Source of the DNA: Antedon mediterranea
Taxonomy: Eukaryota; Echinodermata; Crinoidea; Comatulida; Antedonidae
Length of the DNA stretch: 64,000 nt
Direction: 5' to 3'
Assembly (NCBI RefSeq): GCF_964355755.1
Contig: NC_092670.1
Span: 39,853,795 to 39,917,794, forward strand
In this document: in pieces, positions 1 to 64,000 of the stretch
Numbering within the stretch: position 1 is the stretch's first letter
Layout: each line of letters begins with the position of its first letter
Program-made: the position numbers and the translations under genes
The notes under the pieces: generated by a model
What the model saw: the letters and a program-made list of their open reading frames with translations, nothing else
What the model was told of the DNA's origin: nothing
Database searches by the model: none

Positions 1-2029
1 CAGATTACAAAGTGTTTCAAATAATGATCGAACAGTGTGAAGTTCCCAATGAACTGCAGCCCTTTAGTCAAAGGTTGATAAGATGTAGTGATGGCGGCGT
101 CATGGGTGAACGTGGTTGGGAGCGACTTATTAGATTGTTTGGCATGGCCAAATTGGATTTTACCGAAGCTGACAAATTGAAAGATAGCAACGTTATAGAA
201 ACGTACACACGGAGGAAAAGATGCTTAGAGTTAACGGATGAACAAAGAGGTATACAATTAGAAAATAATACAAATTAGTGAAAACTACTAATCTGACATG
301 CTGTGCTTAAGCTGCTGAAACTGCTAATAAATCACTTGCTTAAGCTCAACTTATAAATGTGCTGAAATTACTAAATATATTCTGACATGCTGTAAAGTGT
401 TGCTTAAGTTGTTACAACTTTTAATATGTGCTGAAACTGCTACTATAATAATTATAACATGATGTAAAGTGTTGCTTAAGCTGCTGAAACTGCTAATATA
501 TTACGACATTCTGTAATGTGTTGCTTAAGTTGTTACAAATTATAATATGTGCTGAAATTGCTAAATATATTATGACACGATGTAAAATTAGCAGCTTAAG
601 CTTAAGCACAAGCGCAATCAAAGTCCAGCAGCAAAATGCAATATATGCCTCTAACAGTAAGTGTAGGCCTACATCATGTAAGAATACAGCAGCATAAGCT
701 AAGTAGTACATTTCCTCCTATTTTCAACACTGTCAATAGCAGTGAATACCGGCAAAAGGACCAATACTGCGCATTGGTCCTCGGTGAAATGTATCTATAT
801 GTTTACTCCACTGTTTCAATTCATCCTTATTAATATTTTTTGTATAAAAATCCGTATTTTAATGATTGAATGGATGGAATTCAGTATAGAAACGAATCAA
901 ATTTTCTCCTACTATCTCCGTATGAACTCTTACCAGTAAAACCATGGAAAGAATTATCTAATAATTTATAATTTAGATTTTGAACCACCAGAGCCTATCA
1001 AAGGCGAGCAAGGTAGCGCTGTTTATGAAAAGACGTTTCGGATGGATGGATGGCAGTCATCATACGAAGATGAAATGGTAAGAAAGGGGTTTAATCTTTG
1101 CATTTTTGTTATGACGACGACGCGGCCAGTATGTTGAAATAAAACTTTGTAGATTTCTGGGCATGCGTATAGACTGGTCATTTAGTTAGATCGAAATATT
1201 TTTATGTCAAAATTAGCACGGTATGAAAGTGAAACAAAACGGTAATACCGACGAAGATTATCTTGAAATGGAAGCGCATCGGATTATTGCTGCAAATCAA
1301 ATAGCAGGCAAACAGTACAGAATTAACTGAAATACAAATTAGATGCCTAAAGCTCTGTCTACACTATCAAACTAATTTTACAAAAAAAAGTGTGATTTAC
1401 CCAAATTAAGTAGTGATATGCCCAAATATAGTAGTGATATGACATCCTCATGTCCATATATGGGCACATCACATTTTTAAACTAACCTGGATCCTCTTTT
1501 ATTTTTTAAAGAAAGGGTAAAGCTTGCTAAGCCTGATATTATTCCAACAAAAACTGACTAAGCCTCATTCACACTGTATTATTAATAATAACCACCTCAT
1601 TAATTACTGGAATACATTTAATGTTGTATCATTCAATTCTTTCAGGTTCCGCCGCCTGCCGATGATTTTGACTTTAATCTTCAAATGTGCCGTCGAATAG
1701 CCGGATATACACAACATTCCTTTTATACTAAACTTCCAGAAGAAATCTGTCATCGTTTAATGTTAAATCTTGACTTGGAAAGGGAAGGTACAAATGGCCC
1801 ACTTGATTGGAGAGCTTTAGCTGACGCAATGGGAATCAAAGCTGACACGATTGAAAAGATGAGAATTGATGGTAAAGACCCAACTTTCAACCTGCTAACG
1901 TTATTAAACAAAACATACAAAACTCCTTACGAGTTTTGTAATACGTTATATGAAAAACTGAGAGAAGCAGAACTTCTTAGGGAAGCTGAATGGGTATCGC
2001 CGTACACATCAGGAGTCGCGCGAAGTTAA
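1..2029 (+). CDS. TIR domain followed by death-like domain adaptor, 5' end outside window
   Basis: Three exons join in phase: 1-249, 977-1077 and 1646-2029, with donors AG|gtatac and ATG|gtaaga, acceptors tttag and ttcag, and a stop at 2027-2029. The first exon encodes the C-terminal part of a TIR domain, including the late motif ERGWERL that corresponds to the FW.RL end of TIR folds. The second gives an acidic linker (DFEPPEPIKG...). The third encodes a helical region with DWRALADAMGIKADTIEKM and KDPTFNLLTLL, the pattern of a death domain of the MyD88/Pelle class. Such proteins act in the cytoplasm in Toll/NF-kB type signalling. MyD88 itself runs death domain then TIR; here the order is reversed. 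The N-terminal half of the TIR domain lies before the window. An alternative is that exon 1 reads through to a stop at 276-278 and the death-domain exons belong to another transcript. The domain calls are fairly safe; the joining is inferred from phase. Confidence 0.6.
290..605. repeat. Degenerate tandem repeat, about 60-65 bp units
   Basis: The first intron of the TIR/death-domain gene holds about five diverged copies of a unit containing TAAAGTGTTGCTTAAG, GTGCTGAAA and a tail like CTAATATATT. It explains most of the non-coding stretch between the first two exons. Confidence 0.6.
1348..1485 (+). mobile_element. Fold-back family A, copy 1, 3' arm truncated
   Basis: The left end AAGCTCTGTCTACACTATCA is intact. 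The element stops after the CACATCACATTTTT segment, so the matching right end is missing. It lies in the intron between the linker exon and the death-domain exon. Confidence 0.75.
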
Positions 2030-3160
2030 GTTACATTGTAATGTATATTCTAATATCTTTAGTATACTTTAATACTGTTTATTAGTATAAATTCAATCAA
2101 CAACGTTTTAAACTTTGAAAACTGTCACTAAGGGGTTATGGATTGGGAGTGATGGTTTGAAATAATTTGTAGTAGAAACACATTACCCAGTATAAGGTGT
2201 TTAGGGAGGGGGGGGGGGGGAGGGCGGAGATACTGGCGTTTTGTGGGTAATGAAGTACAACATGATTAATTGGGATTGTTACTACATTTGAACTGTCCTT
2301 GGGAAGAGTTAAGATTTGTTGACTTTGGTGGGATGGGAAGAGGAGAAAAAAGGCTGGAGCAATTCAGCTGAATTAGATATTTTAATCAGTAGCCAATATG
2401 ACACCTATTCATATTAACAATTTGCAAAGTAAACCAGGACTATTTATAGCTATGTATCGTCGTTTTGGCCTATCATTGTGAAGTTGTTGAAATTTGTACT
2501 GGGAATGATTTTTTTTGTTAATCACCCAAGTGTGAGGGTGCGATTGGAGAGGGGTAGAGTTTAAACTAAATGTTTAATGAACGCCGCCTAAATTCAAGAA
2601 CTTTTATAATTTACTCACCATCGTCTTTGTGTACAAGAGTTAGGCCGGTTGATTGCTCTAAACATCATCGTCTTTATTATTCGCTAACAATAATCACACG
2701 TATTAAAAAAAAAAGTTTATTTCGATATGGTTGAATGATTCTAGAGCATCATACTCTTTCGGGTCAATAGACAAGTATGGCAAAGCGCGAAAATTCCTAG
2801 TAAACACATTTGTTAAATAAATCGTACAAAATATAAATGTTGAATTGTTTTATTGTTTCTTTTGCATATCTAGATAATGAAGTGTTTCTTCAAAATACCA
2901 GACTAAACATTTTGGCAAATTTAAACCTAATACAGCTCAAATTAGCAATTGAAGTGACGGTACTAGATATCTCTTGTACCGTATGTTAACAACAGTGAAA
3001 ACTCATGAGGTAGATTTTGCTATACACTTGTGACGTCACAGCAATTTACGGCGACGGCTGTACGGTGAGCGCGTGCGGCGATATCGTAAATCTCGCGATT
3101 ATTCTGAAATCATATGTACATCCCTAAACGTTGTTAAAATATGGTTCTCGGTAAAGTTGT
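2030..3160. other. Intergenic stretch without a recognised gene
   Basis: I see only AT-rich sequence and a run of 14 Gs near 2207-2220 inside a GA-rich purine tract. An AATAAA is present near 2815, rather far from the upstream stop codon to be its poly(A) signal. Confidence 0.5.
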
Positions 3161-3214
3161 CCTTTAAGGGGAAACTTGGTTAGGTCCAAAATATATATTT
3201 CAATACTCATTCAG

Positions 3215-3451
3215 AATATTCCTCGTTTTAAATACTCTTCTTGGTGTATGTATGAGCTAAATTTTGCTTTAGATGATGCTGTAAAACGTTTACCAGATTA
3301 CAAAGTGTTACAAATAATGATCGAACACTGTGAAGTTCCCAATGAACTGCAGCCATTTAGTGAAAAGTTGATAAGATGTAGTGATGGCGTCATGGATGAA
3401 CGTGGTTGGAAGCGACTTTACAACTTTGTAACAACTCTCAAACAACAGTAA
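3215..3451 (+). CDS. Second TIR-domain 3' exon, partial gene
   Basis: After an acceptor attcag|AAT, the frame encodes NIPRFKYSSWCMYELNFAL, the SxWCxxEL signature in the middle of TIR domains, then DYKVLQIMIEHCEVPNEL and DERGWKRL, and ends with a stop at 3449-3451. That is about 78 residues, roughly the second half of a TIR domain. The last 125 or so bases before the stop are about 90% identical to window positions 1-129, with a 3-bp difference (GGC) in between, so this is a recent local duplicate. No upstream exon with the first half of the TIR domain was found nearby. It could be a separate terminal exon, an alternative 3' exon of the gene at 1-2029, or a duplicated pseudo-exon. Confidence 0.5.
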   Translation, partial: NIPRFKYSSWCMYELNFALDDAVKRLPDYKVLQIMIEHCEVPNELQPFSEKLIRCSDGVMDERGWKRLYNFVTTLKQQ

Positions 3452-3679
3452 TTGGAATTTTTTAGCCAATTCAAAACGTCGGTGTAACGAATTAGAAATG
3501 TAATGTTGTTTATGATTGGTTGATGAAAATACTTGATCAAAAAATTGATAATCAAACGACCTCTATTTATCTGTCGACTCTTTATTCCTCAGTAAAAATA
3601 TTAAATGTGGCCATTCATAATTTGGTCACGTGTCCATGTGAGAGTGCATTTCTTAATGAGTAATCAGGCTACCCTATAC

Positions 3680-3800
3680 TAAGCTCTGAGCTCTAAGTGT
3701 GATGTGCCCAAATATGGTAGTGATATGCTTAAATATGGTAGTGATATGATATGGGCACATCACATTTTTTTGTCACATAAAATTTGATAGTGTAGACTTT
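3680..3800 (+). mobile_element. Fold-back family A, copy 2, left arm mostly lost
   Basis: It starts with a shortened left end (AAGCTCTGAGCTCTAAG) directly joined to GTGTGATGTGCCCAAATATGG, and carries two copies of the internal TATGGTAGTGATATG module. The right end TTTGATAGTGTAGAC is present. Confidence 0.7.
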
Positions 3801-4589
3801 AGATTTATTGATATATTTATATAAATTTAAGTCACTGCCATGACTGGTTCTAGGTTAGAAATGTGTACATTTTGTGCTATTTTCATATGATAATCAATCA
3901 ACTAGATACAATTTAAATTTGAAATATTTTGTTCAAACCAAACTGTATTTACATACAAGCATGATTGAGAGATATATATCCATTACATCTGATAGGTTAA
4001 TGCTGAAAAATACTTGCACACTCAAATTTTGAAAAACACAAACTACAAATTAAAATTATTATTATGGTTAGTTAAACAAACATTCAATCTCAATACTGTA
4101 AAACAATTATAAAATCTCTCTTCTTTTATTTCATAATTCATTAACTTTTTTTCTTCATACATTCGACATTATACCATAGTTAAAATCATGACTTAAAATA
4201 CAAGGTGGATGAGAATGTTTTTCTATTCACAACTCACTAGCATAGTTTTGAATGCGAGAACAATTGAATGAAGCAAAGACAGCCGTATTACACATGACCA
4301 TCTTATATTATTCACACATGTTTGTGTTTTTAATACTAATCTGAGAATTGTAAAATAGAAGTGAAAATAAATTGGGGTATTGGAAGAAAACCATATGCAG
4401 TATGAACCAATCAGGAGCTACCGGATCATAATGGTCTGAGGGGAGAGTACCTGCTAAGTGTCCTTTAGTATTTATAATATTTGATAATTTAACTATTTAT
4501 TAAATGTAAATAAGAAATCAATAAGCAATGCATACATCAACTGAAACCAGTCAAGGATGACCTGATGCAATCAGTAATGAGGATGGGTA

Positions 4590-4751
4590 ATGCTTGGTGC
4601 CCACTAGAGACGCAGCATTGGGACGTAACGATACGTAAGTGAGTTGACCAATCACAAGCGATGGATTATTCAAACTGCCACTTGTCATTGGTCAACACAC
4701 TTGCGTTGCGTTTATGTCTTTGCGGTGCGTCCTAGTGGGAACCAAGCTTTA
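4590..4751. mobile_element. Fold-back family B, copy 1
   Basis: Both ends are visible (GCTTGGTGCCCACTAGAGAC at the left, GTGGGAACCAAGCTTTA at the right). The core GACCAATCACAAGCGATGG is followed by its partial complement TTGTCATTGGTCAA. It is a near-complete palindrome with no coding capacity. Confidence 0.75.
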
Positions 4752-5837
4752 GCAAGTCAAGTTACAAGTAATTGCTTTACAGTGTTTAGTACAGGACTGC
4801 AATTCATTAGCAAAAGCAGGGCTAAACTCGGTTTGATGGAATTGCATTTTCTTGACCTACTTTTAGCTACAAATGTAATATAACAGAAAGAAGTACAAAA
4901 CAAGTATAGATTCTCTGCTTTTGTATATTAATTTAAAACAATTTCCTTTTCTTTTTAGAAAAAAAAGTTACTCTATTTATGATCATTCTCCTGTTTAGTG
5001 TGCATATCAGTTTTTTTAATGTTAAATATGATAAATTGAATGCAGTGCAAATAAATTTCATATTGAATTTAGAATATAACAAAGACGTGTAATGTAGTCA
5101 TTATTTGGCGAACATGTTTTGATTAGTATTTTGCCATGATAAATCTAGATTGTATTCAAGCCCTTATAATACCTCTTTTACACTGCGAGCTTAGAACAAA
5201 CCTGTGTCGCGTTTTGATAATTTCACACCTGATTTATTAACCTGGAAATGACACGGGTTGCGTGTATTTACACTGTAAAATAGCAACCCATGTAAAGATT
5301 CTGGAGAATAAAGAAACACCTAATAACCGCTCATTATACCTTCTACAATTTTTTTTTATGACAATACAAAAAAACTATGCGCGACTGTCTGCACAGCAAA
5401 CATGCAAGTACACAGGTACATCACGTCCCTGAATCAGCGACCCGGGTAATTTTTTTTTTTTAATACTCGCCTACATTTCCGCATTTCTGCGTCTTGGGTA
5501 CAAATCGTGTTACACAATTGCGGATCACCTCCGCATTTTTGCTGCCGGTTTAAAGGGGAAAACTTGATAATTATGTTTGCTATCGCATAGTACATTTGCA
5601 CCCATATATAAAAAATGTTTTTGTCTGTCTTTTACAAAGGCATTTCAAATAGCTGTTGTTCATTTGCACTTTATTGTTAGTTGCAGCGAGTATTTATATC
5701 TGTCATGTTTTGGAAATATAAAATTACCTATACAGTTTTATTCAGGTCAGGTTAAACCAATATAAATGTTATTTTAGGCCGTAGACCATAATGATGATGA
5801 TGATATTACTCTGAGCACCTTTCTTTATAATTTCTTA

Positions 5838-5843
5838 TTTATT
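5838..5843 (-). terminator. Poly(A) signal candidate for the OSR1/SPAK gene
   Basis: AATAAA on the minus strand lies about 130 bp after the stop codon at 5974. It is the nearest hexamer in that direction; no transcript evidence. Confidence 0.4.
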
Positions 5844-5973
5844 GATTAAAACATTTGCAACTGTAAAGACTTTGTTTGGTTTGAAAGACTATTGAGAAAC
5901 CACAATAGATTCTTCTGTTTAAATTGTCTTATCAAATAATATATATTTAAGAATTTACTTAGCTCTGGTGAAT

Positions 5974-8900
5974 TTAAGACAAAGTTAATTGAGCAAAACC
6001 AATTAATGCTTTATCATCCGGTGCTTCGTTTGGTGCTGATTTCTGTAAGATTAAAGATTTGATAAACAATCTAAAAGTAAATCAATTTAAACTAGGAAGC
6101 TTTAAATTTGTAACCTTTGACCTATGTATGTGTCGTTACTTAAACTAAGAATCACCCAAAACTGCGATGAGGAATAAGAACGTACTAATGTCCCATTAAC
6201 ATAATGTAACTAGGTCAGGTTGAAAGCTCCATATTATAAGTAATCAGTATAATATTATTCTCAATCTATAAAAGTAAATGTAATTTAATATACTGTACAC
6301 CAAGCATTAAAACTTCATGCTATTGTACATATTATTATTATTAAAACGTAACTAAAGGCAAATTACATTACAAAGAAAGAAAAGTACACTTACAAGTTTA
6401 AAGACGAACGATTTAACATCTGGTTGCTCAACAACCTTCCGGAGGTTAGCTGCAACTACAATAAATAACAAATAAATATACAATTTGAATAAATAATGTT
6501 CAATATGTTTAAATTTTACATTGTGTGTCATTCCATGGGTGATTCAATTGTAAATCTATAAATACAATATCTAACATATGACAATATTGTTGGCAAATAA
6601 ACACATTATTACTAAACCAAAGATACCAAAGATCTGTCTACACTATCAAACTTTATGTGACAACAAAAAATGTGATGTGTTCTTGTATGGACACAATGTC
6701 ATATCACTACCATATTTAGGCACATCACATTTTTTTTGTCTAACTAGTTTGATAGTGTAAACAGAGCTTTAAACCTAGGATACTTTCAAATTGTACAAAG
6801 TTTGTCCTCAAAATAGTGTCTTACCGACAACAAAGTCTTGACCATCTATGAGGTCAGCATTAACAAGTTCCTGGGAAAGTCCTTCTGGTGTGTCCTTCTC
6901 TGGTGTGAATTCAAAACGTATGTCATGTAACTCCTTCTTTTCATTTCTGTAGCCGAAGAAGAAATCAGTAATTAAAGAACTATTTTTCACCAGTAGTATT
7001 AGAAAACAGTGCTTTTCATCATCATGCATTCTCCTAATATTTTATTTCATTTATTGTTTGTTTCATTTGTGTGTTGACTCCACTTGCAAGAAGCATCTCT
7101 CAACAATAGAACACAATAATCAACATCACAGCACACACTAAAGCTTGGTTTGGATTTTTTTAAATGTCATACGCATCCAACAGTGAGTAACTCGCCAATT
7201 ACAGGATGGATAAACTATTTTAGTAATATATCGTGCTTATAAACTAAGTCTCATTTGAGGCTTAAGGAGTGGAGTTAAAAGAGTCGTGAGTTACAACCCC
7301 GGCACTAGGTCAGGATTCACTGGCACTAGGTCAGGATTGAAAACTGGCACTAGGTCAGGATTGAACCCCAGGGATTGGAAGGCAAGCACGTTAACCACCA
7401 AGCTACAGCTCCACTACTATTTTTACCTTAGCCTAAGAACAAGCGATATAGTCTTCATCCCTTCACTTGTTGGTGCTGACTCTTTAACGCTCTCTTTCAC
7501 TTCATGATGAGTTTCAACTGCCGGCTTTTCTGGCGGTTGTTCATCTTTACTAGTTTCTGTATTATCGTCATTCGCTTCTCGTTTCGCTTCGTCCAACTGC
7601 CTTTTGATCTCGGCGTGGTCGATTTTAACACGGGGTGAACGACCTATACTAGCAGCGCGCCCTTCTTCACTTTCGCTGTCCAATTCTTCATCAGACCATT
7701 CCCAACTGCCGTCTTCTGTGCGATGAAGACGACCACTAGATCCTGGGACACGTTTCACCTTAAAATAATATTAAAAAATCGTACTATAATCAAGACCAAA
7801 TAAAACTGCTTAAGTCACATGTTATCATATAGGAAAACTGCAGGAGAATGGCATGTGAAGGTGGGTTTTATAACATAGTATTCTTACCTTTTGACTCCTG
7901 TCCTGTAAAGAAGGTCCCTGGTCTAATAAATTTTCTTCTAGAAATTGTTTACCTTTAGCTTTCTTGAAAAATGGCATTTTAAGCAACTCTGCAGCAGTAG
8001 GTCTATAAAAAAAAACAATGAAAAGTTTGCATATCAAAGTCTACATATTCAAGTAATCTGGCTACTGTATTTTTTTTTTAAGAAAGGGTAAAGCTCTTTC
8101 TGAATGTAGGGAATGAGCTGTTAGGAGCTCATTGTACCAAGCTTCTGCATTATGAGGTAGGGTGGCCAGTTCCTTTCCACGCCACCTTATCCTCCCTAGT
8201 ATTTTCAACCAGGTACCCATTTACAACTGAATGGCCCCTGGAAGTTGTTCTTATCGGGAACCTGGGGTGGACTGCAAAGGGAAGATCTGTGATACCTAAT
8301 GACAACAATTTGCTTAAGGCTTACCTTAATGTAGGCGTCTTTTGCAGACATTTACTGATCATTTTCTTAAATTCTTTACTATATTTCTTTTGGTCATCCT
8401 TGTTGTCAATACCGTACTCTAATGTTGGTGGATCATTTTGCAAAGTTAACATAAGTACCTTAAAATATAAAATATTGTAATATTAAAATGGATGGTAATA
8501 GAGAACATGGAGTCAAATGGATGGTAATACAGAACATGGAGTCAAATGGATGGTAATACAGAACATGGAGTCAAATGGATGGTAATACAGAACATGGAGT
8601 CCAATGGATGGTAATACAGAACATGGAGTCCAGTATATGAAAATAAGTGTATGTATAAATAATGCTCTGCAAACTAAAGCTCTGTCTACACTATCAAATT
8701 GTATGTGACAAAAATATAAATGGACATGATGATGTCATATCACCACCATATTTGGGCACATCACACTTTTTTTGGTCAAACTAGTTTGATAGTGTGGACA
8801 GAGCTTTAGACAGTAAGGCAAAGCTCACCAAACATTGTACATAAAAAATTGTTTTAGTAAGGTTGTATGCGAAACATTATTTCAAACTTATACTACTTTT

Positions 8901-11900
8901 GATTATATGATTTTGATTAAATATACTGACTGTTCAGTCAACTCTGTCAATACCAGACACCTTTGGGCAGGCCAAATATGTCTGGTTTTCCGGAAAGTCT
9001 GGTATTCGGAATGTGTTTTTAATGTTAAAAACAAATTTGGGACCTTTTGGACCACAAGAAAAGTCAGGTATTGAGAGAGCTGAATGTATAACTACATTAA
9101 GAAACAAACCTTCATTGGAGGAAACTTGGAGTAGGGTGCTGTACCAGTAGCCAACTCAATTGCCGTGATACCAAAACTCCAGATATCAGCTTTAAAATCA
9201 TACCCAGAAATCTGAAGAAAAAAATTAGCAATGGTTTTTGATTTGTTCAAGTATCGAATCAGTCTATCAATTACGACTGAAAAAACAATTTAATGTAAGA
9301 GGTGAGTTCATATTATGGTGTAGCAGTTAGTTGGAATAATTGATGCATTTTATGTAAGGTCAAAATTTGAGTAGCGAAAGCCGATTTATTTTGGTCTTGT
9401 TTATTATATTTGTTTTATATTGAAGTTTCTATATTATGTTATGAAAGTGACAATAAAGTATTACACACAATATAGCAAGATCCGTTTCAGTGGCGGATCC
9501 AGGATTTTAAAATAGGGGGGCCTAAAATTGGTGAAATGAAGGGCTGAGCTTAATTTGATGTCCTATCTTTTGCATTACAATTTGCGAAATTTAAGGTGGG
9601 GCAGGGCTGGCTGCCCACCTCCCCTTGAATCTTCCCCCTGCATTTTGAATGTTAAGGTGTGTGTACACCGAGCAATTGGGATAAGCAACAACAAAAACCT
9701 AAAACAGTGAGAGGGGGTTGTTGAGGGGGGATGGGGGGTTGTTGAGGGGGATGGGGGTTGTTGAGGGGGGGGATGGGGGTTGAGGGGGCAGGGTGTTGTT
9801 ACCTGCTCCATGACCTCAGGGGCCATCCAGCAAGGTGTTCCTACAAACGTTGTACGATATTTATCTCTTGACATGTCACCACTCGTAGCCAACCAGCTAC
9901 TAACTCCAAAGTCAGCTAACTTAACTGACCCATCATCACCCAACAAGATGTTACCAGCTTTCACATCCCTAATAACAAAAGGACATATTGTTAAATATGT
10001 TGAAAGACGTTTACTGACCGTAGCTTGACCAAGAATCTGGCACAATTTGCAGAATAACATTACAAATTTATAATCAGTTAAAAAAACAATTAAAGACTTC
10101 AACCAATGCTATGACAGTATGTTGGATTATCTTAAGCTCTGTCTAGACACTATCAAAGTAGTTTGACAAAAAAGGTGTGATGTGCCCATATACAGTAGTG
10201 GTATGCCCAAATATGGTTGTGATATGACATCATCATGTCCATATATGGGCACTTCACATTTTGTTGTCACACAAAGTTTAATAGGGTAGGCAAGGCTTTA
10301 GATATGTTAAATAATATAAACATATTACACATTTATTTAACGACCTCTTTCTCATCTATTATAAACAAAACTATTGCATAATAACAAAAATGTCTATCAA
10401 ATGTAATGTTTTGCTTAGAATGTTTCTATTCCAAAATATGAATTTCCATTCATCCCTTTTTTACCAACATACCTATGGATTTGACCACTTTCATGTAAAT
10501 ACTCCAATCCTTTCAAAACTTCTCGTAAAATTGTTGCTATAGTAATTTCATCTAATAATTCTCCTTTATTTTTACCCTTCTTTATCTTGTGTTTTATAAT
10601 ATCTAACACAGACCCTGTAAAGAAAAAAACAGAATATATACATAATTAAAATGTACAGAACATGATGAGATGGGATTACACAACTAATGCTCAATTGCTA
10701 TTTTTAAAAAGAATGACGCAGATAAATCTAGTGAAAATCATCTTTTTATTCTGAAGCTCTTTCTACACTATTAAATTTTATGTGACAAAAAAATGTGATG
10801 TGTCCATATATGGACATGATGATGTCATATCACTATCATATTTGGGCTTACCACTACTGTATATGGGCACATCACACCTTTTTTGTCAAACTAGTTTGAT
10901 AGTGTGGACAGAGCTTTAGTGTAGTAATGATTTGGCTAAATTAGTATTTTACCTGCAGATAACAATTTCATTACAAGCCATAGTTCTTCATTAAACACAA
11001 ATGATGTGTAGTAGGTGACGACATTCTCATGTTTGCAATGTCCCATAAACTGGATTTCCTTCTACAAAATAAATGGATGATTGATGGAGTTTAATTTATT
11101 GATGAATTGATTGACTAAAATATACATTAATGACATATTGAGAGGCTACCAAACAGCACTCATTGGTCTGTCCACGACAGGGCCTGAATCAACACCTGTG
11201 TACATCCTTAAGCCCCCCCCCCCCCCACAGCCTTCTTCAACATATTTCAATGCCCGTTTTTTTCGTCTGGGAACGGCTCAGGGGCTTACTGTAGTACATA
11301 AGCTCAGAGGCCCTGGGTTTAGCTAGTGAGCGCTTATAGCTGTTACGCTACTGGGTACATCTCTTTAGATAGAAGAAGCACCAAGTTCTTTCAAGTGCAC
11401 ACAATTTGATTATGTAGTACAGTGTACCTCTAGTTTTAAGTCCCTATTACAGAAGACTTTAAACTGCTCGGCCACTTGACTACTGTAAATACGAAATAAT
11501 AAAAAGTATTGTTTGTTACTAACCCAGAGCTCATCCATGGATGTCATGCATTTTTCCAAATTAATTCTTTTGATCGCAACCTTTTCTTCCCGAGCTTTAC
11601 AGTAGGCCTCTTGCACATATGCAGTTGCTCCATGACCTACAAGAAAACCATTCAAGTAGTAAATTCAAATTAGTATTCCTTGATTTTTACGCACAATATT
11701 GATTTTACTTTCCAATATGGTAAGTAGGCTAATGTCAGGTACCTACTTACAATAACATGATTTATTACCTATTGCAATGTTAACCTAAATAATCTTCTGA
11801 ATTATTAAGTAAGATGTGTATGAAACTCATACGGATGAAATAATTGGAAATAATATTATGAAAAAATATTGTATAATAAAAAATTGATGACCAAACAATA

Positions 11901-14534
11901 GAAACCAGAATTTAAAAGTCTCAAGCAAAAAAAAAACATAAAATAATATAATAAAACATAATTTTTAAAAATCTATTCAAAATTAACATAAAACTAATTT
12001 AAATTAATTATCGAGTTTCTTTTTCTAAGGTTTTTCTTTTCGTTGTCATACTTTTAATGATATCACCCTAGATACTATAACAGTATAATCATAGAGGTAT
12101 AGAAGCCTATACAATACACCACTGTAAACAAACATTTTTTAATACTAAAAATACTTGATATTTAGTTGAATTAGTGTACAGTAAGATAGAATTACAAAAT
12201 ACAGTTGGGGAAAAATATAATGTAACACTTGGTACTATAGTATAAAGTATAAATAGATTAAAACACTGTGCATTATAATTAGCATTCAGTAATATTAGGT
12301 ACAAAATTGAATTCTCTCATTGTACAGTAAATATCACTTAATTGTTAGGCAAACTACAGCAATATAAATAGATATTATAAAAACTGACAAATATAATAAG
12401 TGGAAGCACTATTGTCATAATTCCAATTGTTAATTCATAAATAGAATAAACAATAGGGAAAACTTGTTTGGAAATAAAGAAACGATTGTAAAAAAATCAT
12501 TATTGAAAAAAAATGGCAGTTGCAGCAAAACTTAGCATCCTCAGAGGTGAGTAATTGAGGAAGGAAGTGTTTGTAATAATATTACTAAAATGATAGCAGT
12601 AGAAGAATATGCAAGCAAGCAGTGCATCCATCAGAAGAAGAAAAAGCACTGTGTCATGCTACTATGTGCAATGCAACACGTGTGTACTGCACCTCACTAT
12701 AACAGGGTATTATTGTCTCACAAAAGACAAACAAAATAATAGGGCATTGTAGTGTCATTGTTCTGATAAACTCAAGTAAATAATTATAATAAATAATTAT
12801 TTGATTTGATAAGCGCACATATCCAACAAAGTAGAAACAAAAGTATGTCAACCTAAAAAACTTCAACATAAAGTTAATGTTTTATAAATGGCAGAAGTTA
12901 TTTAATGTGATTTTGACTGAAAAATGTTTTTGCAAAGTTTGATACATCAGGGGAGAAATGACAAACTAATACTTACTTCAACTAAAGCTCTGTCTACACA
13001 TCAAACTTTATGTGCCCATGAGATGATGTCATATCACTACCATATTTGGGCACATCACACTTTTTTTGTCAAACTAGTTTGATAGTGCAGACAGAGCTAA
13101 TAATACTAAAACTGAAAAAATATGAAACATAGAAATAGGCAAATTTTCTAATGTATGCACTTAGTATGTCGCAAGATTGTGAAATAAAGTTACAGAAAAA
13201 TGAACAACATAAATAATTTTTAAAAGTTTATTGAATATTGAATTATAGGACAGACCATGAGTCACTACTTAAATGTAGAAGGGCTGGGCTGGCCATTAAT
13301 TAGCTTCGAGGTGAACTTAGTTTATACTTATTTGACCATCAAACTAAATACTGTAGTGAAGTCAATTTAATAAATCAAATGGAAATTTACTGAACAATAC
13401 TATAATATAATATAGGCCTAATGCAATAGTGAACAAAAGTTAACATTATAATGGACCAAACCATTCTACTGTCAGTAGGCTATTGCAGTATTTATTTATT
13501 TATTCTTTATATCGAATGATGCTTTCAGTGCTAAAGATTTCCAAAGTGGTTCAGTAGAGAAACATTAACAATATAATGAAAATAATTAAAAGACAACAAA
13601 GTAATTTACATTATTAAACACAAATTTTTACAAAAAGTTTACTATCTACAAAACAAGTACTAACTAAATTTTACTGCTTATGCAATTATTAGCAACATCA
13701 TGAGGTAATTAATTAAACACATGGGTTAGTAATAGTATAGTCACTGCCTAATAAACTTATGAACAAAAACAAACTAAAATAATACAATGCATTACATAAT
13801 AAAAAGTGTAGTTATTGCACAGTCAAATTATTTGGCATGATCCCAATCCATTAAAAAAGCAAACAGAGAGGTAGAAATACCAACATTTTGAAAACACATC
13901 TTTTCAATCCAATAAATAAATAATGTTATATATATGTGAAAAATTTAACTCTGGAGTATTTTTGTTGGATAACTTGAACTTAAAGTGGATGGTCTTCAAA
14001 TCAATCCTCTGTCAGTTGACAAATCGATTTTACAACAAGAAAAGGAACAATAGAAAGAAGGATTTTAACATTTAAAACCATTTATTAATTTTACAGTAGC
14101 CTAGGCCTAAATAACAATACAAATAATATAATTAATACATATGTCATGCATGCCTTATCCTGTACCTTATATATAGGCCTGTCATCACCAGAGACTAAAC
14201 GAAAGTAGCTATAGGCCTAGCCCACCTCCTCTAGGTCTAGCCTCCTCTAAGTCTAGGCCTAGCCTCTGAGGCCAGCTAGGCTAGCCTGCCTAGCCTAGTT
14301 GGCCTTGTAAGTTTAAGTAGATATTTACGTTAAATTAACTGTTTTAGCAGGTAGGCCTAGCCTAGCCTAGGCTACAGTTGTATTATACATAAATTACAAA
14401 TTACCTATAATATCTCCTAACTCGTAATCATCTCTTTTATTGGGCCACGGTACATTTTGGACAGGAGGTGTTGCAGCGACTCCGCCACCTTCCGCCATGA
14501 TGAACCAAGTTGCATTTGGTTGTTGTGAAGACAT
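5974..14534 (-). CDS. OXSR1: Serine/threonine kinase OSR1/SPAK (WNK effector), complete
   Basis: Twelve exons on the minus strand keep phase throughout: 14405-14534, 11524-11636, 10953-11061, 10473-10614, 9803-9968, 9110-9211, 8325-8458, 7888-8002, 7427-7758, 6825-6946, 6394-6455, 5974-6042. They give 531 aa, close to human OSR1 (527) and SPAK (545). Visible are the glycine loop GHGATAYV, catalytic lysine in [11 protein letters not shown] (about residue 66), HRD (164-166), DFG (184-186), the activation-loop threonine in [14 protein letters not shown] (about 205), the regulatory serine region GRSPRVK, and the C-terminal CCT domain ([18 protein letters not shown] ... [10 protein letters not shown]). 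In the family, WNK kinases phosphorylate the loop threonine, and the CCT domain docks RFxV motifs of WNKs and of NKCC/KCC ion cotransporters, controlling cell volume. The first ATG is at 14534; a second in-frame ATG at 14498 (MAEGGG) may be the real start. Vertebrate OSR1 and SPAK arose by duplication, so this gene may represent the unduplicated ancestor of both. Confidence 0.93.
6628..6770 (-). mobile_element. Fold-back family A, copy 3
   Basis: A full-length copy lies in the intron between the last CCT-domain exons of the OSR1 gene. Both ends are present; the left one has lost two bases (AAGATCTGTCTACAC). Confidence 0.85.
7150..7417 (-). mobile_element. tRNA-derived SINE with triplicated B-box segment
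   Basis: Read on the minus strand, it begins GGAGCTGTAGCTTGGTGGTT, which fits a pol III A box, and continues to GGGGTTCAATCCTGA, a B box. The segment AATCCTGACCTAGTGCC then occurs three times in a row. The tail (TAAACTATCTC-like, then GGATGCGTATGAC) matches the SINE copy at 27300-27490. It lies in the OSR1 intron next to the exon ending at 7427. Confidence 0.7.
8048..8305. mobile_element. Dispersed repeat, SINE-like or LINE-tail-like
   Basis: The block opens with AAGAAAGGGTAAAGCT, which is also present at 1509-1524, and contains GGTGGCCAGTTCCTTTCCACG and CCAGGTACCCATTTACAACTG. This has the look of a conserved deuterostome SINE body, but ends and copy number cannot be set from this window. 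It lies in an OSR1 intron. Confidence 0.4.
8486..8631. repeat. 29-bp minisatellite, 5 copies
   Basis: The unit contains ATGGATGGTAATACAGAACA and is repeated five times with at most one or two changes per copy, inside an OSR1 intron. Confidence 0.9.
8676..8809 (-). mobile_element. Fold-back family A, copy 4
   Basis: Both ends are intact and the middle is slightly shortened (TGTGACAAAAATATAAATGGACATG). It sits 45 bp from the 29-bp minisatellite in the same OSR1 intron. Confidence 0.85.
9700..9800. repeat. G-rich low-complexity tract next to a splice donor
   Basis: GTTGTTGAGGGGGGATGGGG and close variants are repeated about four times. The tract ends at the donor of the OSR1 exon that carries the DFG motif (exon end at 9803), so its C-rich transcript strand directly follows that exon. 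Confidence 0.7.
10132..10300 (+). mobile_element. Fold-back family A, copy 5
   Basis: It is full length in the OSR1 intron between the HRD-end and DFG exons. The left end has a 2-bp insertion (CTGTCTAGACACTATC) and the right end has drifted (AGGGTAGGCAAGGCTTTA). Confidence 0.85.
10753..10918 (-). mobile_element. Fold-back family A, copy 6
   Basis: A full-length copy lies 34 bp before the OSR1 exon at 10953. Its middle carries an extra CTTACCACTACTGTATATGG segment. Confidence 0.85.
12983..13100 (-). mobile_element. Fold-back family A, copy 7, short
   Basis: It has both ends but an internal deletion joins CTTTATGTGCCC to ATGAGATGATGTCATATC. It lies in the large first intron of the OSR1 gene. 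Confidence 0.8.
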
Positions 14535-15517
14535 TTGGACCCGTATAAAATTAATTAATTACCGCCACCGTGCCACCACCGTGTGTCGGTCGTTTCGTAC
14601 CTGATCGCTTGTACGTTACTTCTGCTCCCCGCTTTTGGTTTCGTTTACGCATGTCCACAAATATACGTCATACTGTATATCAGATCGTTCGCGGCGGCGA
14701 ATCGGCTCTCAGTCTCTCATAGTAGATATAGCCTACTTTTATTGTCACATAATAATTATAAAATGTGGGACTCAGCTCCCCGTTACATTCGTAATAAAAA
14801 ACACCATGTAAAAACATCAATACAATTCGATATAAGTCAAATACCTTGTAGGCCTATCGTACAGTTCATCGTCGTACTATTATATTTATAGTAGGGCCTA
14901 CCTATGTTTGTACTAAAATTAAGATCATACTTAGTATGATCTAAGTTAAATAAAAATTCTATGAAATCAAAATTGTCAAAAATCTGTCGTCCCAATAACT
15001 ACTAGCCAATCAAACAGAACATGCGCATAACTCAAATACCACATGCGCCCAATTGTCTCGCAAGAGAAGTCTGATAAAACAATATAAAAACATTAGCAAA
15101 ATATTAATCGTTTAAAATAATATTGGTTTTAATGATTGTCAATTAGTTTATTGTTGAAATTACTACAACAATAATTAGTATGACGTCATCATTACGTATA
15201 GAATAAGGCAGCTGAATTTAAGATTAATTTTGATCTCTGTAAGATATGACCGTCCTGATGTAAACGGTATATAGAAGATGTCACTCAGACACCTGCTGAA
15301 CAATATACCGTTTCTGCAAGTCGATAACATTTTCTTAATACTTCGATTTCTATCATCAACCCAAACAAGATGAATGATAATTGTTTCATAAGCTCAAATA
15401 ATAACAAAGCACTTATGACGTATGATATATAGTTTCTATGCCAACGTGAGTGCGAATGCTTTTTGACCAATCAGAAGTAGGTGTACTGCGAGTGAACCCT
15501 GATGTTGGTTGTAAAGT

Positions 15518-15524
15518 TATAAAA
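15518..15524 (+). promoter_or_regulatory. TATA box of the MCH-like peptide gene
   Basis: TATAAAA lies about 80 bp upstream of a good donor (CGGTAACC|gtaagt at 15604/15605). This suggests a non-coding first exon of roughly 15548-15604. It is about 1 kb from the divergently transcribed OSR1 start. Confidence 0.5.
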
Positions 15525-15718
15525 AGTGAATTGGGAGCATTTCATTAGAAATTGAGTAAGGGTTTGGTTAGGTTCGGTAACCACTGGAGGAACGGACGGT
15601 AACCGTAAGTAATTTTGCTTATTTTGTTCATTATTATTTGAAGTAAAATTATTAAATTGTCATCCTTGTGAGGTAAGTATATACATATTTTACAACTTGA
15701 TGTAGCCGATGCACAATA

Positions 15719-15870
15719 CAGCTCTGTCTACACTATCAAACTAGTTTGAAACAAAAAAAAGGTACCGGTAGTGATGCTCAAATGATGTGGTAGTGATATG
15801 ACATCATCATGTCCATATGGGCACATCATATTTTTCACATAAAGTAGTTTGATAGTATAGACAAGGCTTA
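15719..15870 (+). mobile_element. Fold-back family A, copy 8
   Basis: It lies in the 5'-UTR intron of the MCH-like peptide gene. The middle is altered (GGTACCGGTAGTGATGC replaces the usual GTGTGATGTGCCC). Confidence 0.8.
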
Positions 15871-16117
15871 ACGGACTGTTAAAATATAGTTTGGAAGTAA
15901 AGCTTTACAATTTTATATAATAAATTAGGTTACACATAAGTTGTTTTTTTGCGATAATAATATTAAGCGATTGTATCAAAGTGTCCGAAAACAAGGACTT
16001 AATCCACACTCTCCACCGTCACATTTTTTAACTATTGCTAGAATATTATCAGATGGATTTAACGAAATATACCAATTGAATTGAACGTTTTTGTTTTCAT
16101 TTAATTATAGACTAAAA

Positions 16118-17910
16118 ATGCAAAAGTTAGTGCTACTCTGCCTTGTTATCATGATAGTGGCGGCAAGCGCGGTATTTGCAGCAGCAGCAGACGACTGGTC
16201 TTTGCCGCCTAAATTTGACGATAGACCCCTCACTGATGCTACCGCGGCTGAGGCAACTAAGGTTAGTATCACCAATTAACCATACTAGGTCACAGTGTGA
16301 TAACCTAAATAATGCAGCATTCGTTCACTTTGTATGTGTCTTAATATAGTTCACCACCTAAATAATGCAGCATTCATTCACTTTGTATGTGTCTTAATAT
16401 AGTTCACCACCTCCAGAGGTTTAAATTGGAATTCTGAATCGTTTCTATATATTTCCTAATTTGTGAAAACACATGGTTTAAAGAGACTGTAATGACTGTC
16501 AAATAATCATTCTGTCGAATTTTATTCTATTACCATCATACACTATAGTGGTCTTTTTATTGTTATTGACGGTGAGTTTAGTATACTATTAATTCAAATG
16601 CGCTTCTGTTCTGTTTCATTTGTTTAAAACGTATCAATTAAATTAATTAAGCCTTGGTTGCCACGTCGTGAACGTAACGCGATGCAGCGACGTAGGCGCA
16701 ACGCAATTTGACCACAATCACAAGCAACAATTCGGAAGACCCATCTTGGTCAAATTACTTGCATTACGTCTAAAGCTCTGTCTACACTATCAAACTTTAT
16801 GTGACAAAAAAAGTGGTGTGCCCACGTCACTACCATATTTGGGCATATCACCACCATATTTGGGCACATCACACTTTTTTTTTGTCAAACAAGTTTGATA
16901 GTGTAGACATGCAGAGCTTAAGTGACAACGAAGCTTTATTTATTAAATAAAGCGCTATGTCGATATTTGAATTCAAGTTTGTAAACATTTTTTAAAGGAT
17001 AATGTTGGTTCACATACATCCACTATCCTGAAGCGAAGCAGGAACTCATCCGTGCGTCTTGTTCCCTGTATGGACTGGCTTCGAAAAAGATGGCGATATT
17101 GCTGGGTTAGATCAAAGGTATTTTAATCTATTTAAAGAATTACTTGCACCCACGTAAGCATTATAGATGAAATTAAAGAAGTTTCTCTAAATGAAAATAA
17201 TCTCAAATGTTATTAAGTTACTAATTTTCCTATGAAAACACTTTCATTTCCATAATAGACCCTATCACTTCCTTTAGATTGCACGACTTTGAAATCTTTA
17301 TTTAACATGTAATTCATTTTCGTTGAGATAACGAGAGAGAAGGCAACAAAACACAGTTAAATTAACCAAATTCAATCTAAAGATGAGGAAAACCAAACCG
17401 TCCAATGGGATTGTTAAACCGCGTGAATATGCTGATGCTGCTTCCTCTCGTCCGTTTGAGCGTACCCCAACGCCTCTCATGAGAACGCGTTAAACGGAGT
17501 ATGTTCGCACGGATAACGCGTTAAATAAACTGATTCACGTATTTAGCACATGCGCAGGGGAAATGGTTACCGTTTGGTAACCAACATTTGTAACCTGCGA
17601 TAATTAACCCCATTGCGTATAATGTAAAGGAAAGATTGGAATAATTCGAATTAAACTTAATACATTTGAATTATTTGCCAAGCGGCCAATAAAATACAAT
17701 ATACCGCAACAACATTTCTTATTTTGCTTCATTAATTATCCAGTAACTCATTGTGATAAAACTAATGCATTTTAGTCCATAACAACCCATCAAAACTTTA
17801 TGCATTTCCATGATACGTTTAATATCATCATCTTCATCTAGACATCATCAAATTATTAAAATTTAAATAAAAAGTATGTTTAATGATTTTTGTCATTTCA
17901 GTCAAGCTAA
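16118..17910 (+). CDS. Secreted neuropeptide-type precursor, MCH-like, 90 aa
   Basis: Coding exons 16118-16261, 16998-17117 and 17902-17910 all join in phase 0 (AAG|gttagt, aaag|GAT, AAAG|gtattt, ttcag|TCAAGCTAA). Residues 1-24 form a clear signal peptide (MQKLVLLCLVIMIVAASAVF...). A dibasic LKR site at 59-61 precedes a 29-residue C-terminal peptide containing PCMDWLRKRWRYCWV, with cysteines at 72 and 83. Melanin-concentrating hormone (MCH) precursors have this layout: the peptide is at the extreme C-terminus after a dibasic site, with CM near the first cysteine, RVYRPCW at the second, and a disulfide ring. Here the ring would hold ten residues instead of MCH's eight, and it contains an RKR that could be cut. 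Hence a peptide hormone is well supported, and the MCH relationship is an inference. Alternatives are a urotensin-like or lineage-specific cyclic peptide. A TATA-driven non-coding exon precedes it. Confidence 0.68.
16296..16412. repeat. Direct duplication of about 52 bp
   Basis: The block AATAATGCAGCATTCRTTCA ... TATAGTTCACCACCT occurs twice in tandem with one difference, in the intron after the signal-peptide exon. Confidence 0.85.
16649..16938. mobile_element. Fold-back family B, copy 2, split by a family A insertion
   Basis: The left part runs from GCCTTGGTTGCCACGTC through TTGACCACAATCACAAGC to CTTGCATTACGT. It resumes after 16920 as AGTGACAACGAAGCTTTA. The interruption is the family A copy at 16771-16920. 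Confidence 0.75.
16771..16920 (-). mobile_element. Fold-back family A, copy 9, nested in family B
   Basis: Both ends are complete. The middle carries two CACCATATTTGGGCA modules. It sits inside the right arm of a family B element, 78 bp before an exon of the MCH-like gene. Confidence 0.85.
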
Positions 17911-18102
17911 ACGCAATAACAGCATTCAACAACTCCTAACCCGACACAGTCCGATATCCTGGTAGCGATCCAAAGAGAATAGGAGGCGAACATTGTCAAA
18001 GAAAAAAACACACTATCAGGATTGAACCCGAAACCGTACAAATACAACTCATGAATGTAACCCAATAGAAGCCAAAGGAGCAGTTACGCGTTTGTGCCTG
18101 TC

Positions 18103-18259
18103 TAAGCTTGGTTCCCACTAGAATGTAAAGCAAGGACGTCAACGCAACGCAAGCGTGTTGACCAATGAGAAGCGACAGTTCGAATAATCCCTCGCTTGTG
18201 ATTGGTCAACTTCACGTTGCATTACGTCCTTGTGTTGCTACTCTAGTGGAGCTAAGCAT
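18103..18259. mobile_element. Fold-back family B, copy 3
   Basis: The left end AAGCTTGGTTCCCACTAG is intact and the right end is decayed (CTCTAGTGGAGCTAAGC). The core is inverted relative to copy 1 (TTGACCAATGAGAAGCGAC first, then GTGATTGGTCAA). Confidence 0.7.
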
Positions 18260-19360
18260 TTCCTTATCGCCTTTATTTTAGTTTTTTGTTTTTCTAGTTC
18301 TAATCGACTAATTATGATTTTGAACATTTTGTAGGCATATAAGACGGTATATTTAAGGTTGTAAAGAATCATGTACAGATAAACCGTTCGGTGCCCATTT
18401 ATCAGTTAAGTGTATTTTATGCATTAAAATAAGCTTCTTTAAACTAAGATGCGATTGCGATTTTTTGTGTGCATTCATCTGAAATGTGAATCTCACGTTC
18501 ACACGCTCGAACCCATTACATCGGTGGAAATGATAAAAAAAAAACCGGCGGAGAGGCGTTCACATAAAATCCGTGATACAGTCCACAATTTCCGGAATCC
18601 GGGGGAGGAGGGGGGTGTTCCTGTAAGCAAGGTAATTTAATAAAAGGATGCCGAGTTCCGGAGATCAAAGGCTTTATCTGTGGTTGCGACACGATCAGTT
18701 CCACGCTCCTTAGCAGACACCGCGCGCCGCGGAATGTGTATAGTACTGTATAGTACAGTACTGTTGGTATTTATTACAGTTAGGCATAAGATCAAATGAC
18801 CGTAGCGTGTTTCCTATCTTGGCAAGGCGAGCTCAGTTTCCTGTAATTAGATTTTCCTTGCTGTAAGCATATCGACTATAACTTATCAAGCTAATGTGTT
18901 GTTCAAATAATCAGTGCTGTAATTTTAGGCGATATTCTTTTGTCAATGAAATAGTGAATGAATGACGAATATATCATGCACAATGCGACTGTAATTAATG
19001 AACCTAGATTTATACTGCAATTGTTTCAGTAGTCATTTAAAGTTTGTGTCCGCACAACAATAGAAGGTGACAGTTTAAGATTTGACATTAAGTTGAGTTA
19101 TTTACTTAACCGGTGACAGTAAACAACATCGCCATCTGCAACAACAAGTTTTTAATCTTTGTTCTCAATGGTATAACGTGTATCGATCGGTCTAATAATA
19201 GTAAATAGCTTAAAAATCAAAACAATGTGTCTTAGGCTATAGAAAACAAAAACAGTCAGATGGGTTTGATGAATGAACAATCAATAACGTAGGTACTAAC
19301 TTGCTAAATATTAGTATAGTATTTTGAAATAGGTTGAGAGCGCGTGGCACATAAACACAA

Positions 19361-19604
19361 TGTTGACGCGCGTACAAACCCTGTATCATTATCAGTGTTC
19401 CAACGCGCGCGTACGAAAGAAGTACCATTATTTTTAGGGTTTCAACGCGTGCGCGTACAATAGTTGTACCATTATTATCGGTGTTTCAACGCACGCGTAC
19501 GAAAGTACCATTTTTATCAGTGTTTCGACGCGCGCGCGTACGAAAGAAATACCATTTTTTACAGTGTTTCGACGCGCGCGTATAAAAACCTGTACCATTA
19601 TTAT
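19361..19604. repeat. CG-rich 40-45 bp tandem repeat, 6 units
   Basis: Each unit has TTTCRACGCGCGCGTACGAA followed by TACCATTATTATC or a close variant. The six units alternate a CpG-dense half (CGCGCGCG) and an AT-rich half, in a region otherwise poor in CpG. Confidence 0.8.
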
Positions 19605-20867
19605 CCCTTTTCATTCACAGACCAAAAAAAAAACCCCCAAAAATATAATTTTTCAACGAAAAAATCTCTATAAACTCTATAGTACTTGATCATTACTACT
19701 GGTATATTATTCGTTTACATTTTGTTACTATTCATAATAATATTTTTACTGCGTCACTTTCAGTTACGATATTTTCATAAGACTTAAAGATAAGATAACT
19801 TTTAAGACTCACATTAATAATTGATAGATGTTTTGAGGCAGATTCTACAGTAGTAAAAATAAATGAACGTTCAATAATCATTTAACATGCTAAACCAGAA
19901 GTGTTGAATTACTTGAAACAACAAACTTTGTAGTGCAACATTTTACAACGCATGATAAACTACATATGGTCAGTGACATCGACAGACATGTGACCAACAC
20001 ATTCAAACCCCCAGCTCGCAAAACCAAATTAAGATTACCCGAAACCGATCCACAAGGGGTTTACGCTTTGAATGAAGAGCCTATACATTGATGTAAACAA
20101 GTAAACACGTTTTACCTTTGTGGTTTGACTGACAACAATGTATACATAATAAATCATTAGATAAAAGTGAAATATTTTAATGACTCATAAACTAAAGCAT
20201 CATCATCACAATTTTTATCACCTCGCTACTCTAAGGAATTAATCATTTGTTTTCTTGAAATAATAATTTGTCAGGCTTAGCAATTTTAGAAAATGTACAG
20301 ACATAAAGAGTAAAGATTTTAGTCTAGAAAAACCTGTTTTTTTTTTTTTTGGATTAATGAACGTCAGTTGACCTTATAGCGCTCATGTTTTACTCAATCA
20401 ATAAAACATAAGTTTATTCGGATTCGATCACAATTTTTGCTGTACAACTAATAAAGTTTCGAGTCAACAATATTAGTGTTGAAATATTAAATCCAAGCAA
20501 ATGCTCAAATGCTTCTGAGCTTTCGAACAGAAAGACTTTTCCTCTCAACATTGGAAAAGAAATATATTGAAATCAGATTGAATTTTGGTATAAAAATGCA
20601 CAAATGAAAGATGCCAAAAATAATAGTAATAGTTCATTCTTATATAGCGCATATAAGCAAGCTGCCAATGTGCTGAACATTATTACCCCGGTCATTGTTT
20701 GGATCAAACACGTATGGAACATACTCCCATAATAATTCAGCTAGTAATCAGCGCAAAGAACACAATCATTAACAACATTCTTAGCTTGATTACCATCTGC
20801 AACAAAATGATTGCATTTACTTGTGGTCTGGTTTCTGTAACCCCCAGGTATTCAGTTTCTATTGCTC

Positions 20868-20998
20868 TAAAGCTCTGTCTAAACTATTAAAAAAGTGTAA
20901 TGGTCCCAAATATGGTAGTGATATGACATCATCATGTCCATATATGGTCACATCACATTTTTGTCACATAAAGTTTGATAGTGTAGACAGAGTGTTAT
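20868..20998 (+). mobile_element. Fold-back family A, copy 10
   Basis: It ends 47 bp past the PRPF40A stop codon, so on the minus strand it probably forms most of that gene's 3' untranslated region. The left end is slightly altered (CTGTCTAAACTATTAAAA). Confidence 0.8.
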
Positions 20999-21044
20999 AG
21001 CCTCCATGGCGTTGTAGGAGAGACACCACTATTGGTACAGCAGT

Positions 21045-33552
<12,508 letters not shown>

Positions 33553-33720
33553 CGAAGTTATTATTAATTAAATTCACTCTCTGTTACACTACTTTTCGAT
33601 AATGCAGCCGCGCCGGTGAATCGACGCCGAAACGTAACCACCATGTTCTCTTGTTGTAGAGTAGAGGGCGGCAAACAAACAAACAAACAAGAATGTATGG
33701 CGCGCGAGTAGAGTCTTCTG
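33553..33720 (-). promoter_or_regulatory. Probable PRPF40A 5' UTR and promoter
   Basis: Directly upstream of the ATG-only exon the sequence is locally CpG-richer (GCAGCCGCGCCGGTGAATCG) than the surrounding AT-rich DNA, and no TATA box is seen. This fits a housekeeping start region; the transcription start cannot be placed. Confidence 0.35.
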
Positions 33721-35156
33721 TTGTCTGTTGTCATGCTCTCTTGTTGTGCACATGCAATCGGTAGGCCTATTACAATAATTATTATACTGTATTATCTTAT
33801 ACGCTGTCGTTATTTTTCAAATCCGAGCATATTCAAGCCAAGACAAATAATCCGATTTTTTTTATGATATTCAGTGTTCATTACCGTCCTGTTATTGGCG
33901 AATTTATTTTGCTGTTGGTTGGATTTGGAAATAAATAAAATAAAATAAATATTACTGTGTCCGAACCTCGTCATCTTTTCCAAGAGCTTGTGAGTGTTTT
34001 TACCATTGCTAGGCTATAGGCCCACAGGTCATTAAAACTTCGGATAACTGTAAATTTTCTCAAAGTTAAATAAGTACTCAAAATACCATTCACAAAATAT
34101 ATTTATTATTTATGTGCATTTTGTTTTTTTTTTTCAAACAAAACAATATTCATACATGGTGTATATACATTTTATTAAAAAGTAAATATATGCATAATTA
34201 ATTACCAATAAAAACATCAAAACAGTTCGACAATTAGGTCGTACACAGAGTTTCGTTTATATTCAAGCTTTAAACTATAAGGCCAGTTGATAGTGACACT
34301 ATTCAAGATTCAAGAAATTGTATTGGTCCACTTTAAAATGGAAATTCATTTTGATTGGCATAATTAAGACAATAAAACAACAACAAAACATACATCAAAT
34401 TGCGAAAGACAATGTTAAAATACCATTTTATGTTAAAAAACTAGCTTGAATAAAAGTTAGCAGTAGGCCTATTCGGTTAGATTAGGTTAATGTTTTATTT
34501 CTGACATTTTCTGAGAATAGATAAAATTAGAGAAAAGTAAAGTTACATAAAATTAAATAAATCACTGACATTATGATATATGAAATAAGTAATTGAAGAG
34601 ATTTTATTAGGCATCAATATCAGTTCTTGAATCTAAGGGGAACTAGAGTTCTGATCCTCTGGTCAAAACTTACTCAAGTTCTACCTTAGCAAATTACGTA
34701 ATCGATACAAAGCAATAATATTATGATTCCTATTTTCAAAATATAGGCCTAATACAATAAAATAATTTATGCTTCGTGTGCAAAAAAAAAATAATGTAAA
34801 CCAAAATTAGATATAAATGGTGGTCGTTTTAACAAACGTTATAGCCTACTCTTGATTACAATTCAATTTGAATCGATTATTAAATTTAAAATTCAATTTG
34901 TGATTGCTCCTGGTGTGTGATTGGATGTTAACATAGAGGACTCGAGTTGTGCGCGTGATAAAGAGATTACCATAACAACGGATTAAGTGCACTAATCACA
35001 TAAAGAGATTGGTTGTTAGACAAAACGTTGAAGTGGTCGATTATTACAATCCTCCGACCTATAATGGTGTTTATCAAATTCGTTAAAAGGAATTGCATTC
35101 TAGTACAAAAAATAAACCACAATGAAATATAGAAAATTAGCAGAAGTTTTTTCACT
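33721..35156. other. Intergenic stretch upstream of PRPF40A
   Basis: No gene seen. Around 34310-34440, TTCAAGAAATTGTATTGGTC and a following A-rich stretch look like the 3' tail of a truncated LINE. Confidence 0.35.
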
Positions 35157-35320
35157 TAAAGCTCTGTCTACACTATCAAATTATTTGCCAACACAATGTG
35201 ATGTGCCGAGGATGGACATGATGATGTCATATCACTACCATATTTGTAAATATCACTACCGTATTTTGAGCACATTATACTTTTTTTGTCAAACTAGTTT
35301 GATAGTTTAAACAGAGCCTA
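35157..35320 (-). mobile_element. Fold-back family A, copy 18
   Basis: It is full length and lies 45 bp beyond the stop codon of the orphan gene, so it may form that gene's 3' UTR. The left arm is shortened (AAATTATTTGCCAACACAATG). Confidence 0.8.
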
Positions 35321-35364
35321 AGACGAGTCGCTTAAAACCTCATCCACGTGTTCTTCTAACCTGG

Positions 35365-38300
35365 TCAGCTGACAATAATCTGCGGTAACTGTTGCGCTAT
35401 ATTTGACGTTTTTCGTTCATAACCGGTACAATTTGGGTATATTGCATATTCACCCGCGTGACGGGTGGGCAGTGGAGAGTTTGGACAGGACCTCCACCCG
35501 CGTTGTGACGTCAGAGACGCGTCATTTTCCTTCTCTGTATCCTCCTCGTCCTCAGTAATTTTGCTCAATGTTAACAATGACTTTGATAATTTCTTGGTGT
35601 AAAGTGATGCATTTTGTGGGTTGTTAACAGAGTTTAAATGTTTAATAGGCATTGTTTCCTCCTTTATAGTCTTTTTCTTGTGTATAATTCTATGTCCTTT
35701 CTCGATTCTTTTTGGTATTTGTTCCTCTCGTTTTTTACGTATTTCTGCATCATTCGGATGCAGTAGGTTGTCACAGTCAATCAAAACTTCGTTAAACCTT
35801 GTTTCCATGTTCTGAAATAGAATAAAATAATAATGGGTACATTAGCCAATACTCATTGGGTAATTGATTAGCAAAATTAAGCTGTCTACACTATCAACAA
35901 AACGTGACGTGTCCAAGTATGGCAGTGATGTGCCCAAACAAATATGGTAGTTTTATGACATCATCATATATGGGCACATCACATTTTTTTGTCACATAAA
36001 GTTTGATAGACAGAGCTTTCCGCAACACAATAATGTAGGCGCGATGCTAGTGGATTTACCAATTACAAGAAGCGACATTGATTTATCGCGCGTTAGTCAA
36101 ATCAAGCTTTTGAAGTGATGGATTATTTGAACAGTAGCTTGTCATTGGTAAAAACTCGCCTGCGCGTATGTCCTTGCGTTGCGTTTCTAGTGAGAGCCAC
36201 GCTTTAAGCGTGGTTCCCACTAGTGACGCAACACAAGGACGTAACGCAACGCAAGTGAATTGACCAATCACAAGCGATGGCTTATTCGCTTGTGATTGCT
36301 AACCGTCTATAACTTCACTTGTCATTGGTTAAAACGCTTGCGTTGCGTTTACGTCCTTGCGTTACGTTCTAGTGGGAACCAAGCTTTATTTGCGTTGCGT
36401 TTACGTTCTTGCGTTGCGTTCCTTGTGGGAAGCACGCTTTACTTGCGTTCCGTTGAATCTTGGTGGGAACTATAGCTTTAACAGAGTAATATAACGGTAT
36501 GGGAACGTTGTGAATTTATTTTTACTGTATACATTATTCCAACATCACCATTATCAAGACCTCCAGGTTCGATGATTTACATTTGTTCAGCCATAAATTG
36601 TGTTATAAATTATTCATATCATTTCTGTAAAATATATTAAAGAATCGTGAACCCAATCATCCTGTTGAAATGATGACTGTATGAATGTATTTATAGCGAA
36701 AATAAACCGCAGGTTCCTTAAGACTAATGGGATCACCACCGTAGCATTCGCTCTCATGGGATCTGGTGCTCAAGAATCGATAACGGAAATAATTTTCCAC
36801 TGATGAATGAATAAATGAATATAAAAATTAGTTCCCACAATCAATTACAAAAATATAGTATATAAGTAAAATGTTTCCAAACGGTTTGCCTCAAAATCGT
36901 ATTCTTGTTCACATTTTCAATTAAGTACAAATGGTATTGATATTTTGTTGGAATAACGTCAATTCAATTCAATTCACATTTATTCAGCAATATAAATAAT
37001 TACATTACATGGATTTTACAGAGACAAGTAATTGTCTGTAGTCATAAGACCCTTTGGAAAAAAGTAATATCACAAAGAAAAAAAACATGAAAAAATGTTT
37101 TAAAGTTGAAAAAAAAAAGAAATAAGCAAAAGTATAAATACATATAATATAAAACGAACTAACACGTCCTCGTCACATACAAAGAGTATTCTATGCAATG
37201 TACATTGACCTTTCAATTACCTAAATATGGTAGTGATATGCGCAAATATGGTAATGATAATCCTTAAATATGGTAGTGATATGACATCATCATGTCCATA
37301 TATGGGCAAATCACATTTTTTTAAACATTTGATAGTGTAGACAGAGCTTTATGCATTTACTTAACTCGTTAAAATCATATTCTTTTACAGAGATGACACA
37401 AACGTAATCGATTGTCTAAAATCAAAATTCGACTAATCAACGTGACTTTAAAAACATTTTACAAATTAATTAGATTCACGATAAACACATAGGTCTAATG
37501 AAATCTAAAGAATTGTAATAGCAATAATTTCCTGAAATATTGTATCGACAATATTAGTGTGTAAATCAATCAGGCCTTGCATCACCGGACATTATATAAA
37601 GGGCATTCCGGGACGTGTCTAGGCCACCAAACGATGAATATTACGGTATACTTACAGCTTGTTAAAATACTGCTTACGATTCTGCCGGTGTTTAAATAAT
37701 GAACAATGCGGTTCCTACTTTTAAAACAAAACCCTGACTCGACTGTGCCACAATACGACGACACAACTTTAAACTTATTTTCCTAAATTCTAAAACTGAT
37801 GCGGAAATAAACAATTAACACGTTCATCATTCCAATGGAGAAGCTCCTACTACTTAACATCAATCTATCAACAACCGTCCGTATGTAAATGATTTCCGGA
37901 CAGGAAAATACATAATTAAAAAGGTAATCAAACGCTATGTTACCATAGCTATCAAATGATATTTGATGTCGATGAAACTGCTTGCATCACTATAGTTAGA
38001 TTCTTCATAATAATGAATATGAATTAACATCGCGTAGACGTAAACAGAAGTTCGAATTGAAAACAACAATATTAATTTAAACATGTTGCATGTTTATGGA
38101 ATGATATACTTTATTACAAAATCATCTTAACATCATGTTGGAATTTCACAACGAACACGAAAGTTAAAGATGTATTGTCCCCCTGAAAAAATAATTCTTT
38201 AATTTTTTTTTTTTGAATATGCCATTTTAATGTCACATAATAGTTTTATCTACTTTGACTACAAATTGGATCTAAAAAAACTATTTACACTTACACTTAA

Positions 38301-40656
38301 AGCACAAAAATAGTCAATATTGACTGGCAGCCAATGGGTTTTTGGATGAATTTAACCCTTTATTTTGTCATTTTATAAGTGAAAATATTATTTGTTTTCG
38401 GTTTTTTTCTATGGTAGAAATTAACTTTAAAACATCAAAATAACCTATTTAAAGTCTGATTTAGTTAATCTTCATTTTTCATGTTTTTGGGTGACAATAC
38501 ATCCTTAAAAATGTATGTTGTGAAATGATATATCATTACGTCATCATCTTTACATCAGGGTTACTGCATCTTAGAATTTCACATAAACGAACACGAAAGT
38601 TAACGTTAACAGAAATTAGTCCCGTAGGAGAATACAGAATGATGATCATCTTACTGAAATAATTATTTGATGCTCATATTTCAAGTTCCAATATGCTTGT
38701 TAACAACAAGACATAACATTCTGTTCTTTAGGCTTCGTTCAAACTCATAAATTTTGTTGACAAAATATTGTATAGGCATCACAGTATTATGACGACATCT
38801 TATGTGTTTATAATGCCGTCCTATTTATGTATATATAAACTTTTTTTCATGATATGATATAAACAATAAACTATAGTATACAATGATCTCTATGACTGCT
38901 CGGTTCAACGTCAATGCAAAACGTGGTTCCTACTAGGAGGCGCGGCCTAGAGACGCAACGCAAGGACGTACGCGCAACGACCAATGACAAGCCACTGTTA
39001 GAATAATTCATCGCTTGTGATTGGTCAAATCACTTACGTTGTGTTACTTCCTTGAGTTGCGTTGCTAGTGGGAACCAAGCTTTACATTATAGTAAAGACC
39101 GTATAGATGGTGGGCTTCATATTAAAATCTCATCTATTAGAGAGGGTCTAAGGTCTCTAGCACCTGTAAGTTCAAGAAACATCTTTTTTTAAACAACTTA
39201 GTTTTTACACTAATACGCGTTTGTTGTATTGTGCTAATCGTTCCTATGTTATTTTGATATATTATTAAATGGCATGTTGCAAATTACAGCGTGTTTCTTA
39301 ATAACATCTGTATTGTTATTTTGTTTTGCTTATTTATGGTTGCTATGACTAACATCTTGATGAATGCTGTTGCCAGGGACACTCATCTTCCGATTGTTAA
39401 ACGGTTCAATGATGTATATCCTAAATGGAATACAAGCACGAATAATAATTACATCAAGCTCTGACAATATGGTACACCAATCAATCTGTCATCTTTCTCA
39501 CTCAGAGATTGGACAAAAAGTAAAATACCTGCTTTACAATTTGAGAACGTAATAAATTAAAAGTTATATTTTCTTGTGTGAATAAACATGATTACAATCG
39601 TCAGAAACACGTTGGTTTTAGCAACTTATCCGTGGCATTCAAGCGACGCTTACCGTTACCGCTCGTCTGTGTAAATTGGCCGTACGACGGCTTCGTTCGT
39701 TTCCATTATTCTAACAAAACGGCGGTGCCGTCTTATCAGCCGTCGTTTCGTGAAACCGAACCAAGTGTGAATGCACCTTTATAGTGTGCGAGAGAAGTAG
39801 TCTGCACTGATAACACACCTTGTAAATGTGTTAAAAAATATAACAAATTAGAAAAAAGACCTAGAGACAACTAATGAATTGTTTTTTACGATGATAACCT
39901 TTTCCTTTCGTACTTTCTTTGACTCTTTGGGTGACCTGTACATTAGCAGATTAAACGTGCAACAAAACGACTGTAATGACCAGCGAAGCTAGCCCAACGG
40001 CAACAAAATACTTCTCCAGGTCGACTATATAGCTGATTAACATTGAGGGATTCTAATGAAAATGTGTGCTAGGAAGCGTTAACAATCTTAATTACAACCC
40101 TAAAGGTATATTGTTGTAATATGCATTTCAGCAATTATAAACATGCATTAAGATACATGATTAACAGTAGTTCATATGAATAAAAATACCTGAAGACGAT
40201 CAATATTAAAATGAATACTGAGAGAAGACGGAATAATATCGCGTATTGTGCTTTTAATTGAAACTTCAACCGATTCTATACTTGTTGTATTAAACTGACT
40301 TTCAACAGTCGGTTAGATATTATCAAATGACAGAATCATACTACTGTAAAGCTCTGTCTACACTATCACATTTTATGTGACCAAAATGTGATGTGCCCAT
40401 ATAATATAACACATTTAATCAGAACATCAGATTGATTTATCTAAATACTCCTTGCAACAGCTAGCTAGGAACTATATCAGAATGGTATCAACGACGGCAG
40501 GCTACGACCAGCTGGCTACGACTGACAATTTATAATTCTCTATTTGAAATCTTTATATAAACTATCGAAAAACTAAGGTGAAAACTAACAAGAGTACAAA
40601 GCCACACTTACCTTTTTATTAGTTTCACCATGCATAAAAGTCAAATTCATATGCAT
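35365..40656 (-). CDS. Orphan three-exon gene, about 198 aa
   Basis: The exons are 40612-40656, 40190-40294 and 35365-35811, all phase 0, with donors AAAAAG|gtaagt and CTTCAG|gtattt and acceptors gtcag and tttcag. The last exon alone holds 148 codons without a stop. The protein has no signal peptide or membrane segment. It contains DIIPSSLSIHFNIDRLQ in the middle exon, a basic stretch (RKKREEQIPKRIEKGHRIIH), an acidic patch (KITEDEEDTEKEN), and a C-terminal segment with paired Cys, Pro and Tyr residues (SCPNSPLPTRHAGEYAIYPN). I do not recognise the family. It may be a rapidly evolving regulatory or nuclear protein, but that is a guess. The start may be any of three in-frame ATGs at 40656, 40650 or 40635. 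The 4.4-kb intron is full of fold-back elements. The first exon is the least certain part. Confidence 0.5.
35878..36019 (+). mobile_element. Fold-back family A, copy 19, abutting family B
   Basis: Slightly shortened ends (AAGCTGTCTACACTATC and AGTTTGATAGACAGAGC) lead directly into a family B cluster without spacer. Confidence 0.8.
36014..36480. mobile_element. Fold-back family B cluster, copies 4-5 plus partial arms
   Basis: One diverged copy (about 36020-36205) is followed head-to-tail by a well-kept one (36207-36388, ends GCGTGGTTCCCACTAGTGAC and CTAGTGGGAACCAAGCTT). Two extra right arms follow (GCGTTCCTTGTGGGAAGCAC, CTTGGTGGGAACTATAGC). The tandem arms suggest repeated insertion or unequal exchange at one site. 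Confidence 0.7.
37218..37351 (+). mobile_element. Fold-back family A, copy 20, left end missing
   Basis: It starts within the internal modules (three copies of AAATATGGTAGTGATATG or near variants) and keeps the right end TTTGATAGTGTAGACAGAGC. Confidence 0.75.
38166..38512. mobile_element. Fold-back family D, copy 2, about 345 bp
   Basis: Ends TTAAAGATGTATTGTCCC and GACAATACATCCTTAA. The interior has CAGCCAATGGGTTTTTGGAT as in copy 1, plus a T-rich insertion. It lies in the long intron of the orphan gene. Confidence 0.75.
38919..39084. mobile_element. Fold-back family B, copy 6
   Basis: Left end ACGTGGTTCCTACTAGGAGG and right end GCTAGTGGGAACCAAGCTTT, with GACCAATGACAAGCCACTG and CGCTTGTGATTGGTCAAATC in the core. 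Confidence 0.75.
39600..39790. mobile_element. Possible decayed DNA transposon or fold-back element
   Basis: GGCATTCAAGCGACGCTTACC and TTCGTGAAACCGAACCAAGTGTGAATGC have a CG-rich style unlike the surroundings. They recall terminal segments of small DNA elements, but paired ends were not resolved. Confidence 0.25.
40349..40402 (-). mobile_element. Fold-back family A, copy 21, left end only
   Basis: AAAGCTCTGTCTACACTATC is followed by ATTTTATGTGACCAAAATGTG and GCCCATATAA, then unrelated sequence. It lies in the first intron of the orphan gene. Confidence 0.75.
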
Positions 40657-40854
40657 AACCCTATTGAATTTTCTCCTAATACAGATTGTCTTTATACTAA
40701 AAGGAAATCATGCGATGAAAGAAAATCACGGAATGTCGATTGAGAGGCATTGTGATCTTTGATCACGACCTTTAAACGGATTGAGTTTAAATAAATCTCA
40801 ACAGCAATGAACTCTATAGTTCGAGTCACCAGTGTTACCAAAAAGAGAGACACT

Positions 40855-40960
40855 TAAGCTTGGCTCTTATACAAAGACGCAACGTAATAGACACATCGCG
40901 CAATCATAACCTGACCAATCACAATCAATGTTTTAAGTGGAGCAGGCGTGCTTGATGGAC
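40855..40960. mobile_element. Fold-back family B, partial copy
   Basis: TTAAGCTTGGCTCTTATACAAAGACGC is followed by GACCAATCACAATCAATG; the right half is missing. Confidence 0.5.
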
Positions 40961-41159
40961 GAGCATCACTGACAATTGTTGCAGTAAAATATTATATATC
41001 TGATTTTTGTTTTTAATAACCAGAGTTTGCGATAATTATAATCTATGGGACACAACATTTAGGCATTAAATTTCGATAAATATAATAGATATACGTATAA
41101 GTCCAAAGTTGCAACAAATTAAACATAATACCTTAATATTGGGTAGGTAGTACCCACTT

Positions 41160-41600
41160 GTACGTTTTAACGCCACTTACACGCAAAAGGGCGTACGCTA
41201 CGCTAGTCGTGCGCCGTATGTGTAAACATACCTTGAGTTATTCATTTATTATCGGATACAGGCGACACCTGCTATGGGTAAAGCAGTCTGGAAAATGCCA
41301 CTTACACGCAAAACGGCGTATGATACGCCGGTCTTGCGCCGTATACGTTTGAACATACCCGGATATTTAAAAAATATTGGATACAGGCGACACATACTAA
41401 GAAAAAGGCAGTTTGGGGGACGTTACAACGCCACTTACACACAAGCCAGTCTTACGCTGTATACGTGTGAACATACCCTGAGTTACGACGCCGCCGCCAC
41501 CTACACACAAGGTGTACGATACGCCAGTGTATGCAGTACGTGTGAACTTATTAGTTATTCAATAGTTATCTGAGACAGGTGACACTTAAGGGTAACAGTC
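41160..41600. repeat. Three tandem units of about 130 bp, CG-rich
   Basis: Each unit starts ACGCCACTTACACGCAAA, includes GCGCCGTATACGT and TGTGAACATACCCTGAGTTA, and ends with ACAGGCGACAC and a CAGTCTGGA-like word. The third is more diverged. The TGTGAACATACC word recalls ends of cut-and-paste elements. Confidence 0.6.
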
Positions 41601-42379
41601 TGGAGAACAAGGAACGAAATAATATTGAGCTACTAGGTCGAAATACCATCCTTATTGTACTGAGTATTTTGTATTGAATAAAGATGTGTTTTTGGCCATA
41701 TCATTATTAATTATTTGGACATTGTCTGTTTACACGACAGGAAATCGCTGAAAGCCTACAGTAGCTTAATGCACTGTACGTGGTATACTCTGTAATCAAT
41801 AGGCTGATTTGATAATAATGTTGTCTGGTAATAAAATGAGCAAGATATAATGCAATGTAAAGCTTAGGCCTACATCGTGGGTAGGCTGATATAAATATGA
41901 AGGGGTTCGTCTGTATAAATTATAGTTAACTACTTACCGAAGAGTAGTATTTGATTAATGATATTAATTAAAATATTAGCTAATGTAAGCACTGCCACCG
42001 CTAATTGAAGACTGCATTATGTGAGTAGGTTTTATAGCCTACTCATTTCCCATTGCGATATAGATTTACATTAACCATCGAACCAACAGAGATAACGGTT
42101 TGTGTAACCGCCGCACATATGGGCATTAATATACATTTAGTTGAATGTTAAAGTACAGTAATAATAATAATAATAAATAATAATAATTTAGGTATTTGTA
42201 TAGCGCCAGTATCTACTAAACCGAAGTGAAAATCAAAGGCGCTTGTAGGCCTATTAGATGTTAAAAAGATGCGTTTTAAGTTCTTTTTTAAAAATAGCAA
42301 TAGATGTTGATTTAGTAATATGTCGAGGGAGAGAATTCGAAAAAGAAGCAGCAGAGAATAAAAACACTATATTGATTTA
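41601..42379. other. Intergenic stretch with an AAT microsatellite and LINE-tail-like sequence
   Basis: An (AAT)n run near 42160-42190 is followed by TTTGTATAGCGCCAGTATCTAC. That word resembles the 3' region of non-LTR retrotransposons, and similar TATAGCGC sequence occurs near 20640. No gene was recognised. Confidence 0.35.
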
Positions 42380-43112
42380 TAAGTATTTTCAATATTTATT
42401 TATTACTGTACAATAGAAAATACTATATACTCAACAAAACTTACAAAACAACAAAAAATAGAAAATGGAATGAAAATACAAAAATATATATAAATAAAAA
42501 CTATGAGGGCCTATACAAAAAGTTACCGTAATTTCATTAACATTATTTAGGAAAGAGATAGGTTTTTAACATTTTTTTGAAATATTGCACATTTGGGGCT
42601 TCACGAATATAAGATGGTAAGTTATTCCACAATCTAGGACCGATGACAGAAAAACACTTATCGCCAAACGACCTCTTGGTCTTGGGGATGGCAAGACGGG
42701 TATGGTCTTGGGTAGATCGAAGTCCATGCCGACCAGAATGGTGTTTGTTTATAAGGTCCTGTAAATAACCAGGTGCTGAGCCATACAGACAGTTGTACAC
42801 ATGCACTAAGATCTTGAATTCAATCCTCTGCTGGACAGGCAACCAATGCAGCTCCCCAATGAGAGGAGACGCAGTGGTGCACTTGCTAGCTTGAAAAATA
42901 AGACGTGCAGCGCTATTTTGCAGTGTTTGCAAACGTCGGACGTCTGAAACAGCCAATCCACCGAGCAAAGAGTTGGCATAGTCCAGTCGGGAAATAATTA
43001 AAGATCTCACTGCATGTGTACAAGTAGAGCGGTCTATGAAACACCGAATCCTACTCAAATTACGAAGATGGAAGTTTACCCTACTACGCAATGTACTAAC
43101 ATGATTTTTCAT
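42380..43112 (-). pseudogene. LINE reverse-transcriptase C-terminal remnant with 3' tail
   Basis: An open frame at 42543-43112 (189 aa) carries SLIISRLDYANSLLGGL, RRLQTLQNSAARLIF, HWLPVQQRIEFKILVHVYN and GPRLWNNLPSYIREAPNV. These are the standard C-terminal thumb and post-RT motifs of CR1/L2/Jockey-like non-LTR retrotransposons. The catalytic motifs are absent, so this is a 5'-truncated copy. An AT-rich tail of about 160 bp continues to 42380. Conserved motifs without stops suggest a fairly young insertion. Confidence 0.8.
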
Positions 43113-43361
43113 ACAGAGGATATAATCTTTAGATAAAGTGACTGATAAAGTGATTGTTCTTTATTCTCGGAAATAAAGTAGCATCATTATCATGAGTGTC
43201 TAATTAGTACTATGACGTCATAATGTAATAATGTACAAGTATATCAAATCATTAATATGATGACGTAAATACCTATAATTTACGTAATCGTTGGGATATT
43301 TATAATAATTGTTATCATGAATTTCAAGAATGATGGGCTTGAGTGTGAACGAATTGCGTTT

Positions 43362-43515
43362 CTAAAGCTCTGTCTACACTATCAAACTCTATGTGACCAA
43401 AATGTGATGTGTCTATATAATGGACATGATGATGTCATATCACTACTATATTTGGAAATATCACTACCATATTTGGGCACATCACAATTTTTTGTCAAAC
43501 TAGTTTGTAGTTTAA
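43362..43515 (-). mobile_element. Fold-back family A, copy 22, right end truncated
   Basis: It keeps the left end and two internal modules, and stops in CAAACTAGTTTGTAG, losing the terminal GTGTAGACAGAGC. Confidence 0.8.
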
Positions 43516-44850
43516 CCTTAACTAAACAAACGGGTAACATTTTCTTTAATGTGAGTCATTATACAGTAGGCTTGCCGGTATTTCAGATGTCACATTTGAA
43601 TATTTTAGATTTATTAAATCAGATATTATATTATTTTAATAATCAGATATAAACCAAAACATCCTTACACATGGAACATGTTAAATATTCATTTAAATTA
43701 AACAAAAAAAGATACAGATAGGCCTACTTAAGTTTAGGCCTACATTCGTATATTTGTTTGTTTGTTTGTTTGTTTCTTTATTTCCATTCACACAAAAAAA
43801 AAACATTAACATACATAAATATTCATTACAAAAGTGTGACGAGAAAACGAGGCGAGTTTCAATTGTAAGCGACAGACACTCTATGTCTAAAACAAAATAT
43901 CTGTTATAACACTATCATTTAAAATAACTCTCTTCATTTAGTTAATAAACCTGTTCATACGTACCTTCTGAATGCATAACCAACCTGGTGTAAATCTAAG
44001 AGAATGAGCGCGTACGTCAAACACGTTAGTCCATTGAAGATACAACTATCGCTAATAACTACAACACCGCAGCCTACTGAGACGTGACAACACAATGGTT
44101 TCACACTCGTCAACAGGCTTTTGTAGTATTATTTTTACCGTCAATTTATAACCAATATTCCAGGCAGTACAGTACAGTTTCGTTCCTCCCACTGATGCCA
44201 GTCGCATCCACGAGGCAGATAAGTAATAATTCATATATTAAGCGCCAAAACCAGATTGAACATGCTTTAACCTTTTTGAGATATTAATAAACTCAACACA
44301 AGATTTTATTCGCATTTATGTGAATGATTTATGATATTTGTTAGCCCACTAATGGAAAGCAATCAATTTTAATTTATTGTGTGGTTGGTTAAGTTATAAA
44401 ATTTTCATAAATATCAACATTCGATAAAACAACTTCTACATACTGTTTCCAATTCTTGTTGTGACAAGGTCAATGACGTAGAAGGGTAGGGGGTGGGGCG
44501 CGCAATAGTTATGATGACGGTAATAAATGATTCATTTAGATCATTCGTTCATGAACAATTAAAAAAACATGAGTTGAGAAAATAACCTGTGTAGCTTGGA
44601 GACTTTAATACACAAAGCACAAGACAAACATTGTGTTGGCGTGTTTACAAATATTGATGTTGAAGATTATGATAATGATTTTGACGACACCTTGACATTA
44701 AAGTACGATTTTATAATGTGCGTACAATACGAATCATAATTTAATATCAGCGGGTTTTTTTTGACGCACAGGAAAATGTACCTCGTTTCGTCGTTGGTGT
44801 CGCTAATGCTTAGTTTAGGTAATTTTAGTTTACTTATTAGGTACTCAGTT
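43516..44850. other. Intergenic stretch without a recognised gene
   Basis: It holds a (GTTT)n microsatellite near 43752-43775 and a poly(A)-like stretch at about 43794. Nothing codes convincingly on either strand. Confidence 0.4.
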
Positions 44851-45800
44851 TTTATACATATTACATAATTAGTTTGCTATTTAGTAAGATACTTGTACTT
44901 AGTTTGCTATAGTAGGCCTACCTATTGTACTTACTTTGCAGAGATAGGTACTTGTACTTAGTTTGCTATAAAGTAACTATACAGATACATAGGCCTACTT
45001 AGTTTGCTATAAAGTATCTATATCATAGAGATAGTAGGTACACTTGTACTTAGTTTGCTATAAAGTAACTATATAGATTTATATACGTGTACTTAGTTTG
45101 CTATAAAGTAACTAAATAGAGATATATACGTGTACTTAGTTTGCTAATAAGTACCTATATAGAGATATATACGTGTACTTAGTTTGCTATAAAGTACCTA
45201 TATAGAGATATATACGTGTACTTAGTTTGCTATAAAGTACCTATATAGAGATATATACGTGTACTTAGTTTGCTAATATGTATCTATATAGAGATATATA
45301 CGTGTACTTAGTTTGCTATAGAGTACCTATATAGAGATATATACGTGTACTTAGTTTGCTATAAAGTACCTATATAGAGATATATACGTGTACTTAGTTT
45401 GCTATAAAGTACCTATATAGAGATATATACGTGTACTTAGTTTGCTATAGAGTACCTATATAGAGATATATACGTGTACTTAGTTTGCTATAAAGTACCT
45501 ATATAGAGATATATACGTGTACTTAGTTTGCTAATATGTACCTATATAGAGATATATACGTGTACTTAGTTTGCTATAGACTACCTATATAGAGATATAT
45601 ACGTGTACTTAGTTTGCTATAAAGTACCTATATAGATTTATATACGTGTACTTAGTTTGCTATAAAGTAACTATATAGAGATATATACGTGTACTTAGTT
45701 TGCTATAAAGTAACTATATAGAGATATATACGTGTAATAAGTTTGCTATAGAGTACCGTACCTACATAGGAATAGGTACTTATAATGTGCTTAGTTTGCT
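44850..45800. repeat. 43-bp satellite-like array
   Basis: The repeated unit reads AGATATATACGTGTACTTAG, then TTTGCTATAAAGTACC and TATATAG. About 16 regular copies occupy 45045-45760, flanked by looser, more diverged copies on both sides. Variants AAAGTACC, GAGTACC and AATATGTACC recur, so higher-order copying occurred. It ends about 1.5 kb upstream of the opsin start. Confidence 0.95.
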
Positions 45801-46293
45801 ATAGTTTGGACGTGCAAATGATTGCACTAAATATACAAATTAGTGAGATTTCAGATTTTATTATTTTCTTTCTAAACAGAACATTGTTTAATTGAGAACA
45901 TCAGCTGAAGGAAGACAATAAAGTCAACAGTGATCATGAAAATAAAAATCTAGCCTACATTTTTTAATTGATTTATTATACAAATTATATTTTAATGTCT
46001 TTAGTAAGCTAATAATTATGTAAGACTAAAGATGATGATAAAATGTTTGTTGTTGACAGTTATTATTAAGAACTCAACAAGACACTCTTTTATCAATATC
46101 TGTTTCATAAAAAATTGTCAAATAATAATGCACAAACTGGTTTCCTTATTGAAATAGGAATAAGAAAAATAATAATTTAAAAAAATATGAATTTTATGAA
46201 TTAAATCCATGGTTAAACTTAAAATGTCGCAATCGCGATTTAACTTTCGCGTCCCGCGTCCCCACAGCTTGCGAGTCAAACTGTTTAGCAATA

Positions 46294-46414
46294 ACGCTTG
46301 GTTCCCACTAGAGACTCAACGCAATGACGTAATCGCAACGACCAAGTTGACCAATACAACTCTCTTGCCATGCGTAACGTCAATTAGTTGCGTCTTATGT
46401 GGGAATGAAGCTTT
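46294..46414. mobile_element. Fold-back family B, copy 7, short
   Basis: GCTTGGTTCCCACTAGAGAC at the left, TTATGTGGGAATGAAGCTTTA at the right. The middle is reduced to one GACCAAGTTGACCAATAC segment. It lies upstream of the opsin gene. Confidence 0.7.
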
Positions 46415-47261
46415 AAATAGAATGCCGATGGCACCAATAGAGATTTTAGACAGTAACTTCGGATAAAAACTATAATATTCATATGGGACATCTTTACAGG
46501 ATGTATCGAACTGATTTCATAAATTATTTAAAAAAATTCAATGTGGACACGATCTTCTATAGATGCCGTACTGATGGTTTAATATGTATATTATACATCT
46601 GCGGTCCATTTTAATAAACAAATATATATGTATCCTGTTATTAGTATTTCAACTCAAATTAAGAAGAGTGAATTTGATGATAAAAATCAATCCAGACATT
46701 TATATGATATTTATAGCTTATATGAACATATATACTTTGTTTATTATTCGTATACTACACATAAACGCACATATACTTATATATAGTTTAAGTCATTTAT
46801 TTGATAGTTTACATAAACTAATACTTATTTATAGTATGTGTGCTGTACATAATTAAAGCCTAACAACTCGGCTTAGAATATGTTTATTGTGTCTACAAAA
46901 TGTTTAAGTTGGTAAGTAAACGAGGAGGTAGTTTAGTACTGGCACTGTCAATGTGGTAAGCAGTACGTCCGAGAGGACACTTTCAACAAGAATAAGCAAA
47001 GATACGAAGTATTTATACCAGAATAAGTCAAGACGAGGTATCTATACCAGAAGAAGTTAGATTATATTTAGCGATTCGTGATTCATCTTTGGAAGATTCT
47101 TCGTGGATTTCCGCAACGACAAACGACCTTTTAAAAATCTCAGGGTATTTGGAATTGCTAATTGTAGAAGTTTATTTGAAGGTTTGGAACATTCGTCAAG
47201 TTACGAACAACATTGAAGCTGAAGTACTAGTAAAACTATTTTCAGCTAATCTGTCTACAAA
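46415..47261. other. Region upstream of the opsin start
   Basis: AT-rich sequence without repeats that I recognise. It must contain the opsin promoter and 5' UTR. An imperfect duplication AGAATAAGCAAAGATACGA / AGAATAAGTCAAGACGAGGT is seen at 46990-47040. The transcription start could not be set. Confidence 0.35.
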
Positions 47262-50200
47262 ATGGCGATGACAACAGAGAACTATGACGTGGCTACAACG
47301 GCAGAAGATGAAGTGACGTCTGCACCAGAAATACCGAGACTTCTAAACCTGTTCTTGGTAGCGTACCTTCTAATATTCGGACTCATCGGTTTCTTTGGCA
47401 ACCTATCCGTCATCAGTATTTTTAGAACGTGAGTACACGCAGTATATGGTCACCATGCACTGCTGCAACGTGTAGTAGCACAATGTATCTGTACAATCAT
47501 CACAGAATCTTTATTTAAACATCGCACGGTTCACGATTTTCTTTCAAAGGTAGTTATTATTTCACTTTCACGTCACTAAAACAATACGCAACTCAGTTTC
47601 AAGTTTCAAGTTTCAATTTATTTTCAAAATTGCAAGATAATTTGTTGAGATATCATCTCGTCACCTTGCACTGCAGAAACGTGTAGTACACTATATGTAT
47701 CTGTACAATCGTCACAATATCTTTATTTAAACATCGCACGGTTCACGATTTTCTTTCAAAAGTAGTTATTATTTCACTTTCACGTCACTAAAACAATACG
47801 CAACTCAGTTTCAAGTTTCACGTTTCAATTTATTTTCAAAATTGCAAGTTTATAAGATAATTTGTTGAGATATCATCTCGTCACCTTTCACTGCAGAAAC
47901 GTGTAGTACATGTATCAAATTGTCACACTTTGTGTACATCGCCCAGTTCACGATTCCAAATGTTTATATTTCACTTTCAAGTTTCAATTTATTTTCAAAA
48001 TTGCATGAATATAAAAGATAATTTGAAGAGATAATTGGTAAAGATAAAGCAAAAATGGAGGGAAAAAACCAAAATAGCAATGCTCGTTGTTATGGCTACC
48101 CTTATACATAATATAACCTTTTAAAAATACACCTTTTTCCCTATAAGTAATGTTTACCAGATGATAGATGATATTTTAAAGCGCTTTGATCATTGTCAAA
48201 GGCTCTATACAAATGACAATGTTATGTTAATATGTTATTTTCTAGACAAAAAATGATGTAATGAGATAGCAGTTTTTATCGTTTTAATTCCATTTTATGT
48301 GTAGGCCTATACCTCGTTTTCTTTTTCTTGTTGTCTTGTATACAAATTGATTGGATACAATGATTTTGACCAAATAAAATGAATGAATGAATTCCTCATA
48401 AATGAAGCAATCCATCCAGAATTGTTCTTATCTTTCTTTTTACTCATTGATAAACAGAATAAGATCTTTACAAAATTTGAAAATCCAAAATGGCGGCTTT
48501 CCCGAGGCCACAGAAGATCTAGAACTTTTTTGGTGGATATATAAGCCCCATATGACATTAATCAGTTGAAAAGCACTTGTTTCTAATTTTCCCAGAGAAA
48601 GTAGAAAATGGGGATACTGAGAGGCCTATTCTTATATGTACATAGGCCTATTAATACATATATACTTAACTTCTATTCTGGATGATCGCGAGCTAGCATT
48701 TTACTCATAACGTATATTGATATGATTCACAGAACAAGATCTTTACAAACACCAGGCAACATGCTGATCATCAATCTAGCTACAAGTGATATTCTGATGG
48801 TTATCACGCAGTTTCCTGCAATGTTTGTGAATACAGTAGCTGGAAAATTTCTGTTGGGAGACATAGGTAAGAATGGTTCTTTAAGTAGACAACAAGACAT
48901 CATATTTGAGTTACTTTTTCTTATTGTTGTAATGAAAACAAAATGAAAATCATGTGCGGCCGAGAAATGTATAAATAGTATGCGAGTAGCATAGTAGGAG
49001 TGAGTGGCCGAGCGGTTGAGACAATGGAACCGTAATTACGTAGCCATAACATCGACCAGGCTTCGAGGCTCACTCGCTCCATGGTTCTGGTGGTAGAACG
49101 AGTCTTCTCGGATAAGGACTATAAACCGCAGGTACAGTGTACACATCTGGCTCATGTACACTTTAAAAAACCTAATACATCTTTCGAGACGCGTAGGGGG
49201 TTAGCCTGGTGTACTAGTAGCCTACACACAGCCACTGATCATATCTGGGCCCTCTGGGAGACCAGTCTTTGACTGAAGAGGTTACCCAGTATGTAAATAA
49301 TTACCAAAGAGGTCACCCAGTATGTAAGAGGTCACCCAGTATGTAAATAATTAACAAATAAAACTATACGGAGAATGAATTAACACAATTGAATTCGTTT
49401 TATTTCAAACTTATAAATATTCTTTCACACAGGTTGTCAGATATATGCTTTCTTCGGTTCCACATTCGGTATCATGTCAATTACATCGATGGCCACCATA
49501 GCACTTGACCGTTATTACGTAATATGTAACGCAATGAGAGCAACTCGAACGGTGACCAAGAAGCGCTCACGGTACATCATACTGTTCGTATGGTTATACT
49601 CGCTGACGTGGTCAGTTCCTCCTTTATTTGGATTCGGACGATACACATCTGAAGGATACGATCTTAGCTGTACATTTGATTATCAAGATCAAGCTACCAA
49701 CAACATGATCTTCGTTGGCTTGATATTTGTAACGGATTTTTTTCTTCCGCTTATTGTGATCATCTGCTGCTACACAAAGATCGTAATATCAGTTAGAAAA
49801 CATCGAATAGGTATGAAGAAAATTGTGGATAGCAAACGTGACAGCACAAAGTCAAAGCAAATCGCAGAGGAGAAAAAAGAATTCAAAATCGCTAAAATCG
49901 GTATGATTATAACTGCTCTATTCTGTATAGCGTGGCTACCATATGCTACCGTTGCTTTTATTGGTCAGTTCATAGACGAAGAAATACCGACACCACTTCT
50001 GCAAACACTACCGGTCGTCTTCGCAAAGAGCTCGTGTGTCGTTAACCCAATCGTATACGCCATAACACACGATAAGTTTAAAGCAGCACTCACACAAAAA
50101 TACATAAAAATGTGTTGCAGTCAGTATGAGAAAGACTCAAGAGCGAGTCAGTATAAAGGCGGTCGTAGCATGGCCAAGCGAGAGTCATCTATTGCAAGCA

Positions 50201-50394
50201 CGGTTAACAGCATGGAGTTTAATCTAGAGGACGACCCACCGAAGGTGGATACTAAACAGCCAAATGTTGTCGAAAAAGGCAACACTGACGTCGTACAGCA
50301 ACCATCGTCCAACACGGACAAGCCCGTAGTGGTTGCCGCAATCAGTGGTGGAATAGACAACCCAGCATTACAACTAGAAAACACCGACCTATAG
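47262..50394 (+). CDS. Rhabdomeric-type (melanopsin-like, Gq) opsin, complete
   Basis: Exons 47262-47428, 48733-48866 and 49433-50394 join in phase and give 420 aa. Seven membrane segments are visible. Key residues: Cys102 and Cys180 for the extracellular disulfide; Tyr105 at the classic counterion site, as in r-opsins and melanopsin, with Glu174 in loop 2 (TSEGYDLSC); DRY at 126-128; and retinal-binding Lys299 in VVFAKSSCVVNPIVYAI. The third intracellular loop has EEKKEFKIAKIG, the pattern of Gq-coupled opsins, and GCQIYAFFGSTFGIMSITSM matches melanopsins. In this family light isomerises bound retinal, activating Gq and phospholipase C in microvillar photoreceptors. The usual HPK after helix 7 is HDK here. 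The tail is Ser/Thr/Lys-rich and ends in TDL, a class I PDZ-ligand pattern. The start was chosen at the first ATG of the open frame, which gives a 28-residue acidic, N-glycosylatable-looking N-terminus. Melanopsin/r-opsin placement is well supported by motif. Confidence 0.93.
47469..48000. repeat. Tandem repeat of about 215 bp in opsin intron 1, 2.5 copies
   Basis: Each copy has ACATCGCACGGTTCACGATT, TTTCACTTTCACGTCACTAA and CAATTTATTTTCAAAATTGC. The copies start near 47469, 47681 and 47899. The third is shortened. Confidence 0.85.
48470..48560. other. Repeat-like block in opsin intron 1
   Basis: CCAAAATGGCGGCTTTCCCG and neighbouring sequence look like part of a dispersed repeat; the minus strand has an open frame of 83 codons without recognisable motifs. 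Confidence 0.2.
48996..49275 (+). mobile_element. tRNA-derived SINE in opsin intron 2
   Basis: The head GAGTGGCCGAGCGGTTGAG is a strong A box of tRNA-Ser/Leu type, and GGCTTCGAGGCTC lies where the B box belongs. The two arms GGAGTGAGT and CTCACTCGCTCC pair as an acceptor stem would. The body has ACGAGTCTTCTCGGATAAGG ACTATAAACCGCAGG, a segment type shared by many marine-invertebrate SINEs. It is not a functional tRNA: the anticodon arm is irregular. Confidence 0.65.
49276..49348. repeat. Short direct repeats at the SINE tail
   Basis: GAGGTTACCCAGTATGTAA and GAGGTCACCCAGTATGTAA occur three times in 70 bp, right after the SINE. This resembles the variable tail repeats of some SINE families. Confidence 0.6.
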
Positions 50395-50396
50395 GC

Positions 50397-50567
50397 TTTA
50401 AGCTTGGTTCCCACTAGCGACGCAACGCAAGGACATGATACGCAACGTAAATGATTTGACCAATCACAAGCGATGGATTGTTGGAACAGTGACTTGTCAT
50501 TGGTCAACTCGCTTGCGTTGTGCGCGCGTGCGTCCTTTCGTTGCGTCTCTAGTGGGAACCACGCTTA
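50397..50567. mobile_element. Fold-back family B, copy 8, immediately after the opsin stop codon
   Basis: It starts within 3 bp of the TAG at 50392-50394 with AAGCTTGGTTCCCACTAGCG and ends GTGGGAACCACGCTTA. It would lie in the 3' UTR of the opsin mRNA and could fold into a long hairpin. Confidence 0.85.
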
Positions 50568-50709
50568 ACCATCAACATCATGAGGATAGAGTCGGGCGGG
50601 ATCGGAAAACAAATATTATCCATTATGTTAATGTATTCCTACAATGATAATCCATGTTAAATCCTAAACTGAATCCGATTCAGTGTTTGTATCCCAGAGC
50701 TTCGGCAAT

Positions 50710-50715
50710 AATAAA
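50710..50715 (+). terminator. Poly(A) signal candidate for the opsin gene
   Basis: AATAAA lies 316 bp after the stop codon, beyond the family B element. It is the first such hexamer downstream. Confidence 0.45.
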
Positions 50716-51387
50716 TCATCTAGCGTATGCTAAATAATTTATATTACATTTACAAGGCCACATCTAGACAAGCGAAAGCTTTTAATTTGGTCTTTTTGTA
50801 AAATAAGTTGAGCAGCAATGTAATGATTATTGTTAGTTTATATTTTGACAATATATGTAAAATGTAGTAGGTCAATTTTCTGAAATTTAGCAAGCAAATC
50901 AATCTACGATAACTTTAGATCTTGGCCAATCCTAAAGTCTTCGAAAATGTACAGTGCCAATTTTAATCTGCACTAATCCTGAATTTATATTAATCCTGAT
51001 CTGCGACTAATCCCACCACACCTTGTAAATAGATAAGTTATCAAATGTGTTGTTCTATTATATGTATTTGACTGTACCTACTAAATATAAATGTTTTAAT
51101 TATAGGATTTAGTTCCCTTTTGTGTTTCATGCCACTTACTTTGTAGTTGTTGGTTTGTTGCCAATCGAAAGCTACTAAGGCATATCAAAAGGAAGTTTTC
51201 CTTAACATACCATATAAACACGGTTTCACACTACTTTATGCAAAAATATAATTCACTAAAAGCAGGTTTTGATCAGTGTGTCTAAAGTTTGAGGTTTCTA
51301 TCAATAAAATATCAATTCACTTTAGTATATTGATTCGTTTCTCTTTATGTTGCCAGACTCAATATAAATGTTTTCGTTTTCTTAGTT

Positions 51388-51523
51388 TTCTGTCTATGCT
51401 ATCAAACTTGATTGACAAAAAAGGTGTGATATGCCCAAATATGGTAATTATAGGACCTCATCAGGTTCATATATGGGCACATCACATTGTTTAGTCACAC
51501 AAAGTTTGATAGGGTAGACAGAG
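51388..51523 (+). mobile_element. Fold-back family A, copy 23, at the edge of a satellite array
   Basis: The ends are slightly drifted (CTGTCTATGCTATCAAAC and TTTGATAGGGTAGACAGAG). The right end runs straight into the first GTATATCTAGG unit of the array. Confidence 0.8.
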
Positions 51524-52348
51524 TATATCTAGGCCTATATATATCTATATCAGGGTATATCTAGGCCTATATATATATATCTATATCAGGGTATATCTAG
51601 GCCTATATATATATATCTATATCAGGGTATATCTAGGCCTATATATATATATATATATATATCAGGGTATATCTAGGCCTATATATATATATATATCAGG
51701 GTATATCTAGGCCTATATATATATATATCTATATCAGGGTATATCTAGGCCTATATATATATATCTATATCAGGGTATATCTAGGCCTATATATATATAT
51801 ATCTATATCAGGGTATATCTAGGCCTATATATATATATATCTATATCAGGGTATATCTAGGCCTATATATATATATCTATATCAGGGTATATCTAGGCCT
51901 ATATATATATATCTATATCAGAGTATATCTAGGCATATATATATCTATATCAGAGTATATCTAGGCCTATATATATCTATATCAGAGTATATCTAGGCCT
52001 ATATATATCTATATCAGGGTATATCTAGGCCTATATATATATATATCTATATCAGGGTATATCTAGGCCTATATATATATATATCTATATCAGGGTATAT
52101 CTAGGCCTATATATATATATCTATATCAGGGTATATCTAGGCCTATATATATATATCTATATCAGAGTATATCTAGGCCTATATATATCTATATCAGAGT
52201 ATATCTAGGCCTATATATATCTATATCAGAGTATATCTAGGCCTATATATATCTATATCAGGGTATATCTAGGCCTATATATATATATATCTATATCAGG
52301 GTATATCTAGGCCTATATATATATATCTATATCAGAGTATATCTAGAC
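51521..52348. repeat. Satellite-like array of about 36-bp units
   Basis: The unit reads GGGTATATCTAGGCCTATAT, a variable run of TA, then CTATATCA. About 20 copies are present, with GGG or GAG starts and changing TA length. The final GTATATCTAG is continuous with the reverse-transcriptase reading frame that follows. Confidence 0.95.
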
Positions 52349-53430
52349 TGCCGTAAAGCATTTGATATGGTACCTCATGAAAGACTGATAGCTAAACTGA
52401 GAGCAATGGGTATATCAGGCAAAATCCTAAAGTGGACATCCAACTTTCTTCATGATAGACGTCAGCGTGTCTCTGTTAAAGGGCAACTATCATGTTGGCT
52501 ACCAGTGACTAGTGGAGTCGTCCAAGGCTCAGTACTAGGTCCAGTACTCTTCCTGATCTTTATAAATGACATTCTTGACTCAATCAACTCCAACGGCAAG
52601 TTATTTGCGGATGATGCAAAAGTATATCGCCGCATACGCTCTGAAAATGATGCCCAAATGCTTCAAAAAGACCTTGACAAACTCATGGAGTAAACGCTGG
52701 CTTCTCCAGTTCAATGAGACAAAGTGTAATGTTGTACATATGAGGTCGCAAAATCCTAATTATACATATCTTCTTGGTGACACTGATCTTGCATCTGTGA
52801 CTGAGCAAAGTGATCTGGGATTAACTGTTACTACAGATTTCAAATTCAAAACACACGTAAACAAGATTGTCGCAAAAGCTAATGGCAGAATTGCAATGAT
52901 TAGGCGCACCTTCACTTACTTAGATAAAGAGATATTCATCCCATTGTATAAAACGCTAATTCGTCCACTCTTAGAGTACTGTGTACAAGTGTGGTCACCT
53001 AACCAAGTTGGACTCAAGAAGATTTTAGAAAGAGCACAAAACCGAGCAACCAAACTTGTACCTGAACTTAGGAATCTTCCCGCTGATGAGCGTCTTGCCA
53101 TGCTTCACCTACCAACACTCCAAGAAAGACGAGATAGAGGTGATCTCATTGAAATGTTCAAAATTATCCGTGGTATAGTAAACATTGAGGCAAATTCATT
53201 TTTCACTCTAAGGCAGAACCCCGGAGGTTATATAACCAGAGGACACTCACTTACACTATCTAAACCTAGATACAAAACCATCAGGAGATATACCTATTTT
53301 GACGTCAGAGCAATCAACTAATGGAACTCACTACCAGAACATGTAATTAACAGCACAAACACAAATTCATTCAAAAACAACCTCGACATTCACATAAAGA
53401 AAAGGAGAGGAGGCAACTATTACGAGCATT
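52340..53430 (+). pseudogene. Non-LTR retrotransposon reverse-transcriptase fragment, frameshifted
   Basis: The first frame (52340-52693) holds RT motif A VYLDCRKAFDMVPHERL, motif B SGVVQGSVLGPVLFLIFIND and motif C LFADDAKVY. A one-base shift near 52690 moves to a second frame (to 53321) with WSKRWLLQFNETKC, LLEYCVQVWSPNQVG and the C-terminal DLIEMFKIIRGI. An in-frame stop in place of an expected codon precedes WNSLPEHVINS at about 53322. This is the pattern of jockey/CR1-like elements. The 5' part (endonuclease and N-terminal RT) is missing and begins at the satellite array. The copy is inactive because of truncation and frameshift. Confidence 0.9.
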
Positions 53431-53628
53431 AAGCTCACAGCCTCTTTTAATCACTAAAGGTAAGAGCTTTCAATTACCTTGGTTGGACCATGGACCTATA
53501 AATGGATGGACCTTATGGGTTTTTTACGTTCTCTAAACAGTTTTCATACGTTCTTTAAAAAATGTTTTTATCTCGTTTTATATTAAATAGGGCCAATATC
53601 TGGATACAACTCCTTACGTTAAACCAGT

Positions 53629-53793
53629 AAAGCTTGGTTCCCACTAGGAAACAGCGCAAGGACGTACGCGCAACGCAAGCGAGTTGACCAATGATAAAGC
53701 CACTGTTCAAATAATCCATCGCTTGTGATTGGTCAAATCACGTACGTTACGTTACGTCCTTGCGTTGCGTCTCTAGTGGGAACCAAGATTTAT
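53629..53793. mobile_element. Fold-back family B, copy 9
   Basis: Ends AAGCTTGGTTCCCACTAGG and CTAGTGGGAACCAAGATTTA enclose TTGACCAATGATAAAGCCAC and CGCTTGTGATTGGTCAAATC. It lies downstream of the LINE fragment. Confidence 0.8.
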
Positions 53794-54262
53794 AGATACG
53801 TGCGTGTGAAACGTTTCGAAACATATATATTAATGGTGTAACGTAAATAATTGTATACAGAGTTATTATACGCGTAATCTCGCTCTTTGTCGAAGGTCAC
53901 ACGCGTATCTGTTTTCATTCACTTCGCTAAAACACCTCTACACATATCATCGTCAAACAGTGCGTCACATTATTAATTTACATTTCATTTATTCGTTAAA
54001 AAAAATGAACATTAAATAAACGACCTTCACTTCAATTTACAAGATTAAATTTACTCCCAAAAAAATGATATTTATCTTATTTATGACAAAAACAGAATAC
54101 ATTATGGGTTGTCATAAAAGCATTATTATTATGTTATACTTATTGGCATGTTAGTGATAAGTCTTCTTCAATTAGTAATTTAAAAATGTGTTGTAATGAT
54201 CATACTATGACGGTTGGATGTCATGTATATTGCAACATTAGATCGGATGTATAATCAAATAA
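53794..54262. other. Intergenic stretch, no feature recognised
   Basis: AT-rich sequence between two family B elements; nothing codes on either strand. Confidence 0.4.
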
Positions 54263-54399
54263 TAAAGCTCGGTTCCCACACAAGTGCGTTGACCAATCAC
54301 AAGCGACAGCTAGGGGGATACATCGCGTCCTGATTAGTCAAATTACTTGCGGTGCGCTTACGTATGTCCTGGTGTTGCATCCACGTGTGGGAACTGAAC
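54263..54399. mobile_element. Fold-back family B, copy 10, abutting family A
   Basis: Left end AAAGCTCGGTTCCCACACAAG and right end CGTGTGGGAACTGAAC. It is shorter than other copies and joins the next element without spacer. Confidence 0.7.
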
Positions 54400-54541
54400 T
54401 AAAGCTCTGTCTACACTATCAAACAAGTTTGACAAAAAAGTGTGATGTGTCCAAATATGGTAGTGATATGACATCTTTGTGTCCATATATGGGCACATTA
54501 CATTTTGTATCACATAAAGTTTGATAGTGTAGATAGTATAG
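54400..54541 (+). mobile_element. Fold-back family A, copy 24
   Basis: Both ends present (TAAAGCTCTGTCTACACTAT, TTTGATAGTGTAGATAGT). It starts where family B copy 10 ends. Confidence 0.85.
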
Positions 54542-54847
54542 TTTTATTCTGCCATACTTAGTTTTTAAATTTATTCAGACATATCGTTTATCAACCAGTT
54601 ATATGAAGAATTGGATGAAATTGATTTTCTATGGGAAGTAAACAATAGAAAGCTTATCAGTAATCTAATACTGAACGTGTTTATATCAACTCCATAATAG
54701 AATTAATAATTCCTCCCGGGAAAAACTACGACGTACAATTAATCCGTATTAATACGTAATCAATAGAGCGCGTATTGTGGGATCAGCGAAGCTTAATACG
54801 CGCTTGTAATAAATACGCACAAGGAATTGAATTCACTGCGGATTCTT

Positions 54848-55013
54848 TAAAGCTTTGTCTACACTATCAAACTACTTTGATAAATAAATTGTGATGTGCC
54901 TAAATATGGTAGTGATATGGTCAAATATGGTAGTGATATGACATCACCATGTCCATATATGGGCACATCACACTTTCTTGTCGCTTAAAGTTTGATAGTG
55001 TAGACAGAGCTTA
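54848..55013 (+). mobile_element. Fold-back family A, copy 25
   Basis: A full-length copy with two TATGGTAGTGATATG modules; left end has one change (AAAGCTTTGTCTACAC). Confidence 0.85.
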
Positions 55014-55920
55014 ATAATGAAGAACCCGTAAGTGATAGTACGACATAGCTAATTATTACGTATGAAAATGTTACTTGATTTCTGTATCTTAGTTCAAAGA
55101 TATCTACCAAAAAAACAATAAACATCTCATTTTGGTATTGTAATAATAATCTTAAGCATTGCTAATATTTGTAATACAAGTTACTATAAGACTATCAATC
55201 CATTACATGTTTATGTTCACTGAAGAAGTGAAATATGATTTACTAGTGATAATCTAACAAGGCAAACAATAAACATAGGTAACCTATAATTTCAACAGGA
55301 TTATATATTATATACAATAAGTAGGCCGAACGACAACATAGCATTACGGCACGAAATACTACACTCAAAATAATCTGAGAAAATTATATTATATGTTATA
55401 TTATATTAATATATAACTTGGCATGGTATAGTGATGTACTGCAAATAAATGAATTCATAAACAGAATCCTAATTATTTCAATGGTTTGATAAATTTGTAA
55501 AATAAAAAAAATAACAATTATATTACAGCGAGTTAGCTGCATAGATACACATTGCATATACAAACAAAAGAATAAGATATTGATTCATTATATCTCTATA
55601 AGTTTAGGCTAAAAAATAATCGGTTATAATATTAAATAAGCATGTTTTTACTTTTACACTGCAGAGTGATAACCCTGACCATACAAAGTGGAACTTCATT
55701 TCAATAGACATGGTTTAAACCCCGACAAATTTCTAAGAATAACTTGTTTTGTTTAGGGATAATCTCCAAAGTTTATATAACCCAAGCATACCTTGCTTTT
55801 ATATAATAAAACTAATTTAGTTCACATTATAAACCCTGAATATTGCAACTGTGTAAAATTTGATATTAATAATCTCCATTTAACATCAAAACAGCATATT
55901 ACAAATATTTGTATGACGCT
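55014..55920. other. Intergenic stretch, no feature recognised
   Basis: Strongly AT-rich, with a TATTATATTATATGTTATAT-type run near 55386-55412. No gene or element was recognised. Confidence 0.4.
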
Positions 55921-56139
55921 TTAGGATGCAGTAAGCACCTCCATCCCCTCCTCTCCACCTCTCCCCACAACATGGCATAGTATATATATATAGTTAGGAT
56001 GCAGTAAGCACCTCCATCCCCTCCTCTCCACCTCTCCCCACAACATGGCATAGTATATATATATAGTTAGGATGCAGTAAGCACCTCCATCCCCTCCTCT
56101 CCACCTCTCCCCACAACATGGCATAGTATATATATATAG
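55921..56139. repeat. 73-bp tandem repeat, exactly 3 copies
   Basis: Each copy reads TTAGGATGCAGTAAGCACCT, a pyrimidine-rich middle (CCATCCCCTCCTCTCCACCT) and a TATATATATATAG end. The copies are virtually identical, so the triplication is recent. Confidence 0.95.
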
Positions 56140-56291
56140 TGTTAGTATAGTATGTGTTTACATAGTAATTAGTATAGACCATCAGTTGAAATTAAACTCT
56201 TACAATCTCACATGTCTTATCTCTCATTTAAAATGTATTCCAGACACCATATATTTTGGGACAGACAAATGGTGATCAGTTTTGAGAGATT

Positions 56292-56443
56292 AAAGCTCTG
56301 TCTACACTACCCAAATGTTGTATAGTGATATGCCTAAATATAGTAGTGATATGCCCAAATATGGTAGTGATATGCCCAAACATGGTAGTGATATGCCCAA
56401 ACATCATCATTTCCATATATGTACACATCAGACAAGGTTTTAC
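56292..56443 (+). mobile_element. Fold-back family A, copy 26, with four internal modules, right arm reduced
   Basis: After a shortened left end, the module AGTGATATGCCCAAAYATGGT occurs four times; the right arm is cut to CACATCAGACAAGG. It ends 39 bp beyond the LRR gene stop codon. Confidence 0.8.
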
Positions 56444-56481
56444 AGATACAAATCTAAAGGAGTGCCACTTGCCTGTGTTAT

Positions 56482-59400
56482 TTATTCATCTGAATCCGAG
56501 CCCTCACCTAATGGTCGTATTCTAAGATTGTTGGCTCGAACTACCTTCAAATTTGGACAATTCTTAATGTTGTTAGCAACATTCAATGTCACAAATGTGT
56601 TGTCAAGATTTAATAATGATAGGCTTAGCAACTTGAGGTGGGGCAAACCTTTATTGGAAAGAAAATATAAAAGTATAAGTACAGTAGTACTCATATAAAC
56701 TTTGAAACATGATAATTGTGAACTTGAACAAATAAAGATTTTAAAACGTGACAGATATAAATCTACATACAGTACATAAATGCATTGTATATAGGTCTAG
56801 CATGTTGGTTGCTGTTTACCATACATAAACCTGGTTCTGGGTTTTATACACAATATATACAATCTTCAGGTCACAAATTTAATTAACGTTAACCAACCCA
56901 CACCATGCAAAGGCTAAAATACAAAGCAATAAATGTTAATTGTACATTGTAAAAAAATCACACTTACCAGAGTTTGAAATGTTAGTACGGCTTAAGTTGA
57001 GTTTACTAAGCATATGGCACTGGTTGAGAGCCTTTGACTTGAGTAGTTTGCTGGTAATTTGAGTTGATGAGAGACTTAGCATTGTCAGCTTAGTAAGAGA
57101 ACTAAGCACCATTGCTCCGGTGTCACTTATATTTGTTCTATCTATACTCAATCCTTGTAAATCTGTCAGTCCTATAGAAAAATAAACATCACAGATAAAA
57201 ATAATGAAAAAATAAATCTCTCAACATAAACAAAAAGATCAAAAGATTTAAATATGATGAGCTTTGTAAAAATATATTTGATTTTGTAATAAATCAAATA
57301 TTAATAAGATTAAAATGGTAATTTACGGTTAATACATTTTTCATCTATAGATTTGAAGATATTTTTAAAAAGTTATAAGATTAACAATTTTTATAAGAGA
57401 TTATTTTCACAACGATGCACAATCTGAATGATATTAGTGTAACTATTGTGAAAAAGTGCCCAAATATGGTAGTGATATGCCCAAATATGGTAGTGATATG
57501 ACATCATCAAGCCCATATATGGGCACATCATATTTTTTTGTCACATAAAGTTTGATAGTCTAGACAGAGCTTAAGACAGGGAAAAACTCTCTTGTAAGTG
57601 TTCGCAATATGTCCTTTTTAGTACCAAGTACAGATTACATCAGATTATACAAAAACTTATTAAGCTTTTGAAACAATAAAAAAAAACAAAATGTGCCCAT
57701 ATATGGACATGATGATGTCATACCACTACCATATTTATGCATATCACTAGCATATTTGGGCACATCACACTATTTTTGTCAAACTAGTTTGATGGTGTAG
57801 ATAGAGCTTAAGTGAAAATAAAATACCCAAATTCAACTTTTTTTTTCAATGTTTTGTTATTTATGTTTCAAAATAATTATGTCAATATTGGCATTTATTG
57901 TTTCAATCTAAAATTGTGAATTTATAAAAAGTGTGTTTTACAATATCAACGTACCTTTTAAATGCGACAAACCAACGTCAGTAATTTTAGTATTACTAAG
58001 AGACAGTTTTCTCAGACTAAAAGAAATTAAAGAATCAATCAAATTATCAGAAATAAACAGGAAACAAATAAAAGAAATAAATGCCAAATCAATTCTTGTA
58101 ACAGAAGCAACCAACACATTAATTCTGATTAAAACATATGCTATATTTATTCCATTCAGTACTATTGTAAAGTTGTTCAATGTTTCATAAAAAAGAACAA
58201 CATATCAAACGTATAATAAAAATCTATATAAAAAGTAAAAGATAGTTCTTTTTTTTGGACTGGACTAATTATTGAAGTAATTGTTTTGTCATATGGTAGG
58301 TTATTGATATTCCATAACTTGGTATTGTAGAGTTGTATGTATATTAAGCACTATCAAACTCTATGTGACAAAAAATGTGATGTGCTTATATATGGACATG
58401 ATGATGTCATATCACTAACCATATGTGGTCATATCACTACCATATTTGGGCGCATCACACTTTTGTTTTGTCAAACTAGTTTGATAGTGTAGACGAAGCT
58501 TAACTTGTTTGTGTGAAATTATCCCATTTAACCCATTTGAGGTATTACCAGCTTGACTATGTGTACATTTAAAATAGGAAACAACATTACCTTGTCATGT
58601 CTGCAAGATGATGTACGCCATCATCAGTAATATGGATGTAATCAGAAAGATCTAGTTCAACTAATGACATACCTTAAAAAACAAAACAAAACAAAAAAGT
58701 GACATACATACAGGCAATACAGACAGTAGTAGTGTGGGTATTACAAATGGAATATCATCTTCATCATTTACTGACAGAAAAACACATTAAATTGCTGTGG
58801 GATTGGGGTAAAGTGGACCATGGGATTAGGGGTGAGGTGGACCGTGGGATTGAGGGTGAGGTGGATCATGGGATTGGGAGTTAGATGGATCGTGGGATTG
58901 GGGGTGAGGTGGACCGTGGGATTAGGGGTGAGGTAGATCATGGGATTGGGGGTGAGGTGGATCATGGGATTGGGGGTGAGGTGGAATGTGGGATTAGGGG
59001 TGAGGTGGATCATGGGATTGGAGGTGAGGTGGACTGTGGGATTGGGGGTGAGGTGGACCGTGGGATTGGGGGTGGGGTGGACTGTGGGATTTAGGGTGAG
59101 GTGGACTGTGGGATTGGGGGTGAGGTAGACCATGGGATTGGGGGTGAGTTGAATCATGGGATTGGGGGCGAGGTGGTCCGTGGGATTGGGGTGAGGTGGT
59201 CCGTGGGATTGGGGTGAGGTGGACCGTGGGATTGGGGTGAGGTGGATCGTGGGATTGGGGGTGAGGTGGACCGTGGGATTGGGGGTGAGGTGGACCGTGG
59301 AATTGGGGGTAAGGTGGACCGTGGGATTGGGGGTGAAGTTATACCAGAGTCAGAACAAATGTATCAATTCATGCATTCTCACATAATCTTACGTATGTTG

Positions 59401-62400
59401 TATGGAATAGGGTAAATGTGTAATAACAAGCATTAGTTACCTGCAATGTATTGTATTCCAAGGTCTGTTGTTGTATGCCTACTTGGTAGTTGAATATGTC
59501 TTAATTGCATACCTATAAAAATTAATGACACAATGTTACTGTAATGTTCTAAGTAAGTTGCTTAGAAGTTGATCACCGACTTATGTGTTTAAATTGTTTG
59601 TTTTTCTCCATGGCAGCAGTGGTGAATCCAGAAATTTGCATTATTTTTTGCATTACAATTTGCAAAATTTAGGAGGAGGGGGAGGAGGAAGGAGTGGAAC
59701 CAACTACTCAAAAACCCACATGGATGCACCCATGGGCAGGCTTTGAGCAAACAAACCTTGCTATGTTTATAGTGGGCCCATAGATATTGTTGGTGGTCTA
59801 CTGGGTGATAGACTTGATTTATGCAAACAGAGGAGGACTAATTAAAATGGCTGCCATATACCTGTTCGTAAACAGATAGATATAGACATAATACAACATT
59901 ATTTTTTTAAATTAACTCTAATGTTGAAGATGTATTGTCCCCCACCCCCTAAAAAAATGATTTCACTTATAAAAAGTCAAATGAAACGATTAATTTTAAC
60001 CAAAAACCATTGTCTGACAATTTAAGTATTTTTTGTTTTAAATTACATTTTTTCAGGTAATCAATCCAGTTTTTGGTCAAAGTGAATAACTATTACGTGA
60101 CATTACAATGGCATATTCAACAAAAAATGTAAAAAAAAAAATTGTTAATATATCTTTAATGTTAATCAAAGTAATTAAAATGTAAAAATTAACTCTGACC
60201 TGTTAAAGAATAGAGGGTTCTGTCTCCTTCCATACTCAGGATAGAGTTGATATTTAAAGCTTTTAATTTTGGTAATTTGTGAAGTCCATTTAAGCTTTCT
60301 GACTTTACGTAAGTCGACCCAATATTCAATGTTTCAAGATGTGAGAGGCATTGTAGAGGTAGAAGAGTTGTAACCTAAACAAAATAAAAGCACATAATAT
60401 TATCAATACTTTCTTTTATTCACATTTATTTTACTCATTGTTTATAAATATAATTTCTTATCATAAATGATGGCAAGGATCCTGCATAGAGAAGTTTACA
60501 CTTCTGTTTTCGCAGGACCATTTTACATAAAAAAACATAAAACAATAAACACAACATAATACCAGTAGTAGTATTACATTATACAAAAATGTTGATATTA
60601 GGCCTATTTGTAGGCCTAATAGAAAGCTTTTCCAGGTTTACTTTAGACCAGAAAATTTGCTGTTTCTATATTTTTTATTTATTCAGGTATAACAAATTTA
60701 CAAAAGCAGACAGAAGTCTGAAAATATTGTATTACAAAAGATTGAAAATGATGAATCAAAAGTAAACAATGCACAGCAAAACAACACATAAAATTTAAAC
60801 ATACAGAAAGTAAAAAAAAAACATTCAAATGTAACAGTATTGAAAGGCTATTAGATTACTTATACATGTTCCACATAGTTTATATTATGAAATATTAAAT
60901 TTTACCTGTGTCTGCTCAATTGATAAATGACGTAATAAACTAAGATCTGAAAACAGAAATACAAAACTATAAAATCTGAAGATAACAGAATATGTAACAC
61001 ACATTTAGTGGTGAACTGAAAATAAAAATATACTTTTTAAGTAGTTTCTATCAGCTGCTGCTTTTACATATTTTTTCGAGAGCTTTTTTCAACTTTCGTA
61101 AGTCCTTGATTGACTCCAAAGTGTTTAAAGTTGTGAATAATGTTCGGCAACAAGGCCTTACAAAAGTTGGAAAAAGCAGTAGCTGATATAAACTACTTAT
61201 AAATTGCAAAATGTGTGTTTCCCAATGTATAACAATATACTTACTCGCAATAATTGATATGGAAACATCAGTAATACGAGTCTTACTTAAATACAATTGA
61301 GTAAGAGTTGATGATAAGTGAGTAAGATTCTCTACTCCTATGTCTGTGATGTTAGCACCTTCTAAGCCTAAAGTTGTCAAATGCTTTAAATCTACAAAAA
61401 TATAATTGATTTACAGATTATTAGTAAATACCATAAACGGATGATGATGTAGTCGTTTTATTATTTTGGATTGTACAAAAAGTTGCTTTGATAACCTTGA
61501 TCGTTCAGATTTTATTCTGAAACATGTGTGTAAGATTAAACGTAAGGCTATGTATCATCTGATGTAAAGTGGGGAAAGATTGTTGGTTATACTTATTGGG
61601 ATATAGTAGAGTTATGTCAAAATTTACATTTCCATTGAAACTGATTTTGTGGGTATCTTAATTGTTTAATGCGATTTGATAAAATTTATACTGAACATGA
61701 ACCTACCTTTAATACATTCAAGCACTTTATCTGTGATTTGTGGATTTAAATTTAGTTTTAAAATCTTTAATTTTTTCAAACCTGTTTAAAAAAAGAAAAC
61801 ATTTATTATTTGTTATATTTATATTTATAATGTACGACTACGGTTTCAGCCATCGGCTCTTTGTGTCATTTGACTTTTTTTTAATAAAGATATACCGAAA
61901 TATATATATATTTTTTATCTTAAAAAATTCCTGAAAAATGTTGTGTTCTGAGTAAATTACTGTATATACTGTTCTTGCTTTAATAATGCTTTTATTAATA
62001 TATATGATATATATTTAATGTTTTTATTTATACAATACAATAGTATTTATTGTCATTTTGACAACAAGGTACAAATAAAATTTGGTTGATTTACATTTTG
62101 ATATACATACAATATACAAATGTATAAAGAAAAACCAAAACACTTAGTTAATTAATGTGTAATGTTGTTGCAAAAAAAAAAGGATGTTTGTTACCATGGT
62201 AACTTACATGGTAGGAGGACAGTAAGACCAGCATCACTAATGAGACTACAAGAACAGATGCTCATGTGACTTATGTTGCTATGGAAACGTAGCGACTGAA
62301 GAAGTTCGTTGGTGGTGTACTTGTAACAATCTAGCACCAAATGGGTCAGGTGACTGGAAAATAACGACATAATAGAGTTTTATGTATATTTAAACCACAT

Positions 62401-63722
62401 TCATAATGATACATAGTTTTATTTATTTATATTTTTATCGGGTGCTAATAAATTATGTAACTTGCACATCATAGATCGCTGAAATTTAATGCCTTTAACA
62501 GTCTTTTTTAATGGTGTTTTGTGTTTAGAATGGTGTGTACAGCAAGCTACATTCCGTATGGAAATTTGGTGAATAACTTTTAATTGAACGCCATACAATG
62601 CATGCTATTTTAAATTGAAATCTCTTATTCTATTTAGAAGCAAACTTCATAGTTGAAGGCTACTGTTCCACTGGCTATAGCTATTGCAATTCCACTTTTT
62701 TTTTTGCATACAGTGTGTGGTGCATATAAACAAATGAGGCATTGTGAGCCAATGCAAAGATAGGTGATTTGAATTGTTTAGCCAATACATATAGCATTCA
62801 TGTAGATTACAGTACCATGACAGAAATATAGGCATTGTCCTTGGTCGCAATGTTCCATCTTTTTTCATCTCATCAACAATTTTGGCTGCTAGTTGTTGAG
62901 GCATTCCACCCAATGAGGAAGGTGATTGGTTGGGATCTCCAAGTTTCTTAGCAACAGCTTTCGTTGTCATGGTAACCAGAGATGGTATGATCGTTGACCT
63001 TGACGATGTCGTTGGGACGTCGGGTGCTTGTTGGTGAGCTAACGCGATTCGTTTGAGGGCAGCATCAGCTGAAATGCAATCAAAGAATGGTTCTATTACA
63101 TAAAATGGCTTTGGTCATGGTAGATAGACAGTGTATTTTTAAATGCATAAACCAAATTTTAATTATTATATTTGAATATATGACTACCTGCTTTTTGTTT
63201 TGAGACTTCTTCAGCTCCTTCTTCACTGGCTCCATCTTGGAAGCCATATACAAAGTTGACAGGCTGAGCATCCAGTCGGTTCCCTCCTCCCCATGGGTGC
63301 TGTTGTGGACCCTGGGCTTCACCCCAACCAGCAATTAATTCTTTCACAAAAATAAAAAGTGTATTTAACACATTTAACAACGATATGGCCATGGTGACTT
63401 GCTTATTAGATCATAATGTTATTATAATTAATATAATTACCATCCATATCATTATTCTCATCATTTGCATCTGGTTCTTCAACCACATCACCAGCTATAT
63501 CCTCTGAAGGTTCTTCTTCCCCTTCTTGCTCTACCTGCTGCAAACTATGACCTGCCCCCCAGTTATGAGCTGCAAAGTGAGGGCGCTGGCTATTGATCAA
63601 CTGCATCTGTCGGTTCAATCGTCCTGCCACATCCATTCCAGTACCACTTTGGCTGGGAAGCGCTGTTGATGTGGTCGATACCGACAGTGTTGGTGGCTCA
63701 CTATTAGTCTCAGCCTTATGAA
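56482..63722 (-). CDS. Leucine-rich repeat protein, N-terminus outside window
   Basis: Thirteen phase-consistent exons: 63441-63722, 63188-63340, 62816-63068, 62208-62353, 61707-61781, 61245-61391, 60906-60946, 60200-60374, 59441-59512, 58591-58672, 57955-58016, 56968-57171, 56482-56648; 618 codons visible. The N-terminal part is acidic and low in complexity (EEPSEDIAGDVVEEPDANDE), with WGGGNRLDAQPVNFVYGFQD. A helical segment (GMPQQLAAKIVDEMKKDGTL) then leads into repeats of the type LxxLxLxxTxITDxGlxxL: THLVLDCYKYTTNELLQSL, TTLGLEGANITDIGVENL, RKLSLSNTKITDVGLSHL, KLNLSRTNISNSG. This is the cysteine-containing/AMN1-RAD7-F-box style of LRR. The helix-then-LRR arrangement resembles ubiquitin-ligase substrate receptors of the F-box or ZYG11 type, but no F-box was seen. 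I do not recognise a specific gene. The protein ends LGEGSDSDE. An AATAAA overlaps the stop codon. Exons are mostly LRR-sized, which is usual for the class. Confidence 0.82.
57451..57573 (+). mobile_element. Fold-back family A, copy 27, left end missing
   Basis: It begins within AAAAAGTGCCCAAATATGG, has two modules, and ends TTTGATAGTCTAGACAGAGC. It lies in an LRR-gene intron. Confidence 0.8.
57687..57811 (-). mobile_element. Fold-back family A, copy 28, left end missing
   Basis: It starts AAAACAAAATGTGCCCATATA and ends TTTGATGGTGTAGATAGAGC. It is in the same intron as copy 27 but in the opposite orientation, 114 bp away. Confidence 0.8.
58344..58502 (-). mobile_element. Fold-back family A, copy 29
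   Basis: The left end is reduced to AAGCACTATCAAACTC; the right end GTTTGATAGTGTAGACGAAGC is complete. It has two modules and lies in an LRR-gene intron. Confidence 0.8.
58795..59340. repeat. 24-bp G-rich minisatellite, about 22 copies
   Basis: The unit is GGGATTGGGGGTGAGGTGGA plus CCGT, with CCGT, TCAT, ACTGT and similar variants at the end. The strand bias (G on plus, C on minus) holds over the whole array. It sits in an LRR-gene intron, and open frames across it are artefacts of the 3n period. Confidence 0.97.
59929..60170. mobile_element. Fold-back family D, copy 3
   Basis: It begins GAAGATGTATTGTCCCCCACC and ends ATTGTTAATATATCTTTAATG. The interior has TTTTTGGTCAAAGTGAATAAC and ATGGCATATTCAAC. 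It lies in an LRR-gene intron. Confidence 0.65.
62030..62110. mobile_element. LINE-tail-like fragment
   Basis: AGTATTTATTGTCATTTTGACAACAAGGTACAAAT closely matches TTATTTATTGTCATTTAAAC AACAAGGTACAAAT at 30386-30424. The two look like 3' ends of the same retroposon family. Confidence 0.45.
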
Positions 63723-64000
63723 CTAAATTACAAGTATGAGATTTTATTACAGTCAACTGTCTGATTACAGACATCTTTGGCCAGCCCAACGGTGTCCGGT
63801 TTTCCAGAAATTCCGGTATTTATTTCTGTTTTACAAGGGTGGTCCATCCAGCCAAAGCCGATCATTAGGGTTCCTATGATATTATTATTTATGTAGAATT
63901 TTAGAAAAGTGCTAGGTGGTCAAAATACCTATAATACAAGAAAAGCCTAAATTTTGATGGAAAGATAAAAATTGCCTAATGATACACTGAAAGAAGTGTG
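63723..64000. other. Right edge of window, intron of the LRR gene
   Basis: It includes CAGACATCTTTGGCCAGCCC and GTGTCCGGTTTTCCAGAAATTCCGG. The same motif series occurs at 8955-9005 (CAGACACCTTTGGGCAGGCC, GTCTGGTTTTCCGGAAAGTC), so a dispersed repeat of unknown type is present in both places. Confidence 0.45.

Follow-up and report, generated by a model that had tools for sequence, protein, structure and literature searches.

Does a stretch of 64,000 nucleotides of the Antedon mediterranea genome (C1:39853795-39917794 of 354 Mb; hereafter the window) contain, behind an open frame that looks trivial, a gene for a relative of melanin-concentrating hormone (MCH)? The original prediction, made from the letters, described such a gene as hidden and spread over three tiny coding exons. 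We are highly confident that the locus is a single-copy crinoid MCH-type neuropeptide precursor gene, the product of which would be a secreted, KR-cleaved, disulphide-ringed peptide most likely acting on a receptor encoded on C11. What is new here is the genomic locus, the exon structure and the copy number of a peptide known from crinoid transcript and genome surveys, together with a caveat on the retention of intron 2, an MCH-receptor-type GPCR on C11, an array of receptor genes on C2 and the finding that synteny gives no support to vertebrate orthology. Candidate receptor genes are thereby named in the same genome as the peptide gene.

Gene structure and precursor

The three coding exons listed in Table 1, all on the + strand, join into a frame for a 90-residue precursor, MQKLVLLCLVIMIVAASAVFAAAADDWSLPPKFDDRPLTDATAAEATKDNVGSHTSTILKRSRNSSVRLVPCMDWLRKRWRYCWVRSKSS, closed by a stop codon. 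Both introns are of the GT-AG type and both are in phase 0. The precursor is laid out as a predicted signal peptide, a spacer, the dibasic KR and a 29-residue peptide, SRNSSVRLVPCMDWLRKRWRYCWVRSKSS, that runs to the stop. Three-exon, phase-0 splicing to a precursor of this length, as originally proposed, is thus borne out by the GT-AG joins and by the translation; the unspliced frame from the ATG at 16118, which had been given as 62 codons, actually comprises 53. The signal peptide was called from hydropathy only, with a hydrophobic core at approximately residues 4-20 and an alanine-rich cleavage region before DDW. Upstream of coding exon 1, a GTAAGT donor-like site at 15605 and an acceptor at 16111 form a pair that, together with the TATAAAA at 15518, is consistent with a putative 5' non-coding exon.

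The donor of intron 1 (AAG/GTTAGT) agrees with the consensus at eight of nine positions and that of intron 2 (AAG/GTATTT) at seven of nine, a score of at least 7 being reached by 163 of the 3719 GT sites on the same strand. Intron 2 combines a moderate donor with a good acceptor. If it were retained, the frame would end in RSKVF (VF and a stop codon at 17118-17126) and the precursor would again be 90 residues long. Intron 2 is the weak point of the gene model, and coding exon 3 stands as an unproven candidate. Since the splicing of intron 2 decides only the last two residues (SS or VF), the hormone core is independent of coding exon 3. Finally, a genome-wide search with the exon-2 protein returns a single match, the exon itself, and the gene is single-copy.

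Table 1. Features of the MCH-type gene (positions in the window)
Feature	Position	Strand	Basis and remarks
TATAAAA, candidate TATA box	15518..15524	+	Some 30 bases before the putative start of transcription (~15548); sequence only
Putative 5' non-coding exon, followed by a GTAAGT donor	15548..15604	+	Read from the letters alone; start taken from the original prediction
Coding exon 1 (48 codons): predicted signal peptide and start of the spacer	16118..16261	+	Sequence, hydropathy
Intron 1, phase 0	16262..16997	+	GT-AG; holds a 53-nt tandem duplication and a MITE-like inverted repeat
Coding exon 2: remaining spacer, KR and 27 residues of the MCH-type peptide with both cysteines	16998..17117	+	Translation
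Dibasic KR codons (aagcga), residues 12-13 of exon 2; predicted to free the peptide	17031..17036	+	
Peptide residues 1-27, SRNSSVRLVPCMDWLRKRWRYCWVRSK; cysteines at 11 and 22	17037..17117	+	Translation
Coding exon 3: SS and stop TAA	17902..17910	+	Sequence; candidate exon

Membership of the crinoid MCH-type family

MCH-type precursors have been described in starfish, sea urchin and acorn worm (PMC4772807), and one is also known in brittle stars (PMC5627052). The crinoid members were reported in 2022 in a survey of Anneissia japonica and Florometra serratissima besides Antedon mediterranea, for which AmMCHP is given as a 91-residue precursor with a 29-residue peptide, AmMCH (PMC9793003). The crinoid MCH-type family is thus already known, and the gene described here is neither hidden, as was first claimed, nor new; the accompanying remark that MCH has candidate relatives in ambulacrarians, on the other hand, agrees with all of these published precursors, from starfish, sea urchin, brittle star, acorn worm and crinoid alike.

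AmMCH is published with C11, D13, W19, R20 and C22, and with the crinoid-specific residues V or L at position 6 and W at position 23 (PMC9793003). In the same numbering, the C-terminal peptide of the window, likewise of 29 residues, has cysteines at 11 and 22 with D13, W19 and R20 between them, and V6 and W23 as its crinoid-type residues. Compared in this way, through published lengths and residues, the two differ in the length of the precursor, which is 91 residues in the publication and 90 in the window. Eleutherozoan MCH-type peptides differ from those of crinoids in having R at position 6 in place of V/L and R at position 23 in place of W.

The broader layout also agrees. In ambulacrarians a C-terminal two-cysteine peptide follows a dibasic site, the starfish precursor has 88 residues, and the ring is normally longer than in vertebrates by a two-residue insertion, DW or DV, that follows a conserved CM or CI (PMC4772807). 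The window precursor is similarly short (90 residues), with a hydrophobic N-terminus and one C-terminal peptide after KR, and its C-M-D-W ... R-Y-C contains the M/I, the DW/DV insertion and the basic residue penultimate to the second cysteine. ArMCHP of Asterias rubens, Spnp14 of sea urchin and the Saccoglossus precursor share with it the short precursor, the dibasic site, the C-terminal two-cysteine peptide, the DW/DV and the ten-residue ring. The MCH-like reading of the original prediction is therefore supported by residues, peptide length and layout (PMC9793003; PMC4772807). Its remark that the ring has ten residues instead of eight is correct as to the number enclosed, but this is no oddity, since it is the ambulacrarian norm (PMC4772807).

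The same survey prints an Antedon mediterranea kisspeptin-type peptide, AmKP1.1 (QTSSCSHNACLRILPF), preceded by LRIKKKPK (PMC9793003). A degenerate CSHNACLRILP pattern has one match in the genome, at C7:8165074; its translation, CLRIKKKPKQTSSCSHNACLRILPFGKR, with LRIKKKPK-QTSSCSHNACLRILPFG, is identical to the printed AmKP1.1 and cleavage region, as expected if the genome is that of Antedon mediterranea or of a closely related feather star.

Candidate receptors

An MCH-receptor-type GPCR, for which the original prediction had suggested looking in the genome, is present. With human MCHR1 as the query (checked against PDB entry 8wss), the best genome match lies in an unbroken frame, C11:16669938-16670801 (E 2.6e-41). 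In a tree of 32 rows the C11 protein forms a group with human MCHR1/MCHR2 and the C2 tandem array at 97/93, and in a smaller tree the C11 protein groups with the same two receptors at 90/96. However, its placement among the somatostatin receptors (SSTRs) is not rejected (p-AU 0.116), and by plain phmmer score it matches somatostatin receptors first (SSTR2). For these two reasons we call the C11 frame only a probable MCH-type receptor gene. The next-best MCHR1 match, L005, falls among the somatostatin/opioid receptors in the 32-row tree, and its placement with the MCHRs is rejected (p-AU 0.028). Two MCH-type receptors, ArMCHR1/2, are on record for starfish (PMC7536072), and amphioxus and acorn worm are also stated to have receptors of this type (PMC5860471); we found no literature on an echinoderm MCH receptor under that name.

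The array on C2 (25175038-25199282 and 27077079-27118295) comprises six or more divergent GPCR genes that resemble MCH receptors and stand in tandem (L006, L007, L008, L010, L011 and L021); they are 73-99.7% alike. In the alignment E replaces D at their position 3.32, and they lie in the MCHR clade but on a long branch. L005 (C1:23987893-23988720) is a somatostatin-type receptor candidate, with SSTR1 as its best phmmer match (E 4.1e-71). A further GPCR, L012 (C1:16285124-16285957), is urotensin-II-receptor-like: its best PDB match is UTS2R (E 2.2e-42), with which it groups at 100/99 in the tree.

Alternative readings and relation to vertebrate MCH

We may ask whether small open frames could have been assembled here by chance, without any gene. 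The exons are indeed tiny, the introns contain repeats and the intron 2 donor is moderate. Yet the signature C[MI]Dx5WRxC, which is present a single time in the window across all six frames, occurs in none of 100 simulated 64-kb windows of the same dinucleotide make-up, and in peptide length, in the place of the KR and in seven diagnostic residues the precursor matches a crinoid one that was published independently. Chance assembly is scarcely credible, and the agreement with the published crinoid MCH-type family refutes it. A looser pattern (a dibasic site, then C[MI]x8-10C) has three occurrences in the window where 1.2 are expected, which is not significant alone. It is also very improbable that the precursor is of the somatostatin/allatostatin-C type, with a two-cysteine ring like that of somatostatin-14 and an SSTR-type receptor as its target. 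The ring of somatostatin-14 does enclose ten residues, as many as that of the window peptide, and a somatostatin-type receptor candidate, L005, exists in the genome. Moreover, SS/ASTC genes typically carry an N-terminal phase-0 intron (PMC7536072), like the one seen here, and the precursor families that PMC9793003 lists for crinoids do not include a somatostatin type. The likeness to somatostatin, allatostatin-C and echinoderm SS1 and SS2 thus extends to a C-terminal disulphide ring peptide, related receptors and a phase-0 N-terminal intron, but the stretch between the cysteines, CMDWLRKRWRYC, has neither the FWK/IWK core of echinoderm SS2 nor the FxP core of SS1 (PMC8851493; PMC7536072), and the residues that it does have are exactly those by which published work recognises MCH in echinoderms and crinoids. 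The starfish somatostatin peptide ArSS2 used as a query has no detectable match in the genome, the MCH-type locus included, although so short a query makes a weak test.

Membership of the echinoderm MCH-type family is compatible with a further reading, which concerns wider orthology: that echinoderm 'MCH' resembles vertebrate MCH by convergence, or through a deeper tie within the somatostatin family, and not by direct descent. We regard this as unlikely. In its favour, the similarity is limited to a few ring residues, and chromosomal position offers no help to orthology: of WASHC3, PAH, UTP20 and GNPTAB, which we take to be the neighbours of human PMCH, the first three lie on C2 and GNPTAB on C7, while the MCH-type gene lies on C1. 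At the chromosome level, synteny therefore gives no support for orthology with vertebrate PMCH, which it makes less likely but does not exclude, four markers being few and small genes being able to change chromosome; it is a caution that the claim of orthology is carried by sequence resemblance alone. The vertebrate-built Pfam model of Pro-MCH (PF05824) does not match the precursor, nor does any other Pfam model; over the whole genome the Pro-MCH model has no matches, but as it has none in control genomes either, this is uninformative. Intron 2 of human PMCH interrupts a codon just behind the third residue of MCH (PMC6901935), whereas that of the window is in phase 0 after peptide residue 27; differing in both phase and position, it is not shared.

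Against convergence stand the MCH-type receptors in the same genome and in starfish, and the ring itself. Human MCH has the ring C-M-L-G-R-V-Y-R-P-C-W, and with DW left out the crinoid ring, C-M-L-R-K-R-W-R-Y-C-W, aligns with it in the form C-M-L ... R-x-C-W. The likeness to vertebrate PMCH further includes two coding introns, a signal peptide and a C-terminal disulphide peptide after a dibasic site; the vertebrate gene differs in its ring of eight, in its precursor of about 165 residues with NEI and NGE peptides, and in its genomic neighbours. The W that follows the second cysteine is common to crinoids and vertebrates and is replaced by R in other echinoderms (PMC9793003), which suggests that W is the ancestral state.

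Proposed processing and mode of action

For the MCH-type precursor, the signal peptide would send the 90-residue chain into the secretory pathway, where cleavage by a proprotein convertase after KR would free the 29-residue C-terminal peptide. By analogy with vertebrate MCH, a disulphide between Cys11 and Cys22 would close a ring enclosing ten residues, inside which an RKR is located. The peptide would then be released as a neurohormone, presumably from neural tissue, and would most likely act through the C11 class A GPCR of MCH type and G proteins. Trimming at R25/K27 might remove the tail RSKSS from the C-terminus, so that the peptide would end in ...YCWV, near the vertebrate end CWQV. The calculated average mass is about 3641 Da for the oxidised 29-mer and about 3096 Da for the form that ends in CWV.

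A joint view of crinoid divergence can be put forward, though we hold it to be doubtful. In crinoids the C-W and V end, which is vertebrate-like, would have been kept, with RSK trimmed to give CWV, so that this end would have been lost in eleutherozoans; at the same time, the C2 array would represent a lineage-specific expansion of MCH receptors. As far as we found, neither the CWV end nor the C2 expansion has been described.

Repeats and neighbouring genes in the window

The perfect CRE at 15181, TGACGTCA, was discarded as evidence for a neuropeptide gene, since five copies occur in the window. Rfam and tRNA scans of the window are empty. A MITE-like element with the terminal inverted repeat CTGTCTACACTATCAAAC recurs, its end sequence being present in 17 copies within the window; one pair of these ends lies upstream of exon 1 of the MCH-type gene (15724-15863) and one in its intron 1 (~16778-16909). 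The tandem duplication of 53 nt in the same intron spans 16303-16408, and its units are 98% identical.

Further downstream, an intact frame of 325 codons at 49417-50394 (+) encodes the part of a Gq-type (rhabdomeric-like) opsin that begins at roughly transmembrane helix two or three; the retinal lysine lies in FAKSS, and among PDB entries squid rhodopsin matches best (E 1.9e-56). Downstream of the opsin there is a reverse transcriptase fragment at 52241-52693 (+) (Pfam RVT_1, E 9.4e-17), overlapped by an open frame of 251 codons (52566-53321) with no Pfam match. On the opposite strand, about 6 kb upstream of the MCH-type gene, a protein kinase exon is located at 9575-10108 (-) (Pfam Pkinase, E 1.5e-12).
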